Positions 1-64,000 of a stretch of 64,000 nucleotides of DNA are shown here, one piece after another (within the stretch, counting starts at the first letter, position 1; every line of letters begins with the position of its first letter). A program made the translations under genes and the position numbers. Source of the stretch: Glycocaulis sp. (lineage in GTDB: Bacteria > Pseudomonadota > Alphaproteobacteria > Caulobacterales > Maricaulaceae); assembly GCA_022565665.1 (NCBI GenBank), contig JAIUMI010000008.1:1-64000 (forward strand). Reading direction: 5' to 3'. Below the pieces are notes generated by a model. The model was given only the letters and a program-made list of their open reading frames with translations, did no database searches and was not told the DNA's origin.

Positions 1-127
1 CATACGCACGAAACTCGCCGAAATACTTCGTAATCGCAGCCGTCAGCGTCGTCTTGCCATGGTCAACGTGACCAATCGTGCCAACGTTAACATGCGGCTT
101 ATTACGCTCAAACTTTGCCTTGGCCAT
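1..127 (-). CDS. tuf: Elongation factor Tu, N-terminal part (runs off the window)
   Basis: The first 42 codons of EF-Tu, the GTPase that delivers aminoacyl-tRNA to the ribosome. The translation begins [20 protein letters not shown] and continues into the G1 P-loop GHVDHGKT at residues 19-26, which is diagnostic for EF-Tu. The gene starts at the ATG read from 127 and continues left beyond base 1, so the switch regions and domains 2 and 3 are not visible. It lies downstream of tRNA-Tyr and tRNA-Gly on the same strand, the arrangement known from tufB-type loci in other proteobacteria. Whether a second tuf copy exists cannot be told from here. Confidence 0.97.
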
Positions 128-277
128 GGCGCCTTGTCCTCGTCGCAACTTGCTGGATGGGCAGGGCCGGATGGCCTTGCCGGTTTAACTGACGGCGCGG
201 GATAGCGCTCAGGGCGCGCGCTTGCAAGAGGTTTGCGCGTCTTGAGGCGCCTTGAGCACCGGCAATTGCAGGCGGTA

Positions 278-351
278 TGGAGCGGGCGATCGGAATCGAA
301 CCGACATATTCAGCTTGGAAGGCTGACGTTCTACCGTTGAACTACGCCCGC
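278..351 (-). tRNA. tRNA-Gly (anticodon TCC)
   Basis: A 74-base cloverleaf with encoded CCA. On the minus strand it begins GCGGGCGTAGTTCAACGGTA, has the anticodon loop CTTCCAA (anticodon TCC), a T-arm GGTTCGATTCC, and ends with CGCCCGC pairing to the first seven bases, then T and CCA. It lies between tRNA-Tyr and tuf and is probably cotranscribed with them. Confidence 0.96.
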
Positions 352-467
352 GCTCGCATCCGGTTTTGCAGGGGAAAGCCCGTGCTGGCAAGGCCCCGCA
401 TGGCGAGTAAAGGCCGCTGCCGATGATATTGAGAGAACCAGCCGTAGCTCGCATCGCGAGCGAAGGC

Positions 468-553
468 TGGTGGAGGGGGCTGGATTCGAACCAGCGTACG
501 CTTGCGCGGGCAGATTTACAGTCTGCTGGATTTAACCACTCTCCCACCCCTCC
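468..553 (-). tRNA. tRNA-Tyr (anticodon GTA)
   Basis: An 86-base class II tRNA with a long variable arm. On the minus strand the acceptor GGAGGGG pairs with CCCCTCC, the anticodon loop reads CTGTAAA (anticodon GTA), the variable arm lies around CCCGCGCAAGCGTACG, and the T-loop is GGTTCGAATCC. CCA is encoded. It is the first gene of a tRNA-Tyr / tRNA-Gly / tuf transcription unit. Confidence 0.96.
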
Positions 554-680
554 TGAAGGCCCCTGCGCCGGGCGGACCGGCCAGAGCAGCGACAAAGCAA
601 GGCCCCGCCGAACGGTATTGCGCTTTGGAGCGCGCCGTCCTAACGAGGCCGTCTCAATCGCCGGGACGCGACTTATACTT

Positions 681-1526
681 ATGGCCTCCAACCAGCGCAA
701 CACCTCGAAACCTCGTTTCGCACACAGGCGCGGACCCGCCCGACAGCCGGGTCAGCAGCGCGGGGAATCCCTGCCTCCCGGCGAGGGGTGGATATGGGGC
801 CGCCACGCGGTTCTGGCCGCGCTCGCCAACCCGAAGCGCACGCCCCTCTCCCTGCACCTGACGCGCAATGCCGCAACGGAACTGACTGAAGAAGCACGCG
901 CGCGGATCGCCCCTCAGGTGGAAGAACCCGGCCAGATCAGCGCCCGCCTGCCGGACACAGCCGTCCATCAAGGCTTTGCGCTGAAAGCAAAGGCGCTTGA
1001 TCCCGAACCCGTGCAGGCCGTCACTGATGCCAATCACGGCCTTCTGGTCGTGCTCGACCAGATCACCGACCCGCACAATGTCGGCGCGATCTTTCGCTCC
1101 GCAGCCGCATTCGGCGCGCGTGCGCTGGTGATGCAGGACCGCAAATCCCCGCCCGTCTTCGGCACGGTGTGCAAGAGCGCGGTGGGGTGCGCGGAGACGG
1201 TGGCTCACGTCCACGTGACCAATATCGCCAATACGCTGGAAGCCTTCCGCGAGGCAGGCCGCTTCGTGATTGGCCTCGCCGGTGAAGCCGAGACCGCCCT
1301 CGCCCCTGCGGTGGAACAGGGCATCGCCCAGATGGGCCGCGCGCCCGGTCTCGTCATCGTGCTCGGCGCCGAGGACAAGGGTCTGCGCCCGCGCGTCGCC
1401 GATCATTGCGATGTGCTGGCGCGTATCCCGATGGGGCCAAAGGCTGAAAGCCTCAACGTGTCCAACGCGGCGGCCATCGCGCTTTACGAGGCCTCCCGTT
1501 ACGATCCCCGCATCAATCCGGCATGA
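681..1526 (+). CDS. rlmB: 23S rRNA (guanosine-2'-O)-methyltransferase RlmB, TrmH/SpoU family
   Basis: SAM-dependent enzyme of the SpoU family; RlmB methylates the 2'-OH of G2251 in 23S rRNA. The 281-residue product has a basic N-terminal tail, a TrmH substrate-binding domain from about residue 38 (IWGRHAVLAAL), and the three knot motifs: DPHNVGAIFRSAA near 130-142, VIVLGAEDKGL near 225-235 and SLNVSNAAAIALYE at 257-270. The ATG at 681 is preferred because the longer reading frame would run through the tRNA-Tyr gene upstream. It is divergent from tRNA-Tyr/tuf. Assignment to RlmB rather than another TrmH paralogue rests on the N-terminal domain and motif 3. Confidence 0.9.
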   Translation: MASNQRNTSKPRFAHRRGPARQPGQQRGESLPPGEGWIWGRHAVLAALANPKRTPLSLHLTRNAATELTEEARARIAPQVEEPGQISARLPDTAVHQGFALKAKALDPEPVQAVTDANHGLLVVLDQITDPHNVGAIFRSAAAFGARALVMQDRKSPPVFGTVCKSAVGCAETVAHVHVTNIANTLEAFREAGRFVIGLAGEAETALAPAVEQGIAQMGRAPGLVIVLGAEDKGLRPRVADHCDVLARIPMGPKAESLNVSNAAAIALYEASRYDPRINPA

Positions 1527-1574
1527 ACGCATCCCCGCTTTACGCCGGGGCGCTCAGCGCGCAAGACTGCAGCC

Positions 1575-3233
1575 ATGACACAGCCCCATGCGCCGCGAAC
1601 CCGGCTTCGCACCCATAACGTCTTCAACCAGTCCGAACCGCTGGTGGACATCAATCTCTTTACCGCAGACCGCGTGCTTGCCGATGCCGTCAGCCGCAAT
1701 GGCGGGGGTGTACATGGCGCGCGTCTGTCGGCTTTCGGCACCCTCACCGGCTCGGCAGAGGCGCAGGAATGGGGCCAACAGGCCAATGAGAACCCGCCGC
1801 GCTTCAAGCCGTTTGACCGGTTCGGCCGCCGCATTGACGAGGTGGCGTTCCACCCGGCCTATCACCAGCTCATGCGCGCCGGGCTGGAGGCGGGCGTTTC
1901 TGCGGCCGCCTGGCACACCGATACCGCGCCGCACACGCTGCATTCGGCCCTGCTGATGCTGATGGGCCATGCCGATGCGGGTGTGTGCTGCCCCATGTCG
2001 ATGACCTATGCCTGCGTCCCGGCCCTGCGCCATGCGGACTGGGCAGGCGACTGGATCAGCGGCGCGACGGCCAGCGCCTATGACCCGGCCATGAAGCCGA
2101 TGGGCGAGAAGACGGGCCTGACCATCGGCATGGCGATGACCGAGAAGCAGGGCGGGTCGGACGTGCGCGCCAACGAAACCCGCGCGGTCAGCATTGGCGG
2201 GGACGAGGTGGAACTGACCGGCCATAAATGGTTCTGCTCCGCGCCCATGTGCGACGGCTTCCTCACCCTTGCCTATGAGGGCGAAGGTGACAGCGCCGCC
2301 CTCTCCTGCTTCCTGGTGCCGCGCTGGCGGCCGGACGGCACCCGCAACGCCATCGAAATACAGCGCCTGAAAGACAAGCTGGGCGACCGCTCCAACGCCT
2401 CCTCCGAGATTGAATATCACGGCGCGTATGCGAGACGGGTCGGCGAGCCGGGCCGCGGCGTGCGCACGATTATCGAGATGGTCAACCACACGCGCCTCGA
2501 CTGCCTTGCAGGCTCTGCCGGCCTCATCCGCACCGCGAGCTTCCACGCCCTCTGGCATGTGGACAGGCGAAGCGCCTTCCAGCGCCGCCTGATCGACCAG
2601 CCACTCATGCGCGAGGTGATCGCCGAGCTGGCGATGGAAGCTGAGGCCGCCATGGCGCTCGCTTTCCGGGTCGCGCGCGCCTTCGATGTGATGGCCACCG
2701 ATCCGGGCGAAGCGGCGCTGGCGCGCATTCTGACCCCCATCGCCAAATACTGGATCTGCAAGCGCGCGCCTTACCTCGTCTATGAGGCCATGGAGGCCCA
2801 TGGCGGGGCGGGCTATGTCGAAGAAGGCTCCATGCCGCGCATGTTCCGCCAGAGCCCGCTCAATGCCATCTGGGAAGGCTCCGGCAATGTCATAGCCCTC
2901 GACACGCTGCGCGCCCTGTCGCGCGATCCTGAGAGCCGGGAGGCGCTGTTAAGCTATCTTCAGGGCGCAACCGGCCAGCACGCGGCGCTCGATGCCCTGA
3001 TTGGCCGCGTCACGGCTTTACTGGCGGGCGGAATTGGCGAGGCCGATGCGCGCCGTTTCACCGAACAGGCAGCCCTTGCCCTTACGGCCCGCGCGCTGAT
3101 GGAGGCAGGGCTGGACACGGCATTGTCGGCCTTCCTCACCCGGCGCATCGCCAGCCAGTCGACAACGCTGGGCGCTGGCGACGGGGTGATCGACACCGAA
3201 AAACTGATTGAGCGCGGGCGTCTGGCGGTCTAG
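1575..3233 (+). CDS. Acyl-CoA dehydrogenase, AidB-like
   Basis: A 552-residue flavoprotein of the acyl-CoA dehydrogenase superfamily. The start (HNVFNQSEPLVDINLFTAD, residues 14-32) and the length match the AidB branch rather than the usual 380-residue enzymes. The FAD-contacting strand carries MAMTEKQGGSDVR at about 186-198, and the C-terminal half has the helical bundle with EAHGGAGYVEEG and AIWEGSGNV. AidB proteins combine weak isovaleryl-CoA dehydrogenase activity with DNA binding in the alkylation response. Which role applies here is unknown, and no ada/alk genes are nearby. The gene starts 48 bases after rlmB on the same strand. Confidence 0.88.
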   Translation: MTQPHAPRTRLRTHNVFNQSEPLVDINLFTADRVLADAVSRNGGGVHGARLSAFGTLTGSAEAQEWGQQANENPPRFKPFDRFGRRIDEVAFHPAYHQLMRAGLEAGVSAAAWHTDTAPHTLHSALLMLMGHADAGVCCPMSMTYACVPALRHADWAGDWISGATASAYDPAMKPMGEKTGLTIGMAMTEKQGGSDVRANETRAVSIGGDEVELTGHKWFCSAPMCDGFLTLAYEGEGDSAALSCFLVPRWRPDGTRNAIEIQRLKDKLGDRSNASSEIEYHGAYARRVGEPGRGVRTIIEMVNHTRLDCLAGSAGLIRTASFHALWHVDRRSAFQRRLIDQPLMREVIAELAMEAEAAMALAFRVARAFDVMATDPGEAALARILTPIAKYWICKRAPYLVYEAMEAHGGAGYVEEGSMPRMFRQSPLNAIWEGSGNVIALDTLRALSRDPESREALLSYLQGATGQHAALDALIGRVTALLAGGIGEADARRFTEQAALALTARALMEAGLDTALSAFLTRRIASQSTTLGAGDGVIDTEKLIERGRLAV

Positions 3234-3282
3234 TGCGGAATTAGTCTGCCAACGGCAGATTTGTGGTCCTTGGGGGGCGCCC

Positions 3283-4659
3283 ATGATTCTCGCCGCACTG
3301 GTCTTCTACGTCGTCTTACAGCTCGCCATTGCGGTCTGGGCCTCGCGCAAAATCGCGGGCGATGTGGACTATCTCGTCGCCGGGCGACGGCTGGGCATGT
3401 TCGCGGTCGGGATTTCCGTCTTTGCCACCTGGTTTGGCGGCGAGACCGTGATGGGCGCGAGCGCGACCATCGCCAGCGAGGGCATTGCAGGCGCGCGCGC
3501 CGAACCGTTCGGCTATGCGATCTGTCTGGTGCTGGCAGCCCTTGCTGTGGCCGGGGCCCTGCGCGCCAAGGGCTATATCACGCTGGCTGATTTCTTCCGC
3601 GACCGGTTTGGCGGGCGCGCGGAAATTGCTGCCGCCTGCGTCTCCATCCCGACTTCCGTCATCTGGGCGGCGGCCCAGCTGCTGGCGCTCGCCGCCCTGC
3701 TAGCGACAGTTGCGGGCCTGCCGGTGGACATCACGCTGATGGCCGTGACGGGCCTCGTCATCCTCTACACGCTCCTCGGCGGGCTGCTTGCCTCGGTGGT
3801 CACGGACATATTGCAGGGCGCGATCGTGCTCGTGGGGCTGATCATCCTGCTCTTCGCACTGGTCGATCATGCGGGCGGGCCGGCGGCAGCGCTGGCCTCG
3901 ATACAGCCAGAACAGCTTATCCTCATCGCGCCGGGCGAGAGCTGGCTGGCGCGGCTGGACGCGTTCGCAATTCCCATTCTCGGCTCCATCGTCGCGCAGG
4001 AGCTGATCTCCCGCTTTCTGGGCTCAAAGACGGCGAAGATCGCCGTACGCGGCGGTCTACTGGCAGGCGGGCTCTATCTGGCAGTTGGCTTCTTCCCGCT
4101 CGCCTTCGGGCTGATCGGGGCGGGCGCAGGCTTTGACGCCTCGGCGGGCGATCTCTTCCTGCCCAATCTCGCTGCCGAGCTCTTGCCCACTGCCCTGTTT
4201 GTAATGTTCGCAGGCGCGCTGTTCTCTGCCGTGCTGTCCACCGTGGACTCAGCCCTGCTCGCAGTCTCCGCGCTGACAACCGAAAACCTCTACAGCCGGG
4301 TGCGCACTAAGGCTGGCCCGCGCGAGAAGCTGGTCGCGGCGCGCGTGCTCACCGTGGTGGCGGGCGTGTGCGCCTATGTCGTGGCGACGCAGGGCGACAC
4401 GATTTACGGGCTGGTGGAACTCGCCTCGTCGCTGGGCTCGGCGGGCCTGCTGGTCTCCCTGCTGATCGGGCTGCACACCCGCTTCGGCGACGAATGGAGC
4501 GCGCTTGCTGCCCTCGCCAGCGGGCTTCTCGCGATATGGCTTGGCGACTGGGTGTTTGAAATCCCCGGCGCCTTCCTGTTCTCGATCCTGGCGGCGCTGA
4601 CGGGCTATGCGCTAGCGGCGCTGGCAAGCCTGGCTGTCCAGCGGCACTCCCGCACCTAG
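3283..4659 (+). CDS. Sodium:solute symporter family protein
   Basis: A 458-residue integral inner-membrane protein with roughly 12-13 hydrophobic segments and the SSS-family signature: first helix ILAALVFYVVLQLAIAVWAS, then DYLVAGRRLGMFAVGISVFA and ATWFGGETVMG. Sodium-coupled uptake is the family role; the substrate cannot be told from sequence. The ATG at 3283 places the first helix at the N-terminus; an in-frame start at 3208 would overlap the dehydrogenase gene and add an uncharacteristic polar leader. Its stop overlaps by four bases the stop of the convergent gene at 4656-5135. Confidence 0.87.
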   Translation: MILAALVFYVVLQLAIAVWASRKIAGDVDYLVAGRRLGMFAVGISVFATWFGGETVMGASATIASEGIAGARAEPFGYAICLVLAALAVAGALRAKGYITLADFFRDRFGGRAEIAAACVSIPTSVIWAAAQLLALAALLATVAGLPVDITLMAVTGLVILYTLLGGLLASVVTDILQGAIVLVGLIILLFALVDHAGGPAAALASIQPEQLILIAPGESWLARLDAFAIPILGSIVAQELISRFLGSKTAKIAVRGGLLAGGLYLAVGFFPLAFGLIGAGAGFDASAGDLFLPNLAAELLPTALFVMFAGALFSAVLSTVDSALLAVSALTTENLYSRVRTKAGPREKLVAARVLTVVAGVCAYVVATQGDTIYGLVELASSLGSAGLLVSLLIGLHTRFGDEWSALAALASGLLAIWLGDWVFEIPGAFLFSILAALTGYALAALASLAVQRHSRT

Positions 4660-5135
4660 CCGAACAGGGCGTCCACGCTCGCCTGCGCGGCATTCTGATC
4701 CGGATCATTTTCGCCCGTCACATGACCGTGCACCGCCGCGCGCGCCGCCGCCAGCAGGGGTTCAGCCTCGCTGCGCGCAGCCTCGGCCGCCCCGGTGAGA
4801 TCGCCCGTGCGCACACGCTCCTGCAAGTCGGCAATAATGTCATCCAACGCCGAGACCAGAGTCTCGAAATGGGCCCGCACGGCGCGCGGGGCAGCGCGCC
4901 AGGCGGCGATCACCGTCTCGCGCCCGCTATAGCCGGTGCGCTCGAAATGGGCCTCATAGCCGCAAGGCTCCCAGACCAGCACGTCCTCGGCACAATCGGG
5001 CATGCTGGGCAGCATGTCGAGCAGCATCACCACTTCATTGAAGTGGTTGAGATAGTCGGTCGCCAGCCCGGTCTCGGGATGGATGTTGGCGGCGCGGAGC
5101 GCGTCCGGCGCCGGCATCTCGGCCGTCAAACTCAT
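4656..5135 (-). CDS. Conserved hypothetical protein, 159 aa
   Basis: A soluble, acidic protein with no signal peptide or membrane helix. I believe the segment NIHPETGLATDYLNHFNEV followed by MLLDMLPSMPDCAEDVLVW (residues 17-55) belongs to a conserved but uncharacterised alphaproteobacterial family; I cannot assign a function. The C-terminal half (residues 95-150) is alanine-rich and probably helical. The gene converges on the symporter gene with a four-base overlap and is followed upstream by the Rid-family gene, also on the minus strand. Confidence 0.75.
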   Translation of the reverse strand: MSLTAEMPAPDALRAANIHPETGLATDYLNHFNEVVMLLDMLPSMPDCAEDVLVWEPCGYEAHFERTGYSGRETVIAAWRAAPRAVRAHFETLVSALDDIIADLQERVRTGDLTGAAEAARSEAEPLLAAARAAVHGHVTGENDPDQNAAQASVDALFG

Positions 5136-5229
5136 GGGCTACGCGCCTGTCAGCTGGAAAATGCAAGGCACATACCCTGCCCGCTCATGCTTGATGAAGC
5201 CCTAACCGTCGGGATGCGGCGGGAACTGA

Positions 5230-5622
5230 TCAGTCCACCACCGCATCGGCCTCGATCTCCACCACGAAGGCGGGATCCACGAAGGCCGCGACCCCGATCA
5301 TGCTGGTTGCGGGCGGGAAATCGGCAAACACCGCGCGGTGCGCAGCGCCAATCGCGTCCTGGGCTTCAGGCGACATTCCCACGACAAACATGCGCGTACG
5401 CACCACGTCGGACATTTTCGCGCCCGCCTCGTTCAGCGCGCCCTCGATGATTTCCAGCGCGCGGGCCGCCTGCGCACCGTGATCACCCGGCGCAAAAGGG
5501 CTGCCATCGGCATTGAGCGCCACCGTGCCTGTCACGAAAACCTGGTTGCCCGCCCGCACGGCGCGGCAATAGCCATAGCGCGCCTCCCAGGGTGCGCCGG
5601 TATGGATGCGGGTGCGGGTCAT
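5230..5622 (-). CDS. RidA/YjgF-YER057c-UK114 family protein
   Basis: A 130-residue trimeric-fold Rid protein. Family landmarks visible are the N-terminal strand GYCRAVRAGNQVFVTGTVAL, the central DVVRTRMFVVGM (about residues 79-90), and the C-terminal EIEADAVVD. Canonical RidA hydrolyses reactive enamine/imine intermediates using an arginine in a PARS-type motif; here the equivalent position reads PATS, so the arginine is absent. The protein is therefore more likely a non-archetypal Rid subgroup member, and deaminase activity should not be assumed. It is transcribed away from the acyltransferase gene at 5696. Confidence 0.88.
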   Translation of the reverse strand: MTRTRIHTGAPWEARYGYCRAVRAGNQVFVTGTVALNADGSPFAPGDHGAQAARALEIIEGALNEAGAKMSDVVRTRMFVVGMSPEAQDAIGAAHRAVFADFPPATSMIGVAAFVDPAFVVEIEADAVVD

Positions 5623-5695
5623 GGGCGGGCCTCCTTGTTGGCTTTGCGGGATGAAGCGTTAGGCTGAGTCCAGCAAAGCAGCGAACCGTTACCTC

Positions 5696-6421
5696 ATGAA
5701 ACTCATCCGAAGTCTGGTGTTCGAGATTGCCTACTGGCTGGTGACGGCCGGGTTTGCGGTAATCTGTACGGTGCTGGCCATCCTTCCCGGCAAGCGGCCC
5801 TTAAGCTTTGGCCTCTTTTCCTATGGCCGCTCCATCGCTTTCATCATGCGCTTCGTGACCGGTATCCGGATCGACCTGCGCGGCACGCAGTATTTGAGCC
5901 GTACGCCGAGCGTGCTCGCCGCGAAGCATCAAAGCTGGGGCGACGGCTTCGTCATGGTGGCCACCGTCCGGCCGCTTGCCTTTGTGGCGGGTGACCATCT
6001 GATGAAATACCCGCTGGTCGGCTTCATCCTGAACAAGGCGGGTGCGGTGGTGCTCTCCAATGAAGGCGGCGAGGAAGCGCGCACACGCATGGCCGCGTCG
6101 ATGGAGCGGCTGAAGAAGGACAAGCGCCACGTCCTCATCTACCCGGAAGGCCACCTAGCCTCGCCGGGCAAAAAATTTCCCTACAAGAAGGGCGTCTACC
6201 ATCTGGCCCACGATCTGGACCGGCCGGTCATTCCGGTGGCGACCAGCCTGGGGCTCGCCTGGGACCGCAAATCCTTCATCAAGCGCCCGCGCACCATCAC
6301 GGTGGAGTTTCTCGAGCCAATTTTGCCGGGGGAAGACAAGGAAGCCTTCATGCGCGAGCTTGAGGAGCGGATAGAAACACGCACTGCCGAACTGATCGCG
6401 ACGGGCAACGGGGAGGAATAA
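5696..6421 (+). CDS. Lysophospholipid acyltransferase (PlsC-like)
   Basis: A 241-residue membrane-associated acyltransferase. A hydrophobic N-terminal helix (about residues 10-30) is followed by the catalytic HX4D motif in KHQSWGDG (His78, Asp83), the substrate-binding block around GAVVLSNEGG, and YPEGHLASPG (about 149-158) as the EGTRS-equivalent. Family members transfer an acyl chain to a lysophospholipid such as 1-acyl-glycerol-3-phosphate. It is four bases from the following LplT-like transporter gene, so the two are probably cotranslated and may act in lysophospholipid uptake and re-acylation; this pairing is inference. A separate housekeeping plsC may exist elsewhere. Confidence 0.88.
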   Translation: MKLIRSLVFEIAYWLVTAGFAVICTVLAILPGKRPLSFGLFSYGRSIAFIMRFVTGIRIDLRGTQYLSRTPSVLAAKHQSWGDGFVMVATVRPLAFVAGDHLMKYPLVGFILNKAGAVVLSNEGGEEARTRMAASMERLKKDKRHVLIYPEGHLASPGKKFPYKKGVYHLAHDLDRPVIPVATSLGLAWDRKSFIKRPRTITVEFLEPILPGEDKEAFMRELEERIETRTAELIATGNGEE

Positions 6422-6425
6422 CTTC

Positions 6426-7730
6426 ATGGGTCTTGGTATAACCGCGCGCCTTCTGGTGCAGCGGAGGTTCTTCCCGCTGATGACGGCCCAGGCCATGGGT
6501 GCGTTCAACGACAATCTGTTCCGCTTCGCACTGGTCAATCTGGCGACCTTTCAGGGTCTGACCATTTTCGGGCTGGACCGCGAACTCATGGTACCCATCG
6601 CGGCGACGGCCCTGACCCTGCCCATATTCCTGTTCTCAGCCGTCGCGGGGCAGGTAGCCGACAAGTATGACCGCGTCTTCATCATGCGGCGCACCAAGTT
6701 CGTCGAGATCATGCTGATGCTGGCAGCAGCGCTGGGCTTCTTCCTCAATAACGGGCTGCTGCTCGTCGCGGTACTGTTTTTCATGGGCATGCAGTCGGCC
6801 TTCTTCGCGCCTGCGCGCAATTCAGCCCTTCCGACCCTGCTGCAGGGCAAGGAGCTTGTTACCGGCAATGCGCTGGTGATGGGTACGCTCAATGTCGCCA
6901 TCCTCGCCGGGGCGGGACTTGCCACCATCTATGTCGTGCGCGAGGACGCGGCGCAGATGCTCTCGCTGACACTGGTCGGTGTGGCGATTGCCGGCTGGGC
7001 GATCATGTGCCTGAACACGCCGGCGCCGCCCGGCGCGAAGGATCTCAAGATCCGCTGGAATATCGTGACCGAGACCATCCGCGTGCTCGGTTTTGCGGCC
7101 AAGGCGCCCGATGTGCTGCGGCCTTTGCTGGGCGTCGCCTGGTTCTGGATGCTGGCAGCCTCTGTGGTTACGCTGATGCCGCTCTTTACAGCCGCCGTGC
7201 TGGGCGGAGACGAAACGGTCGGACTAGCTCTCACCGTGATCTTTACGCTCGGCGCAGCGCTAGGCGCGGTTCTGTGCGGCGTGTTCACGCGCGGACAGGA
7301 CGCCCTCATCTTTACGGTTCTGGGCTCATTCGGACTTGTGATCTTCCCCAGCTTCGTGGCGATCACCACGCTCGGCTGGGCAGAGCCCGATCCCGACGCG
7401 CTGATGGACGCAATGGCGTTTCTCTCTGACAGCGATCACTGGCCGGTACTTGGCGCGCTAGCCCTGTCTGCCGTCAGTGCAGGCATGTTCATGGTGCCAA
7501 TGCAGGCCATGGCCCAGCGCCGTGCCGCAGAGGAGTTACGCGGGCGCCTGCTGGCTGCGGGCGGGATCATGAATGCGGCGAGCGCCAGTCTCGGCCAGTT
7601 TACCCTGTTCGTGATCGGCCTCTTCAGCCTGCCTCTTCAGGCTGCCTTCGGCTATATCGCGGCGTTCTCTCTCCTGTTCGGCGTAATCGCGCTATGGCGG
7701 ATGACCCGGGCCGGACGCAACGGACGGTAA
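6426..7730 (+). CDS. MFS transporter, LplT-like (lysophospholipid flippase family)
   Basis: A 434-residue polytopic membrane protein with about 12 hydrophobic segments. The N-terminus FFPLMTAQAMGAFNDNLFRF is the hallmark of the LplT branch of the major facilitator superfamily, and VADKYDRVFIMRRTKFVEI gives the loop 2-3 region. LplT flips lysophospholipids across the inner membrane for re-acylation. In other bacteria this domain is fused to an acyltransferase/acyl-ACP synthetase; here the acyltransferase is a separate gene immediately upstream. Substrate assignment rests on that context and family. Confidence 0.82.
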   Translation: MGLGITARLLVQRRFFPLMTAQAMGAFNDNLFRFALVNLATFQGLTIFGLDRELMVPIAATALTLPIFLFSAVAGQVADKYDRVFIMRRTKFVEIMLMLAAALGFFLNNGLLLVAVLFFMGMQSAFFAPARNSALPTLLQGKELVTGNALVMGTLNVAILAGAGLATIYVVREDAAQMLSLTLVGVAIAGWAIMCLNTPAPPGAKDLKIRWNIVTETIRVLGFAAKAPDVLRPLLGVAWFWMLAASVVTLMPLFTAAVLGGDETVGLALTVIFTLGAALGAVLCGVFTRGQDALIFTVLGSFGLVIFPSFVAITTLGWAEPDPDALMDAMAFLSDSDHWPVLGALALSAVSAGMFMVPMQAMAQRRAAEELRGRLLAAGGIMNAASASLGQFTLFVIGLFSLPLQAAFGYIAAFSLLFGVIALWRMTRAGRNGR

Positions 7731-7774
7731 AGCCCGCTCGCCAAATCCGTTTTGGCGCGCTAAGGCGTGGATAC

Positions 7775-8932
7775 ATGGAGCTGATTCAGACCACCGACCA
7801 TCTGGCCAATGTCTGCAAGGCATTGGGCAAGGATCCGCATATCGCGGTCGACACCGAATTCATGCGCGAAAGCACGTTCTGGCCGCAGCTCTGCCTGATC
7901 CAGGCAGCGGGCAGCAAGGCCGAGGTGCTGATCGACCCGATGGCGGACGGGATCAACCTGGAACCCTTCCTGGAACTCCTGCGCAAGCAGGATACGGTGA
8001 AGGTCTTCCATGCCTGCCGGCAGGATCTGGAAATCTTCTTCCACAAGGGGGCGGAGCTGATCCCCGATCCGCTGTTTGATACCCAGATTGCGGCCTCTGC
8101 GGTCGGTCTCGGCGACAGCATCTCCTACGATAATCTCGTACGCGAGATGCTGGGCCGCGAGATCGACAAGGGCTCACGCTTTACCGACTGGTCGCGCCGC
8201 CCGCTCTCTGAACGCCAGGCCGAATATGCGCTGGCCGATGTGACCCATCTGCGTGATCTCTACCCGCAGCTGCGCGAGAAGCTCAGCGAGGCGGGCCGGG
8301 AGAGCTGGCTGACCGAGGAGATGCGCCTTCTGACCAATCCGGAAACCTACCGGATGGCGCCGGAGGATGCCTGGAAACGCCTCAAGCCGCGCAAGACCAG
8401 CGCCAAATGGCTCGCCGCGATGAAGACCGCCGCGCAATGGCGCGAGTTGGAAGCCCAGACCCGCGACATGCCGCGCAGCCGCGTGATGAAGGATGACGGC
8501 ATTTACGAGCTGGCCCAGGCGGCGCCCGTTAGCGCCGAACAGCTCGCCGCCCTGCGGGCTGTGCCCAAAGGCTTTGAGCGCTCCAAACCGGCCGAGCGCC
8601 TGCTCACCATGATGCGCGAGGCGATGGAGAAGCCGGAAGATCACGCGCCCAAGCTCGCCCGCCAGGCCCATCTGCCGCCCAATATCGGCCCGGTGGTGGA
8701 GTTGCTCAAAGTGCTGTTGCGCGCAGTGGCCGAGGAGGAGGGTGTCGCCCCGCGCCTCATCGCCACCGTGCCGGACCTGGAGCAGATCGCCGCCAGTGAC
8801 AAGGCCGATGTGCCGGCCATGAACGGCTGGCGCTACAAGGTGTTTGGCGAGACCGCCCTGAAGCTGAAGCGTGGCGAGCTCGCCCTGATCCTTGAAAGGG
8901 GCAAGGTCGTCACGGTCGAGCTGGAAGACTAG
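7775..8932 (+). CDS. rnd: Ribonuclease D
   Basis: A 385-residue 3'-5' exoribonuclease that trims tRNA precursors. The DEDDy catalytic residues are all present: DTE at 26-28 (Exo I), CRQDLEIF near 81-88 (Exo II) and YALADVTHL near 151-159 (Exo III, Tyr151/Asp155). A C-terminal HRDC domain follows from about residue 210. The ATG at 7775 gives the standard start (MELIQTTDHLANVC); a longer frame would overlap the transporter gene. The stop overlaps the convergent ppx stop by four bases. Confidence 0.95.
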   Translation: MELIQTTDHLANVCKALGKDPHIAVDTEFMRESTFWPQLCLIQAAGSKAEVLIDPMADGINLEPFLELLRKQDTVKVFHACRQDLEIFFHKGAELIPDPLFDTQIAASAVGLGDSISYDNLVREMLGREIDKGSRFTDWSRRPLSERQAEYALADVTHLRDLYPQLREKLSEAGRESWLTEEMRLLTNPETYRMAPEDAWKRLKPRKTSAKWLAAMKTAAQWRELEAQTRDMPRSRVMKDDGIYELAQAAPVSAEQLAALRAVPKGFERSKPAERLLTMMREAMEKPEDHAPKLARQAHLPPNIGPVVELLKVLLRAVAEEEGVAPRLIATVPDLEQIAASDKADVPAMNGWRYKVFGETALKLKRGELALILERGKVVTVELED

Positions 8933-10410
8933 GCCACAACCGCCTTCAGCTTGAGCACATTGGCCAGCGCCTCGAAGCGTGAGAGTGCCCGTTCGACCGC
9001 GAGGTCCTCGCGGCCCGGTTCCACCTCCAGCACCAGTGATCCGTTATCGCGTATCAGGTGGAAGGATTTCAAAAGGCCCGCCGATCCGCCTGACAGCGCT
9101 GTGCCGAGGCGCAGGCCAAACCCGTAGTGCAACGCGCTCTCCTCCTGCACATCGTCGAGAAGGCGGCGCGACGGGCAATCTTCCGGACGGCTGGAGCGGC
9201 CCGCATAGCGATGATGGATCGTCAGCGCCAGGAAGGCCCGCTCGGGATGGCGGATCCCGCTCAGCGGGGCGTAGAGCACTTCGGTGGACGCCAGCTCGGC
9301 ACGGTGATCAGGATGCATGCGTACACCCAGCTGTGACAGGCGCGCCGCTGCGCCGCGCAGCACCGTGTCACGCTCCGGTTCAAACACGGGCGGCAGTGAG
9401 GAAAAAACCGGCTCCAGCCAGCTGGCCAGCGCTGCGCCAAAGCCGGGCTCGGCCAGGGCGTGGCGGGCCATGGCGTCTGCCCCGGCCAGTAGCGGTTCAC
9501 GCGAGACGTGCAGCTCATCGCACTGGGCGAACGCCACGCCCTCGCGCAGGCCATAGGCGGAGAACACAACCCGCTTGAACTTGCCCCTTTTCACGATGCG
9601 TTTGAGCAATAGCGCCGCATAGGCCAGCGTCGCTGCGCGCTTGGAGGAGACGCCGGGCGTCGCCGCCAGTGAAGCCTCGCTCTGCGACATTGCGAAATCG
9701 GCGGCGCGGGAGACCTGAGACGCGGTCAAAGCGTATTCGTGGACCAGTTTGAGCGGGTAGAGATCAAGTGCCATGGCCAGCTGGGCAAAGGCCCGCCAAG
9801 CACCGCCCACGGCGTAAAAATCCGGCCCGCTCTTGGCGAACACGTGGCGTGCCGCGTTCAGCCCGGAATCAATTTCCTTGCGGATGCGCCGCTCATCGCC
9901 GGACGTGCCGTTCATGACCGCCAGCGGCCCCAGCGGCAGGGAAATGACATCTGTCACCTCGCGCCCCTCCAGCCGGGCAAGCTCAAGACTCGATCCGCCG
10001 AGATCCCCGGCCATGCCGTGCACATTGCCCGTGCCGGCGATAACGCCATAGGCCGACAGACGGCCTTCCTCCTCACCGCCGAGCACGCGGATATCAAGCC
10101 CGGTGAGCTCCCCGGCCTCGGCCACGAAATCAGCTCCGTCCGAGCATTCGCGCACGGCAGCGGTGGCCACCGCATGGCGCTCCTTCACGCCTCTGGCGTC
10201 CAGCAGGCTGGAGAATCGTTTCAACGCCAGCAGAGCGGACTGCACACCTTCGGGATTGAGCGCACCGCGCTCACGCGCGCCCTTGCCGAGCCCTGCCATG
10301 GTCTTCTCATTGAAGACTGGCCAGAGCGCCTCCCCCTCCACGCGGTAGAGTACGAGGCGTACCGAGTTCGAGCCGATATCGATGACGGCGATATCGCGGT
10401 CTGCTGCCAT
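8929..10410 (-). CDS. ppx: Exopolyphosphatase, Ppx/GppA family
   Basis: A 493-residue enzyme of the ASKHA fold that removes terminal phosphate from polyphosphate or from pppGpp. The phosphate-1 motif AVIDIGSNSVRLVLY lies at residues 8-22, the phosphate-2 motif GMAGDLGGSSLELARL near 131-146, and an HD-like C-terminal region follows. Its start codon shares one base with the ppk stop (TAATG on the minus strand), so it is translationally coupled to polyphosphate kinase, which makes exopolyphosphatase the likelier activity. Activity on pppGpp cannot be excluded. Confidence 0.93.
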   Translation of the reverse strand: MAADRDIAVIDIGSNSVRLVLYRVEGEALWPVFNEKTMAGLGKGARERGALNPEGVQSALLALKRFSSLLDARGVKERHAVATAAVRECSDGADFVAEAGELTGLDIRVLGGEEEGRLSAYGVIAGTGNVHGMAGDLGGSSLELARLEGREVTDVISLPLGPLAVMNGTSGDERRIRKEIDSGLNAARHVFAKSGPDFYAVGGAWRAFAQLAMALDLYPLKLVHEYALTASQVSRAADFAMSQSEASLAATPGVSSKRAATLAYAALLLKRIVKRGKFKRVVFSAYGLREGVAFAQCDELHVSREPLLAGADAMARHALAEPGFGAALASWLEPVFSSLPPVFEPERDTVLRGAAARLSQLGVRMHPDHRAELASTEVLYAPLSGIRHPERAFLALTIHHRYAGRSSRPEDCPSRRLLDDVQEESALHYGFGLRLGTALSGGSAGLLKSFHLIRDNGSLVLEVEPGREDLAVERALSRFEALANVLKLKAVVA

Positions 10411-12623
10411 TACGAACGTTTGACCAGTTGCGGCACGGACGGAGGCTGGTCGTGGCGAAGTGCCTCCCCGCGCCCGGAAAGGGACGGATTGGTCATGAAA
10501 TAATCATGCGCATTGAACGGATAGGCGATTGCAGATGTGTCGATGCGGCGATAGCTGCCATCCGGGTTCATGATCCAGCTCTGCGCCTCGTCATTGAGGT
10601 TGGCCACCATGATCTGGTCGAGCACCTGACGGTGCACGGTGGGGTTCTCCACCGGGCAAAGCGTCTCGATACGCCGGTCGAGATTACGCGGCATCCAGTC
10701 GGCAGAGCTGATCCATACCTCGGCCTTCGGCGAAGGCAGACGCTCGCCATTGCCAAAGCAGACAATGCGCGAATGCTCCAGAAAGCGCCCGACAATGGAC
10801 TTCACCCGGATATTCTCCGACAGGCCCGGTACGCCGGGGCGCAGGCAGCAAATGCCGCGCACGATCAGCTCGATACGCACACCGGCCTGACTGGCCTCGT
10901 AGAGCGCATCGATGATTTCCGGGTGGACGACCGAGTTCATCTTCGCCCACACGCCGGCAGGCTTGCCCGCGCGGGCATTGTCCGCCTCGCGCCGGATTTT
11001 CTCCAACAGCATCTCCTTCATCCCCAGCGGCGAGATGTAGAGCTTTTCAAGGCCCGTCGGGCGGGCATAGCCGGTGACATAGTTGAAGATGCGCCCGGCA
11101 TCGCGGCCGCAGGCCGGATCGGCGGTGAAGAGCGACAGATCGGTGTAAATCCGCGCCGTGATAGGGTGGTAATTGCCGGTGCCGAAATGGGCATAGGTGC
11201 GCAGGGTCTGGCCCTCGCGCCGTACGACAAGCGAAATCTTGGCGTGGGTCTTGTACTCCACGAAGCCATAGACAACCTGCACGCCCGCGCGCTCCAGATC
11301 GCGCGCCCATTTGAGATTGGCTTCCTCGTCAAAGCGGGCTTTCAGCTCCACCAGCGCGGTAACGTTCTTGCCCGCCTCTGCCGCCTCGATGAGTGCGGCC
11401 ACGATGGGCGAGTTCTTCGAGGTGCGGTAGAGCGTCTGCTTGATCGCGACGACGTCAGGATCGTTGGCCGCCTGACGCAGGAACTGCACCACCACATCAA
11501 AGCTCTCATAAGGATGGTGGACGATCAGATCTTTGGCCCGGATGGCAGCAAAGCAGTCCCCGCCATGATCCTTGATGCGTTCGGGGAAGCGCGGCTCATA
11601 GGGCTCGAATTTCAGCTCCGGCCGGTCATCAGGGATGAGCTGGGAGACCTGGGCGAGGCCCACAATGCCATCGACCAGCACGATATCGCGGCTCTCGGCA
11701 TGAAGCTGCTGGACGATGAAGCGGCGCAGCTCCTCGGGCATGGAGGCTTCGATCTTCAGCCGCACCAGCACACCGCGGCGGCGCTGTTTGAGGCGCGCCT
11801 CGAACTCGCGCACGAGATCCTCGGCCTCTTCCTCGATCTCGATATCGCTGTCGCGCACGATGCGGAAGGCGCCCTTGCCCATCAGCTCATAGCCGGGGAA
11901 GAGCGCGTCGATGAACACGATCAGCACGTCTTCCAGCGCGATGAAGCGGCGCACGGGCCGGCCCTTGCGGTCCTTGCGGTTGCACGGAATCTCCACAAAC
12001 CGCTTCACGCCCGCCGGCAGGGGCAGGAGCGCATTCATCACCTTGCCATCGCGTGCGCGCTTCAGCTTCAGCACCAGCGCAAAGCCCAGATTGGGAATGA
12101 AGGGGAACGGATGGGCCGGATCGATGGCCAGAGGCGTGATCACCGGCAGGGTATGAGCGAGAAAATCGTCACGCAGCCAGGCCTTTTCCGCGCGCGTCAG
12201 GCGTTCCGGCGCGACCAGCTGCACGCCCTCGCGGCGCATGATGGTGCGTATCTCTCGCCAGCGCGCCTGCTGCTCGTTCATCAGGCGGGAGGCGGCGGCA
12301 TTGATGCGCTCCAGCTGTTCCGAAACCGTCAGCCCGTCCTGACCGGCCCGGTCCACGCCATTGCGCAACTGGGCGCGCAGGCCCGCCACCCGTACCATGT
12401 AGAACTCATCGAGATTGCTCGCCGAGATCGACAGGAAGCGCAGCCGCTCAAGGATCGGGTGGGACTTGTTCTCGGCCTCTTCGAGGACGCGCCGGTTGAA
12501 CTCCAGCCAGGACAGCTCCCGGTTCAGGAAGCGCTCAGGCGAGGCCATCAGGCTGGCGGTTTCCCCGCCGCCATCGCCGTCTGTATCGGCCACCCGCGTC
12601 ACACCTTCACTCATCTCGGTCAT
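10410..12623 (-). CDS. ppk: Polyphosphate kinase 1
   Basis: A 737-residue PPK1 that polymerises the gamma-phosphate of ATP into polyphosphate. All four domains are recognisable: N-terminal [19 protein letters not shown], head domain [20 protein letters not shown], and two phospholipase-D-like domains. The autophosphorylated histidine is in [12 protein letters not shown] and a second conserved histidine in [10 protein letters not shown]. The first four bases overlap the hdaA stop (ATGA) and the last base overlaps ppx, so DnaA inactivator, polyphosphate synthesis and breakdown are encoded in one tightly coupled unit. The N-terminal 30 residues are glycine/aspartate-rich and poorly conserved. 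Confidence 0.97.
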
Positions 12624-13324
12624 GACGGGGTCTCTGCATCCTCCCGGGTGGTATCAGCGCTGGATAGTCCAGCCAGCATCTCGCGTGCAAGCGTACGCGT
12701 GACCGGCCCCTTCGCGGCCAGCGCCGCATTGTCCAGCCGCGCCACCAGCGCCCGGGCAAAGTCTACCGAACGCTCCATGCGCACAAGAATATAGTCTATC
12801 ACGCCGGGGCCGAGCGGGGTGCGCCGGTCGCGGAAAAGCTTCTCCAGCACCTGACGCAGAAGCGCATCATCCGGCTCGTTCAGCACCGCCGTCTCTGCCG
12901 CGGCGAGGCGCGAGGCGAGATCGGGCACACCCACATGCCAGCCCCCGCCCGGCTTGCGCGCCGTCATCAGCACGCTGATCCCGGAATCGCCCGCCGCCCG
13001 GTTCAGCAGGTGAAACAGGCCCATCTCGTCGAGCCCTGCATCGCAATCCTCCACGATGACGCTGGCGCCGCGCTGCACTCCGGGCAGGGCTTTCGACAGC
13101 GTCCCGGCATCCAGAAAGCGCGCACCGGTGCGCACCCGCCACATATGCGCCAGATGCGTCTTGCCTGAGCCGGCAGGACCGGTGAGCAGAAGGTGGCCAT
13201 GACGCCAGCGCGGCCAGCGATTGACCAGCGCCAGCGCGGACGCATTGGCCTCGCTCACCGCGAAGCTCTCCGCGCGGTAATCCGGCTTTAGCGACAGGTC
13301 GAGGGCAAGCTGAGATGTTGCCAT
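12620..13324 (-). CDS. hdaA: DnaA inactivator HdaA (Hda-like AAA+ protein)
   Basis: A 234-residue DnaA-paralogous AAA+ protein. The N-terminal QLALDL (residues 5-10) is a sliding-clamp-binding motif, as in Hda/HdaA, and the P-loop [12 protein letters not shown] follows at 49-60. Walker B is the degenerate [13 protein letters not shown]. HdaA works with DnaN to stimulate ATP hydrolysis by DnaA after replication starts; in Caulobacter it is essential for cell-cycle control. The ATG at 13324 is chosen because it puts the clamp motif at the N-terminus. It lies eight bases after the DUF2066 gene and overlaps ppk by four bases. Confidence 0.9.
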
Positions 13325-13331
13325 AAGGAAA

Positions 13332-14453
13332 TCAGCTCCGCGGCCGCGCCACCCAGCCCAGCCCGCGCTCTTCCTCCAGCCGGGCACCGCGCTGGGCCAG
13401 CTCACGCACCAGCTGCTCACGCTCGCCGCGATAGGTCAGCGTCATCACCGCACCCGTGGTGGAGACCGCATCAAGCCGCGCATTGGATACCAGGGACGCG
13501 CCCGTGATGGCCCGCTGAAGGGCGCGCCACTGGCCGATGGAGTTGTAGAGCACCGTCACGGCCAGCTCTCCGGCCTCGCCGCCGCGCACGATGACCTGGC
13601 GCTTCCAGTCTTCCTGCCGGGTCTGGACGATACGGCGGGCGAGCTCGCTGTACCCGCCCAGCCCCGTCATGGCCTCGACGGGTTCGGACACGATCTCCTC
13701 GCCCGACAGGTCATATACCTGCCCGCTTGCCCGCACCGTGCCTTCCGATTCGCGCGCGCTGATCACCGCCACCTGGCGCACGCCATAGAGCCTAGCGATC
13801 TCCCGCAGCGCCATCTCGTCGCCTGCCAGAGCGGCCGATGCGCTGATCACGGCGCGGCCAAGCGGGCGTTCATCATACCCCTCGCCTTCGGTGCGCGAAC
13901 CCAGCCCGATGAAGGGCGTCAGGGCATGATTGTATTGCGCGCCGCGCCAGGCCTCATACCAGGCACCGCCCCACAACCCTGCACCGTCGCTACGCTGGGT
14001 AACGGGAATGACCAGAATGGGTGCAGCCTGCGCATCAGTGAAGGCCACACCCTGGCTGTTCAGGAAGGAGCGCACGCCGCGCGGATCGAACTCCACCGTC
14101 ATGGTGGCGATGTAGCGGTTGGCCGAACGGCGTTCATCGGCGACCTGAAGGCCCACGACAAGTTCCTGCGCCACCTCGGAGGGAATCGAGACCAGACCGG
14201 CATTGATCCGGTCTTCGGGCAACGTCATCCGTTCCAGCAATACCTTGGCCGCCGCGAGCTGGCCGGAGCGGAAGGCTGCATGCTGGGCTGCCGTCGTGGT
14301 ATCGGCGCGCTCATCCACCGGGATGCCGGACACGATGAACACGCTCTGCGCCATCACCGGCATGGAGACGATGACCGCGCAGATCATGGCCGTGATGAAG
14401 GCCATGAGGCCGGAGCCGGGCATGGCCGGCAGACGGGAGTGTTTGGCAATCAT
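13332..14453 (-). CDS. DUF2066 domain-containing secreted protein
   Basis: A 373-residue protein with a Sec-type signal: a basic start, hydrophobic core FITAMICAVIVSMPVMA and a cleavage site after AQS near residue 37. The mature part resembles the DUF2066 family, found upstream of hda or purM in many proteobacteria; its function is not established. Visible segments include DERADTTTAAQHAAFRSGQ and LAAAKVLLERMTLPED. It is first in the hdaA-ppk-ppx unit and divergent from purM. Confidence 0.78.
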   Translation of the reverse strand: MIAKHSRLPAMPGSGLMAFITAMICAVIVSMPVMAQSVFIVSGIPVDERADTTTAAQHAAFRSGQLAAAKVLLERMTLPEDRINAGLVSIPSEVAQELVVGLQVADERRSANRYIATMTVEFDPRGVRSFLNSQGVAFTDAQAAPILVIPVTQRSDGAGLWGGAWYEAWRGAQYNHALTPFIGLGSRTEGEGYDERPLGRAVISASAALAGDEMALREIARLYGVRQVAVISARESEGTVRASGQVYDLSGEEIVSEPVEAMTGLGGYSELARRIVQTRQEDWKRQVIVRGGEAGELAVTVLYNSIGQWRALQRAITGASLVSNARLDAVSTTGAVMTLTYRGEREQLVRELAQRGARLEEERGLGWVARPRS

Positions 14454-14765
14454 CGCAAATATCCTGAACCCAAGACGTGTTGAAACCGACTATACCGCGA
14501 CCCGCGCCCCGGTGAAGGGCTGACGGCCAGTACCGGCACCGGCAGCGCGGCAGGGCGTCCCGCCTGCCACACCGGGCCACGAGACAACCATACACCGCAA
14601 TGAGCCGAGGGGGATTGATAGCCGATGATCTTGTGCAACCCTCTGAATAAAAAGGGAGGTTCATCGAGCAAGGCGGGGATAGGCGCAAATTGCAGGCCCG
14701 CCCTCTTGCCAAGCCCGCCCCCTTGCAGTTGTTTGCGCCAGAATCCCGACCCCCTTGCCGGAGCA
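14454..14765. other. Divergent intergenic region between the DUF2066 gene and purM
   Basis: About 310 bases without a supportable gene. It must hold the promoters for the DUF2066-hdaA-ppk-ppx unit (left) and purM-purN (right). I see no convincing purine-riboswitch core, tRNA or terminator. An upstream in-frame extension of purM to 14625 would encode a proline- and cysteine-rich leader unlike PurM and is not accepted. Confidence 0.5.
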
Positions 14766-15803
14766 ATGACCTTGGCCAGCACACCGCCTTCACAGGGCCT
14801 TACCTATGCCTCTGCCGGGGTCGATATCGATGCAGGCGACGCGCTGGTCGAGGCGATCAAGCCGCTGGCCAGATCCACCGCCCGGCCCGGCGCGACGGCT
14901 GACCTTGGCGGGTTTGGCGGCGCGTTTGATCTCAAAGCCGCAGGCTTTAACGATCCGATTCTGGTCTCCGGCACGGACGGGGTCGGCACCAAGCTGCGCC
15001 TTGCCATCGATACCGGTATTGTCGACACGGTCGGCATTGATCTCGTGGCCATGTGCGTCAATGACGTGCTGGCGCAGGGCGCCGAGCCTTTGTTCTTCCT
15101 CGACTATTTCGCCACCGGCAAGCTGGACCCGGCGCGCGGGGCGGAGATCGTGAAAGGCATTGCTGCCGGATGCCGCCTCGCGGGCTGCGCACTCATTGGC
15201 GGGGAGACCGCCGAGATGCCGGGCATGTATGAGGGCGAGGATTTCGATCTGGCAGGTTTTGTCGTCGGCGCGGCGGAACGCGGCAATCTCCTGCCCCGCG
15301 AAGCGGACATGGTCCCCGGCGATGTGCTGATCGGGCTGGCCTCCTCCGGCCCGCATTCCAACGGCTATTCGCTCATTCGCCGCGTGATCGATCATGCCGG
15401 GCTGAAGTTTGACAGCGAGGCCCCCTTCGCGCCGGGCAGGACGCTCGGCGAAGCGCTGCTGGAGCCGACCCGCATCTATGTGAAATCGCTGATGCCGCTT
15501 GTGCGCGCGGGGCACATCAAGGGCCTCGCTCACATTACCGGCGGCGGGATTACCGAGAACACGCCGCGCATGCTGCCGGGTCATCTGGGCTTCGAGGTTG
15601 ATTACTCGAGCTTTGAGCGTCCCGCCGTGTTCCGCTGGCTGGAAAACGCCGGCGGTATCGCGGAGGCTGAAATGCGCCGCACCTTCAATTGCGGGATCGG
15701 CATGATCGCAGCCGTCGCAGCCGAAGACGCCGACGATGTGCTGGCGGCGCTGCGTGAGGCGGGCGAGAGCGCCGCGATCATCGGGCATCTGACCGCGAAA
15801 TGA
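14766..15803 (+). CDS. purM: Phosphoribosylformylglycinamidine cyclo-ligase (AIR synthetase)
   Basis: A 345-residue ATP-dependent enzyme that closes the imidazole ring in step five of purine synthesis. Conserved blocks are [20 protein letters not shown] at the start, [56 protein letters not shown] and [16 protein letters not shown]. The ATG at 14766 gives the normal length. The last bases overlap the purN start (ATGA), so the two are cotranslated, as in E. coli. Confidence 0.97.
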
Positions 15804-16390
15804 GTGGCAAGACGCCGATTGCCGTCCTCATCTCCGGGCGCGGATCGAATTTGCAATGCCTGATCGATGCCTGCGCGGCGGAAGACTATCCCGCGCGCAT
15901 TGTCGCGGTGATCTCCAACCGGCCAGACGCCTACGGGCTGGAGCGGGCGAAAGAGGCGGGCATTCCCGCCATCGCCATTGACCACAAGGCCTATCACACC
16001 CGCGAGGATTTTGAAGCCGCGCTGGACGCTGCCTTGCGAGAGGCGGGGGCCGAGTTTGTCTGCCTTGCCGGTTTCATGCGTATCCTGACGGAAGGCTTCG
16101 TGAACCAGTGGGAAGGCCGGATGATCAATATCCACCCGTCTTTGCTGCCGAAATTCAAGGGCGTGGACACGCACAAGCGCGCCATTGAGGCGGGCGAGAG
16201 CGAGCATGGCTGCACGGTCCACTGGGTGACGCCCGGCATGGATGAAGGCCCTGTAATCGCGCAGGCCCGTGTGCCGGTGCTGGCGGGCGATACGCCCGAA
16301 ACCCTCGCCGCACGTGTGCTGGTGGAAGAGCACAGGCTCTATCCGCAAGCGCTGAAAATGGCTTTGGAAAAAGGCGTAGAGCATTACTGA
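15800..16390 (+). CDS. purN: Phosphoribosylglycinamide formyltransferase
   Basis: A 196-residue folate-dependent GART that converts GAR to FGAR in purine synthesis. The phosphate-binding loop [13 protein letters not shown] is near residues 11-23, the catalytic block [18 protein letters not shown] follows, and the aspartate lies in [15 protein letters not shown]. Its stop codon is followed by arfB, whose best-supported start overlaps the purN end by eight bases. Confidence 0.96.
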
Positions 16391-16790
16391 CGAATTCATC
16401 CTTGATGAGAGCCTGATAACCGAGCGCTTCGTGAAGGCGTCCGGGCCGGGCGGTCAGCATGTGAACAAGACCGCCAGCGCGGTGCAGCTGCGTTATGACG
16501 TCCATGCCAGCGCCCTTGATCCCGCCATCAAGCAGCGTCTCATACGTCTGGCCGGCAGCCGCATGACGCAGGACGGCGTACTGATATTGCATGTGGAGGA
16601 TCACCGCTCTCAGGAGCGCAATCGCGCGGAGGCCCGCACGCGGCTGAAACGCCTGATCCGGCAGGCCAGCCGCAAACCGAAGCCGCGCATCAAGTCCCGC
16701 CCGTCCTTGAACTCGATCAAGCGCCAGAAAGACGCCAAGGCGAAGAAGGGCCAGACCAAGGCGCTCAGGAAAAAGCCGGGGCTGGACTAG
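16383..16790 (+). CDS. arfB: Alternative ribosome-rescue factor ArfB (peptidyl-tRNA hydrolase), apparent ATT start
   Basis: A stop-codon-independent release factor that rescues stalled ribosomes. The GGQ catalytic motif lies in FVKASGPGGQHVNKT, and the lysine/arginine-rich C-terminal tail (RKPKPRIKSRPS...KAKKGQTKALRKK) that threads into the mRNA channel is intact. The frame is closed by a TAG at 16377, and between there and a GTG at 16431 there is no ATG, GTG or TTG. A start at the GTG would leave 119 residues and delete the first conserved strand; the codons from ATT 16383 encode [15 protein letters not shown], which matches the family N-terminus and gives 135 residues. A purine-rich stretch (GGAAAAAGG) lies just upstream. 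The function is secure; the start is inferred. Confidence 0.8.
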   Translation: MTDEFILDESLITERFVKASGPGGQHVNKTASAVQLRYDVHASALDPAIKQRLIRLAGSRMTQDGVLILHVEDHRSQERNRAEARTRLKRLIRQASRKPKPRIKSRPSLNSIKRQKDAKAKKGQTKALRKKPGLD

Positions 16791-16814
16791 GCGAACGCCG
16801 CTGTCCGGAAAAAT

Positions 16815-16840
16815 GGGTCCCGGCTCGAGGGCCGGGACCC
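16815..16840. repeat. Palindromic intergenic repeat, 10-bp perfect arms
   Basis: GGGTCCCGGC (16815-16824) and GCCGGGACCC (16831-16840) form a perfect ten-base stem with a six-base loop. There is no T-run after it. The sequence style (GGGTCCC...GGGACCC) resembles one half of the larger element at 47795-47910, so both may belong to a dispersed palindromic family. Confidence 0.6.
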
Positions 16841-16847
16841 AGACTAC

Positions 16848-16879
16848 AAAAAAAGCCCGGCATCGCTGCCGGGCTTTTT
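16848..16879. terminator. Bidirectional intrinsic terminator between arfB and ndk
   Basis: A seven-base GC stem GCCCGGC / GCCGGGC (16855-16861 and 16868-16874) with loop ATCGCT, flanked by seven A on the left and five T on the right. It can end transcription from arfB (plus) and from ndk (minus), which converge here. Confidence 0.88.
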
Positions 16880-16902
16880 CATGTCTCGCGAAGGAGTAGT
16901 TG

Positions 16903-17325
16903 TTAGCCCACCAGCTCCAGGCCGGCGAAGAAATAGGCAATCTCCTCGGCTGCCGTTTCCGGGGCGTCAGAGCCGTGTACCGAATTGGCTTCGATGGATT
17001 CGGCGAACACCTTGCGGATCGTGCCTTCGTCGGCATTGGCCGGGTTGGTGGCGCCCATGACGGCGCGGTATTTCGCAATCGCGTCTTCGCCTTCGAGCAC
17101 CTGCACCACGACCGGGCCGGAGGTCATGAAGGACACCAGATCGTTGAAGAAGGGGCGCTCAGCGTGCACGCCGTAAAAGGTCTCGGCCTGCGCCTTCGTC
17201 ATGTGGATGCGCTTTTGCGCGATGATGCGAAGGCCCGCATCCTCGATCATGGCGTTGATCTTGCCGGTGAGGTTCCGCTTGGTGGCGTCGGGCTTGATGA
17301 TGGAGAAGGTGCGTTGCAGCGCCAT
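16903..17325 (-). CDS. ndk: Nucleoside diphosphate kinase
   Basis: A 140-residue enzyme that equilibrates NTP pools through a phosphohistidine. The start [18 protein letters not shown] is typical, and the phospho-accepting histidine is His117 in [15 protein letters not shown]. Length equals the family norm; an upstream in-frame start would add 26 unrelated residues. It is monocistronic, with a bidirectional terminator directly downstream and the divergent ABC-F gene upstream. Confidence 0.97.
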
Positions 17326-17423
17326 GGTTTTGATGTCCCTTGAGTGAAAGCTGGGGAGGTGGGGTTTGGCGCGGCTTATAGCGGCGCTTTCACGGGCCAG
17401 CAAGGCGTGCTACGCGGCGCCGC

Positions 17424-19310
17424 ATGCTGCATATCAACGACCTCACCTACCGCATTGAAGGACGCATCCTGTTCGATCAGGCAACGCTCTTCCTGCCGGC
17501 CAAAACCAGGATGGGCCTTGTCGGGCGCAACGGCACCGGCAAGTCCACGCTTCTGAGGCTGATCCGCGGCGAGGCAAGCCCGGAGACGGGCGATATCCGC
17601 ATCCAGCCGGGCATGCGCATGGGCAGTGTCGAGCAGGAGGCGCCCGGCGGGCCCATCTCCATCATCGATTTCGTGCTGGCCGCCGACACAGAGCGCGCCA
17701 GCCTTCTGGCCGAAGCCGAAACCGCGACCGACCCGAACCGGATTGCCGATATCCAGACCCGGCTGGCCGATATCGATGCGCATTCGGCCGAAGCGCGCGC
17801 GGGCGCGATCCTGCACGGGCTGGGGTTTTCCAATGAAGAGCAGCAGCGCCCCTGCTCGGACTTTTCCGGCGGCTGGCGCATGCGCGCCGCGCTGGCGGCC
17901 ACGCTCTTTGCCCGGCCCGATCTTCTGCTGCTGGATGAGCCAACCAACTATCTGGACCTCGAAGGCGCGGTGTGGCTGGAAAACTATCTGCAGAAGTTTC
18001 CGGGCGCGGTCTTGCTGATCTCCCACGACCGGGGGCTCCTGAATGCCTCGCTCGACATGATCGCGCATCTCAAAGACGCCAAGATCACCGTCTGGGAGGG
18101 CGGGTACGACCAGTTTGAAAAGCAGCTCGCCGAGCGTCAGCGCCTGACCATGAAGCTCGTCGAGAAGCAGGAGGAGGAGCGCCGCCGCCTGCAGGCGTTC
18201 GTTGACCGCTTCAAGGCCAAGGCCAGCAAGGCCAAACAGGCCCAGTCGCGCGTGAAGCGGCTGGAAAAGATGCAGCCCGTCGCTACCTCGGTCGATGATC
18301 CGGTCGCGCCCTTCGATCTGCCCGCCGCCCAGCGCCGCATGGCCAATCCGCTGATCCGCCTTGAAGGCGCGGCGACCGGCTATGGCGAGGATGCGGTGAT
18401 CCTGAAGAACATGGATCTGCGCATCGACATTGATGACCGGATCGGGTTGTTGGGCCGCAATGGCGCCGGCAAGTCCACCTTTGCGAAGCTCCTGACCGGG
18501 CAGATACCGGTGCTTTCGGGCGCGATGCGCATGCACAAGAAGCTGCAGATCGCCCATTTCGCCCAGCACCAGATCGATGCGCTGCATCCCAATACCTCGG
18601 CCTATCAGCACATTCTGGAATTGATGCCCGATGCGACGGAGGCCCAGCGGCGCGCGCGCCTCGCCCGCTTCGGCCTGCCCGGCGACCGGCAGGAAACGCC
18701 CGCGAAATCCCTGTCAGGCGGGGAGAAGGCGCGCCTTTTGATGAACCTCATCAGCTTTCACGGCGCGCACCTGCTCATCCTCGATGAGCCGACCAACCAT
18801 CTCGACATGGACAGCCGCGCCGCGCTGATGGATGCGCTCAATGCCTATGAGGGCGCGGTGATCCTGATCAGCCATGACCGCCATCTGATCGAGGCGTGCG
18901 TGGACCGGTTGTGGATCGCTGAAAGTCACACCGTAAAGCCCTATGAGGGCGATATGGACGAGTACCGCAAGCAATTGCTGCGCCCTGAAGCCGACGGCAA
19001 TGGGCGCGGGAAAATCAAGCCGGATGCCAGGCTGGAGCGCCGCCGCGATGCCGCTGAAGCGCGCTCAAAGCTGAAACCGCTCAAAGCCGAGGCCGACAGA
19101 TGGGAGCGCGAAGCGGAGCGCCTCAAAGGTGTGCTCGCCACTATCGACAAGGGTCTCGCCGTACCGGGCCTGTGGGAGAAGGATCCCGGCCTTGCCGCCG
19201 AACTGACCAAGAAGCGCGCCCGCGCCGAGGAGCTGATCGACGCGGCCGAGATGAAATGGCTGGAAGCCGACGAGGCCTACGAACAGGCCCGCGAGGCGGC
19301 GGGGGTCTAG
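17424..19310 (+). CDS. ABC-F family ATPase (YheS-like)
   Basis: A 628-residue soluble protein with two ABC domains and no membrane segment, the ABC-F layout of ribosome-associated translation factors. Domain 1 has GRNGTGKST and signature FSGGWRMR with LLLLDEPTNYLDL; domain 2 has GRNGAGKST, LSGGEKARL and LLILDEPTNHLDM. The charged linker between them is near residues 230-290, and a C-terminal coiled coil (about 530-620) is rich in Glu, Lys and Arg. Of the housekeeping ABC-F groups it looks most like YheS; a role in antibiotic protection is not indicated by context. Confidence 0.9.
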   Translation: MLHINDLTYRIEGRILFDQATLFLPAKTRMGLVGRNGTGKSTLLRLIRGEASPETGDIRIQPGMRMGSVEQEAPGGPISIIDFVLAADTERASLLAEAETATDPNRIADIQTRLADIDAHSAEARAGAILHGLGFSNEEQQRPCSDFSGGWRMRAALAATLFARPDLLLLDEPTNYLDLEGAVWLENYLQKFPGAVLLISHDRGLLNASLDMIAHLKDAKITVWEGGYDQFEKQLAERQRLTMKLVEKQEEERRRLQAFVDRFKAKASKAKQAQSRVKRLEKMQPVATSVDDPVAPFDLPAAQRRMANPLIRLEGAATGYGEDAVILKNMDLRIDIDDRIGLLGRNGAGKSTFAKLLTGQIPVLSGAMRMHKKLQIAHFAQHQIDALHPNTSAYQHILELMPDATEAQRRARLARFGLPGDRQETPAKSLSGGEKARLLMNLISFHGAHLLILDEPTNHLDMDSRAALMDALNAYEGAVILISHDRHLIEACVDRLWIAESHTVKPYEGDMDEYRKQLLRPEADGNGRGKIKPDARLERRRDAAEARSKLKPLKAEADRWEREAERLKGVLATIDKGLAVPGLWEKDPGLAAELTKKRARAEELIDAAEMKWLEADEAYEQAREAAGV

Positions 19311-19600
19311 CCGCAGGTAACGCGCTCCACGCGGCCATCGTCGCCGATCACGACATTCAGCCGGTCGGGCCGGTAGTCCATGGTCACGGCATCGCCGCGG
19401 CCATAGACGCGGTAAGGGACGGGAAGCGTGGAGGTGTCCACCTCGTCACGCAGCTGGCCGATCAGCAGCTGGAATTGCTGGGCGGCGCATTCACCGCCCG
19501 AGCGGTCCACCACATCCATCTCGCCGTTGTCGTCATCCATCATGGTGGCACAGCCTGCCAGAAGCGCGCTGGCGCACGCAATTGCGAAAAATCTCATCAT
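19307..19600 (-). CDS. Small lipoprotein, I78-type peptidase inhibitor family
   Basis: A 97-residue protein beginning MMRFFAIACASALLAGCATM, a lipoprotein signal with lipobox LAGC. The mature part has a conserved cysteine before QQFQLLIGQ and ends YRVYGRGDAVTMDYRPDRLN...VTCG, the layout of the peptidase inhibitor I78 family. Inhibition of a serine protease is the family proposal only. The chosen start forms an ATGA overlap with the holC stop, so it is the last gene of pepA-holC-I78. Its stop overlaps the ABC-F stop by four bases. Confidence 0.78.
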   Translation of the reverse strand: MMRFFAIACASALLAGCATMMDDDNGEMDVVDRSGGECAAQQFQLLIGQLRDEVDTSTLPVPYRVYGRGDAVTMDYRPDRLNVVIGDDGRVERVTCG

Positions 19601-20046
19601 CCCTGCTTCTCCCATCGTCCCTGCTCGTTCTGCTTCCAGTACGATACCGGGATTCCTGTTTTTTTTGAGGCAGACCAGAGCTGGCGCGCCTGCGCCTTGC
19701 CCGCATTATCGCTGTCTTCGAACATGACGATAACGCGTTCCCACTCTTCAAGGTTTCCCGGCTCCGCCCCATCAAGGCAGAACAGCATGCCGGCCTGATT
19801 GATATTGCGCGGCTCCGACGCGATCAGCACGGGCTGGCGCGGCGCGTGCAGCGCATTGTCCCGTCCGTGGGGCAGGAAGCTGTCATCGCGGAAAGTCCAC
19901 AAATGGGTATCCAGCCGCGCGGCATGGTCCTCGTCGGGCGTCGCGATAACGGCGCGCGCACCGCGCTCCAGCACTTTCTGCAAAAGGCCGGGCAGGACAT
20001 CGTCCACCCCGGCCGTCTCCAGATGGTAGAACCAGAGCTCGGCCAT
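19597..20046 (-). CDS. holC: DNA polymerase III subunit chi
   Basis: A 149-residue HolC protein; chi links the clamp loader to single-strand binding protein. It begins MAELWFYHLETAGVDDVLPG, continues with LLQKVLERGARAVIATPDE, and carries the family block HLWTFRDDSFLPHG and QPVLIASEPRNINQAGMLFC. Its ATG shares one base with the pepA stop (TGATG), the conserved pepA-holC coupling of proteobacteria. Confidence 0.93.
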   Translation of the reverse strand: MAELWFYHLETAGVDDVLPGLLQKVLERGARAVIATPDEDHAARLDTHLWTFRDDSFLPHGRDNALHAPRQPVLIASEPRNINQAGMLFCLDGAEPGNLEEWERVIVMFEDSDNAGKAQARQLWSASKKTGIPVSYWKQNEQGRWEKQG

Positions 20047-21518
20047 CAGCGCTCATAATAATCGCGCACGAACCGGTCGAGCAGACGCACCCCATAACCG
20101 GTGCCGAAAGCAGGCAGGCGCGGATCTTTCGAGCCCGCATACATGCCGGTGCCCGCGATATCGATATGCACCCACGGCTTCTTGTTCACGAAGCGCTGCA
20201 GGAAGACCGCGCCCGCGATCGAGCCTGCATTGCGGCCCTGGCCGAGATTTTTCATGTCGGCGATATCGCTGTCGATATGGCGGTCATACTCCGGCCCGAC
20301 GGGCAGGCGCCACACGCCTTCATCGGACGCCTTGCCAGCAGCGAACAGCCGGTCGGCCAGCTTGTCGTCATTGGTGAAGATACCGGCATGCTCATGGCCA
20401 AGTGCGACGAGGATGGCGCCGGTCAGCGTGGCCAGATCAATGATGAAGGCCGGGTCGAACTCTTCCTGCGTGTACCAGAGCGCGTCGGCGAGCACGAGGC
20501 GGCCTTCCGCGTCGGTATTGTGGATCTCGATGGTCTGGCCGGACATGGAGGTGACCACATCACCCGGACGCTGGGCATTGCCGTCCGGCATGTTCTCCAC
20601 CAGCGCCACGACGCCGACCGCGTTGACCTTGGCCTTGCGGCCTGCCAGCGCGCGCATCAGGCCGACCACGGCGGCCGAGCCCGCCATATCGCCCTTCATG
20701 TCTTCCATGCCCTGACCGGGTTTGAGCGAGATACCGCCAGTGTCGAAGGTCAGGCCCTTGCCGACAAAGGCCAGCGGCTTGTCGCCCTCCTTGCCGCCAT
20801 TCCAGCGCATGATGGCCAGCTTGGCTTCGCGCACCGAGCCCTGACTGACGCCCAGAAGCGAGCCCATGCCCAGCTTCTTCATCTGCGCTTCGCCCAGCAC
20901 CTCGATCTCCAAGCCTTCCTTTTCCAGCTTGGCGATACGCTTGGCGTATTCCTCCGGGTGCAGGACGTTGGGTGGTTCCATGACGAAATCGCGCGCCGTC
21001 TTCACCCCGGTTGCGACCGGCTCCCAGCTCTTCCAGGCTTTCTTCGCCGCCTTTTCGTCGGCGGTGACAATCTCGACGGCCGTGAGGGAGGGCTTCTTCT
21101 CCGGCTTCAGCTTGGTGCGGTAATGATCGAAGCGATAGGCCGCCAGCGTGGCGCCAAGACCGGCCCGGCCCGCCATCTCGCCATCATCGCTGTCAACATG
21201 GACCGACAGCGTCTTCGTACCGTTCAGAAGGACATGCTTGGTGAGCGCAGCAACCGCCTTTTCCACCGTATTGCCGCCCAGTGATTTTTTCTCGCCCAGC
21301 CCGTAGAGCAGAACCCGGTCCGCCGTCACGCCCGAAGGCGCGGCAATCTCCAGCACCTGTGCCGCCTCGCCGGTAAAACGCGAGGCCTTGATGGCGCGGC
21401 TGATCGCACCGCCGCACGCCTCGTCCAGCGCCTTGGCCGAGGGTGAGAGCGCGGCTTTCTCGTAAGCTCCGGCCGCGATGGCATCACCATTGGGCGTTGC
21501 TGAGAACTTGATCTGCAT
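20046..21518 (-). CDS. pepA: Leucyl aminopeptidase (M17)
   Basis: A 490-residue cytosolic two-metal aminopeptidase. The C-terminal catalytic domain has GKGLTFDTGGISLKPGQGM, the M17 signature NTDAEGRLVLADAL and downstream GHEHAGIFTN. The N-terminal domain is the variable macro-like domain. The ATG at 21518 (MQIKFSATPNGD) is preferred to an in-frame start 27 codons upstream, which lies in the divergent promoter region shared with lptF. It heads the pepA-holC-I78 operon. Confidence 0.96.
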   Translation of the reverse strand: MQIKFSATPNGDAIAAGAYEKAALSPSAKALDEACGGAISRAIKASRFTGEAAQVLEIAAPSGVTADRVLLYGLGEKKSLGGNTVEKAVAALTKHVLLNGTKTLSVHVDSDDGEMAGRAGLGATLAAYRFDHYRTKLKPEKKPSLTAVEIVTADEKAAKKAWKSWEPVATGVKTARDFVMEPPNVLHPEEYAKRIAKLEKEGLEIEVLGEAQMKKLGMGSLLGVSQGSVREAKLAIMRWNGGKEGDKPLAFVGKGLTFDTGGISLKPGQGMEDMKGDMAGSAAVVGLMRALAGRKAKVNAVGVVALVENMPDGNAQRPGDVVTSMSGQTIEIHNTDAEGRLVLADALWYTQEEFDPAFIIDLATLTGAILVALGHEHAGIFTNDDKLADRLFAAGKASDEGVWRLPVGPEYDRHIDSDIADMKNLGQGRNAGSIAGAVFLQRFVNKKPWVHIDIAGTGMYAGSKDPRLPAFGTGYGVRLLDRFVRDYYER

Positions 21519-21697
21519 GGGCTTCCTTTCTGTCAGGCGGGGCTGGCAAGAGCCGGCACAGGGCGGCTTCACCACATAACGCATAGCCAGTACGGCCAAA
21601 CTGCGCGAAGGTGTTCGGGCAAAGTGGTATCCGATCCTTGAACGGGTTAGAAGTCAGTGCGCACACCGAATACCGCAAGGCCCGGACCTGCCATCCG

Positions 21698-22822
21698 ATG
21701 AAACTGTTCCAGCGTTATGCTTTCCGGCAAGCCCAGTGGCCGTTCCTGATCACGCTGGGCGCGCTGACAGGGCTCGCCATCCTTACCCAGTCGCTGTCCA
21801 ACCTGAATCTGGTTGCCGACCGCGGAGAGACCCTGCTTGTCTTCCTGTGGGTGACCATTCTGGCCGTGCCCCAGGTACTGGCGCTGCTTCTGCCGCTGGC
21901 GGTGTTCATCGCCTGCGCCGCAGCGCTGAACCGGATGATGAGCGAATCCGAACTGACCGTGGCCGCCGCCGCCGGTCTCAGCCGCCGGCACCGCATGTCG
22001 CCCTTCATGCGCGTGGCGGTATATGCGGCTCTGCTCAATCTGGGTGTGAACCTGTTCGTCCAGCCCGCCGCCTACCGGGAAATGCGCCACGCCCTCTACG
22101 AGGTGCGCACCGACATTGCCGCCAGCGTGATGCGGCCGGGCGAGTTCGTGGCGATGGGGCCGGACGTGACCTTCTATGCGCGCACGGTCGCAGATGGCGG
22201 GGTGATGAGCGAGGTCTTCATCGAGGACGGTCGCGGCGTCACCAGCACCGCCTACACCGCGCGCACCGGGCAGATCATCCGCGCCGAGCGCGGACCCGTC
22301 ATGCTGCTGCGCGACGGTGTCGTCTCCCAGGTCGACGAGAACGGCACGCTCTCCAGCCTGACCTTTGACAGCTATGAGTTTGATCTGGCCGCCTTCATAG
22401 ATCCGGCTGACGCCTTCTTCTTCAAGGAGAGCGACCGCTACCTGCCCGAGCTGTTCTTCCCCAGCCAGGGCGATATCGTACGGGCGCGCGGGCTGGGCAA
22501 TCTTCTGGCCGAAGGACATTACCGGCTGTCGGCACCGCTCTACAACATCGCCTTTGCGCTGATTGCCATGGCAGCGTTCTTCAGCGGTCCGCCGCGGCGC
22601 ACCGGCTATGCCCGTGCCGTCGCCATCGCCGGGGCGAGCGCGCTGGTGGTGCGCCTGGCCGGATTTGCCGTACAGGCCGCCGCCACCAACTCGCCGGAGC
22701 TGAACTGGTTGCAATATGCCGTACCGGTGGCCGCCATAATCGGGGCCTATATCGTGATCCACCGCCCGGCGCGTTTCGTGACCCGCACCGTCATTCACCG
22801 GCCGCGGACCGCCACGGCATGA
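21698..22822 (+). CDS. lptF: LPS export ABC transporter permease LptF
   Basis: A 374-residue inner-membrane permease of the LptBFGC complex that extracts lipopolysaccharide. Transmembrane segments lie near residues 10-35, 50-75 and 95-115, then a periplasmic jellyroll-like region and three further helices after about 290. The motif RMMSESELTVAAAAGLSR is the coupling-helix region. The ATG at 21698 gives MKLFQRYAFRQAQWPF, the standard start. It overlaps lptG by four bases. Confidence 0.93.
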   Translation: MKLFQRYAFRQAQWPFLITLGALTGLAILTQSLSNLNLVADRGETLLVFLWVTILAVPQVLALLLPLAVFIACAAALNRMMSESELTVAAAAGLSRRHRMSPFMRVAVYAALLNLGVNLFVQPAAYREMRHALYEVRTDIAASVMRPGEFVAMGPDVTFYARTVADGGVMSEVFIEDGRGVTSTAYTARTGQIIRAERGPVMLLRDGVVSQVDENGTLSSLTFDSYEFDLAAFIDPADAFFFKESDRYLPELFFPSQGDIVRARGLGNLLAEGHYRLSAPLYNIAFALIAMAAFFSGPPRRTGYARAVAIAGASALVVRLAGFAVQAAATNSPELNWLQYAVPVAAIIGAYIVIHRPARFVTRTVIHRPRTATA

Positions 22823-23913
22823 CGGTTCTCACCCGCTATCTCCTCTGGCAGACATTCCTTGGCATTGCCGGTGCGGCAATCGTCGTCACCGCCGTGATCC
22901 TGCTCGTGGATTTCGTGGAGACCTCGCGCGATATCGCGACGCGGGTAGAAGTCTCCGCGCTGCAGGTCGTCATCCTGAGCCTGATGAAGCTGCCTCTACT
23001 CCTGCAGGACACTTTGCCCTTCATCGTCCTGTTCGGCGTGCTGTGGACCTTCTTCCGCCTCAACCGGCGCAGCGAACTCATCGTGATGCGTGCCTCCGGC
23101 ATTTCGGCCTGGCGGATCATGGCGCCTGCCGTGCTGCTCGCCCTTCTGGTCGGGATCGCGGGCAGTACCGGGCTGAACCCGCTGGGGGCCGCCACCAGCG
23201 CTGCCTTCGAGACCCGCCGTGCAGCGCTGTTTGAAGACCGCCCGACCCGCCAGGTGAGCGGGGTACGCACCTGGCTGCGCGAAGCGCGTGATGACGGCTT
23301 TGTCCTGATTGCCGCCGAAGGGCTGGAAGGCGACCGGCTGATCGAGCCGGTATTCCGCTTCTACGCCTATGGCGGGCCGGACAGCCGCACCCCGCTGCTC
23401 GACCGGCTGATGCAGGCAGACCGGGCGGAGCTTTCTGGCGGGTTCTGGCGGCTGACCGGTGCGGTGGAACACCGCCCCGAACAGGAAAGCGCCATGCTGG
23501 GCGATATCTCCCTGCCAACCACCACCGGACGCGAAGCCCTGTTCGAGCGGGCACGCTCGGCAGCGGGGGTGTCCTTCTGGCGGTTGCCCGACGTCATCGT
23601 GTCGGCGCGCGAGGCGGGTCTGTCCACGCGCGCTTATGAATTGCGCTGGCAGAACCTGCTGGCCCAGCCGCTTCTGCTCGCCGCAGCCAGCCTGCTGGGC
23701 ATTGCAGCGACCTTGCGTCTGGCCCGGCTGGGCGGAGCGGCAGGCTTTGCACTGGCCGGAGGGCTCGGTGGCTTCCTGATGTATTTCCTGCAGCGCATGC
23801 TGGCAGGGCTGGGGTCGGCAGGCACGCTGGACCCGGTGAGTGCAGCCTGGTCAGCACCGGCCCTGTTCGCGCTGGCGGCTCTCCTGTATATCGCGGTGAC
23901 TGAGGATGGTTAG
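22819..23913 (+). CDS. lptG: LPS export ABC transporter permease LptG
   Basis: A 364-residue partner of LptF with the same six-helix plus periplasmic-domain layout. The start MTVLTRYLLWQTFLGIAG and the coupling region LNRRSELIVMRASGISAWRI are typical. ATGA overlap with lptF ensures equal synthesis. The next gene is surA, 72 bases away; in many alphaproteobacteria lptD sits at this junction, and it is not here. Confidence 0.93.
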   Translation: MTVLTRYLLWQTFLGIAGAAIVVTAVILLVDFVETSRDIATRVEVSALQVVILSLMKLPLLLQDTLPFIVLFGVLWTFFRLNRRSELIVMRASGISAWRIMAPAVLLALLVGIAGSTGLNPLGAATSAAFETRRAALFEDRPTRQVSGVRTWLREARDDGFVLIAAEGLEGDRLIEPVFRFYAYGGPDSRTPLLDRLMQADRAELSGGFWRLTGAVEHRPEQESAMLGDISLPTTTGREALFERARSAAGVSFWRLPDVIVSAREAGLSTRAYELRWQNLLAQPLLLAAASLLGIAATLRLARLGGAAGFALAGGLGGFLMYFLQRMLAGLGSAGTLDPVSAAWSAPALFALAALLYIAVTEDG

Positions 23914-23985
23914 AAGCTGTCCTCACGATTGCCTCAATGCGCGTTATGATTATGGTCGGCGCGCAGGAAACGGGAAACGACACCA

Positions 23986-25242
23986 ATGCCTATGACCACC
24001 CTGAAACGTCTGGCTGTGTGCCTTGCCATGCCGCTGGGCCTTGCCCTGTCAGCTCCGGCTGCCGCGCAGCAGGTGGAAGGCATCGCCGCCATCGTCAACG
24101 ACCAGCCGATCACCACCTTCGATGTGCGTGACCGCATGCGCCTCATCCTGTCCTCTGCCGGCATCCAGCCGACAGAGGATGTGCTCGTTCAGGTGCAGGA
24201 GCAGGCAATGCGCTCCCTGATCGAGGAGGCGTTGCAGCTTCAGACCGCGCGGCGCTTCGAAGTGCCGGTCAGCGAGGAAGAGGTGGATGAGGCGATTGCA
24301 GATATCGCCGCACGCAACGGCATCACCGTCGAAGAAATCCGCCTCGACCTGGAACAGTCCGGCGTCAGTATCGACACGCTGCGCCAGCAATTGCGCGCCG
24401 AGATCGCCTGGTCCTATCTGGTCAGCGGCCGCTATCGCAGCCGCATCCGCGTCACCGATGCGCAGATCGATACCGCGCTGGAGCGCCTGGCCGAAAGCGC
24501 GTCCCAGACCCAGTACCGGGTCGCCGAGATCATGGTCAACCTGCCCGCCAGCGGCGATGAAAGCGTGGCGGAGCAGCGCATGGCCGCCGTCTATAACGCG
24601 CTGGAGCAGGGCGCGCCCTTCCCGGCGATTGCCAGCCAGTTTTCCGACGCTCCAACCGCCGCAACGGGCGGTGATGCAGGCTGGCTGAGCGCTGGGCAGA
24701 TGCGCCCTCAAGTCGCCCAGATGATCCAGCAAATGCCCGTCGGCTCCATCTCCAATCCGATCCGGGTGCCCGGCGGCTACATGATCGTGGCGGTCGCGGA
24801 CCGGCGCGAAGGACAAGCCACCGAACAGATATCCCTGCAGCAGATCACACTGCTCACCTCACAGGTGACCGATGAGCGCCGCCAGGCGCTGACGCGCGCC
24901 GCCCAACGGGTGAGTGGCTGTAACAATCTGGCCTCCGTGTTCGAGGCGGTGCCCCAGGCGATCATCACCGATCTGGGTACGGTTGGCGCCAACGCGCTTG
25001 TTCCGAATATCCGTCAGGCCCTTTCCGGGCTGCAGAACGGCCAGGCAAGCCCGGTGCTGGAAACCGGTGCCGGCCTGCAGGTCTTCGTGCTGTGCGACCG
25101 GCGCATTGGCGGTCCTGGCATGCCCGGACCGTCTGACGTGGAAAACCAGATCGTGAACCAGCAATTGTCCATGCTGGCCCGCCGCTGGCTGCGCGATCTG
25201 CGCAATGACGCGACCGTGGAGATGGTCGGCTACAACGAGTAG
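23986..25242 (+). CDS. surA: Periplasmic chaperone / peptidyl-prolyl isomerase SurA
   Basis: A 418-residue exported protein. The signal peptide ends at APAAAQ (about residue 28), followed by the SurA N-domain VEGIAAIVNDQPITTFDVRD and one parvulin-type PpiC domain (about 180-275, from TQYRVAEIMVNLPASG to GGYMIVAVADRR). Only one parvulin domain is evident, fewer than the two of E. coli SurA. SurA delivers unfolded outer-membrane proteins to BAM. It is followed by pdxA ten bases later, the conserved surA-pdxA-ksgA order. ATG 23986 is chosen for the spacing to GGAAACG; ATG 23992 is an alternative. Confidence 0.9.
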   Translation: MPMTTLKRLAVCLAMPLGLALSAPAAAQQVEGIAAIVNDQPITTFDVRDRMRLILSSAGIQPTEDVLVQVQEQAMRSLIEEALQLQTARRFEVPVSEEEVDEAIADIAARNGITVEEIRLDLEQSGVSIDTLRQQLRAEIAWSYLVSGRYRSRIRVTDAQIDTALERLAESASQTQYRVAEIMVNLPASGDESVAEQRMAAVYNALEQGAPFPAIASQFSDAPTAATGGDAGWLSAGQMRPQVAQMIQQMPVGSISNPIRVPGGYMIVAVADRREGQATEQISLQQITLLTSQVTDERRQALTRAAQRVSGCNNLASVFEAVPQAIITDLGTVGANALVPNIRQALSGLQNGQASPVLETGAGLQVFVLCDRRIGGPGMPGPSDVENQIVNQQLSMLARRWLRDLRNDATVEMVGYNE

Positions 25243-25252
25243 AGGCGCGTCC

Positions 25253-26251
25253 ATGGCCCGAGCACCGCTCGTTCTGACGCTCGGTGACCCGGACGGTATT
25301 GGCCCGGAAATCGCGCTCAAGGCTCACGCCGCAATACAGGCTGACGGCCCCTGCCTTGTGCTCACAGGCGACCCTGCCCCGCTGGAGATGTCTGCGCGCT
25401 CGCTCGGACTGCCACCACCCGTGCTCGTCAAGACACTGGGTCAAGCTCGCAGCGCGCCGCGCGACAGGCTGGCCATCCTGCCAGCGCAGGGCAGTCACCC
25501 GGTTCTCGCTTCCATCGAAAAGGCGGTGGAACTGGCCCTGTCGGGCGAAGCGGGCGGCATTGTCACCAGCCCGATCTCCAAGGCCTCGCTCTACGAGGCG
25601 GGGTTCGGCTTTCCCGGACATACCGAGTATCTCGCGCACCTGACAGCTTCAGCGCCCATGGAAGGGCCGCGCGGGCCGGTCATGATGCTCGCCGCGCCGG
25701 GCCTGCGCACCGTGCTGGTGACCATCCATCAGAGCCTGAAAAACGCGATTGAAAGCCTGACTCCGGAAGCTGTCATCCACACCGCCCGCGTCACGCATCA
25801 CGCGCTGAAGACCGATTTCGCGATTGCCTCGCCGCGCCTCGTGCTCGCCGGGCTCAACCCCCATGCCGGAGAAGGCGGAGCGATGGGGCGAGAGGAGATC
25901 GAGATACTGGCGCCTGCGCTCGAAGTCCTGCGCGGCGAAGGCCTGGACATCTCAGGCCCGCTGCCGCCGGATACGATGTTTCATGCCGAGGCACGCGCAA
26001 ATTACGATGCCGCCATCTGCCTCTATCACGATCAGGGTCTGATCCCGGTCAAGACGCTGGATTTCCATGGTGGGGTGAACGTTACTCTGGGCCTGCCCAT
26101 CGTGCGCACCTCGCCTGATCACGGCACCGCGAAAGACATTGCCGGCAAAGGCGTAGCAAGAGCCGACAGCCTGATTGCAGCCATCCGTCTTGCCGCAGAA
26201 CTCGCCGCCAACCGGGTTAGGGCCTGTGCTCATAAAGGGTTTGGTGCGTGA
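25253..26251 (+). CDS. pdxA: 4-hydroxythreonine-4-phosphate dehydrogenase, C-terminus supplied by an inserted element
   Basis: A 332-residue metal-dependent enzyme of pyridoxal-phosphate synthesis. It has LTLGDPDGIGPEIALKAH at the start, GFPGHTEYLAHLT in the middle, and the late block YHDQGLIPVKTLDFHGGVN and TSPDHGTAKDIAGKG. The final ten codons (RACAHKGFGA) lie inside the left inverted repeat of the element at 26220-26486, so the native tail was replaced or extended. All catalytic blocks lie upstream, and the enzyme is probably active. It is part of surA-pdxA-ksgA. Confidence 0.94.
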   Translation: MARAPLVLTLGDPDGIGPEIALKAHAAIQADGPCLVLTGDPAPLEMSARSLGLPPPVLVKTLGQARSAPRDRLAILPAQGSHPVLASIEKAVELALSGEAGGIVTSPISKASLYEAGFGFPGHTEYLAHLTASAPMEGPRGPVMMLAAPGLRTVLVTIHQSLKNAIESLTPEAVIHTARVTHHALKTDFAIASPRLVLAGLNPHAGEGGAMGREEIEILAPALEVLRGEGLDISGPLPPDTMFHAEARANYDAAICLYHDQGLIPVKTLDFHGGVNVTLGLPIVRTSPDHGTAKDIAGKGVARADSLIAAIRLAAELAANRVRACAHKGFGA

Positions 26252-26486
26252 TATGCGCGAAAATCGTCCAATATCAGGAGCAGGCCCGATGGAAGTGCAC
26301 TCCCCTTTCGAGGGACTGCGACGCAAGAGTGGGCGATTTTCGCCATACCCCTTCGGGGCGCGGCGGATTTCACCCCTGACGGCGTCGAGCCGCCCTTATG
26401 GAGGGACGCTCCACGGTGGCCGTCTCTCCTTGTCAGGCGCAAAATCCGCTACGCGTCACGCCCGAAACCTTTATGAGCACAGGCCC
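26220..26486. mobile_element. MITE-like element with about 31-bp terminal inverted repeats and TA flanks
   Basis: A 267-base non-coding insertion between pdxA and ksgA. The ends match as inverted repeats: the first 19 bases (GGGCCTGTGCTCATAAAGG) are identical and similarity continues to about base 31 with one gap and two or three mismatches. Both ends abut TA (26218-26219 and 26487-26488), as expected for a TA target duplication. Inside are two further palindromes: GCGAAAATCG/CGATTTTCGC (26257-26266, 26334-26343) and GCGGATTT/AAATCCGC (26363-26370, 26442-26449) with CCTGAC/GTCAGG nested in the latter. No transposase is encoded. It is probably a non-autonomous derivative of an insertion sequence; the parent is not in the window. 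Confidence 0.8.
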
Positions 26487-26491
26487 TACGC

Positions 26492-27352
26492 ATGAGCGCC
26501 GATACCCTGCCGCCCCTGCGTGAGGTGATCGCCGCCCACGGGCTGGGCGCTGACAAGCGCTTTGGCCAGCATTTCCTGCTGGACCTCAACCTGACCGCCA
26601 AGATCGCCCGGCTGTGCGGGGATATGAGCGCGGCAACGTTCGTCGAAATCGGCCCCGGCCCAGGCGGGCTGACCCGCGCCCTGCTGAGTGAAGGCGCACG
26701 GCGCGTCATCGCCATCGAGAAGGATGCCCGGTTCCTGCCCGCGCTCGAAGAGGTGTCAGCGGCTTTCGGGAGTCGCCTGAAGGTCATCGAAGCCGATGCC
26801 CTGACCATCACGGCCACAGCGCTGGGGCTGGAAGACGGTGAGCGCGCCATCATCGCGGCCAACCTGCCCTATAATGTCGGCACCGCGCTCTATACGGGCT
26901 GGCTGGAGGCCGAGCCGGTCTGGTGGTCGCGTGCGGTCCTGATGTTCCAGAAGGAAGTGGCGCAGCGCATCGTCGCGCCTGTCGGCGATGACGCCTATGG
27001 CCGTCTGGCCATCCTCACCGCTGCAAGGGCGCAGGCGAAATACGCCTTCACCCTGCCCGCAAGGGCCTTCACGCCGCCACCGAAAGTCGACAGCGCCGTG
27101 GTGGTGGTCGACCCGCTGCCCGATGGCGAGCGCTTTGACGACACGCAGGCGCTGTCTGCCGTGACGGCCAGCGCGTTCGGCCAGCGCCGGAAGACACTGC
27201 GCAAATCGCTGGCTCAGGCCGCCTCGCAGACCCGCGCCAGCGCGGAAGAGCTGCTTGCCGCCTGCGATATCGATCCGGGCGCACGCGCCGAGACCATTCC
27301 GCCGGAGGGCTTCATGGCGCTGGCCAGAGCGTGGCGCGCCGCCCGGAGCTGA
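26492..27352 (+). CDS. rsmA: 16S rRNA dimethyladenosine transferase (KsgA/RsmA)
   Basis: A 286-residue SAM-dependent enzyme that dimethylates A1518 and A1519 of 16S rRNA. Family blocks are KRFGQHFLLDLNLTAKIA (about 23-40), the SAM loop VEIGPGPGGLTRALL (51-65) and NLPYNVGTALYTGWL (from 124). It starts only four bases after the TA flank of the inserted element, so its original upstream sequence and ribosome-binding site have been replaced by element sequence. Confidence 0.96.
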   Translation: MSADTLPPLREVIAAHGLGADKRFGQHFLLDLNLTAKIARLCGDMSAATFVEIGPGPGGLTRALLSEGARRVIAIEKDARFLPALEEVSAAFGSRLKVIEADALTITATALGLEDGERAIIAANLPYNVGTALYTGWLEAEPVWWSRAVLMFQKEVAQRIVAPVGDDAYGRLAILTAARAQAKYAFTLPARAFTPPPKVDSAVVVVDPLPDGERFDDTQALSAVTASAFGQRRKTLRKSLAQAASQTRASAEELLAACDIDPGARAETIPPEGFMALARAWRAARS

Positions 27353-27388
27353 TCTCCGGACGGCGCTGAACCCTAGGCGCCCGCACTC

Positions 27389-29320
27389 CTACTCGCCGTC
27401 GCCAGCCAGATAGGTGTTGAGGAATTCCAGATAGGCGTTGGACGCCGTGATCCGGTTTTCCCGGCGCAGGAAGCCATGACCCTCATCGGGAAACACGATG
27501 TATTCCACAGTCGCTCCGTTGGCACGAGCTGCTTCCACCAGCTCATCGCTTTCGATCTGCAGAACGCGCGGGTCGTTCGCGCCCTGGATGACCAGCATCG
27601 GGCGGACGATATTGTGGGCGTGGAAGAGCGGGGAGATGGCGTAATGGCGGTCCGCATCGGTCGCCGGATCGCCCATCTCGTCATAAAGCGCCTCGCGGAA
27701 GCTCTCCCACCAGGGCGGGATGGATTGCAGCGTGCGCACCCAGTTGGTGACACCGAAAATATTGATGCCCACATCAAAGGCTTCCGGGTGGAAAGTTAGG
27801 GCCGCTGCCGTGATGAAGCCGCCATAGGAGCCGCCCATCACGCCCACTGCATCGGCGCGCACCCAGTCCTGCTCACGCAGCCAGTCGCCTGCCGCCACGA
27901 TATCGCGCAGGTCTTCCTCGCCATGACGGCGATCATCCATGTGGAAGAAGGTCTTGCCGTAGCCAGATGAGCCACGGTTATTGGCCGCATAGACGGCATA
28001 GCCATGGTTCACCAGATGCTGGATGACCGGGGAATAACCTGCCCGGCTCTGGCCGCCCGGTCCGCCATGGACCCACACCACGGCAGGGACCGGATTGTCG
28101 GCGTCTGCCCCATGCGGGACGTAGAGGATGCCGGGAATTTCCAACCCGTCAAAGCTGTCAAACCGGACAACCTGGGCTGGTACGAGATGCGCTTCGTCCA
28201 TGGCCGGATTGAGCGCGCTCGTCAGGCGGACGACTTCACCGGTAGCGAGGTCCGCCACATAGATGTCAGCCGGAGAGGTGGAGGAGCTGACCGCAAGTGC
28301 AATCATGCTCTCATCACGCGAGAAGCGGACACCGCCAAGATCACCTTCTGGCAGGCCCGACAGTTCAACCGGAGCACCAGACTGCGTATCCAGCATCGTT
28401 ACCGCCGTACGGCCATCATCGTTGATGGCGTGGACGCGGTAGCGGCCGGATGGCGAATAACCGACATACATCACATCCCAGTCAGCCTCGATCAGCGGTG
28501 CCTTTTCGCCGGTCGCAAGATCATGGGTCCAAGCCTGGTTGAACTCACCATGCTCGTTCGTGGCGAATACCAGGGCCGCGCTGTCGGGCGTGAAGGTATA
28601 GGCGCTGTAGGCGATATTGCCCTCATGCTCGGTGATCAGCACCGGCTCGCTACCCGGCTGTGAGAGATCGGCCAGGAATATGTCGCTGTCAGCCGAGGTG
28701 CGGTTACGCACCAGAGCGAGATAGCGGCCATCCGGACTGATCGGGCCCGGCGCGAAGGCGGTCGCGTTTTCAAACACCAGCTCGCGCTCATAGGTCGCGC
28801 TGTCATAGGCGTAAAGATCGAACGCCGCCGGATCGCGCTCATTGGTCATCAGCCAGAACTGTGAGCCATCAGCCGACCAGCCGGAGAAGCTGGCTTTCAC
28901 ATTGTCGCCGGGGGTGAGGTCACGCAGCGTGCCGTCCAGCTCGCGCACATAGACATGGTTGAGCTCGTTGCCGCCCTGATCGGCGGTGACCAGCACCCGT
29001 CCGTCGGCCGGGAACCAGCTCAGCGCGAAAGTGGCATCAGTCTGCGACCCGGTCAGCGCTGTACGCTCGCCCGTTGCCGGGTCCAACGCATAGGCGTTGA
29101 ACACGCCCGTTTCATCGGAGCTGATCAGGACATGGCTGGTTTCAGCATTGAAGACATGGCCGGACGCGTTTCCCAGCGAAAAGCTGGTGGTTGCGTAGAA
29201 AGCCTCGGCGTCATAGCGCGGTACGGGCTGCGCCTGCGCGGCGATTGCCGGTGCTACGCCCAGCGCAAGCACCGCACCCGCAGCGGCGAGGCCATTGCGG
29301 ACATTGACCAGAAAAGACAT
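27389..29320 (-). CDS. Secreted S9-family peptidase (prolyl oligopeptidase / dipeptidyl peptidase type)
   Basis: A 643-residue exported serine peptidase. The signal peptide (NGLAAAGAVLALGVAPAIAA) is followed by a beta-propeller domain to about residue 370 with repeated strands such as FSGWSADGSQFWLMTNERD. The C-terminal alpha/beta-hydrolase domain carries VWVHGGPGGQSRAGYSP, the nucleophile GGSYGG, the aspartate in QGANDPRV and the histidine in DEGHGF. It probably trims peptides in the periplasm. ATG 29320 has AGGGGAA at good spacing; the GTG at 29335 is the alternative. Monocistronic. Confidence 0.9.
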   Translation of the reverse strand: MSFLVNVRNGLAAAGAVLALGVAPAIAAQAQPVPRYDAEAFYATTSFSLGNASGHVFNAETSHVLISSDETGVFNAYALDPATGERTALTGSQTDATFALSWFPADGRVLVTADQGGNELNHVYVRELDGTLRDLTPGDNVKASFSGWSADGSQFWLMTNERDPAAFDLYAYDSATYERELVFENATAFAPGPISPDGRYLALVRNRTSADSDIFLADLSQPGSEPVLITEHEGNIAYSAYTFTPDSAALVFATNEHGEFNQAWTHDLATGEKAPLIEADWDVMYVGYSPSGRYRVHAINDDGRTAVTMLDTQSGAPVELSGLPEGDLGGVRFSRDESMIALAVSSSTSPADIYVADLATGEVVRLTSALNPAMDEAHLVPAQVVRFDSFDGLEIPGILYVPHGADADNPVPAVVWVHGGPGGQSRAGYSPVIQHLVNHGYAVYAANNRGSSGYGKTFFHMDDRRHGEEDLRDIVAAGDWLREQDWVRADAVGVMGGSYGGFITAAALTFHPEAFDVGINIFGVTNWVRTLQSIPPWWESFREALYDEMGDPATDADRHYAISPLFHAHNIVRPMLVIQGANDPRVLQIESDELVEAARANGATVEYIVFPDEGHGFLRRENRITASNAYLEFLNTYLAGDGE

Positions 29321-29393
29321 GGGGTTCCCCTTCACGTGTGTGACTGCGTGAAGGATAGGGCCGGGGCGCGTTACCCGGCAAGCTGGCCGATCA

Positions 29394-30053
29394 TTAACGT
29401 TCGTCCATCAGGGCTTCAACAAAGCCCTCAAGCCACGGGTGGCGGATCCGGCGCAGGCGTTCCGCATGCAGGATCAGCGAGAGCCGCTCCAGCGCCTCGG
29501 AGAAATCGTCATTGACGATGACATAGTCATACTCGTGCCAGTGCTCGATCTCGGCCTTGGCGCGGGCCATACGGCTCTCGATCACCTCATCGGAATCCTG
29601 CGCGCGCTTGGTCAGCCGATCACGGAGGAGCTTGAGCGATGGCGGCAGGATGAACACTTTCACGCAGTCCTCCGGCGAGCCCGCAGCAAGCGCCCTTCCG
29701 CCCTGCCAGTCGACATCGAACACCACATCGCGGCCCACCGACAGTGCCTCCTCCACGGGAGCTTTGGGCGTGCCGTAATAATTCCCGAACACGCGGGCAT
29801 ATTCGTAGAATTCGTCGTTCTCCGCCTGACGCAGGAAGTCCTTTTCCGAGACGAAGTAATAGTCCTCGCCGTTAACCTCGCCCGGGCGCGCGGCGCGCGT
29901 CGTGGACGAGACCGACAGGATAAGATCGGGATTGGCCGCGATCAGCCGGCGCGAGAGCGTAGTCTTGCCCGCCCCTGACGGGCTTGATAGCACCAGCATC
30001 AGGCCGCGGCGCTGGCCCCGGAAAGCCGGACCTGAAAGATGACTTGCCGGCAT
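29394..30053 (-). CDS. gmk: Guanylate kinase
   Basis: A 219-residue GMP kinase. The P-loop SSPSGAGKTT follows MLVL near residue 19, and the GMP-binding strands include LILSVSSTTRAARPGEVNG with YYFVSEKDF. A short N-terminal extension precedes the core; ATG codons at residues 1 and 19 are both possible starts. It is last in the fabD-to-gmk operon, four bases from yicC. Confidence 0.95.
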   Translation of the reverse strand: MPASHLSGPAFRGQRRGLMLVLSSPSGAGKTTLSRRLIAANPDLILSVSSTTRAARPGEVNGEDYYFVSEKDFLRQAENDEFYEYARVFGNYYGTPKAPVEEALSVGRDVVFDVDWQGGRALAAGSPEDCVKVFILPPSLKLLRDRLTKRAQDSDEVIESRMARAKAEIEHWHEYDYVIVNDDFSEALERLSLILHAERLRRIRHPWLEGFVEALMDER

Positions 30054-30056
30054 CGC

Positions 30057-30947
30057 CTACTCCACGTTCTGGACCTGCTCGCGAAGCTGGTCGACCACAT
30101 GCTTCATGGCAAGGCCAAGCTCGGTCAGGCCCCGGTCAGCAGCCTTGGAGCACAGCGTATTGGCCTCGCGGTTGAACTCCTGGGTGAGAAAGTCCAGCTT
30201 GCGCCCGCACGGCGACCCGCCAGCCAGCAACGAGCGCGCGGCTTCCACATGGCCGGCCAGACGGTCGATCTCCTCGCGCACATCGGCTTTCACCGCCAGC
30301 GCAGCGGCCTCCTGCGCCAGACGTTCCGGCTCCAGCCCGCCGGGCAATAGCTCGTCAAACTTCGCCTTTAACCGGTCCCGTATCGCTTCGGTGCTGGTGG
30401 CCGGGTGCGCGGCGGCCTTGACCCGCAGTGCCTCGATCTCATCGACCTGCGCGGTGAGGACGGGCAGAAGCGCCGCGCCCTCGGCGTCGCGCGCAGCTCT
30501 CAGACCGGCGAGCACCTCGTCGGTCAGTGCCAGAAGGGCGCTGTCCAGCACTTCGGCAGTATCCTCGCCGCCGGTCTGCGTATCCTCACTCAACACCACG
30601 CCGCGCAGCGCCAGAAGCCCGTCGAGACGGGCGGGCTGGACCAGCCCCTCTTTCACGAGATCCTGCCCGGCCTCGGCGAGCGCGCGCAGGCGGGCCGTGT
30701 CGATCATCAGCGCGCCGGCAAGGCTCGCCGGCTTTTCAAGGCTGATATTGAGCGAGACGGAGCCGCGCTCAAAAGCGGTCTTGATCCGGCTCCTGACCTC
30801 GCCTTCGAGATGGGCAAGCCCGTCCGGCAGGCGCAGGCGGATATCCAGCCCCCGCCCATTCACCGAGCGCGCCTCGGCGCTCAACGTACCGTAATCCCCG
30901 CTGGCAGAAGCGCGGGCAAAACCCGTCATGCCGGAAAGGGTTGCCAT
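30057..30947 (-). CDS. yicC: YicC family endoribonuclease
   Basis: A 296-residue protein with the YicC N-terminal domain (MATLSGMTGFARASASGDYG, EARSVNGRGLDIRLRLP) and the DUF1732 C-terminal domain ending in ADRGLTELGLAMKHVVDQLR and EQVQNVE. YicC proteins are endoribonucleases implicated in sRNA turnover. Adjacent to mltG (the mltG TAG directly precedes the ATG) and to gmk, a gene pairing conserved widely in bacteria. Confidence 0.93.
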   Translation of the reverse strand: MATLSGMTGFARASASGDYGTLSAEARSVNGRGLDIRLRLPDGLAHLEGEVRSRIKTAFERGSVSLNISLEKPASLAGALMIDTARLRALAEAGQDLVKEGLVQPARLDGLLALRGVVLSEDTQTGGEDTAEVLDSALLALTDEVLAGLRAARDAEGAALLPVLTAQVDEIEALRVKAAAHPATSTEAIRDRLKAKFDELLPGGLEPERLAQEAAALAVKADVREEIDRLAGHVEAARSLLAGGSPCGRKLDFLTQEFNREANTLCSKAADRGLTELGLAMKHVVDQLREQVQNVE

Positions 30948-32018
30948 CTACCGCCCTCCGGAACGGGCGCGTTCGCGCTCGATCTGACGCCAGCGCGCCA
31001 CATTGCGGTTGTGCTCTGCGAGCGTGCGGGCGAAGGCATGGCCACCCGTGCCGTCCGCCACGAAGAAGATGTATTCGCTCTCTGGCGGATTGAGCACCGC
31101 TGCGATCGATTCCCGGCCCGGATTGGCAATCGGCGTCGGGGGCAGGCCATCGATGTGATAGGTGTGGTAGGGATTGCTCGTGTCATCGAGCTCGGAGCGG
31201 CGAATGCCCCGGCCCAGCGGCTCACCGCCCGTAATGCCGTAAATGATGGTCGGATCGCTCTGCAGGCGCATACCCCGGCGCATCCGGTTGACGAACACCG
31301 CCGCGACCAGAGGGCGCTCATCGGCGATCCCCGTTTCCTTCTCCACGATGGAGGCCAGATTGATCGCCTCTTCCGGCGTCTCAAACGGCAGACCCGGCTG
31401 GCGGTTCTCCCACAGCTCGGCCACCAGCCTCTGCTGCGCAACCGCCATGCGGTCCAGCACGGCCTGGCGCGAGGTGCCGCGATCCACGAGGTACGTGTCC
31501 GGCAGCAGCGTGCCCTCAGCCGGAATGCGCTCCACCTCGCCGGTCAGCACATCGGAGGCCTCCACGATCCGCACCACCATCGCGCTGGTCAGACCTTCGG
31601 CAACGCGCACCGGGTGCTGGATCACTTCGCCAAAGGCCAGAATGTCGACGATCTGCGCCATGGAGGCGCGCGCCGGAATGGCAAACTCACCCGCCCGAAG
31701 CGGCGGCTGCGGGCCTTCGATCCGCTCATCAATGCGACGCTTCAAAAGGAAGAGGTCGGCATCGGCAATCAGGTTTTCCGCCTCCAGCTGGGCGGCAATC
31801 GCCCGCACGCTGGAGCCGCGCTGCAGCTGGATAACGCTATCCTCTTCGGCAGGGCCTTCGGCTGTGTACTGATACCCCAGCCAGGCATAGCCGCCGATCA
31901 GGCCCGCCCCTGCGATGAGGGCGAGCGCGATGATCAGGAAAAAGCCGATAATGATCAGGCGCATGAAACCGAACCCCCTATCGGGCTCACCACCCCTCCC
32001 GGCCTTGTCCCTGCTCAT
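30948..32018 (-). CDS. mltG: Endolytic peptidoglycan transglycosylase MltG
   Basis: A 356-residue single-pass inner-membrane enzyme that cleaves nascent glycan strands. A transmembrane helix at about residues 19-42 is followed by a LysM-like region and the YceG catalytic domain with SIVEKETGIADERPLVAAVF (catalytic glutamate in EKETG), LQSDPTIIYGITGG and YHIDGLPPTPIANPGRESI. It sits between fabF and yicC. Confidence 0.95.
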   Translation of the reverse strand: MSRDKAGRGGEPDRGFGFMRLIIIGFFLIIALALIAGAGLIGGYAWLGYQYTAEGPAEEDSVIQLQRGSSVRAIAAQLEAENLIADADLFLLKRRIDERIEGPQPPLRAGEFAIPARASMAQIVDILAFGEVIQHPVRVAEGLTSAMVVRIVEASDVLTGEVERIPAEGTLLPDTYLVDRGTSRQAVLDRMAVAQQRLVAELWENRQPGLPFETPEEAINLASIVEKETGIADERPLVAAVFVNRMRRGMRLQSDPTIIYGITGGEPLGRGIRRSELDDTSNPYHTYHIDGLPPTPIANPGRESIAAVLNPPESEYIFFVADGTGGHAFARTLAEHNRNVARWRQIERERARSGGR

Positions 32019-32047
32019 GGCATGAACCCTTCAGCAGACGGCAGGTA

Positions 32048-33337
32048 TCAGTCAACGGCTTTGAAGATGACCGAGGCATTGGTGCCGCCAAAGCCGAACG
32101 AGTTCGACAGCGCCACCTTGATATCCTTCTTCACCGCCTTGTGGGGCGCCAGATTGATCGGGCTTTCCACCGACGGATTGTCAAGGTTCAGCGTGGGCGG
32201 GCAGATGCCGTCACGAATGGCGAGGATGGAGAAGATTGCCTCCACCGCGCCCGCAGCCCCCAGAAGGTGGCCGGTGGCCGACTTGGTGGACGACATCACC
32301 ACATCGCCCGCCGCGTCGCCCAGCAGGCGCTCCACGGCCTTGAGTTCGATCTCGTCGCCCTTGGGCGTCGAGGTGCCGTGCGCGTTCACATAATCAACGT
32401 CGGAGGCAGAGAGCCCTGCGCTCTTCAGCGCCGCGCTCATGGAGCGGTAGCCGCCATCGCCGTCTTCGGCCGGAGCGGTGATGTGATAGGCATCGCCGGA
32501 CAGGCCATAGCCGACCACTTCGGCATAGATGGTCGCGCCGCGCGCCTTGGCCGCTTCGTACTCTTCCAGCACGACAACGCCCGCGCCCTCGCCCATGACG
32601 AAGCCATCGCGGTCCTTGTCATAGGGACGCGAGCCAGCCTTGGGATTGTCGTTAAATCCGGTGGACATGGCCCGGATGGCGCAGAAGCCGCCAAAGCCGA
32701 GGCGCGTCACCGCGCTTTCCGTGCCGCCGGCCACCATCATGTCTGCATCGCCATAGGCGATCAGACGGGCCGCATCACCAATGGCATGCGCGCCGGTGGA
32801 GCAGGCCGTGACGACCGAATGGTTCGGGCCTTTCAGCCCATGGCGGATCGATACCTGGCCGGACGCCAGATTGATCAGCATGGCCGGGATCACGAAGGGG
32901 GAGAGCTTGCGCGGCCCCTTTTCCACCAGCGTGATCGAGGCGTCGTAAATCGTTTGCAGGCCGCCAATGCCCGATCCGATCAGCACACCGGCGCGTTCAC
33001 GCGCGGCGTCATCGGCGGGCTGCCAGCCGGAATGGGCAAGCGCCTCATCGGCTGCGGCAATGCCATAGAGGATGAAATCGTCGATGCGCTTGGCATCGCG
33101 GGCGTGCATGACAGCCTCAGGGTCAAACACCCCGGGGCTGTCAGGCGATCCGCCATAACGCCCGTCAGCACGCGGTATGCCCCCGGCGATCTGGCAAGGC
33201 AGATCATCGGTCTCGAAATGGGTGATCCGGGCAAGACCGGATTCGCCCTTTGTGAGCCGGGCCCAGACATGCTCCACACCGCATCCGAGCGGGGAAACGA
33301 TACCAAGGCCGGTGACGACAACGCGGCGCTTCGACAT
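32048..33337 (-). CDS. fabF: Beta-ketoacyl-ACP synthase II
   Basis: A 429-residue condensing enzyme of fatty-acid elongation. The catalytic triad is visible: Cys179 in TACSTGAHA, His in VNAHGTSTPKGD and His in KSATGHLLGAAGAVEA. It begins MSKRRVVVTGLGIVSPLGCG. It lies 18 bases after acpP, the standard acpP-fabF order. Confidence 0.97.
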   Translation of the reverse strand: MSKRRVVVTGLGIVSPLGCGVEHVWARLTKGESGLARITHFETDDLPCQIAGGIPRADGRYGGSPDSPGVFDPEAVMHARDAKRIDDFILYGIAAADEALAHSGWQPADDAARERAGVLIGSGIGGLQTIYDASITLVEKGPRKLSPFVIPAMLINLASGQVSIRHGLKGPNHSVVTACSTGAHAIGDAARLIAYGDADMMVAGGTESAVTRLGFGGFCAIRAMSTGFNDNPKAGSRPYDKDRDGFVMGEGAGVVVLEEYEAAKARGATIYAEVVGYGLSGDAYHITAPAEDGDGGYRSMSAALKSAGLSASDVDYVNAHGTSTPKGDEIELKAVERLLGDAAGDVVMSSTKSATGHLLGAAGAVEAIFSILAIRDGICPPTLNLDNPSVESPINLAPHKAVKKDIKVALSNSFGFGGTNASVIFKAVD

Positions 33338-33355
33338 GGCGCTTATAAACCGGCC

Positions 33356-33592
33356 TTAGCCGACTTTTTCGGAGATGAACTGCACCGCGTCACCGACGGT
33401 CTGGATGTGCTCGGCAGCATCGTCGGGGATTTCGATGTCGAACTCTTCCTCGAACGCCATCACGAGCTCGACATTATCCAGCGAGTCCGCGCCGAGATCG
33501 TCGATGAATGAGGCCTTTTCCGTAACCTTGTCCTCTTCAACGTCGAGGTGCTCGATAACGATCTTCTTAACGCGATCAAAAACGTCAGACAT
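33356..33592 (-). CDS. acpP: Acyl carrier protein
   Basis: A 78-residue acidic carrier protein. Ser37 in [15 protein letters not shown] accepts the 4'-phosphopantetheine arm. The ATG at 33592 gives the standard start [16 protein letters not shown]; an in-frame upstream frame is basic and unlike ACP. A 213-base gap with a strong hairpin separates it from fabG, so it may have its own promoter and extra expression relative to fabD-fabG. Confidence 0.97.
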
Positions 33593-33750
33593 GACGGACC
33601 CTTTATCTAATTTCCGGGCGAGACCTTCTTGTGGCCCCTTATGCCCCCTGACTGTACGAAGCCCCCGCAAACACGGGCGGCTCTCTTCGAGGTGGCGGCT
33701 GATACCACGCCCCTGCGGGCAAGGCTAGCAACCTCAACGCATTCATTCCA

Positions 33751-33785
33751 GCGGCAAGTCACAGGCTTTGCCAGACACTTGCCGC
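33751..33785. promoter_or_regulatory. Long stem-loop between fabG and acpP
   Basis: GCGGCAAGT (33751-33759) and ACTTGCCGC (33777-33785) are perfect inverted arms, with an inner imperfect stem CAGGC/GCCAG around TTT. It lies 20 bases downstream of the fabG stop in transcript orientation and has no T-run, so it is more like a processing or stabilising hairpin, or a weak attenuator, than a classical terminator. Confidence 0.5.
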
Positions 33786-33805
33786 GGCCGACTCAGCGGC
33801 AGGCG

Positions 33806-34543
33806 TCAGATCATGGCCATCCCGCCGTTCACGTGCAATGTCTGGCCTGTCACGTAACCGGCCTCGTTGCTGGCAAGATAGACGCAGGCTGCGGCGATGT
33901 CCGAACCCTGACCCAGATCACCGGCCGGGATTTTGGTGAGGATCGCCGACTTCTGCTCGTCATTCAGCGCATCGGTCATCGGCGAGGCGATGAAGCCCGG
34001 CGCAACGCAGTTCACCGTCACCCCGCGCGAGGCAACTTCCTGGGCGAGCGCCTTGGAGAAGCCGATCATGCCCGCTTTTGACGCGGCATAGTTCGCCTGC
34101 CCGGGATTTCCCGTCACGCCGACCACCGAGGTGATGCCGATAATACGGCCCCAGCGGTTCTTCATCATGCCGCGCATCGCCGCCCGGCAGAGGCGGAAAT
34201 GGGCCTCCAGATTGACCTTGATGACCGTTTCCCAGTCCTCGTCCTTCATGCGCATCAGAAGCTGGTCACGCGTCACACCGGCGTTGGAGATGAGGATATC
34301 GAGCCCGCCGAGCGCCTCGCTGGCGGCCTTGGGCAGATTATCCACCGCCTCGGCATCGGAGAGATTGCACGGCACCACCGCCGTGCGGTCACCGAGCTCC
34401 CTGGCGAGCGCCTCCAGCACTTCCGCGCGCGTGCCCGACAGGGCCACCGAAGCGCCCTGGGCGTGCAGAGCGCGGGCGATCTCGCTGCCGAGCCCGCCGG
34501 TCGCACCAGTCACCAGCGCTTTTTTTCCTTCAAGAGAGAACAT
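33806..34543 (-). CDS. fabG: 3-oxoacyl-ACP reductase
   Basis: A 245-residue NADPH-dependent short-chain dehydrogenase that reduces 3-oxoacyl-ACP. The cofactor loop VTGATGGLGSEIARAL is at about 11-26, NAGVTRDQLLMRM follows, and the catalytic Tyr/Lys are in YAASKAGM. The ATG at 34543 is preferred: it starts MFSLEGKKALVTG, follows the fabD stop, and is about ten bases after AAGGA, whereas the ATG at 34552 lies almost directly on that site. The longer form would be 248 residues. Confidence 0.95.
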   Translation of the reverse strand: MFSLEGKKALVTGATGGLGSEIARALHAQGASVALSGTRAEVLEALARELGDRTAVVPCNLSDAEAVDNLPKAASEALGGLDILISNAGVTRDQLLMRMKDEDWETVIKVNLEAHFRLCRAAMRGMMKNRWGRIIGITSVVGVTGNPGQANYAASKAGMIGFSKALAQEVASRGVTVNCVAPGFIASPMTDALNDEQKSAILTKIPAGDLGQGSDIAAACVYLASNEAGYVTGQTLHVNGGMAMI

Positions 34544-34544
34544 A

Positions 34545-35498
34545 TCAGCCATTTCCTTTCAGCGAGACGGCAAAGGTTTCAAGATCAGCCGGCGTGTTGA
34601 GGGGCGTGCCTTCCGCACCGTCCACCGTGCGCTTGAGCATGCCGGAGAGCACCTTGCCCGCACCAGCCTCGGCAAAGCGGTCAATCCCGCCCTCGCCTGC
34701 CATGAAGATCACGCTTTCGCGCCAGCGCACCCGGCCCGTGACCTGCTCGACCAGCTGGGCGCGGATCGTTTCAGGGTCGGTGACGAGCCCGGCGCTGACA
34801 TTGGTCACCACCGGCACTTTGGGCGTATTGATCGTGGCGGTTTTCAGTGCCTCTGCCATCGCATCGGCCGCCGGTTGCATCAGCGCGCAGTGGAAGGGCG
34901 CGGAAACGGGCAGCAGCATCGCCTTGCGGATACCATCGGCCTTGGCCGCCTCGATGGCCACCTCCACTGCGGCCTTGGCACCGGAGATCACGATCTGGCC
35001 CGGCGCATTGTCATTGGCGATCTGGACCACGCCTGCCGCAGAACCTACCTCGACGGCCTTTTGCACTTGGGCTTCCTCGGCGCCCAGAATGGCCGCCATC
35101 GCGCCCTCGCCCACCGGCACAGCCTTCTGCATGGACAGGCCGCGCAGGCGCAGGAGCTTGGCCGCATCGTGGACGGAGAGCGCACCGGCCGCGGCCAGCG
35201 CGGAATATTCCCCCAGCGAGTGACCGGCCACGCATTTGGCCGCTGTCACATCAACGCCAAAGCCCTCTTTCAGCGCCGCCATCACCGCAAGCGAAGTGGC
35301 CATCAGCGCAGGCTGGGCATTCTGGGTGAGGGTGAGGGTTTCGATCGGCCCGTCCCAGATCAGCGCGGAGAGCCGTTCGCCCAGCGCCTCGTCGACCGCT
35401 TCATAGACCGCGCGGGCTGCGGGAAAGGCCTCGGCCAGTTCCCGGCCCATGCCGACCGCCTGGCTGCCCTGGCCTGGAAAGATGATTGCAAGCGCCAT
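34545..35498 (-). CDS. fabD: Malonyl-CoA:ACP transacylase
   Basis: A 317-residue enzyme that loads malonate onto ACP. It begins MALAIIFPGQGSQAVGMG, the nucleophilic serine is in AGHSLGEYSALAA, and the later histidine is in VSAPFHCALM. The ATG at 35498 gives the usual start. It is first in the operon fabD-fabG-acpP-fabF-mltG-yicC-gmk. Confidence 0.97.
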   Translation of the reverse strand: MALAIIFPGQGSQAVGMGRELAEAFPAARAVYEAVDEALGERLSALIWDGPIETLTLTQNAQPALMATSLAVMAALKEGFGVDVTAAKCVAGHSLGEYSALAAAGALSVHDAAKLLRLRGLSMQKAVPVGEGAMAAILGAEEAQVQKAVEVGSAAGVVQIANDNAPGQIVISGAKAAVEVAIEAAKADGIRKAMLLPVSAPFHCALMQPAADAMAEALKTATINTPKVPVVTNVSAGLVTDPETIRAQLVEQVTGRVRWRESVIFMAGEGGIDRFAEAGAGKVLSGMLKRTVDGAEGTPLNTPADLETFAVSLKGNG

Positions 35499-35582
35499 GA
35501 AGCGCGTCCTCCCTTGTTCTGATGTGGTGCCCGGATAGACCGTGAGGGATGGGGAAGGCAAGCCGGGGCGTGGTGACGCGCG

Positions 35583-35873
35583 CTAGAAATGCGCGTCGGG
35601 CAGCATGTGGCCGTGCAGCACGCGCACGACCACCACGCCATAGTCTTGAGGCCGGTAGAAGATGACGTGCGACCCGCTTAACCGCTGCCGATACCCTTCT
35701 CGGATATCGCTCGCATCCTGCCCCGCAAACGGGAACTCCGCTGCCGCGTCAAAAGCATCAAACAGCAGGGAGACATAGGTTTCAGCCTGCCGCTGCGACC
35801 AGCGCGCGGCCGTGTCCTGCCAGATGTTCTCAAGATCGATGCGGGCGGCCGGGCGCAGCCGGAATTCAGCCAT
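35583..35873 (-). CDS. parE: ParE/RelE-type toxin
   Basis: A 96-residue basic protein of the RelE/ParE fold: AEFRLRPAARIDLENIWQDT at the start, then RWSQRQAETYVSLLFDAF, the strand IREGYRQRLSGSHVIFYRP and the end VVVVRVLHGHMLPDAHF. ParE members inhibit DNA gyrase. Its start overlaps the antitoxin stop by eight bases, the normal coupling with toxin second. The pair is wedged between fabD and the rpsF leader. Confidence 0.9.
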   Translation of the reverse strand: MAEFRLRPAARIDLENIWQDTAARWSQRQAETYVSLLFDAFDAAAEFPFAGQDASDIREGYRQRLSGSHVIFYRPQDYGVVVVRVLHGHMLPDAHF

Positions 35874-36117
35874 GTGCCGGTGCTTTGGCCTGCATGGCGG
35901 CAAGAAACTGCTCGCGCGTTATCGCCTCGGCCGGACCGCTCTGCTCGCCCTGCTCCAGGGCCCGCTGCAAAGCTGTCAGCCGCGCCTCACGCTCCTGCAA
36001 CAGGCGCAGGCCCGCGCGAACCACTTCACTGGCCGAGCCATAGCGGCCCGATGCGACCTGCTCATCTATATAACTGGCCAGCTGGTCATTCAGCGCGATG
36101 GATGTGTTACGGCTCAT
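35866..36117 (-). CDS. parD: ParD-type antitoxin
   Basis: An 83-residue ribbon-helix-helix antitoxin. The N-terminal DNA-binding part is NTSIALNDQLASYIDEQVAS then GRYGSASEVVRAGLRLLQER, a textbook ParD/CopG motif; the C-terminal EQGEQSGPAEAITREQFLAA would wrap the toxin. ATG 36117 is chosen because longer in-frame extensions run into the rpsF leader. Likely autoregulated through a palindrome at 36148-36162. Confidence 0.91.
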   Translation of the reverse strand: MSRNTSIALNDQLASYIDEQVASGRYGSASEVVRAGLRLLQEREARLTALQRALEQGEQSGPAEAITREQFLAAMQAKAPAHG

Positions 36118-36147
36118 TGGCGTGATCCTTGTTTGAGGCGCGAACGT

Positions 36148-36162
36148 TACCAGAAATTGGTA
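36148..36162. promoter_or_regulatory. Candidate ParD operator
   Basis: A perfect inverted repeat TACCA-GAAAT-TGGTA, 31 bases upstream of the parD start. Its position fits an autoregulatory ribbon-helix-helix operator overlapping the parDE promoter. There is no experimental or comparative support in the window. Confidence 0.4.
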
Positions 36163-36400
36163 GGGCGGGCGAGCCTTTGCAAAAAAGCCACGCAAGCAGA
36201 CCTGCCCTCGAGCCAGCCCTGAACCCTCCCGCTTGCCCTTTTGGCGCTGATAGCGTATGTCCCGCGCCTTCACCGGTTGCGGTCTGGTGGGCATGACCGT
36301 TCCTCGCATGGTGTGAGGGCGGGCCTTTCCAGAGCCATCGCGGAATCTGCCTTCCCTGGCAGAGATCGTGCCGCAGCCCAACTGAACAGGGACCAGATAT

Positions 36401-36751
36401 ATGGCTTACTACGAACACGTGTTCGTTGCCCGCCCGGACGTGTCTCCGGCGCAGGTGGAAAGCCTCCTTGAGGAGCTCAAAGGCCTCGTGGAGGAAAAAG
36501 GCGGCAAGGTCGGCAAGACCGAGTACTGGGGTCTTCGCACCCTCGCCTACCGCATGAACAAGAACCGCAAGGGTCATTACGGCCTGATCGACATGGAAGC
36601 CGGCGCAGACGTGCTGGAAGCCATCGACCAGCGTCAGCGCTATTCCGATGACGTGATCCGCTACATCACCGTGCGTATCGATGCGCTCTCCGAAGAGCCG
36701 TCTGCCGTTCTTCGCAAAGGCGAAGAACGCAAGCGCCGCGACCGGCAGTAG
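36401..36751 (+). CDS. rpsF: 30S ribosomal protein S6
   Basis: A 116-residue S6. It begins MAYYEHVFVARPDVSPAQVE and contains KVGKTEYWGLRTLAYRMNKN and GHYGLIDMEA, all family hallmarks. First gene of rpsF-rpsR-rplI. The 140 bases upstream contain a small hairpin (TCTGCC/GGCAGA, 36346-36363) that could be part of an S6:S18 autoregulatory leader, but I cannot confirm that motif. Confidence 0.97.
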   Translation: MAYYEHVFVARPDVSPAQVESLLEELKGLVEEKGGKVGKTEYWGLRTLAYRMNKNRKGHYGLIDMEAGADVLEAIDQRQRYSDDVIRYITVRIDALSEEPSAVLRKGEERKRRDRQ

Positions 36752-36763
36752 GAGGGCTGATCC

Positions 36764-37021
36764 ATGTCAAACGATATCCCGACGATTGGCGCGCCCGTGC
36801 GCCTTCCGTTTGCCCGCCGCCGTAAAGTCTGCCCGTTCTCGGGCGAAGGCGCGCCGGTAATCGATTACAAGGACGTGAAGCTGCTCCAGCGCTACATGTC
36901 CGAACGTGGCAAGATTGTCCCCTCGCGCATCACGGCGGTCTCCGCCAAGAAGCAGCGTGAGCTGGCCCGCGCCATCAAGCGCGCGCGCTATATGGGCCTT
37001 CTGCCCTATGCGGTCGAGTAG
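36764..37021 (+). CDS. rpsR: 30S ribosomal protein S18
   Basis: An 85-residue basic protein with [20 protein letters not shown] and the S18 signature [20 protein letters not shown] followed by [20 protein letters not shown]. It lies 12 bases after rpsF and 14 before rplI; S6 and S18 bind the 30S platform as a heterodimer. Confidence 0.98.
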
Positions 37022-37035
37022 GAGGACATAAAGTC

Positions 37036-37629
37036 ATGAAAGTCGTTCTGCTTGAACGTGTCGAAAAACTTGGTGCCATTGGCGATGTCGTCAATGTGCG
37101 TCCCGGCTTTGCCCGCAACTTCCTCCTGCCGCAGGAAAAAGCCCTGCGCGCTACGGAAGCCAATCTCGCCCGCTTTGAACGCGAGCGTGAAATCCTTGAA
37201 AAGCGCAATGCCGAGCGTGCCTCTGCGGCCCGCTCCGAAGGCGAGCATCTGGAAGGGGCGAGCTTCGTCCTGATCCGCCAGGCTTCGGAATCCGGCCAGC
37301 TCTACGGATCGGTGTCCACCCGTGACATCGCCGAGGCGGCCTCTAGCGACAGCCTGACGATCACGCGCGGCATGGTTGACCTCAACCAGCCGATCAAGAC
37401 GCTGGGCGTGCACTCTGTACGCCTCGTCCTGCACCCGGAAGTGGCGGTGGACGTCACCGTCAACGTGGCGCGCACGCCTGAAGAGGCCGAGCGTCAGGCC
37501 AAGGGTGAGGACGTTATCGCCGCGGCGGCCGAAGAAGACCGCGCCCTTGCCGATGCGCAGGCGGCCGAGCTCTTTGAAGCCTCTGCCGAAGGTGCTGAAG
37601 AACGCGCCGGGGCCGGCGACGAGGAGTAA
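37036..37629 (+). CDS. rplI: 50S ribosomal protein L9
   Basis: A 197-residue L9, longer than the usual 150 because of an acidic, alanine/glutamate-rich C-terminal tail (about residues 155-197). The N-domain [19 protein letters not shown] and [20 protein letters not shown] is typical, and the C-domain with [14 protein letters not shown] is complete. A strong terminator follows. Confidence 0.97.
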
Positions 37630-37662
37630 TCCTCAACGCCTGCCGGCAATGGCGACATAATG

Positions 37663-37694
37663 AAGGGCGGCACCGGCAACGGGCCGCCCTTTTT
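37663..37694 (+). terminator. Intrinsic terminator after rplI
   Basis: GGGCGGC (37665-37671) pairs with GCCGCCC (37683-37689) around an 11-base loop, with AA before and TTTTT after. It ends the rpsF-rpsR-rplI transcript. Confidence 0.88.
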
Positions 37695-37720
37695 CATGCG
37701 GGAGGTGGAAGGAAGCCGTC

Positions 37721-38194
37721 ATGCGGATACGCGACTACGTGCCAGCCGATGCAGACGGGCTCGCCGGGATTTTCCGCGCCGCCGTGCTGGAGGGCAGTGC
37801 CCCGCATTATTCGGCAGAGCAGCGCGCCGCCTGGGCCGCACGGATCGCCGATGGTGCCGCCATGCACGCCCGGCTGAAGGACCAGACCTGTCTCGTAGTG
37901 GAAGATGAAAGCGGCCTGCTCGGCTTTACGGCGCTGACCGCTAGGGGCCATGTCGACATGCTGTTCGTGCGCCCGGACCAGCGCCGCACCGGAACCGCTC
38001 GCGCGCTGCATGACGCCCTTCTGGCGCGCGCCGCGGACCTTGGCCATGTCCGGCTGACCGTTCATGCCAGCCATCTCGCCCGCCGCTTCCTCGCCAAGCG
38101 CGGCTGGCGGTTCGAGCATACCGAACAGGTCACGCTGGACGGGGTGAGACTGGAGCATCATTTGATGACGCTCCAGTTCATGAACCCGAGCTAG
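37721..38194 (+). CDS. GNAT family N-acetyltransferase
   Basis: A 157-residue protein with the GNAT fold: IRDYVPADADGLAGIFRAAV at the start, central strand GFTALTARGHVDMLFVRPDQ, the acetyl-CoA loop QRRTGTARALHDALL (R/Q-X-X-G-X-A-like) and C-terminal ARRFLAKRGWRFEHTEQ. The substrate is unknown. Convergent with the DUF6768 gene, with a four-base overlap of their ends. Confidence 0.88.
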   Translation: MRIRDYVPADADGLAGIFRAAVLEGSAPHYSAEQRAAWAARIADGAAMHARLKDQTCLVVEDESGLLGFTALTARGHVDMLFVRPDQRRTGTARALHDALLARAADLGHVRLTVHASHLARRFLAKRGWRFEHTEQVTLDGVRLEHHLMTLQFMNPS

Positions 38195-38562
38195 CGCTCA
38201 GCCCGCATCCGCTCTATGCGCAGTTCCAGCCGGCGGATTTCGGTGACGAGCCGGTTTTCCATCATCACCGGCACCAGCGAGAGTTTCAGGATCACAGCTG
38301 CCAGAAGCAGCGTCGAGGCTGAAAGCCCCCAGCGCAGAATGTCGGCCACCGCTTCAGCGTTGAAGGCCTGCCATGCGAGCCACACCCCGATGAAGAACAG
38401 CGCGGTTTGCGCGGCCATCAAAATCCAGTTCACCCAGGCGCGCGGCCCGGAAAACAGGCCGAAAGCGAGATTGAAAAACCCCGGCTCCTTGCCCAGCACC
38501 TCGCGAAGTGCGCGGTCTTCATTGTCCAGTGCCTGTTCGATCAGGCGGTCCACATCACTCAT
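38191..38562 (-). CDS. DUF6768-like membrane protein linked to an ECF sigma factor
   Basis: A 123-residue protein: a polar N-terminus (MSDVDRLIEQALDNEDRALR), EPGFFNLAFGLFSGPRAWVN, and two transmembrane helices (about residues 45-65 and 80-100), ending in a charged coil EIRRLELRIERMRAER. I recognise it as similar to the DUF6768 family of alphaproteobacteria. It overlaps the sigma-factor stop and is placed where an anti-sigma factor would be; that role is inference. ATG 38562 has AAGGAGG at the best spacing. Confidence 0.75.
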   Translation of the reverse strand: MSDVDRLIEQALDNEDRALREVLGKEPGFFNLAFGLFSGPRAWVNWILMAAQTALFFIGVWLAWQAFNAEAVADILRWGLSASTLLLAAVILKLSLVPVMMENRLVTEIRRLELRIERMRAER

Positions 38563-39109
38563 CATTGCCTCCTTCGAGACTGTCGCGCAGCTTGCGCCGC
38601 GCATGCATCAGACGGGTCTTCACCGTGCCCGCCGGCACGTCGAGAGCGATGGCGGTCTCCGCCACGCTCAATCCTTGCAGATGAAACAGCCACACGGCTG
38701 CGCGCTGATCTGGCGGCAGATCGGCCATCGCACGTTTAACGCGCGCGCCATCCCCGTCATCGTGATGGTCCTCGGCCGCTGTCTCGCGCGGCTCGGCCGC
38801 CACGGCGCGGGTCAGGGCCCGCTCACCCTGGCGGCGCCTGATGAGGCGCGCGCAGCGCCGCGTGGTGATGCGGTAGGCCCAGGCTGCGAAGGCGTGGTCA
38901 TCGCGCAATCCCGGCAGGCCGCGCAGAACCTCCACCCAGGCCTCCTGGACCGCCTCCTCGGCCAGCTCGGTTTCACCGGTCAGCCGCCAGGCATGAGCCA
39001 TGAGCAGCGGATGCCAGCGCTTCGCCAGATGGCGCATGCCGTCCCGGTCCCCGCTACGTGCGGACGCGGCGAGAAAGGCATCAAGGGCGTAATCGGCGGG
39101 GCGGCGCAT
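38555..39109 (-). CDS. ECF-type RNA polymerase sigma factor
   Basis: A 184-residue sigma-70 family factor containing only regions 2 and 4. Region 2 includes HPLLMAHAWRLTGETELAEE and AVQEAWVEVLRGL; region 4 has MADLPPDQRAAVWLFHLQGL and the helix-turn-helix SVAETAIALDVPAGTVKTRL. It is divergent from dnaB and cotranscribed with the overlapping DUF6768 membrane protein. The stimulus and target promoter are unknown. Confidence 0.9.
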   Translation of the reverse strand: MRRPADYALDAFLAASARSGDRDGMRHLAKRWHPLLMAHAWRLTGETELAEEAVQEAWVEVLRGLPGLRDDHAFAAWAYRITTRRCARLIRRRQGERALTRAVAAEPRETAAEDHHDDGDGARVKRAMADLPPDQRAAVWLFHLQGLSVAETAIALDVPAGTVKTRLMHARRKLRDSLEGGNDE

Positions 39110-39257
39110 GCATTCTTCCCGTCATCTTCAGGAACAAGGTGCGCCCGACCGGCGTACCGGTTCAATGGGGCTGAAGTTTTCCACATCGGCGCATTTGCCG
39201 GTGGGAAACGTGCATCTGCGCTCGCACCGCCCTGCCCTATCCGCTATCACCTCTCCC

Positions 39258-40748
39258 ATGACCGCCGAAACCGCCGATATGGGTCCCGCCGCCAGCGGTG
39301 TGGACGGGACCAGCCCTCCGCACAATATCGAAGCGGAACAGGCCTTTCTCGGCGCGCTTCTGTTCGAGAACGAGGTGTTCCACCGGGTCGCCGACTGGCT
39401 GCGCCCGGAACATTTCTACGATCCCTTCCATGCCCGGCTCTATGCTGCGGCGTCCCAGCTGATCACCAGCGGGGCGCTCGCCGATGCGGTGGTGCTGAAG
39501 AACCGGCTGGGCGATGATGAGGGGCTGAAAGAGCTTGGCGGGCCCGTATATCTCGTCGAGCTGATGCGCGAGGCGCCCGAGGCCCTGAGCGCGCCGGAAT
39601 ATGCCCGCCTCGTCTATGAACTCGCCCTGCGCCGCCAGCTTATCGATATCGGTTCACGCATTTCTGCTGATGCGCGCGACACCCGCAAGGCCGCTGCCGC
39701 CAACGCCCTGATCGAACAGGCCGAACGCGAGCTGTTTTCGCTGGCCGAAAGCGGCACGGTCTCGAAAAGTTTCCAGCCCTTCTCCACCGCCCTCGCCCAA
39801 TCAGTGGAAGTGGCCGCTGCCGCCTACAAGCGCGGCGGCAAGCTGTCGGGCATCCCGTCCGGGCTCAACACGCTGGACGCCAAACTGGGCGGGCTGCACC
39901 GCTCCGATCTCATCATCCTGGCGGGCCGCCCCTCCATGGGCAAGACGGCGTTGGCGACCAATATCGCCTTCTCGGTGGCGCGGGCGCACCGCTATGAGGA
40001 AGCCGCAGACGGCACGCGCCGCACAGTCGAGGGCGGGGTTGTCGGCTTCTTCTCGCTGGAGATGAGCGCCGAGCAGCTCGCGACCCGCCTCATCGCGGAC
40101 TACACCGGCATTTCGGGCTATTTCATCCGCCAGGGCCGGATCGACGCGGCGCAGTTTGCCGAAATCAATGATGCAGTACGCGAGATCAACGACATCCCGC
40201 TCTATATCGATGACACAGGCGGCATCTCCATCGGTGCGCTGACCGCGCGGGCGCGCCGCCTGAAACGCATGCACGGGCTGGACGTGCTGGTGATCGACTA
40301 TCTCCAGCTTGTCACGGGCAGTTCCTCGCGCCGGTCCGAAAGCCGGGTGCAGGAAATCTCCGAGATCACGCAGGCACTCAAAGCCCTCGCCAAAGAACTC
40401 GACATTCCCGTCATCGCCCTCTCCCAGCTTTCGCGTCAGGTGGAGCAGCGCGACGACAAGAAGCCCCAGCTCTCCGATCTGCGCGAGTCCGGCTCCATCG
40501 AGCAGGACGCGGACGTTGTGATGTTCGTCTACCGCGAGGCCTATTATCTTGAACGCGCGGAGCCTAAAGAAGGCACCGAGGAACATCTTCGCTGGGAAGA
40601 TGAGATGCGCGAGATACGCAATCGCGCTGAAGTGATTATCGGCAAGCAGCGCCATGGCCCGATTGGCGCGGTGAAGGTGGCGTTTGACCCTGAGCGGACC
40701 AAATTCTCCGATCTTGAAGACACCGGGCGCTATTCCAGCCTCGAATAG
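39258..40748 (+). CDS. dnaB: Replicative DNA helicase DnaB
   Basis: A 496-residue hexameric helicase. The N-terminal domain starts PPHNIEAEQAFLGALLFENE; the RecA-like C-domain has Walker A GRPSMGKTALATNIA, VGFFSLEMSAEQLATRL, Walker B LDVLVIDYLQLVTG and the late block PQLSDLRESGSIEQDADVVM. ATG 39258 is chosen as the usual distance before the conserved PPHNIEAE; earlier in-frame starts overlap the divergent promoter. Its end overlaps alr by 65 bases. Confidence 0.95.
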   Translation: MTAETADMGPAASGVDGTSPPHNIEAEQAFLGALLFENEVFHRVADWLRPEHFYDPFHARLYAAASQLITSGALADAVVLKNRLGDDEGLKELGGPVYLVELMREAPEALSAPEYARLVYELALRRQLIDIGSRISADARDTRKAAAANALIEQAERELFSLAESGTVSKSFQPFSTALAQSVEVAAAAYKRGGKLSGIPSGLNTLDAKLGGLHRSDLIILAGRPSMGKTALATNIAFSVARAHRYEEAADGTRRTVEGGVVGFFSLEMSAEQLATRLIADYTGISGYFIRQGRIDAAQFAEINDAVREINDIPLYIDDTGGISIGALTARARRLKRMHGLDVLVIDYLQLVTGSSSRRSESRVQEISEITQALKALAKELDIPVIALSQLSRQVEQRDDKKPQLSDLRESGSIEQDADVVMFVYREAYYLERAEPKEGTEEHLRWEDEMREIRNRAEVIIGKQRHGPIGAVKVAFDPERTKFSDLEDTGRYSSLE

Positions 40749-41835
40749 CGTCAGCGCGCGCCATGAGGGCCCGGCCCGCCTGATCGTCAACCTGGCTGCC
40801 CTCGCCGGGAATTATTGCACGCTGCAAAACCTCAGCCCCGCCGCCGAAACTGGCGCGGTGGTCAAGGCCGATGCCTATGGTCTGGATGCCGGGCACATCA
40901 CCCGCACACTTGCCCATGCCGGGTGCCGCACCTTCTTCACCGCCACCCCGGCCGAAGGCGCTGCCGTGCGCGCTGCGCTGAACGGAACCGAGGCGCGCAT
41001 CTTCGTGCTGAACGGCTACTGGCCGCACAGTGCGCGCCTCTATCGCGAGGCCGGCCTCACGCCTGTCATCAATGCGCTGGACGAGCTCGCAGCCTTCTCC
41101 GCCGGGGGTGGCGGCGCTTGCGGCCTGCACATCGACACCGGCCTGAACCGGCTGGGCCTGTCTGAAACCGATGCGGCCAGCCTCTTGCCAGGCGAGGGGC
41201 TGCTGGCGAACTGCCAGCTTGCGCTCGTGATGAGTCATCTGGCCTGCGCCGACGAGCCGGGCCGGGAGATGAATGCACGCCAGCGCGCCCGCTTCATCGC
41301 GGTTTCCGCCCGCTTCGGAGATGTCACCCGCAGCCTTGCCAATACCGGCGGCGTACTGCTTGGGCCGGACTATCATTTCGATCTGACCCGTCCAGGCATC
41401 GGGCTCTATGGCGTCAATCCGGCAACCGAAGCGCCCGAACCCTTCACGCCTGTCCTGCATGTTGACGCGCCCCTTCTTCAGGTGCGCTCCGTGAAGGACG
41501 GCGAGACGGTGGGCTATGGCGCGCGCTGGCAGGCCGACGGCCAGCGCACCATCGCCATTGCCGGGATCGGCTATGCGGACGGTCTGATGCGCTCCGCGCG
41601 CCAGGGCGGCTATGCCCGGCTGGGAGAGGCCGCGGTGCCAATCGTGGGCGCCGTCTCCATGGATCTGACCGCGCTGGACGTTACCGGCCATGAAGCCCTT
41701 GCCGCCGAGACGGCGCGTGTCCAGTTTTACGGGGCCGATCTCGGGCCGGTGGCGGGCGCCGCAGGCACGATCGGCTATGAACTTCTCACCCGTCTCGGCG
41801 GGCGGCTTGAGCGGCGCTATGAGGGAGGCGTTTAG
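40684..41835 (+). CDS. alr: Alanine racemase, TTG start inside dnaB
   Basis: A 383-residue PLP enzyme that makes D-alanine for peptidoglycan. The PLP lysine is in GAVVKADAYGLDAGH and the catalytic tyrosine in VGYGARWQADG, followed by IAGIGYADGLMRSA. No ATG or GTG is available before the conserved ARLIVNLAALAGNY; the frame offers only TTG at 40684 or 40714 (and CTG). TTG 40684 has GAAGG at good spacing and gives a roughly 25-residue leader, overlapping dnaB by 65 bases. Confidence 0.9.
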   Translation: MTLSGPNSPILKTPGAIPASNSVSARHEGPARLIVNLAALAGNYCTLQNLSPAAETGAVVKADAYGLDAGHITRTLAHAGCRTFFTATPAEGAAVRAALNGTEARIFVLNGYWPHSARLYREAGLTPVINALDELAAFSAGGGGACGLHIDTGLNRLGLSETDAASLLPGEGLLANCQLALVMSHLACADEPGREMNARQRARFIAVSARFGDVTRSLANTGGVLLGPDYHFDLTRPGIGLYGVNPATEAPEPFTPVLHVDAPLLQVRSVKDGETVGYGARWQADGQRTIAIAGIGYADGLMRSARQGGYARLGEAAVPIVGAVSMDLTALDVTGHEALAAETARVQFYGADLGPVAGAAGTIGYELLTRLGGRLERRYEGGV

Positions 41836-41838
41836 GGC

Positions 41839-42603
41839 GTGAACCCGGTCCAGGCACTCGGACGCGGCGTCCTGTCGCTTCTGCGCTCGCTGGGCGCGAT
41901 GACGCTGTTTGCCGGCAGCGCGATCCGCGCCCTGTTCGGCCCGTTCTATGCCGGTCAGCTGGGCCTGCAGCTCCTGCGGATCGGCTTTCTCTCCCTGCCT
42001 GTCGTCGGCCTGACCGCGCTGTTCACCGGTGCAGCGCTGGCGCTGAACATCTATGTGGGCGGTGCGCGCTTCAACGCGGAAAGCTTCGTGCCCAACATCG
42101 TGGCGCTCGGCATTGTGCGCGAGCTGGGACCCGTCATCGCCGCGCTGATGCTCGCAGGCCGGGTGTCCTCCGGTATCGCCGCAGAGATCGGCGCCATGCG
42201 CGCCACCGAACAGATCGACGCGCTGCACACGCTGACCATCGACCCTATGCGTTATCTGGTCGTGCCGCGCATTCTCGCCGGGATCATCGTGCTGCCCCTG
42301 CTCGTGCTGGTCGCCAATGTGATCGGCGTGCTCGGGGGCTTCCTCGTCGGCATCACCACGCTGGAATTCGACCCCACCGTCTATATCCGCAACTCTTGGG
42401 ACATTCTGGAGAGCTGGGATGTGATCTCCGGCCTCATCAAGGCGGGCGTGTTCGGCTTCCTGCTGACCCTGATGGGCTGTTATCACGGCTATCATGCCGA
42501 AGGCGGGGCGCAAGGGGTGGGCCGGGCAGCCACGCACGCCGTAGTGTCTGCGGCCATGCTCATCTTTGCCGCCAATTTCATCCTCACCTCGGTATTCGTG
42601 TAA
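41839..42603 (+). CDS. mlaE: MlaE-type ABC transporter permease
   Basis: A 254-residue permease of the phospholipid-trafficking Mla/VacJ family, with about five to six membrane segments. Typical blocks are GLTALFTGAALALNIYVGGA, ELGPVIAALMLAGRVSSGIA and AEIGAMRATEQIDALHTL. GTG start, three bases after alr. It is paired with mlaF, but no mlaD substrate-binding gene follows. Confidence 0.9.
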   Translation: MNPVQALGRGVLSLLRSLGAMTLFAGSAIRALFGPFYAGQLGLQLLRIGFLSLPVVGLTALFTGAALALNIYVGGARFNAESFVPNIVALGIVRELGPVIAALMLAGRVSSGIAAEIGAMRATEQIDALHTLTIDPMRYLVVPRILAGIIVLPLLVLVANVIGVLGGFLVGITTLEFDPTVYIRNSWDILESWDVISGLIKAGVFGFLLTLMGCYHGYHAEGGAQGVGRAATHAVVSAAMLIFAANFILTSVFV

Positions 42604-42612
42604 GGGGCGGAG

Positions 42613-43359
42613 ATGACATCGAACGTCAAAATCGCCTGGAAATCGGTCAGCAAGCGCTTCGGCGAGAAGATCGTCCTTGATGGTCTTGATCTGGAAGCCC
42701 ATGAGGGCCGCTCCCTCGTCATCATCGGCGGCTCAGGCACCGGCAAGTCCGTGATGCTGAAGACCGCGCTTGGCCTGATCGCGCCGGACAAAGGCCATGT
42801 AGAGATTGACGGGCAGAGAGTGCACCCCGGTGACCCGTCCGGCCCCGGCCTTGCCCAGATCGGCATGCTGTTCCAATCCGGCGCGCTGTTTGACTCGCTC
42901 ACCGTCTGGGAGAATATCGCCTTCAAGCTGATCAAGGCGGAGGGCGTGAAGCGCTCCGAAGCCAGAGAGCGCGCCATCGAGGCACTGGGCCTTGTGGATC
43001 TGGAAGCCGGTGTGGCCAACCGCGAACCGCGCGAGCTTTCCGGCGGCATGCTCAAGCGGGCCTCGCTCGCGCGCGCCATCGTCACCCGTCCCGCCATCCT
43101 TTTCTTCGATGAGCCGACGACCGGGCTTGATCCGGTCACCGCCGATGTCATCAACCGGCTGATCGTGCGGCAGGTGAAATCGCTCGGCGCGACCGCCGTC
43201 ACCATCACCCATGACATGGCCTCCATGCGCATGATCGCTCACGAAGTGGCCATGATCGAGAACGGGAAGATACGCTGGCGCGGCGGGCTGGACGGCGTTG
43301 ATGATTGCGCCGACCCGGCCGTGTGTGCCTTCGTGCAGGGACGCTCGGTGGACGATTGA
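42613..43359 (+). CDS. mlaF: MlaF-type ABC transporter ATP-binding protein
   Basis: A 248-residue ATPase partner of MlaE. Walker A is GGSGTGKSVMLKTALGL, the signature is LSGGMLKRASLARAI and Walker B is ILFFDEPTTGLDPVTADVIN. The system moves phospholipids between membranes. It is nine bases after mlaE and 59 before radA. Confidence 0.92.
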   Translation: MTSNVKIAWKSVSKRFGEKIVLDGLDLEAHEGRSLVIIGGSGTGKSVMLKTALGLIAPDKGHVEIDGQRVHPGDPSGPGLAQIGMLFQSGALFDSLTVWENIAFKLIKAEGVKRSEARERAIEALGLVDLEAGVANREPRELSGGMLKRASLARAIVTRPAILFFDEPTTGLDPVTADVINRLIVRQVKSLGATAVTITHDMASMRMIAHEVAMIENGKIRWRGGLDGVDDCADPAVCAFVQGRSVDD

Positions 43360-43418
43360 CGGGCGAATCGCTGCGCCCCCGCCTATACTGATTTTCCAGC
43401 CGCCAGCCGGAGAGCCGC

Positions 43419-44786
43419 TTGCCCCGTTCCGATGCCGTCTATGTCTGCCAGTCCTGCGGGGCGGTCCATGCCAAATGGGCCGGGCGCTGCGATGATTGCG
43501 GGTCGTGGAACTCTCTGCAGGAGGAAACGCCCGCCGCTCCGCTTGGCACGCAGGCGAGCGGACCGAAGCGTTCCACACGCCGTTCCCGCCTCGAACTCGT
43601 TGATCTGGGCAGCGCCACCGACGATCCGCCCCGGTTTGAAACCGGCATGGCCGAGTTTGACCGCGTGGCGGGCGGCGGGCTGGTGCCCGGCTCTGCGGTA
43701 CTGGTCGGCGGTGATCCGGGCATCGGCAAGTCCACGCTCCTGCTTCAGGCCGCTGCCCGTCTCGCACGAGCCGGACAGCGCGCGGTCTATATCTCCGGCG
43801 AGGAAGCGGCCGATCAGGTGCGCCGCCGTGCCCGCCGTCTTGGCCTTGCCGACGCGCCGGTCGCGCTTGCCGCGGAGACCTCGCTGGAAAGCATTCTCGA
43901 TGGGCTCAAAAGCGATCCGCCTGCCATCGCAGTCCTCGATTCCATCCAGACCCTGTGGTCGGACCAGCTCGCCGCGGCACCGGGCACGGTGGCGCAGGTG
44001 CGCGCCTGTGCTCAGGAACTGGTGCGCTTTGCCAAGAAGCGCGGCACGGCGGTAATCCTCGTCGGCCACGTCACCAAGGATGGCCAGATCGCCGGCCCGC
44101 GCGTGGTCGAGCACATGGTCGATGCCGTGCTCTATTTCGAAGGCGAGCGCTCGCATCAGTTCCGCATCCTTCGCGCGGTGAAGAACCGCTTCGGCCCGAC
44201 CGACGAGATCGGTGTGTTCGAGATGGGCGATGCAGGGCTCGGCGAGGTCGCCAACCCGTCCGCCCTCTTCCTTGACGGGCGCGGAGCAGCAGCGCCCGGC
44301 ACCGCTGTCTTCGCGGGCATGGAAGGCACCCGCCCCGTCCTCACCGAGATACAGGCCCTTGTCGCGCCCGCGGCCTTCGGCACGCCGCGCCGCGCGGTCG
44401 TCGGCTGGGACTCAGGGCGCCTCGCCATGGTGCTCGCCGTGCTCGAAGCACGTTGCGGCATCGGGTTTGGCGGCAAGGATGTGTATCTGAACGTCGCAGG
44501 CGGGCTGAAAATCGCCGAGCCGGCCGCCGACCTCGCTGTTGCTGCCGCCCTCGTTTCTTCGGCCTTCGATGTCGCCCTGCCCGCCGAAGGTGTGGTGTTC
44601 GGCGAGATTGCCCTGTCCGGCGATGTGCGCCCAGTCGGCCGGGCCGAGGCGCGCCTTAAGGAAGCCGCCAAGCTGGGCTTTACCCGCGCCCTGGCGCCTG
44701 CCGGTATCGACGGAGCCGGTCTTCAGGTGACGGGAATCGATACAGTGCATACACTGGTCACCCGGCTGGACCCGGGGCCGCAATAG
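43419..44786 (+). CDS. radA: DNA repair protein RadA
   Basis: A 455-residue RecA-like helicase for recombination intermediates. It begins with a zinc finger (Cys10, Cys13, Cys24, Cys27 in VCQSCG...RCDDCGSWN), then Walker A GGDPGIGKSTLLLQ, the RadA-specific KNRFGPTDEIGVFEM, and a Lon-like C-terminal domain. TTG start with GGAGAG six bases upstream. Confidence 0.95.
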   Translation: MPRSDAVYVCQSCGAVHAKWAGRCDDCGSWNSLQEETPAAPLGTQASGPKRSTRRSRLELVDLGSATDDPPRFETGMAEFDRVAGGGLVPGSAVLVGGDPGIGKSTLLLQAAARLARAGQRAVYISGEEAADQVRRRARRLGLADAPVALAAETSLESILDGLKSDPPAIAVLDSIQTLWSDQLAAAPGTVAQVRACAQELVRFAKKRGTAVILVGHVTKDGQIAGPRVVEHMVDAVLYFEGERSHQFRILRAVKNRFGPTDEIGVFEMGDAGLGEVANPSALFLDGRGAAAPGTAVFAGMEGTRPVLTEIQALVAPAAFGTPRRAVVGWDSGRLAMVLAVLEARCGIGFGGKDVYLNVAGGLKIAEPAADLAVAAALVSSAFDVALPAEGVVFGEIALSGDVRPVGRAEARLKEAAKLGFTRALAPAGIDGAGLQVTGIDTVHTLVTRLDPGPQ

Positions 44787-44797
44787 GGGGTGTTGCG

Positions 44798-45391
44798 ATG
44801 GAGGCTGGACTGTCAGGGTTCGACCTGTTCGCGCTTCTGGTGCTTTTCGTATCGGGTGTGCTTGCCCTCATGCGCGGCTTCGTGCGTGAAGCGCTGACCA
44901 TTGCCGCCTTCGTGGCCGCTGCGCTCGGCGCACTGTGGAGCCGCCCGGTCTTTGCCGGATTGCTGGAAGGCCTTGTCGGCTCACCGCTGATCGCCAATCT
45001 CATCGCGCTCGGCGCGGTCTTCATCCTGATCTATCTCGCCGTCAGCTTCATAACCTCTTCGCTTAAGACCAGCTCCAAGCAGGGCGAAGACGTGAACGTG
45101 ATCGACCGGTCTCTGGGCTTCATTTTCGGCCTGGTGCGCGGTCTTGTCCTGATCGGTCTGTTCGTGCTGGTCTTCCGCAACACACTACCCGGCGCGCAGC
45201 CCGAATGGCTGCAGGGTGCGCGCGTCTACCCGATGGCCAGCGCCACCGCTGACCTGCTACAGCGCCTTGCTCCGGAAGGATCCTGGGCCGAGGGCGCACA
45301 CGATCGTGACCGTGAAAATGCGCGGGATACTGATGAAGAGCTTGACCGGGACGCTCTGGACAGGCTTATCCGCGACACAAATCCCGGCTAG
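44798..45391 (+). CDS. cvpA: CvpA family protein
   Basis: A 197-residue protein with four N-terminal membrane helices (FALLVLFVSGVLALMRGFVR, EALTIAAFVAAALGALWS and following) and a hydrophilic acidic tail. CvpA is needed for colicin V production and envelope robustness in enterobacteria; its biochemical role is unresolved. It precedes purF by 31 bases, the same order as E. coli cvpA-purF. Confidence 0.9.
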   Translation: MEAGLSGFDLFALLVLFVSGVLALMRGFVREALTIAAFVAAALGALWSRPVFAGLLEGLVGSPLIANLIALGAVFILIYLAVSFITSSLKTSSKQGEDVNVIDRSLGFIFGLVRGLVLIGLFVLVFRNTLPGAQPEWLQGARVYPMASATADLLQRLAPEGSWAEGAHDRDRENARDTDEELDRDALDRLIRDTNPG

Positions 45392-45422
45392 CAATGCTGG
45401 CAAGCAATTCAAGAAGGTCCGG

Positions 45423-46901
45423 ATGCCCCTCTCCGCCCCGTTTCCGACCCTCACCTATGATGCCGCCACCGACCGCCCGCGCGAGGAGTGCGGCGTGTTC
45501 GGGGTTCGCGGTGCAGAGCGCGCCGCTGTCCTGACCGCTTTCGGCCTGCAGGCCCTGCAGCATCGCGGGCAGGAAGCGTGCGGCGTCACCAGCTTCGATA
45601 ATGGCCGCTTTCATTCGGAACGCCATCTCGGCCTCGTCGCAGACAATTTCACCGATCCGGCCCGGCTGGACGCGTTGGCGGGCAATATCGCCATCGGCCA
45701 TGTCCGCTATTCCACGCAAGGCGCGCCGGTACTGCGCAATGTGCAGCCGCTCTATGCCGATGTGCGCGGCGGTGGGCTGGCCATCGCCCATAATGGCAAT
45801 CTCACCAATTCGCGGCTTCTGCGGGAGGAGTTGGTCTCGGCCGGAGCCATCTTCCAGTCCACCTCCGATACCGAGGTGATCCTGCAGCTGGCGGCCAAGT
45901 CACGTAAGACCAAGGCCGCTGACCGCCTGCTGGACGCACTCAAACAGATTGAGGGCGCGTTCGCGCTGGTGGCGCTGTCCAATGACAAGATGGTTGGCGC
46001 GCGCGATCCGCTGGGCATCCGCCCGCTTGTCATGGGTGAGCTGGAAGGCGCGATCATCCTGTCCAGCGAGACCTGCGCGCTCGACATGATCGGTGCGCGC
46101 CTGATCCGCGAGATCGAGCCGGGCGAAGCCGTCATCATCTCCGAAACCGGCATTCAGAGCGTGCGCTACGCGCCGAAGACCAATCCGCGCCCCTGCGCGT
46201 TCGAATACATCTATTTCGCCCGGCCCGACTCCGTCATTGCCGGGCGCTCGGTCTACGAGACCCGCAAGCGAATGGGCCGCCGCCTTGCCGAGGAAACGCC
46301 CGCCGATATCGACGTTGTGGTGCCGGTGCCCGATAGCGGCATTGCTGCGGCCATCGGCTATGCAGAGACAATCGGCAAACCGTTCGATCTCGGCATTATT
46401 CGCTCCCACTTCGTGGGCCGCACCTTCATCCAGCCGACCCAGGCCAAGCGCGATCTCGGCGTAAAACGCAAGCACGCCGCCAACGCCGCCGTGCTGAAGG
46501 GCAAGCGCGTCCTGCTGATCGACGATTCCATCGTGCGCGGCACCACCTCGAAAAAGATCGTGCGCATGGTGCGCGAGGCCGGGGCAAAGGAAGTGCATTT
46601 CCGCTCCGCCTGCCCGCCCATCACGCATCCTGATTTTTACGGCATCGACATGCCGATGCGCGAAGAGCTGATGGCCGCCGCCCATGAACCGGAGAAGATG
46701 CGGGCCATGCTGGAATGCGATTCGCTCGGCTTCCTCTCCGTCGAGGGCCTGTACTGGGCCGTCTGCAATGCGCCGCGCGATCCGGAAAAGCCGCAACTGG
46801 CCGACCATTATTTCACCGGCGAATACCCGACCCGCCTTGCCGATTTCGAGCGGGCCGTATCTTCCAAGGACCAGCAACTCTCCCTTCTCGTGGACGCATG
46901 A
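45423..46901 (+). CDS. purF: Amidophosphoribosyltransferase
   Basis: A 492-residue first committed enzyme of purine synthesis. Cys23 in PREECGVFGVRG becomes the N-terminal nucleophile after propeptide removal; the glutaminase domain has LQHRGQEACGV and GNIAIGHVRYSTQGAP. The PRT domain has KRVLLIDDSIVRGTTS. The ATG at 45423 fits a short propeptide. Overlaps the SDR start by four bases. Confidence 0.96.
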   Translation: MPLSAPFPTLTYDAATDRPREECGVFGVRGAERAAVLTAFGLQALQHRGQEACGVTSFDNGRFHSERHLGLVADNFTDPARLDALAGNIAIGHVRYSTQGAPVLRNVQPLYADVRGGGLAIAHNGNLTNSRLLREELVSAGAIFQSTSDTEVILQLAAKSRKTKAADRLLDALKQIEGAFALVALSNDKMVGARDPLGIRPLVMGELEGAIILSSETCALDMIGARLIREIEPGEAVIISETGIQSVRYAPKTNPRPCAFEYIYFARPDSVIAGRSVYETRKRMGRRLAEETPADIDVVVPVPDSGIAAAIGYAETIGKPFDLGIIRSHFVGRTFIQPTQAKRDLGVKRKHAANAAVLKGKRVLLIDDSIVRGTTSKKIVRMVREAGAKEVHFRSACPPITHPDFYGIDMPMREELMAAAHEPEKMRAMLECDSLGFLSVEGLYWAVCNAPRDPEKPQLADHYFTGEYPTRLADFERAVSSKDQQLSLLVDA

Positions 46902-47614
46902 CCGATACAAAACTCCTCTCCGGGCGCGTGGCACTCGTCACCGGCGCCTCGCGCGGCCTTGGCTATGCCACGGCCAAAGCCCTTGCCGCCCAAGGCGCGC
47001 ATGTCATCGCCACCGCCCGCACGCGCGGCGGTCTGGAAGCCCTTGATGACGAAATCAGCGCCGCTGGCGGCTCAGCCACGCTCGTACCGATGGACCTGAT
47101 GGCACCGGACGGTATCGAGAAGCTGGCCGAGGCCGTGCAGGGCCGGTGGGGCAAGCTGGACATCCTCATCGCCAATGCCGGATCGCTCGGCAAGCTGATG
47201 CCCGCCCAACAGCTACCATCCAAGGTCTGGAACGAGGTACTGGCGGTCAATCTGGTCGCCCCGGCCCGCCTGATCCGCGCCTTCGAGCCGCTGCTGCGCA
47301 GCTCTGATGCCGGCCGTGCCGTGTTCCTCACCACATCGCAAGGCGCCAAGACCCGCGCCTACTGGGCCGCCTATGGCGCCTCCAAGGCGGGCCTTGAAGC
47401 GCTCGTGAAAAGCTGGGCGGCCGAGCTTGCCGAAAGCAGCGTGCGGGTAAACCTGCTCGATCCGGGCCGCATGCGCACCGCCATGCGCACCCGCGCCGTG
47501 CCGGGGGAGAACCCGGAAACCGTGCCGCTGCCGGAAACCGTCACGCCCCTGCTGGTAGAGCTCGCCTCGCCGGGCGAAACCCGCCATGGCGAAGTGGTGC
47601 GGGCCGGGCAGTAG
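46898..47614 (+). CDS. Short-chain dehydrogenase/reductase (SDR)
   Basis: A 238-residue classical SDR. The cofactor loop VTGASRGLGYATAKALAA lies at about 15-32, NAGS in ILIANAGSLGKLM, and the catalytic Tyr/Lys in AAYGASKAGLEAL. The substrate is unknown. The ATGA overlap with purF makes it the last gene of radA-cvpA-purF-SDR. A repeat element follows before the convergent der. Confidence 0.88.
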   Translation: MTDTKLLSGRVALVTGASRGLGYATAKALAAQGAHVIATARTRGGLEALDDEISAAGGSATLVPMDLMAPDGIEKLAEAVQGRWGKLDILIANAGSLGKLMPAQQLPSKVWNEVLAVNLVAPARLIRAFEPLLRSSDAGRAVFLTTSQGAKTRAYWAAYGASKAGLEALVKSWAAELAESSVRVNLLDPGRMRTAMRTRAVPGENPETVPLPETVTPLLVELASPGETRHGEVVRAGQ

Positions 47615-47794
47615 CCATTCCTGCCGCCCATACACGAATATACCACCAGACCGCGTCCACCGGATAACTGGGGTAGGTTTTCGCCTATGCCTCTGGCATG
47701 GCTCGTGGATTCAGCCCGCGAGGCAGGGACAGGCGCGGACTTATCCCCTTGTCGAGGCTGATCAGAACCTTCGGCCCGCGAAACTCTCAACCCT

Positions 47795-47910
47795 TGTCAT
47801 TCCCCGGCGGCTTTAGCCGTCCGGGGAACCCATGCCTGCAACGAGCGATCAGGCCTCACCTATCAGGATTGGGTCCCCGGGACCTCGCTTCGCTCGGCCC
47901 GAGGATGACA
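47795..47910. repeat. Composite palindromic intergenic repeat (116 bp)
   Basis: Outer arms TGTCAT (47795-47800) and ATGACA (47905-47910) enclose two hairpins: TTCCCCGGCGGC-TTTA-GCCGTCCGGGGAA (about 47800-47828) and GGGACCTCGCTTCGCTCGGCCC (about 47879-47900), with ACCCA/TGGGT pairing in between. This architecture is common in dispersed alphaproteobacterial intergenic repeats. It fills most of the 308-base gap between the SDR gene and der, which otherwise shows no gene. Confidence 0.65.
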
Positions 47911-47922
47911 GCTGGATAAACC

Positions 47923-49287
47923 TCAGCCCTTATCCGCATACGGGTTCTTGCCCGCCTTCACGATCAGGCGGATCGGTACGCCGGGTAATTCAAACGCTTC
48001 GCGCAACCCATTGACCAGATATCGCTTATAGCTGTCGGGCAATTGTCCGGCGCGTGAAGCCATCAGCACGAAGGTGGGCGGGCGCGCCTTGGTCTGGGCC
48101 ATGTATTTCGGGCGGATGCGCTTGCCATCGACGGCGGGCGGGGGATGGCGGGCGACCATCTCTGAGAGCCAGTCATTGAGGTCGCGCGTCTTCACCTTCA
48201 CCGACCAGTTCTTGTGCAGCGCCGCCACCGCCGGCATGATCTTGTCCAGCCCGAACCCGGTGAGTGCGGAAACCGGAATGAGCGGTGCGCCGCGCACCTG
48301 CGGCAGCAGGCGGTCAAACTTCTCGTGCAGTTCAGCCAGCGTCGCCGCCTTGTCCTTGACGAGGTCCCATTTGGTGACGAGCACGATGAGGCCGCGCCCT
48401 TCTGTCTCCACCCGGTCGGCAATGTTGAGGTCCTGCTTCTCGAACGGGCGCTCGGCATCGATGAGCAGAAGGACGATTTCGGCGAACTTGATCGCGCGCA
48501 GCGTATCGGCGGCGCTCATCCGCTCCAGCCGGTCATCGACCTTGCCGCGCTTACGCAGTCCCGCCGTATCGTGCAGGCGCACGCGCTGCCCGTCCCACAG
48601 CCAGTCCACCGCGATGGCATCGCGGGTCAGCCCCGCTTCCGGGCCGGTGATCAGACGCTCCTGCCCGATCAGCGCATTGATCAGCGTGGACTTGCCGACA
48701 TTGGGCCGGCCCGCCACGGCAATGCGTAAGGGCGCGCCCTCCTCATCCTCTTCTGTTTCGGGCGGATCATCGTCGATACCGGCTTCTTCCATCGCCTGAC
48801 GGACAGCCTGATAGAGCTCGCCAAGCCCCTCACCATGGGCAGCGGAAATCGGGATCGGCTCGCCAAGCCCCAGATTCCAGGCTTCGAGAATCCCGTCATC
48901 GCCGCGCGAGCCTTCGGCCTTGTTCACCACCAGGATGACAGGCTTGGAGGTCTCGCGCAGGAGCGCGCCGAAGCGCTCATCCAGCGCGGTCACGCCCTCG
49001 CGGCCATCGATGAGGAACAGGCAGATATCGGCTTCAGCCAGCGCGATTTCGGTCTGCTGGCGCATGCGCGCTTCAATGCCGGTGGCGCTGTCCTCATAGC
49101 CGGCCGTATCGACAAGACGCAGGTCGATATCACCCAGCCGCCCGCGCGCCTCGCGCCGGTCGCGCGTCACGCCGGGGCGGTCATCGACAATGGCCATGGG
49201 CTTGCCGGCCAGCCTGTTGAACAGGGTGGACTTACCCACATTGGGCCTGCCGACAATGGCAAGACTGGCTATGCGTCCGGGAGACAT
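47923..49287 (-). CDS. der: Ribosome biogenesis GTPase Der (EngA)
   Basis: A 454-residue GTPase with two tandem G domains needed for 50S assembly. Walker A appears twice, GRPNVGKSTLFNRL at about 12-25 and again as GRPNVGKSTLINAL near 200, each with its DTAG box (LVDTAGYED, LHDTAGLRK). NKAE and TKWD give G4. A KH-like C-terminal domain ends the protein. The order yfgM-bamB-der is conserved across proteobacteria. Confidence 0.97.
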   Translation of the reverse strand: MSPGRIASLAIVGRPNVGKSTLFNRLAGKPMAIVDDRPGVTRDRREARGRLGDIDLRLVDTAGYEDSATGIEARMRQQTEIALAEADICLFLIDGREGVTALDERFGALLRETSKPVILVVNKAEGSRGDDGILEAWNLGLGEPIPISAAHGEGLGELYQAVRQAMEEAGIDDDPPETEEDEEGAPLRIAVAGRPNVGKSTLINALIGQERLITGPEAGLTRDAIAVDWLWDGQRVRLHDTAGLRKRGKVDDRLERMSAADTLRAIKFAEIVLLLIDAERPFEKQDLNIADRVETEGRGLIVLVTKWDLVKDKAATLAELHEKFDRLLPQVRGAPLIPVSALTGFGLDKIMPAVAALHKNWSVKVKTRDLNDWLSEMVARHPPPAVDGKRIRPKYMAQTKARPPTFVLMASRAGQLPDSYKRYLVNGLREAFELPGVPIRLIVKAGKNPYADKG

Positions 49288-49314
49288 GGGGGAAAGCTCC
49301 CGCCCTTCAGATAG

Positions 49315-50733
49315 TTACCGCAGCGCGATGAGATTGCCGTTATCGGTGAGAATATAGACCGTCTCGTTGGCAATCACCGGGGCAATGAGCACCGGCTCGC
49401 GCAGATTGCGCCGTTCGGCAATGGAGCCATCAGCCGGGTTAATGATCACCAGCTCACCGCGTGAGGAAGCGATCAGCACCCGGTTACCCGCCAGGACGGG
49501 GCCGGCCCATGCGACCCGGTCGCGGCGGCGGCGTTCATTGCGGAAGGCTTCCAGCTGGGTGGTCCACTGGACCTCGCCAGTACGGCGGTTCATCGCCACA
49601 ACCTGAGCCTCGGTGGTGACCAGAAAGATGTAATTGCCAGCAAGCCAGGGCGTGTGCAGGGCGCTGGCCGGCGCGGTCCATGACCGCTCGCCTGTGCGCA
49701 TGTCAAACGCGGCCATGATGCCCGAATGGCTGGCCGCATAGGCCTGTGTATCCCCGATCACCGGAGAGCCGGCAATATCATTGATCGAGGAGAGCGGGGT
49801 GAGGCCGCCTGCGCGCGTCAGCGCATCCGACCAGAGCTCGATCCCGTTCTGCGCACGCAGGGCCACGACCTCACCGGAACTGAACGGGGCAATGACCACA
49901 TCGCCCTGCACGGCCACCGACGGCGCGGTGAGGACGCGCGCGGAATCCGCGATGGCACGGTGGGTCCACTGCACGCTGCCCGACTCCGCGCTGAAGGCCA
50001 TCAGCTCGTTTTCGTGTGTGATGGAGAAGACGCGGCCATCGGCCACGGTCGGTGCAGCGAGGAAGGGAGTCAGCGCGGTTTCACGCCAGATTTCCTCGCC
50101 ATTGCTGGCGTTCAGAGCCACCAGGAAGCGCCGTCCGGTGTGCACGAAAACCCGGCCTCCGTCGACCGCGATCCCGCCGCCGAACGCGAACCGGTCCGGT
50201 CCGCCGCCCTCGCGGCCAATAAAGGGAAGCGGGATGGGCAGGCCGGAACCACCCGAAGACGCCTCCTCGCGTTCGGTCAGGCGCACCTGCCAGCGGCGCG
50301 AACCGGTTTCAGCGTCAAATGCGGATACGCGCCCTGCCGCGTCCACGGTGTAGACCACACCGTCAAGCACGACGGGACGCGCATTGATGCGCCGGTCACG
50401 ATTTGACCCGGCACCGGCATCGGCGCGCCAGAGGCGCTCCAGGCTGCCACGCGCCTGCGTGTGCTGCATGGCGTGGGTGGGGAAGCCATCGGGCTGGGGC
50501 CAGCGGTCATTGACATAGGCGGGGGGAAGATTGACGCGGCCGTTCTCCACTGGCGCCAGACGCTCGTCCAGGGCCAGCACCGGCACACGCTGATCGCGCG
50601 GCGGAGCGTTGGGGTCTTCGCGGTCCCCGCCGAACGGGTTCAGACGGGAGAGACGATCGCCCGCATTACACCCTGACAATACGAGGCTTGCCGCTGCCAG
50701 CGCGAAAATGGCGGCTTTCACCCTAAGTTTCAT
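49315..50733 (-). CDS. bamB: Outer-membrane assembly lipoprotein BamB
   Basis: A 472-residue lipoprotein, signal ending LVLSGC (lipidated Cys22), with an eight-bladed PQQ-type beta-propeller. Repeated blade motifs such as VYTVDAAGRVSAFDAETGSR and VFSITHENELMAFSAESGS and a final ANETVYILTDNGNLIALR are seen. BamB is an accessory of the BAM machine. It overlaps the upstream TPR gene by four bases. Confidence 0.92.
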   Translation of the reverse strand: MKLRVKAAIFALAAASLVLSGCNAGDRLSRLNPFGGDREDPNAPPRDQRVPVLALDERLAPVENGRVNLPPAYVNDRWPQPDGFPTHAMQHTQARGSLERLWRADAGAGSNRDRRINARPVVLDGVVYTVDAAGRVSAFDAETGSRRWQVRLTEREEASSGGSGLPIPLPFIGREGGGPDRFAFGGGIAVDGGRVFVHTGRRFLVALNASNGEEIWRETALTPFLAAPTVADGRVFSITHENELMAFSAESGSVQWTHRAIADSARVLTAPSVAVQGDVVIAPFSSGEVVALRAQNGIELWSDALTRAGGLTPLSSINDIAGSPVIGDTQAYAASHSGIMAAFDMRTGERSWTAPASALHTPWLAGNYIFLVTTEAQVVAMNRRTGEVQWTTQLEAFRNERRRRDRVAWAGPVLAGNRVLIASSRGELVIINPADGSIAERRNLREPVLIAPVIANETVYILTDNGNLIALR

Positions 50734-51497
50734 TGACCGCTGTCCTCTTCTGGCAGGATAGGCGCCTCATCCGCAGCGATGGCGGGCGCGTCAGGCATGG
50801 CCTCGGGCTCGGGCAGCACCTCTTCGGCAATCTCCGGCGGGGCTGACTGGGCAATCACCGACAGCGCGTCGCGCGCCCGCAGACGCAGGCCCTCGCTGGC
50901 ATCGATGGAAAGCTGGATGAACTCGTACTGGCGGCGCGCCTCTTCCCAGCGCTCGTCGCGCAGCGCCGCCGCGCCCACCAGCTCGCGTGCCAGCAGCGCA
51001 AAGGACGAACCGCCCGTGATCAGCGGATCAAGGCGCAGGCGCAGATCGTCAGATGACAGCGTGTCGAATCCGGAAAGCGCAGCCTGATAGCGCGCCAGGT
51101 CGCGGATAAGCGCCACAGGAGAGCGCTGGGCAGCCTGCTCGTACAGCCGGGCCGCCTCTTCGGCTTCACCCGCCTCGCTGGCAAGGGCCGCCTGATGGAG
51201 CAGGGCCAGCGTCGCATAGCCGCGCGGGCCTTCCTGAACCAGAGCATCATAAGCGGCGCGGGCTGCCTCGGTGTTTCCGGCCAGCTCCAGCTCGCGTGCC
51301 TCGGCAAACTGTGTGGAGGCTTCGGCGGCCTGGTTGGCCTGCCAGGCCCGCCAGCCTTCATGACCGGCCACACCGGCGATCACGAGCACAGCAGCACCGG
51401 CCACCCACGGACCCCATTTGCGCAGGAGCTGCATATAGCGTTCCTTGCGCAGCTCCTCTTCAACTTCGTCGAAAACGTCGACCAATGCCGGCCTCAT
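50730..51497 (-). CDS. YfgM-like tetratricopeptide membrane protein
   Basis: A 255-residue protein with a short cytosolic N-terminus (VDVFDEVEEELRKERYMQLL), one transmembrane helix at about residues 30-48 and a periplasmic TPR region to about 210, then an acidic, proline-rich tail. This matches the YfgM/TPR_21 family, an ancillary SecYEG-associated chaperone. Located upstream of bamB-der as in E. coli. Confidence 0.85.
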   Translation of the reverse strand: MRPALVDVFDEVEEELRKERYMQLLRKWGPWVAGAAVLVIAGVAGHEGWRAWQANQAAEASTQFAEARELELAGNTEAARAAYDALVQEGPRGYATLALLHQAALASEAGEAEEAARLYEQAAQRSPVALIRDLARYQAALSGFDTLSSDDLRLRLDPLITGGSSFALLARELVGAAALRDERWEEARRQYEFIQLSIDASEGLRLRARDALSVIAQSAPPEIAEEVLPEPEAMPDAPAIAADEAPILPEEDSGQ

Positions 51498-51572
51498 GCT
51501 GTTAATGGAATGGGCGTATCGCGCCGGACCCTAAACGCCCCGCCCTATTGCCGCAATACGTGCTTGCCAGCG

Positions 51573-52418
51573 TTACCTGGACTTAATCCGGTAAACTTCA
51601 TCCGGGCCGGGAAAGCGCCGCGCGCGCACCTCTTCGGCATAGGCCTTCACCGCCTCTTCGGTCAGCCCTTTGAGGTCGGCATAGCGTTTCACAAAGCGCG
51701 GCGTCCAGTCGAACAGACCCAGCATGTCCGGCGTCACCAGTATCTGCCCGTCGCAGCTGGCCGATGCGCCAATGCCGATGGTCGGCGCCTTCACAGCCTG
51801 CGTGATCTCGCCGGCCAGCTCTTCGGCCACGCCCTCCACCACGATGGCGAAGGCCCCGGCTTCGTCCGCAGCACGGGCCTCTGCCAGCACACGCGCGCGC
51901 TCGGCCTCGTCGCGGCCCTTGGCCTTGAAGCCGCCTTCTGCCAGCGCCGCCTGTGGGCGCAGGCCAACATGCGCCATGACCGGCACACCGCGCTCGGCCA
52001 GAAAACGGATCGTCTCGGCGATATAGACCCCGCTTTCGAGCTTCACCGCCTGTGCGCCGGTTTCACGCAGTATCCGCGCGGCATTATCAAACGCCTGCTC
52101 CCGGCTGGTCTCATAGCTGCCAAAGGGCATGTCCACCACAACGAGCGAACGCGCAGAACCGCGCATCACCGCCTGTCCGTGCAGGACCATCATCTCCAGC
52201 GTGACGGGAATGGTGTTGGGCAGGCCATGGACCACCATGCCGACCGAGTCGCCCACCAGCAGCACATCGCAATGCGGATCAAGCAGCCGGGCGGTCGGCG
52301 CGTCATAGGCGGTCAGGCAGACCAGCGGCTCAGCCCCCTTGCGGGCACGCACATCGGGCGGGGTGATACGGCGCTGCTGCGTTTTCGTGACGCTCTCAGG
52401 CGGGGTCTGGGCGGACAT
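51573..52418 (-). CDS. panB: 3-methyl-2-oxobutanoate hydroxymethyltransferase
   Basis: A 281-residue TIM-barrel enzyme, the first step of pantothenate synthesis. The substrate/metal blocks are [59 protein letters not shown] and [15 protein letters not shown] with a catalytic glutamate in VVEGVAEEL. It is an isolated gene; panC is not nearby. Confidence 0.95.
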
Positions 52419-52483
52419 GGGTCGCTCCCGGATGGCTTGGCCCGCACGCTAGCCGATCTTCGCAGCCGCACAAATCCCACAGC

Positions 52484-52822
52484 TCACAGGTCCAGGCCAC
52501 CGCGCCGGAACAGGAACAGCGTGCCAAGGGTCAGGCCTGCCGCCACCAGCGCCATGATCAGTGCCTGATGACCCAGCGTATCCACCGCAGCGCTGCCCAG
52601 AATTTCGGTCAGACGGCCCACCGCTGGAACGAGAGACGGCAATTGCCACGCCGTCAGTCCCGCTCCGGTCAGGCCCGCGAGCGTCAGCACGGCCGGGCGC
52701 GTCAAGGCCGGGCGCGGCAGAGCCTCCATCACGGCACGCGTGAAGCCGTCATCAACCGGCGGGGCCGCCTCGTCGAAGAGGGCTGCCAGACGTGTGTCGA
52801 AATCCTTGTCAGAACCGCTCAT
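52484..52822 (-). CDS. Small membrane protein after an ECF sigma factor (putative anti-sigma factor)
   Basis: A 112-residue protein with an N-terminal cytosolic part (MSGSDKDFDTRLAALFDEAA), two hydrophobic segments (about 45-65 and 85-105) and end FRRGGLDL. It overlaps the sigma-factor stop by four bases, the classic position of an anti-sigma factor, but it has no recognisable zinc-binding anti-sigma motif. Function is inferred from position only. Confidence 0.65.
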   Translation of the reverse strand: MSGSDKDFDTRLAALFDEAAPPVDDGFTRAVMEALPRPALTRPAVLTLAGLTGAGLTAWQLPSLVPAVGRLTEILGSAAVDTLGHQALIMALVAAGLTLGTLFLFRRGGLDL

Positions 52823-53361
52823 GCCGCGCTCTCCCGCCGGTCAAACCAGTCTTTCAGCTTTGCCCGCCCGCGATTGACATGGGATTTCACCGTGCCCAGC
52901 GGAAGCCCGGTCACGGCAGACGCATCCGCGTGGCTCAGACCCGAGGCAAAACATAACACGACACAGGCCCTTTCCTCATCCCCCAAACATGCCAGTGCCC
53001 GGTCCAGATCAAGGCCGACGCCGCGTGCGGGTTCGGCCTGATCGAGCATGGGCGGCTCGGCGCGCAAGCCCTGCATCAGGCGACCGCGCGCCCTGTCCTT
53101 GCGCGCGCCCATCAAAAAGCGGCTATAGGCAATCTTGCAGAGCCAGGCCTTGAAGCTGCCTTCGTTGCGATAGGTGGCAATGCGCTGCCAGGCCTGCACG
53201 AAAGTGTCCTGCGCCAGATCATCGGCATCGGCGGAATTGCCGCAGAGCCGGGCCAGCATTCCGCGCACAATGCGCTGGTGACGACCGACCAGCTCGCCAA
53301 AGGCACGCCGGTCAGCATTTGCCAGGACGCGGGCTGCCAGTTCTTCATCGCTCACTGCCAT
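52819..53361 (-). CDS. ECF-type RNA polymerase sigma factor
   Basis: A 180-residue sigma-70 family factor. Region 2 contains FGELVGRHQRIVRGMLARLC and ADDLAQDTFVQAWQRIATYR; region 4 has LGDEERACVVLCFASGLSHA and DASAVTGLPLGTVKSHVNRG. It sits between a DUF6249-like membrane protein and a small putative anti-sigma protein, all in one direction. It is unrelated in sequence detail to the ECF factor at 38555-39109. Confidence 0.92.
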   Translation of the reverse strand: MAVSDEELAARVLANADRRAFGELVGRHQRIVRGMLARLCGNSADADDLAQDTFVQAWQRIATYRNEGSFKAWLCKIAYSRFLMGARKDRARGRLMQGLRAEPPMLDQAEPARGVGLDLDRALACLGDEERACVVLCFASGLSHADASAVTGLPLGTVKSHVNRGRAKLKDWFDRRESAA

Positions 53362-53387
53362 TGGCGCTTACCCAGCCAGCGCCACAC

Positions 53388-53789
53388 TCAGTCCTCGCGG
53401 TCCTGCCGCCTGAACGCACGGGCCAGTCCAAACCCGACCAGCACCACACCGATAAAGGCGGGAATGGCCGCTATCCCGGCCATCATCAGAGCCGGTGAAG
53501 GTTCACCCGGCTCCAGAGGCGCGCTCTGGCCGATCATCGCGCCCATCGCCACAAGACCGGCGGCCACAGCGATCAGGATGAAACCGGATTTGAGATCATT
53601 ATTGCCCGGCTTGCGCCGCGTCGCGCCCAGCGCCTTGATCGCTTCGGCGTCCAGCGTCTGGCCCTGCCGCAGGGCCTCTCGCACCGTCTGGTGCATATTG
53701 TACCGGTTGATGGCACCGCCCGCGACGGCGATCAGCACGATCATAACCACGCCGAGGAAAAACCCGACGGCTACAACAATCTCTTCCAT
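53388..53789 (-). CDS. DUF6249-like membrane protein
   Basis: A 133-residue protein with three hydrophobic helices (about residues 4-25, 70-87 and 105-122). The segment INRYNMHQTVREALRQGQTL between helices, with LKSGFILIAVAAGLVAMGAM, looks like the DUF6249 family often linked to ECF modules. It starts the sigma operon. Function unknown. Confidence 0.68.
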   Translation of the reverse strand: MEEIVVAVGFFLGVVMIVLIAVAGGAINRYNMHQTVREALRQGQTLDAEAIKALGATRRKPGNNDLKSGFILIAVAAGLVAMGAMIGQSAPLEPGEPSPALMMAGIAAIPAFIGVVLVGFGLARAFRRQDRED

Positions 53790-53840
53790 GGACTGGCCTC
53801 CTGACCGGGGATCCGCCTGCCGGAACCCGCTTCCTGAAGA

Positions 53841-54425
53841 CTAGATGCCCGGAGCGGTGGGTTCGGATGCAAACTCGATCACCGCCACGCCAAAAAGATC
53901 CATGTGGAACCAGGCCACCGCCCCGGCCAGGCCAAGCCCGATGGCGATGGAGGCGATGTCGGCCCACCAGTGCCCGGCACTTTCAAAACTGCCGCCGCGG
54001 GCATAGGCGCTGATCAGGGTGAGGAAGGCCCAGACGGCAAAACTGCCAAAGAGGACCATGCTGGCGATATTGCCATTGGCCAGCAGATGCACCCCGGCCC
54101 ACAGAAAGATGCCCAGCGTCACCGGGTGACGCACGAAAGAGCGGATATGGCCGGGCAGGTAAGCAGCAATCACCAGAATGATCGCCACGGGAATGGCAAA
54201 CAGGGCGAGCGTGCGCGTCCATTCCGGCGGCGCCCAGATCGCCTCTGACGGGTGCGCGAGTATGTGCCCGTAGACGATCAGCGCCAGCCCCACCGCACTG
54301 ACGAGTGAATACACGATCGCATAAGGCCCCCCGCCCAGCATCGCGATCATGGGGCCGCGCAGGCCCACCAGACGCACCGAATGAATTCCCAGGAAGATGA
54401 CCAGCCCGGTTATGAGAAATTCCAT
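53841..54425 (-). CDS. NnrU family membrane protein
   Basis: A 194-residue protein with about five or six membrane helices. Family traits are the start MEFLITGLVIFLGIHSVRLV, the block RSFVRHPVTLGIFLWAGVHL followed by LLANGN, and FGSFAVWAF. NnrU was first described near nitric-oxide metabolism genes, but such homologues are widespread and no denitrification gene is nearby, so only the family is claimed. Confidence 0.85.
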   Translation of the reverse strand: MEFLITGLVIFLGIHSVRLVGLRGPMIAMLGGGPYAIVYSLVSAVGLALIVYGHILAHPSEAIWAPPEWTRTLALFAIPVAIILVIAAYLPGHIRSFVRHPVTLGIFLWAGVHLLANGNIASMVLFGSFAVWAFLTLISAYARGGSFESAGHWWADIASIAIGLGLAGAVAWFHMDLFGVAVIEFASEPTAPGI

Positions 54426-54537
54426 GATCTGCCCTTCAACACGACCTGCCCCGTCCCGGCCTTTTCATAGAACGAGTCCGGCAGGCACGCGAAGCGTGAT
54501 CACGCCGCCGAGGCAAGGCATTTGCGCGGTGAGGCTT

Positions 54538-55044
54538 TCAGGTAACGCGGTGGCGCTCCAGCGACAGCCTGGCCGTCTGTATGCTGAGCACGCCCATCAC
54601 CAGCCCACACCCCAGCGCTGCAGCGGCAAGCCAGATGCCTGCGATCTCCACCGTGCGGGCCGAGGCTCCGGCAAGGCCGAGGAAGATCGCGCCGCTATCG
54701 GGATTCACCCACAGTCCGAACCGGGGCAGCAGCAGATCACCAATTCCGGTGGCGAGAAAGCAGAAGGCCAGCAGCCCGAGGATCAAGCTGGCGGCAAGCC
54801 CGCTCACCCTGACATTAAACCAGCGGGCGCCACCCTGCCCGCTCCTGTCATGAAACCGCAAGGCATATTCACGCGCCGGCCCGAAAGCGGCCAGCGCCAC
54901 ATCGAGACGCCCTTGCGCGTCGCTCTCCTGCAAATGCAGGGCGGCTTCCTCGACAATGTCCCGGCGGTCGGCCAGGGGCAGTTTCTTCAGAGCGTTTTCA
55001 AGATCGGCGCAGTAGCGCGCTATCAGCTGTGCGTGGGCAGGCAT
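54538..55044 (-). CDS. HAAS-type (DUF1700-like) membrane protein, PadR partner
   Basis: A 168-residue protein whose N-terminal helices (LIARYCADLENALKKLPLAD, RRDIVEEAALHLQESDA) resemble the HAAS domain, followed by three or so membrane helices from about residue 80. Such proteins accompany PadR regulators. It starts one base after the PadR stop. Role in sensing or complex formation is unproven. Confidence 0.75.
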   Translation of the reverse strand: MPAHAQLIARYCADLENALKKLPLADRRDIVEEAALHLQESDAQGRLDVALAAFGPAREYALRFHDRSGQGGARWFNVRVSGLAASLILGLLAFCFLATGIGDLLLPRFGLWVNPDSGAIFLGLAGASARTVEIAGIWLAAAALGCGLVMGVLSIQTARLSLERHRVT

Positions 55045-55045
55045 C

Positions 55046-55375
55046 TCATGGCCTCACAATGGCGTTGAGCTGTGTCTGGAACTGCCTCCAGAAGGTCAGC
55101 ATTCCGTCCGCAGCTTTCCTGCCTGCGGGCGTCAGTGAATAATATTTGCGCGGCGGGGCGATGTCACTGGTCTCCCACCGTGCCGCCAGCCGCCCGTCAG
55201 CCTGCAGGCGGCGCAGCAGTGGATAGACGGTGCCTTCGGACAGTCCGACACCATCAGCACCCGTCAGCCGGCGGACAAGCTCCACGCCATAAAGTTCGCC
55301 ATCACGCAGCGCAGAGAGGACGGCAAACTCCGCCGCGCCCTTGCGCATCTGGGATTTCCAGGAATCAAGATTCAT
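55046..55375 (-). CDS. PadR family transcriptional regulator
   Basis: A 109-residue winged-helix regulator: AAEFAVLSALRDGELYGVEL, VGLSEGTVYPLLRRLQADGR and YYSLTPAGRKAADGMLTFW are typical of PadR. ATG 55375 is chosen; earlier frame residues are basic and poorly coding. It forms an operon with the HAAS-type gene, the common PadR layout. The target is probably its own operon. Confidence 0.9.
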   Translation of the reverse strand: MNLDSWKSQMRKGAAEFAVLSALRDGELYGVELVRRLTGADGVGLSEGTVYPLLRRLQADGRLAARWETSDIAPPRKYYSLTPAGRKAADGMLTFWRQFQTQLNAIVRP

Positions 55376-55598
55376 GCGCCTGCGCCGCCTTCCCCCAATA
55401 TGTGCCGATTCTTGTAGCGGGGAGCGGGTACACAAGGCAAACGGCGCTGGATGAAGCTTCGCCCTGGTCAGGCCGTCCAGACCCGGCGAGCGCCCTGCCG
55501 CAGCGCACCGGTTCTCGCGGCTCGATCTGGAAGCCGGTTTTCACGAACCCTTGTCATCGCGAGCAAGGGCACGCTGCCGATATGTGACAGCCCCGCCC

Positions 55599-57521
55599 TC
55601 ACTCATCATCCGGCGCTTCGGCGTGCCCCAGCAGGCGTTCGCACACCCCGCCATCCACCGTATCGAGCTGGACGGTGCCCAGAAGACCCGCGAGCGGGGT
55701 CAGGAAAGTGCCAAGAGCCAACGTAGCCGCGCCGCGCAGATAGGTCTCGTCATCGGGAGAGATATCCGGATCGCGGAACGTGCCGGCAATATTGATCGGC
55801 CCGCCCAGCGAGCCGATATTCGGGCTTGTATCGCGGGCCTGCACCCTGAGATCAAAACGCTCCCGGCGGAAATCGAACCGGCCCTCACCATGGATCTGGC
55901 TGTCAGGTGTGGCGACCAGCAAGGTCTCGGCCTCGCCGACACCGTCCGTCACCACGATATCGGCCATGCCGCACGTGGTGGCGACCGTTGCATCGTTGGC
56001 AAACAGATAGTTGAGCAGGTCGAGCCCGATCAGTTCCAGCGTCCGCCGGGAGATGCCGCCCTCGTCCACCAGCGCGCGCATGCGCCCGTTCGAGTTGGCC
56101 ATGGCGCGGCGGATGCTGTCACCCGTCCCCACCAGGCTGATCTCGCCGGAGAACGTGCCCGCGATCCGCTCATTGGGGATGAAATCCTCCAGTCGAATCC
56201 GTGTGAAAGTGGCGTCTGCCGAGGTGACCGTGTCCTCGCCGCGCGCATCAACCTCCACGACCGATACCAGCCGCCCGCCCCTGAAGCCGAACTCCAGCGG
56301 ATCAAAACGCAGCACACGGTCATCGAGCGTGATGATGGTGGACACCTCCGTCAAAGCCTGACCCGCGCCGGTCACTTCGCGGCCCTCGAACACCAGCCGC
56401 CCGTCCACGCCTGAAATCCGCTCCACATCGAGCGGGGCATTGGGGAAGATGCGGCCCTCCGCCCGCAGCGCCCGTGCCTGAGCACGCGCCAGCTGGCTCT
56501 CTGTCATGTCGTCAGGATCAATGGCCGGCGCGCCGATCAGCATGCCTATGTCAGAGAAGTCCAGCGTGGTGGAGGCAAGCTGGGCGTCCACATAGGGCCG
56601 GTCCCGGCCGGTATCATAGTCCAGCTGGCCGGACAGATCGCTATCGCCCACCTCGCCTTCGATATTGCGCGCCTGCCAGACATCGTCCACGCGCGCCAGA
56701 TCGAGCGTCAGGTCATAGGGCGGGGTATCGGGGACCGGAATGCCGGTGAAATCATAAACCTCGCGCATATTCTCACCCTGCAGCGCCAGTGCGCCTGCAA
56801 TCTGGCGAAAACTGCCGCGCGGGCCCAGCTGTCCGTCAAACACAAAACGCGTCTCGCCCCCTTCGATATCGAGGCGGAAGGCAAAACTCTGATCAGGATC
56901 GCGCAACCGCATCACCCCGTCACCCTCACCGGTGAAGCTTAAGGCACTGCCGCGCACCTCGCCCTGGCCCGAGATGGAGGTGCGGTCTGCGCCGCCCTCA
57001 TCCTCGGCCACCACGCTGTCGAGATCGGCGGTGAAGGAGACCTCGCGCGCCGCATTGCGGTAAATGATCTGGCTGTCGACCAGATGCAGCCCGCCAACGA
57101 TCGGCACCCGCCCCTGCCCGTCTTCTCGCCCAAGGCCCCAGTTATTGCGTCCCTCATCGTCCACGCTGAGGCGCAGTTCGAGCCCCCTTATCCAGGCCTC
57201 TCGCAAGTTTACCCGCCCGCGTAAGAGGTCGAGCAAGGCGACGTCCGCTACGGCGCGCTCCAGCTGAATAAAATGCTCATCGCCGGTCCAGTCCTCATCG
57301 GAAATGGTGACGCCCTCAAAGCGGACACGCGGCACGAAATTCCACCGCCACCGCACCGCCAACGGCTCGGCTATCGTCACCTGCCGGTCGAGCGCGTGCG
57401 ATACACGCTCCTCCACCCGACCGCGCAGCCAGTCCCACCCCGCCAGCTGGATGACGAGAACCAGGGCAAGGCACGCCGCGAAGACAAGGGCCACAAGGCC
57501 GACAAGGATGCGCACGAACAT
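55599..57521 (-). CDS. AsmA family protein
   Basis: A 640-residue protein with an N-terminal signal-anchor helix (FVRILVGLVALVFAACLALV) and a long periplasmic, beta-rich repeat domain, ending in the conserved DUF490/AsmA C-terminal pattern (LLNYLFANDATVATTCGMAD, FDFRRERFDLRVQARDTSPN, GPINIAGTFRDPDIS). AsmA-like proteins are implicated in inter-membrane phospholipid transport and outer-membrane assembly. ATG 57521 places the helix at the start. Confidence 0.9.
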   Translation of the reverse strand: MFVRILVGLVALVFAACLALVLVIQLAGWDWLRGRVEERVSHALDRQVTIAEPLAVRWRWNFVPRVRFEGVTISDEDWTGDEHFIQLERAVADVALLDLLRGRVNLREAWIRGLELRLSVDDEGRNNWGLGREDGQGRVPIVGGLHLVDSQIIYRNAAREVSFTADLDSVVAEDEGGADRTSISGQGEVRGSALSFTGEGDGVMRLRDPDQSFAFRLDIEGGETRFVFDGQLGPRGSFRQIAGALALQGENMREVYDFTGIPVPDTPPYDLTLDLARVDDVWQARNIEGEVGDSDLSGQLDYDTGRDRPYVDAQLASTTLDFSDIGMLIGAPAIDPDDMTESQLARAQARALRAEGRIFPNAPLDVERISGVDGRLVFEGREVTGAGQALTEVSTIITLDDRVLRFDPLEFGFRGGRLVSVVEVDARGEDTVTSADATFTRIRLEDFIPNERIAGTFSGEISLVGTGDSIRRAMANSNGRMRALVDEGGISRRTLELIGLDLLNYLFANDATVATTCGMADIVVTDGVGEAETLLVATPDSQIHGEGRFDFRRERFDLRVQARDTSPNIGSLGGPINIAGTFRDPDISPDDETYLRGAATLALGTFLTPLAGLLGTVQLDTVDGGVCERLLGHAEAPDDE

Positions 57522-57604
57522 GACGGAACCGAACTGCGGACACGTATGAACTAAGCGCGCAAGGCGGCGCACGGTTCCCTGCGGCGTCAGCCCGTGCAGG
57601 AAGT

Positions 57605-57805
57605 TCAGTAGTGCGGCGGCTTTTCCGACGCGGCGGCAGGCAGGCCGGCCTCCAGCTCCGCAATGCGGCTGTCAGAGCGATGCAGGCTGGCTTTCAGCCG
57701 CTCGATATCCCTCTGCTGCAGGGCCAGCGCCTCGGACAGATCGTCAATCACGCGCTGCTGCTGGGCGATATGGATTTCAAGCGCGTCGAGGCGGGTATCG
57801 GTCAT
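57605..57805 (-). CDS. slyX: SlyX family protein
   Basis: A 66-residue heptad-rich coiled-coil protein, with RLDALEIHIAQQQRVIDDLS and EALALQQRDIERLKASLH, ending PPHY as SlyX proteins do. Function is unknown. It lies between vapC and the AsmA gene on the minus strand. Confidence 0.9.
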   Translation of the reverse strand: MTDTRLDALEIHIAQQQRVIDDLSEALALQQRDIERLKASLHRSDSRIAELEAGLPAAASEKPPHY

Positions 57806-57819
57806 GGGGCAGTGAATTC

Positions 57820-58212
57820 CTAAAGTATTTCAACGCGGGCGGAGACGCCCGGAACGGCGGCGAGCTTTGAATCGCGCGTCCAGAGCGGAGCATCCAGCGC
57901 CTCGGCGAGGGCTATATAAGCCGCATCATAGGCGGTCAGATTATCGCGCAGCGCCCAGATGCGGCCCGTCAGGAAGCGATGGGAGAAGCGTTCGATGTTG
58001 AGCTCTCCCAAAATCGTCAGGCCGACGCGCGCCCGCTTGGCATCGGCGGCGCCGAGCCGCCTATGCCGCCGCAGCGCCTGCAACACCTCAAGGTCCAGTA
58101 TCTCAGGTGCAACGAGGGCGCCCCCACGCTCTTCAAGCCGGTGGCTGAGATCGGCGCCGCCGTTTGCCGAGATTACAACATCCACCACGAGCGAGGCATC
58201 GACGACGATCAC
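57820..58212 (-). CDS. vapC: VapC-type PIN-domain toxin
   Basis: A 130-residue ribonuclease toxin. PIN acidic residues lie in MIVVDASLVVDVV (Asp5), PEILDLEVLQAL (Glu), TAYDAAYIALAEAL (Asp) and WTRDSKL (Asp). Start overlaps the antitoxin stop by four bases (ATGA), normal for vapBC. Targets of VapC are usually tRNA or rRNA. Confidence 0.92.
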   Translation of the reverse strand: MIVVDASLVVDVVISANGGADLSHRLEERGGALVAPEILDLEVLQALRRHRRLGAADAKRARVGLTILGELNIERFSHRFLTGRIWALRDNLTAYDAAYIALAEALDAPLWTRDSKLAAVPGVSARVEIL

Positions 58213-58439
58213 CGTCCGTCGCGCTCTTCGCGGATGATCCGGGTTGTGGAGACCGGCAGCTCGACCGGCTCCATCGACGTCAGGCGCGCCCTGATCGAAG
58301 TCCAGTCGGGCCGTTTCAGATCCTGCTCGATCAGGCGTCTCAGATAATCGCTCATGCTCATCCCTTCCGCTGCAGCGCGCTCTTTGATCGCCCGGTGCAT
58401 CTCTTCAGGGATTTCGCGTATCTGGATATGCTTGTTCAT
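58209..58439 (-). CDS. vapB: VapB/FitA-type antitoxin
   Basis: A 76-residue ribbon-helix-helix protein: HIQIREIPEEMHRAIKERAA and EGMSMSDYLRRLIEQDL, the FitA/Arc-like motif, then a toxin-binding tail (VELPVSTTRIIREERDGR). ATG 58439 is preferred to a TTG two codons upstream. Forms an operon with vapC. Confidence 0.9.
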   Translation of the reverse strand: MNKHIQIREIPEEMHRAIKERAAAEGMSMSDYLRRLIEQDLKRPDWTSIRARLTSMEPVELPVSTTRIIREERDGR

Positions 58440-58648
58440 GTGCAAAACATGAAGACAGGGGTGGGGGAAGTCAATGGGAGGGGAACGCGCGACCCTTCAC
58501 CAACTCCATCGCGCCCGGCAGCTTGCTGATCACGCTGCATACATAGTCATCGTTACCGAAGACCCTTCGACAATCTGGCATTATCAGAATGCTCGACCTA
58601 GCATTACGGGCCGCGCATCAAGCAAGGTCGCCCCGGAGAGGGAGTTAC

Positions 58649-59239
58649 ATGACCCACCATATCCTCGTCTTCTACGGCTCATATCGCGCCGACCGGCAGG
58701 GAATCAGGCTGGCGCGTTATCTCGTGAGAGAGCTAAGCGAGCTCGGCAACGAGGCGGAGCTGATCGACGCCAAGGCCATCAACCTGCCCATGCTGGACCG
58801 CATGTACAAGGAGTATGCCGACGGCGAGGCACCTGCCGGGCTGGAAGAGCTGGCCGGAAAGATCCGCAACGCCGATGCGTTCGTCTTCGTCACCGGCGAA
58901 TATAATTGGGGCATCCAGCCGGGCCTGAAAAACCTGACCGACCATTTCCTGGAGGAATGGTTCTGGCGGCCCGCGGCCATTGCCAGCTATTCGGCCGGCC
59001 GCCTAGCCGGTGTGCGTGCCGCGCTTTCTTGGCACGGAACGCTGTCGGAAATGGGGATGGTGGTCATTTCCAGTTCGCTGGCCGTGGGCGGAATTCGCCA
59101 CGCTATCGACGCCGATGCGCAGCCGGTCGGCGAGGGCGGGGCCGCGCTGGAAAAGGCTTTTCCACGCTTCGCCGCCGATCTTGCATGGTGGACCGAAGCG
59201 GCCCGGGCTCAACGCCAAAAAAGCGGCACACCGTATTGA
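58649..59239 (+). CDS. NADPH-dependent FMN reductase family oxidoreductase
   Basis: A 196-residue flavodoxin-like protein. It begins HHILVFYGSYRADRQGIRLA, with FMN phosphate-binding GSYRADRQG, and continues with FVFVTGEYNWGIQPGLKNLT and DHFLEEW, which is the NAD(P)H:FMN/quinone reductase pattern. Reduction of flavins, quinones or azo compounds is possible; the physiological substrate is unknown. GGAGAGGGAG precedes the ATG. Isolated gene. Confidence 0.87.
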   Translation: MTHHILVFYGSYRADRQGIRLARYLVRELSELGNEAELIDAKAINLPMLDRMYKEYADGEAPAGLEELAGKIRNADAFVFVTGEYNWGIQPGLKNLTDHFLEEWFWRPAAIASYSAGRLAGVRAALSWHGTLSEMGMVVISSSLAVGGIRHAIDADAQPVGEGGAALEKAFPRFAADLAWWTEAARAQRQKSGTPY

Positions 59240-59836
59240 GTGGCGTGGCTGCCTAGGCTCAGCAAGAGGCTGTTGGGCGCCCGGTGCAGAGGCGCTGCTA
59301 CAGAGGCTGAAAATGCCTGAGCGGCCTCAGGCTCACTCCCCACTCTATTGTAGAGAAGAAACTAACTACATTGAAATACAAAAGCAAATTATGTTTTCTA
59401 CAGGAATTTCCCGGCACCCGCTCCGTCAAAATTTGTGACTATTGAAAATATTGGGCTTTTTGAATGAACCGAAAACTTCGGTTTCGGGGGCTATCGTCTA
59501 GCAACGGAGCCTCGGATACTTTTCAGTCCTGCGCGTGCATCCGTCGTTTCTACGCTATAGTTCGATAGCATCGAAAGCCGCGCTTGTCACCCGCCGCAGG
59601 CGGAAATGAGAAAATCTGCTGGTCCCAACAGAAGCGTCTCGGTTCCGAGCAGCCCCCTCGGGATCTCGGGAGTTTATATTTGGCACAATTTGCAAACCTA
59701 GACGACGCAAATCAGCGCATTCTCAAACCGACGAACGCCGTCGCCCTCGATCAGCGGTTCCAACACGGCTGGTGCCCGGGTTAACATTGCCTCTACCCTC
59801 TTTGGTTTTCGCTTCACCGGGAATGAGGGAAGAAAG
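59240..59836. other. Gene-poor stretch with an AT-rich core
   Basis: About 600 bases without a supportable gene. Roughly 59340-59640 is clearly AT-richer than the rest of the window (for example CAAAAGCAAATTATGTTTTC), with a hairpin AACCGAA-AAC-TTCGGTT at 59467-59483. Several short frames exist but none has a plausible start or family. The composition suggests old foreign DNA or a regulatory/structural region. Confidence 0.5.
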
Positions 59837-60055
59837 ATGACCGCCACGCCAGACATACGTCCTGTCGGAGACCTTCCACACGCGACCGGCAAGACCGCAG
59901 CCCGGGAACTCTCGCACAACGGCATCACCACTTTGCGGCAGGTGGCAGCCCACTCAAAAAGGGGCCTTCTTGCCATCCATGGCGTGGGTCCCAAGGCGAT
60001 CCGTATCCTCGACGAGGCTCTTGCTACAATGGGGCTTGATTTCATGAACTCCTGA
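59837..60055 (+). CDS. Small helix-hairpin-helix DNA-binding protein
   Basis: A 72-residue protein resembling the free-standing HhH proteins related to the RNA polymerase alpha C-terminal domain: RPVGDLPHATGKTAARELSH, then NGITTLRQVAAHSKRGLLAI, and the hairpin HGVGPKAIRILDEAL. Probably binds DNA non-specifically; its function is unknown. SD-like GGAAGAAAG precedes the ATG. A seven-base hairpin overlaps its stop codon. Confidence 0.8.
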   Translation: MTATPDIRPVGDLPHATGKTAARELSHNGITTLRQVAAHSKRGLLAIHGVGPKAIRILDEALATMGLDFMNS

Positions 60056-60064
60056 ACGGAGTTC
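60046..60064 (+). terminator. Possible terminator hairpin at the end of the HhH gene
   Basis: GAACTCC (60046-60052) and GGAGTTC (60058-60064) form a perfect seven-base stem with a five-base loop that contains the stop codon. Only TT follows, so termination would be weak; it may instead protect the transcript end. Confidence 0.4.
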
Positions 60065-60182
60065 TTGACTGTCCCATCCTCTCCCTTAACGCATGGGGGA
60101 AGCTGGCTCGTCACGCGTCGTATCTCCTGAGCGGGAAACGTCTCCCCCCACACCAATCAGGGAAGACGCTCATGCAATGGTT

Positions 60183-61166
60183 TCAGGTCCCGGTCGCTCC
60201 ACTGAGCTGCGCGCTGACGTCGGTAAAGGCTGAAATCTCGTCTGCTATATCGCCGTCATGGCCGAGCCATATATGCCCGCCCGTGGGGTAGATCACGAGC
60301 CGCGAGCCGGCCACGCGCGAGGCGATGGTGCGCGCCGTGCCTGCCGTGCCGAACCGGTCGTCCTCGACAGAGATGACAAGGGTCGGCGCAGTAATCGCCG
60401 GCAGATCGATATCGGCCGGACTGCCGGCATAATGGCCGTCATTCATCATCCCGCGCGTACGCTGGCTGACCGGCATGATTTCATTGAGGATGAGGCGGGC
60501 CCGCTCGCGCTCTTCGTGCGAGACTGTTCGCAGAAGCTGCGGGTCGGTGGCCAGCAGCGTGCCGATCAGCTGCTCCGGCATCGCCCGTGAGAGAAGCCAG
60601 AACCAGATGTCCGATGTCAGCAGGCGGTTCACCAGGAAATGCTGGAGACCAGTAAACTCCACCGGGTCGCGCGTCTCAAGATTCATGGCAGGCACCAGAA
60701 GTATCAGGGCCGAGCACCGGTCAGGGTGGCGCAGCGCGAACTGGGCGGCGGGAAGTGCGCCCGCAGACCCGCCTGCGACCGGCAGGCGCTCGATACCCAG
60801 ATGATCAAGGAGATCGGCAAGAGCGTCAGCCTGGCGCGCCGGAGACGGATCGGCCGGGAAATCGCTGCGCAGATAGCCGAAACGCGAGGGCGCGATGATC
60901 TGGAAACCGCGCGCCATCAAAGCCTGCCCGAAGCGCAGGCCCTGATCGAAGCCGCCGCCTGTGCCATGGATCATCAAGAGGGGGGCGCCGGACCCGCCAA
61001 TGGCGTATTCCAGCGTTCCTGACCGGGTGTTTGCCAGCTGGCTTGCGTGCGAAATCCGCTGCTTCTGTGCTTTGAGCGTGCCCGAGAACGATCCGGCAAG
61101 CCATCCCCCGCCCGCCAGCAGCACTCCGGCAGCGCCCGTCAGAACCGTTCTTCGGGAAATCCCCAT
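60183..61166 (-). CDS. Alpha/beta hydrolase with twin-arginine-like signal
   Basis: A 327-residue hydrolase. The N-terminus MGISRRTVLTGAAGVLLAGG is a Tat-like leader with SRRTVL. The fold shows LLMIHGTGGGFDQGLRFG, nucleophile VAGGSAGALPA, acid SVEDDRFG and base PTGGHIWLGHDG. The substrate is unknown. Monocistronic, divergent from the FNR-like gene 241 bases away. Confidence 0.86.
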   Translation of the reverse strand: MGISRRTVLTGAAGVLLAGGGWLAGSFSGTLKAQKQRISHASQLANTRSGTLEYAIGGSGAPLLMIHGTGGGFDQGLRFGQALMARGFQIIAPSRFGYLRSDFPADPSPARQADALADLLDHLGIERLPVAGGSAGALPAAQFALRHPDRCSALILLVPAMNLETRDPVEFTGLQHFLVNRLLTSDIWFWLLSRAMPEQLIGTLLATDPQLLRTVSHEERERARLILNEIMPVSQRTRGMMNDGHYAGSPADIDLPAITAPTLVISVEDDRFGTAGTARTIASRVAGSRLVIYPTGGHIWLGHDGDIADEISAFTDVSAQLSGATGT

Positions 61167-61407
61167 CGTGCATACCCGTGGTGTGATCCTGGCCGAGTAT
61201 AGCGCATGGCATCCCTGCGCCTAAGGGCATTGTGGTCCACAGGCGTCAGCCCTGTGTACGGTATTTACGAAACACCCGGGTGAAGGATTATCGAACGCAA
61301 TTCTGCCCGTTCGAGCCCGGCCCCTCTCCGGAACGACTCGACCTGAGGGCGCATTGGCCTCATGCTCTATTGGCAGGCACTTGAGCGGGCTGCGGTCAGA
61401 GCGATCC

Positions 61408-62136
61408 ATGAACCGGTCCATACTGATACTTGCCGAAGATAGCCGCTGCGTGGGCTGTGAGGTCCGCGAGCGCGGCGTATGTGCCACGCTGAACGTCGGC
61501 CAGATCGGCGACATGGAAGCCGCCGTTTCGGTCAAGCGCCTCAATAGTGGCCAGATACTGATGCTGGAGGGCGATTCCAACGATCACGTGGCCAATGTCA
61601 CGGTTGGCCGGCTGAAGGTCTACAAATCCCTGCCCGATGGCCGCACACAGCTATTGCGCGTATTGCGCCCCGGCGATTTTCTGGGCGCGGCCTTTCGTGA
61701 CAGGACGGCCTGCACGGTCGCGGCGATCACCGAGTGCGAGCTGTGCATCCTGCCGCGCAAGGCGCTGGAAAGTCTTTTCGAGCGCCATCGCGAGATCGAG
61801 CACGCCGTCATGCGCCAGCTGGAAGGCGAGCTGGCCGAGGCCCAGTCGCGGATTCTCGCGTTGGGACGCAAAACGGCCATGGAACGCGTGGCCGGCTTCC
61901 TCGTTGACGAACAGGATCATGCCCGCACATGCGGCGAGCAGCCGGACCTGCTGACCTTGCCGCTGGGCCGCGCGGAGATAGGCGACCTTCTGGGTCTGAC
62001 CATCGAGACGGTCAGCCGCTGCATGACCCGGCTGAAAAAGGCCGGGATCATTGCGCTGGAGGGCGGCAAGTCGGAGCGGGTGTCGGTGCTGGATGCAGGC
62101 CGGCTGCAGGAGCTGGCAAGCGCTGAGGCGTATTGA
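61408..62136 (+). CDS. FNR/FnrL-type transcriptional regulator
   Basis: A 242-residue Crp/Fnr regulator. N-terminal cysteines C14-X2-C17-X7-C25 (RCVGCEVRERGVC) and a further cysteine set at 102, 110 and 113 could hold a [4Fe-4S] cluster, as in FNR. A cNMP-type beta-barrel follows, then a helix-turn-helix with ETVSR at 200-204; Glu200, Ser203 and Arg204 match the FNR DNA-reading triad. It should recognise TTGAT-N4-ATCAA, and that exact box lies at its own stop codon. ATG 61408 places the cysteines near the N-terminus. Oxygen sensing is inferred; the C-X7-C spacing differs from E. coli FNR. Confidence 0.9.
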   Translation: MNRSILILAEDSRCVGCEVRERGVCATLNVGQIGDMEAAVSVKRLNSGQILMLEGDSNDHVANVTVGRLKVYKSLPDGRTQLLRVLRPGDFLGAAFRDRTACTVAAITECELCILPRKALESLFERHREIEHAVMRQLEGELAEAQSRILALGRKTAMERVAGFLVDEQDHARTCGEQPDLLTLPLGRAEIGDLLGLTIETVSRCMTRLKKAGIIALEGGKSERVSVLDAGRLQELASAEAY

Positions 62137-62146
62137 TCCTGATCAA
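62133..62146. promoter_or_regulatory. Perfect FNR box
   Basis: TTGATCCTGATCAA, a perfect match to the FNR consensus TTGAT-N4-ATCAA. It overlaps the stop codon of the FNR-like gene and is centred about 62 bases upstream of the DUF2267 start, which would allow class II activation with a short leader. It probably controls the DUF2267-USP-ATPase genes. Confidence 0.85.
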
Positions 62147-62201
62147 TGCCGCCTCTTGCCCGACAGGAGAAGGTCTGCCCCTTAGCAACGGAGTGCCCCC
62201 C

Positions 62202-62651
62202 ATGCGTCAGCCGCCCGCTGTCCTGCGTGATGCTGTTTCGGAGACCTGTGAACTGCTTGATGCAGTGCAGGCCCGGTTGGACCTGCCCGACCGGATGCAC
62301 GCCTATGCGGCCATGCAGGCAGTGCTGCATGCCGCGCGCGAGGGTCTGCCCGCCAGCTCCACCCTGCGCATGGCCGCAGGCATGCCGCTCTTCATCGGCG
62401 GGTTGACGGTTCGCGACTGGCATCCGGCAACGTCTCAAGGCGGTCCAAATACGTTCGAGCATCGGGTCGCGGAGCGCCTGCCCTTGAGTTTCCCTCTCGC
62501 CGCCAACGACACAGCCTCAGGCGTTCTCTTCGCGCTTTCCAGACAGATGGACGCCAGCGCCCTTGCCAGCCTGCAGGCCAGCGCAAACGGCTTCATGCCT
62601 TATCCCGCCGCACCCAACAGGCCGCAATCTGGCCAGCCACAAGGAGACTAA
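62202..62651 (+). CDS. DUF2267-type protein
   Basis: A 149-residue protein matching the DUF2267 pattern: AVSETCELLDAVQARLDLPD, RMHAYAAMQAVLHAAREGLP and MAAGMPLFIGGLTVRDWHPA. Function is unknown; members are often beside stress proteins and under low-oxygen control. ATG 62202 is supported by GGAG nine bases upstream. The upstream frame would include the FNR box and is not used. One base separates it from the USP gene. Confidence 0.8.
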   Translation: MRQPPAVLRDAVSETCELLDAVQARLDLPDRMHAYAAMQAVLHAAREGLPASSTLRMAAGMPLFIGGLTVRDWHPATSQGGPNTFEHRVAERLPLSFPLAANDTASGVLFALSRQMDASALASLQASANGFMPYPAAPNRPQSGQPQGD

Positions 62652-62652
62652 A

Positions 62653-63456
62653 ATGGCCCCCAAAACACTCATGGTTCACGTCTCACCCGACGGCTTCAAG
62701 AACGGACGGGTCGACGCTGCACTTGCACTGGCCAAAGCCTTCGGCGCCAGGCTGATCGGTGTGGGCGCCATGGCCCGGCCGGAAGCGATCGTCACCCCTG
62801 AAGGCGTGATGCACCCCGATCCCGACAATGTCGCGATGCTGGAAAAGGACCTGAAGGCCCTGTCGCTGCGCTTTTCCAAGAAGGCCGCGGCTCTGGGCAA
62901 GGACAAGGCCAGCTGGCGCAGCGCCCTCACCGCGCCTGCGCCATACCTCGCCGAAAATGCCCGCGCCGCTGACATGCTGATCGTAAGCTCACGCGCGGAC
63001 AGTGATTTTCCGGTGATTGGTGTCGACCCGTCCGATGTGATCATGGCGGCGGGCCGCCCCGTACTGGCTGTGCCGCGCGGCAAGGGAGACATGGATTTCT
63101 CCACAGTCCTGGTCGCCTGGAAGGACACGCCTCAGGCGCGCCGCGCCGTAGCCGCTGCCCTGCCCGTGCTGGCCAGCGCAAAACGCGTCGTGGTTACCGG
63201 CGTCGGCGATGAGACCGCAGGCGAAGCACTCGAGGAGGTGGCCGTCTGGCTCGCCAGTCACGGCGTGAAGGCAGAGACCGTGCACGTGAAGGAAAAGAAT
63301 GCCGGCAAGGCGATCATCAAGGCCGCAGAGCTGCAGGGTGCGGGCCTGATCGTGGCTGGCGCCTATGGCCGCAGCCGCCTGCGCGAATTCATCTTGGGCG
63401 GGGTGACGCGTGATCTGCTCTTCAAGAGCAAGATACCCTGCCTGTTCAGCCACTAG
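62653..63456 (+). CDS. Universal stress protein, tandem USP domains
   Basis: A 267-residue protein with two USP folds. The first (residues 1-135) starts KTLMVHVSPDGFKNGRVDAA; the second starts FSTVLVAWKDTPQARRAVAA and ends with the ATP-binding signature GAYGRSRLREFILGGVTRD (G-X2-G-X9-G type). AAGGAG lies six bases before the ATG. Follows DUF2267 by one base and is probably in the FNR-controlled unit. Confidence 0.92.
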   Translation: MAPKTLMVHVSPDGFKNGRVDAALALAKAFGARLIGVGAMARPEAIVTPEGVMHPDPDNVAMLEKDLKALSLRFSKKAAALGKDKASWRSALTAPAPYLAENARAADMLIVSSRADSDFPVIGVDPSDVIMAAGRPVLAVPRGKGDMDFSTVLVAWKDTPQARRAVAAALPVLASAKRVVVTGVGDETAGEALEEVAVWLASHGVKAETVHVKEKNAGKAIIKAAELQGAGLIVAGAYGRSRLREFILGGVTRDLLFKSKIPCLFSH

Positions 63457-63496
63457 CCACGCGGTCACGCTTGCAGCACAGATACCGGTGAACCGG

Positions 63497-63523
63497 CCCG
63501 CAGGTGTGCAAGCGTCCTGCGGG
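63497..63523 (+). other. Stem-loop between the USP and P-type ATPase genes
   Basis: CCCGCAGG (63497-63504) pairs perfectly with CCTGCGGG (63516-63523) around an 11-base loop. No T-run follows, so it is not a typical terminator; it could be an mRNA processing or attenuation site 35 bases before the ATPase start. Confidence 0.4.
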
Positions 63524-63558
63524 CACGCCCATGCCTCCTCCAGCCTGCAGGACCACCC

Positions 63559-64000
63559 ATGCCGGAGACCGCCGCCTCTGCCTCGACTGACACTGCTGTC
63601 TTTACCGCTCAGCCCGACTGGCACGCCCTTGGCGAGGAGGCCGTGCTGGCCGAACTGGCCACCGGCCCGGACGGGCTCTCTGACGCGGAAGCTGCGGCGC
63701 GGCTGGAACGTTATGGCGAGAACCGTCTTGCCAGCGCGCGCCGGCGCAGCTGGCTGGAAAGGCTCGCCGCACAGTTCCACAACCTGTTGATCTATGCGCT
63801 GATGGCTGCGGCGGTGATGGCTCTGGCCATCGGCCACATCACCGATGCGATTGTCATTGCGGCGGTGGTGATCGTGAACGCGGCCATCGGCTTCATACAG
63901 GAGGGACGGGCCGAACAGGCCCTTGAGGCCATACGTTCCATGATCGATCCCCATGCAGCGGTGCTGCGTGGCGGCAAGCGGGTGACGGTGTCGGCCCTTG
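63559..64000 (+). CDS. P-type cation-transporting ATPase, N-terminal part (runs off the window)
   Basis: The first 147 codons of a P2-type ATPase. The cation-ATPase N-domain reads DWHALGEEAVLAELATGPDG and LSDAEAAARLERYGENRL, followed by the first two membrane helices (NLLIYALMAAAVMALAIGHI, AIVIAAVVIVNAAIGFIQEG) and the start of the actuator domain (LEAIRSMIDPHAAVLRGGKR). The phosphorylation domain is outside the window, so the ion (Ca, Mg, K or Na) cannot be told. Last visible gene of the FNR-linked cluster. Confidence 0.9.
   Translation, partial: MPETAASASTDTAVFTAQPDWHALGEEAVLAELATGPDGLSDAEAAARLERYGENRLASARRRSWLERLAAQFHNLLIYALMAAAVMALAIGHITDAIVIAAVVIVNAAIGFIQEGRAEQALEAIRSMIDPHAAVLRGGKRVTVSAL

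Follow-up and report, generated by a model that had tools for sequence, protein, structure and literature searches.

MITEs are usually viewed as decaying derivatives of a single insertion sequence (IS). Among the bacterial MITEs mobilized by IS elements, the passages of PMC2229807 on such repeats include RUP, with IS630-Spn1, as well as Correia, ERIC, and others. The same passages describe the CIR elements of Caulobacter and Brucella, which are about 110 bp long, contain GANTC, and have two ends that do not pair; Bru-RS1 and Bru-RS2 of Brucella measure 103 to 105 bp in the corresponding part of PMC2267715. The IS427 elements of Paracoccus, in the part of PMC3281130 that treats them, are 832 to 865 bp long, nearly all with 2-bp duplications, and contain two overlapping ORFs, with one exception.

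The window analyzed here, a stretch of 64,000 nucleotides from Glycocaulis sp. (contig JAIUMI010000008.1), contains between pdxA and ksgA a sequence (positions 26218 to 26488) that, judged by comparison with its other copies, is a MITE-like mobile element. It is best regarded as a non-autonomous MITE that IS5-family transposases, specifically those of the IS427 kind, most likely mobilize in trans (probability about 0.8); matching ends point to this class of transposase.

The element and its boundaries

The element has no assigned strand and is 271 bp long, including the TA at both ends, with its ends set by comparison with other copies. It has the features expected of a MITE: inverted terminal repeats, a length below ~500 bp, and no transposase gene. 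The left terminal repeat with its TA (26218 to 26244, plus strand) reads TAGGGCCTGTGCTCATAAAGGGTTTGG, and the right one occupies positions 26462 to 26488 on the minus strand. These repeats are 27 nt long and 93% complementary, with TA at the outer edge of each, and the outer 21 bases (TA plus 19) of the two ends are identical, in agreement with the initial annotation, which described inverted repeats abutting TA. With up to 3 mismatches allowed, the 19-mer is found in the window at 2 places, the two ends themselves, against 0.01 expected.

The two nested palindromes noticed earlier inside the element correspond to two hairpin arms, which flank a small central hairpin, P3 (26348 to 26358, no strand; CCCCTTCGGGG), defined by the fold and the alignment. 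Arm P4 (26359 to 26455, plus strand) is a hairpin module of 97 nt that is detected by covariance models R1 (E = 1.3e-21) and R2 (E = 3.3e-27); both models were trained on sets that include this copy. Arm P2 (26252 to 26347) is a homologous hairpin module on the opposite, minus, strand; it matches R2 with 42.4 bits and an E value of 2.3e-9 (L001:1563-1658:-) and gives no R1 match at E = 0.01. The folding energy of the element strand is -87.9 kcal/mol, compared to -47.9 +/- 3.9 kcal/mol for shuffled sequences (z = -10.3).

The pdxA-ksgA junction

The genes pdxA (25205 to 26251) and ksgA (26492 to 27352), with surA upstream, are all supported by Pfam matches. The TGA that now ends pdxA (26249 to 26251, plus strand) lies within the element, a point missed in the initial annotation. 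In five congeners, the pdxA stop overlaps the ksgA start at ATGA, and the junction lacks the element in 5 of 5, so that the insertion proposed for this junction is borne out and the empty site of the window copy is known at the gene level. The empty orthologous junctions whose search had been suggested thus exist. Deleting the element together with one TA does not regain the pdxA frame of the relatives; an indel must therefore also have occurred at the end of pdxA. The insertion in the window does not coincide with a TAG in the pdxA frame; in this lineage, one copy would have landed within the pdxA-ksgA overlap. A simple consensus scan of positions 25900 to 26800 found no terminator-like or promoter-like site, which fits the earlier remark that the operon contains no clear terminator at this point.

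A reading frame at 26175 to 26495 stays open across the entire element, probably by chance, and terminates at the TGA overlapping the ksgA start. The same frame is open in 7 of the 9 Glycocaulis copies examined and, over all copies, in 16 of 49. No significant excess of variation is seen at its third positions, with values at least as high in 215 of 2,000 permutations for nine copies and in 664 of 2,000 for 56 copies, and it has no Pfam match. A protein-coding element was rejected on these grounds, and the earlier statement that the sequence has no coding capacity is probably right.

Copies and mobility

Copies of the element are present in 5 of the 6 Glycocaulis genomes, at various places, and there is none in G004. 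The search for copies elsewhere that had been proposed thus succeeded, and the element is not, as it would be if it were a resident feature of the junction, conserved there in relatives and absent from other sites. A copy in G002 has a base-exact empty site in both G001 and G003, where the insertion point is the TA of a stop codon, TAG: the orthologous site reads GGC-TAG-C without the element in G001 and G003 and GGT-TA[element]TA-AC in G002, with TA duplicated. Sequence comparison shows the mobility of the element, the TA duplication, and its target, in support of the earlier description of a non-autonomous, TA-flanked element.

The genome that contains the window (G000) encodes, on C3, a diverged 274-bp copy at 3.3 kb (L082) and a 192-bp copy at 29.2 kb that lacks arm P4 and has other ends. 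On C7 of the same genome, a solo element end is seen beside the TAA stop of a gene (G000:C7:8909-8929; L008:902-930); the remainder is absent, and this end is perhaps a remnant of an excision or a deletion.

Insertion target and stop codons

The target is YTAR in 48 of 51 copies (CTAG in 24, CTAA in 13, TTAA in 6, and TTAG in 5); this count covers the copies with TAG at both ends and omits the 24 listed copies without such a TAG. YTAR often coincides with the stop of a single gene or with a CTAG stop that two convergent genes share. On 50 of 97 sides, an ORF of at least 79 codons ends exactly in the in-frame TAG, compared to 18 and 11 for the other frames (5 of the 102 sides, with too little flank, were excluded, and orthologous insertions were counted separately). 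By position, the in-frame stop is found on the left only in 11 of the 51 copies, on the right only in 11, on both sides in 14, and on neither in 15. The 14 copies with an in-frame TAG on both sides are as expected of convergent genes sharing CTAG. Since the first base of the element is G, TA plus G restores a TAG stop, and many insertions would be tolerable. On a Terrarubrum plasmid, the element is located between the stop of the annotated sarcosine oxidase subunit beta gene and the start of that for subunit delta.

Candidate transposase

An IS427-type transposase would recognize ends of ~20 bp (TAGG...), insert at the TA within YTAR, and duplicate TA. The IS5 elements of relatives measure 840 to 879 bp between TAG-bounded ends and match NF033580, DUF4096, and DDE_Tnp_1. 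The candidate partners are accordingly ISs of 830 to 880 bp that are TA-flanked and contain two ORFs with DUF4096 and DDE_Tnp_1, as an IS5/IS427 partner should; their size, 2-bp duplication, and two ORFs agree with those of the Paracoccus IS427 group. In G001, an IS5-family element (DUF4096, DDE_Tnp_1, NF033580) is bounded by TAGGACACAGACTCATAATT and TAGGTCATAAACTCATAAAC, which are in register with TAGGGCCTGTGCTCATAAAG. In G001, one IS end agrees at 18 of 20 bases with a MITE of the same genome, and the other end at 18 of 20 with a MITE of another genome. The ends of the IS in Roseibium marinum share 17 and 18 of 20 bases with the MITE ends of the same genome, and those of the Brucella pituitosa IS share 20 and 17 of 20 with the MITE of a Tepidamorphaceae MAG. 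An unrelated-looking IS (L169) has only 11 and 12 of 20 bases in common with MITE ends. The search for IS ends demanded TAG, and 13 of the 30 IS5 loci yielded TAG-bounded ends, one of them (L171, 1,380 bp) doubtful.

The partner of the window copy itself is less clear. The IS end nearest to the window's own end agrees at 16 of 20 bases, with a variant of that end, and no pair of window-type ends at IS spacing is found within 2 mismatches in the 6 genus genomes. The suggested search for full-length, transposase-bearing elements with shared ends has given close matches for sister copies, on the IS5 elements of relatives, and within this scope none for the window's own end. NF033580 is matched at E = 0.001 in 4 of the 6 genus genomes, in 3 of them above the cut-off; there is no match in the MITE-bearing G003 and G005, and the genome of the window has none above the cut-off and a single match of 20 bits. 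G004 contains the IS and lacks the MITE. Among ten other MITE-bearing genomes, NF033580 is found at E = 0.001 in 5; G140, G373, Rhizobium alvei, RI_462, and the Tepidamorphaceae MAG have no match at this threshold. Given this lack of an above-cut-off match in the window's own genome and of matches in G003, G005, and half of the other genomes, the partner of the window copy is absent or lost, or may belong to another IS5 group.

The families in G084, G233, and G311 differ in the type of their ends, and the transposase sought for them was not found. In two sets of loci (L079, L084, L087, and L090, and L083, L086, L089, and L092), the same architecture is combined with ends TACC..., with an apparent TTA duplication, or AGTACTTAC...; these ends belong to G084 and G311.

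TA duplication and a CTAG-like target are typical of IS630. The initial annotation suggested IS630/Tc1 logic, by which the element would be an IS630/Tc1-mariner MITE with the same TA duplication and an IS630 transposase as the mover, and one IS630-type element is indeed present in G001. Yet PF13358 is found in just 1 of the 6 genomes of the genus, to which the IS630 search was confined, and the ends of the G001 element (TAGAGCGTTTTC...) share little with the MITE ends beyond TAG; the IS5 ends match much better. With no IS630 element with matching ends in the six genus genomes, an IS630 partner is not favored and appears improbable, and IS5/IS427 is the better candidate. The IS630-type element of G001 (L074:1400-2455) abuts the right end of the IS5-family element on the same replicon. 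The other possibility raised initially, an internally deleted IS, was rejected as well: no remnant of an IS is recognized by Pfam, including in the open frame, and the core forms a conserved, structured unit in its own right.

Structure of the core

The core is an inverted pair of homologous hairpin modules of ~97 nt around a small hairpin. Of 83 copies in the pool, from which copies with an end score below 17 or an E value of 1e-30 or more were excluded, 75 remained after removal of identical ones (L059 and L139 are one copy listed twice with shifted ends). The length is 263 to 274 bp in 66 of the 75 distinct copies, and five copies of 335 to 336 bp carry an additional double hairpin. In these Glycocaulis copies (L019, L020, L022, L023, and L024), the extra hairpin pair of ~65 nt adjoins arm P4; it is nearly identical between copies, is common to three genomes, and looks like a captured repeat that has spread with the element.

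Among 56 aligned copies, 66 pairs are common to the folds of both strands computed without G-U pairs; over the copies these are 95.6% Watson-Crick, and 49 of the 66 occur as more than one kind of Watson-Crick pair. In alignment A4, which has 43 distinct rows, both partners change in 26 of 29 pairs, and the covariation is strong, at 0.394, compared to 0.123 for shuffled and 0.069 to 0.106 for slid alignments; A4 was fitted to the model, so that these figures lean towards it.

Model R1, built from arm P4 alone and trained on no P2 arm, recovers P2, on the strand opposite to P4, in ten of the 47 loci scanned, with a best E value of 9.7e-8. Model R2, trained on 44 rows that include one P2 arm (L036), detects the two arms together, arranged as a divergent inverted pair, at 55 of 88 places, the window included, and the arms are 11 nt apart in 37 of the 55; the remaining 33 places include single-module elements, one deleted copy, and second arms that fall short of E = 1e-5. 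The model scans covered 47 (R1), 29, and 87 loci out of some 230, and matches on the opposite strand of the same arm, which represent palindromy, were left uncounted. Pairwise alignment of P2 with P4 in four single sequences was equaled or exceeded by 41, 190, 0, and 7 of 500 shuffles, which is weak in two of them; the homology of the arms is accepted because the covariance models found both. The consensus letters of P2 and P4 largely agree. Single-module elements measure 111 bp (L204), 119 bp (L207), and 165 bp (L199).

As far as searched, the family is not in Rfam. For positions 25700 to 27000 of the window, the best Rfam 15 match has an E value of 0.74, below gathering, and in ten divergent loci the only match is a cobalamin riboswitch in L192; a known RNA family was rejected on this basis. 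The riboswitch match (L192, 1221 to 1383; E = 5e-7) shares ~24 bases with a divergent copy of the element (1360 to 1629), at the left end of that copy.

Distribution and exchange of ends

Copies are found in Glycocaulis, Roseibium, Rhizobium, Brucella/Ochrobactrum, Stappia, Hyphobacterium, Terrarubrum, and others. Under strict filters, with at most 10 candidates scored in each case, R1 matches 6 of 385 alphaproteobacterial genomes, and R2, a one-module model, matches 25 of 398 genomes of Pseudomonadota, 13 of them outside the class, and 37 of 398 genomes within the order; the weakest R2 matches in both sets may be due to chance. Inspection of 31 loci revealed 23 elements of 255 to 308 bp, four shorter ones (111 to 216 bp), and four loci without a sensible element (L193, L200, L206, and L220). 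Two named gammaproteobacterial cases come from plasmid records, and each element has both arms: one of 268 bp in Halomonas sp. PA16-9 and one of 269 bp in Azotobacter chroococcum. A search with the window element matched 3 of 72,556 plasmid records. None of 50,697 phage records matched at E = 1e-5, and a phage origin was rejected.

In 20 of the 185 pairs of copies whose cores are at least 86% identical, both ends are at most 55% identical. The window copy is among these pairs: its core is 92% identical to that of L021, and the ends are 40% and 40% identical. The converse, ends at least 93% identical around cores at most 76% identical, was not found in any copy pair. Within one element, the two ends match each other at 15.9 of 17 positions on average. 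On these comparisons, near-identical cores carry unrelated end pairs, and the core is conserved independently of the ends.

Possible functions of the core

Because the core is not bound to one end type, transposase binding alone does not explain it; since it is kept in various Pseudomonadota whichever ends it carries, selection on it probably serves something beyond a single IS. A tentative proposal is that structured nucleic-acid modules form a superfamily spanning the phylum and spread as non-autonomous transposons on ends borrowed from whatever transposase is locally present. A module would travel alone (111 to 165 bp) or in an inverted pair (~270 bp) able to function in both orientations, and the cargo, not the ends, would be the evolving lineage. 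Read-through in either direction would yield one correctly oriented module per transcript, and the inverted pair may thus, in an equally tentative reading, supply every read-through transcript with such a module, which might, for example, form a structure at the 3' end and so protect or insulate the mRNA.

The strand on which the core would act bears on this proposal. Outside the conserved wobble columns, G-T and A-C mismatches number 39 and 49 (56 copies, no-GU structure) and, in the orientation of the model, 55 and 72 in P4 and 13 and 42 in P2; the conserved wobble columns show the opposite trend (G-T versus A-C, 52 versus 3 and 58 versus 7). With a first structure that allowed G-U pairs, arm P2 had 145 G-T against 22 A-C; this was taken to come from the conserved wobble columns and the G-U-favoring structure, and the no-GU structure was used instead. 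The even orientation to stops and the lack of a G-T excess outside the wobble columns make a strand-specific RNA unlikely, with the module-level test being mixed. Three features, namely, the strand-symmetric design of the core, the lack of G-T excess, and the absence of an orientation preference to in-frame stops, would equally fit a core that acts at the DNA level, where the hairpin pair, as a cruciform or on single-stranded DNA, promotes transposition or the binding of a host factor, whatever the transposase, under purely selfish selection; the retention of the core while the ends change also agrees with this. Such a role is nearly as probable as the RNA reading; an orientation-independent RNA predicts the same symmetry, and the letters conserved in the internal loops, like the conserved T-G wobbles, resemble a specific fold more than a mere palindrome.

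The covariation could also be a by-product of template-switching correction of quasi-palindromes, with no selection involved, as might be suggested by the close match of the two ends within each element even where ends differ between elements. This is unlikely: such correction would erase the mismatches, loops, and wobble pairs that persist in diverged copies, and the narrow length range of the copies likewise counts against it. Least probable by far is a conserved RNA of the host that is not mobile at all and regulates or attenuates pdxA-ksgA; the strong fold at an operon junction would be in line with it, but the junction is empty in all five congeners, the element is present elsewhere, and the pdxA-ksgA region has no Rfam match. 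The reading preferred here, with RNA and DNA roles nearly balanced, is a structure that, when transcribed, would function whichever way the element lies. That a folded core persists while its ends change suggests a selected cargo in elements of a class thought to be empty, and, as the family is often found at stop codons between genes, filled and empty junctions represent natural experiments on the effects of such structures on operons.

Comparison with known systems

No recognized description of this element family was found among the literature matches listed, from a coverage that leaves most subscription journals outside. The CIR repeats, as presented in the passages of PMC2229807, are similar to the element in being alphaproteobacterial intergenic repeats with two hairpin arms; unlike them, the element is depleted in GANTC and has ends that pair, which sets it apart from CIR by description. 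In 75 copies there are 31 GANTC sites, compared to 93 in one mononucleotide shuffle of each, and the motif is absent from 54 of the 75 copies versus 18 of 75 after shuffling; identity with CIR was rejected on the strength of this depletion. The Bru-RS1 and Bru-RS2 repeats are likewise palindromic and intergenic in alphaproteobacteria, and are set apart by description in the relevant part of PMC2267715, differing in size (103 to 105 bp versus 271 bp). Compared to the IS427 group of the IS5 family, as outlined in the section of PMC3281130 on these elements, the element is alike in the 2-bp duplication, the short inverted ends, and the similar end sequences, whereas it is only 271 bp long and contains no recognized transposase remnant. 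The element also resembles the IS-mobilized MITEs of PMC2229807, in the terms in which its passages characterize them: both are short, lack a transposase, have TA-flanked inverted ends, and are mostly intergenic. In contrast to those MITEs, the element has a likely partner of the IS5/IS427 kind, and its ends vary while a two-module core of near-constant length is kept across classes. The element is thus of a known kind, a MITE, and, as far as could be checked, its class-crossing conserved core with exchangeable ends is new.
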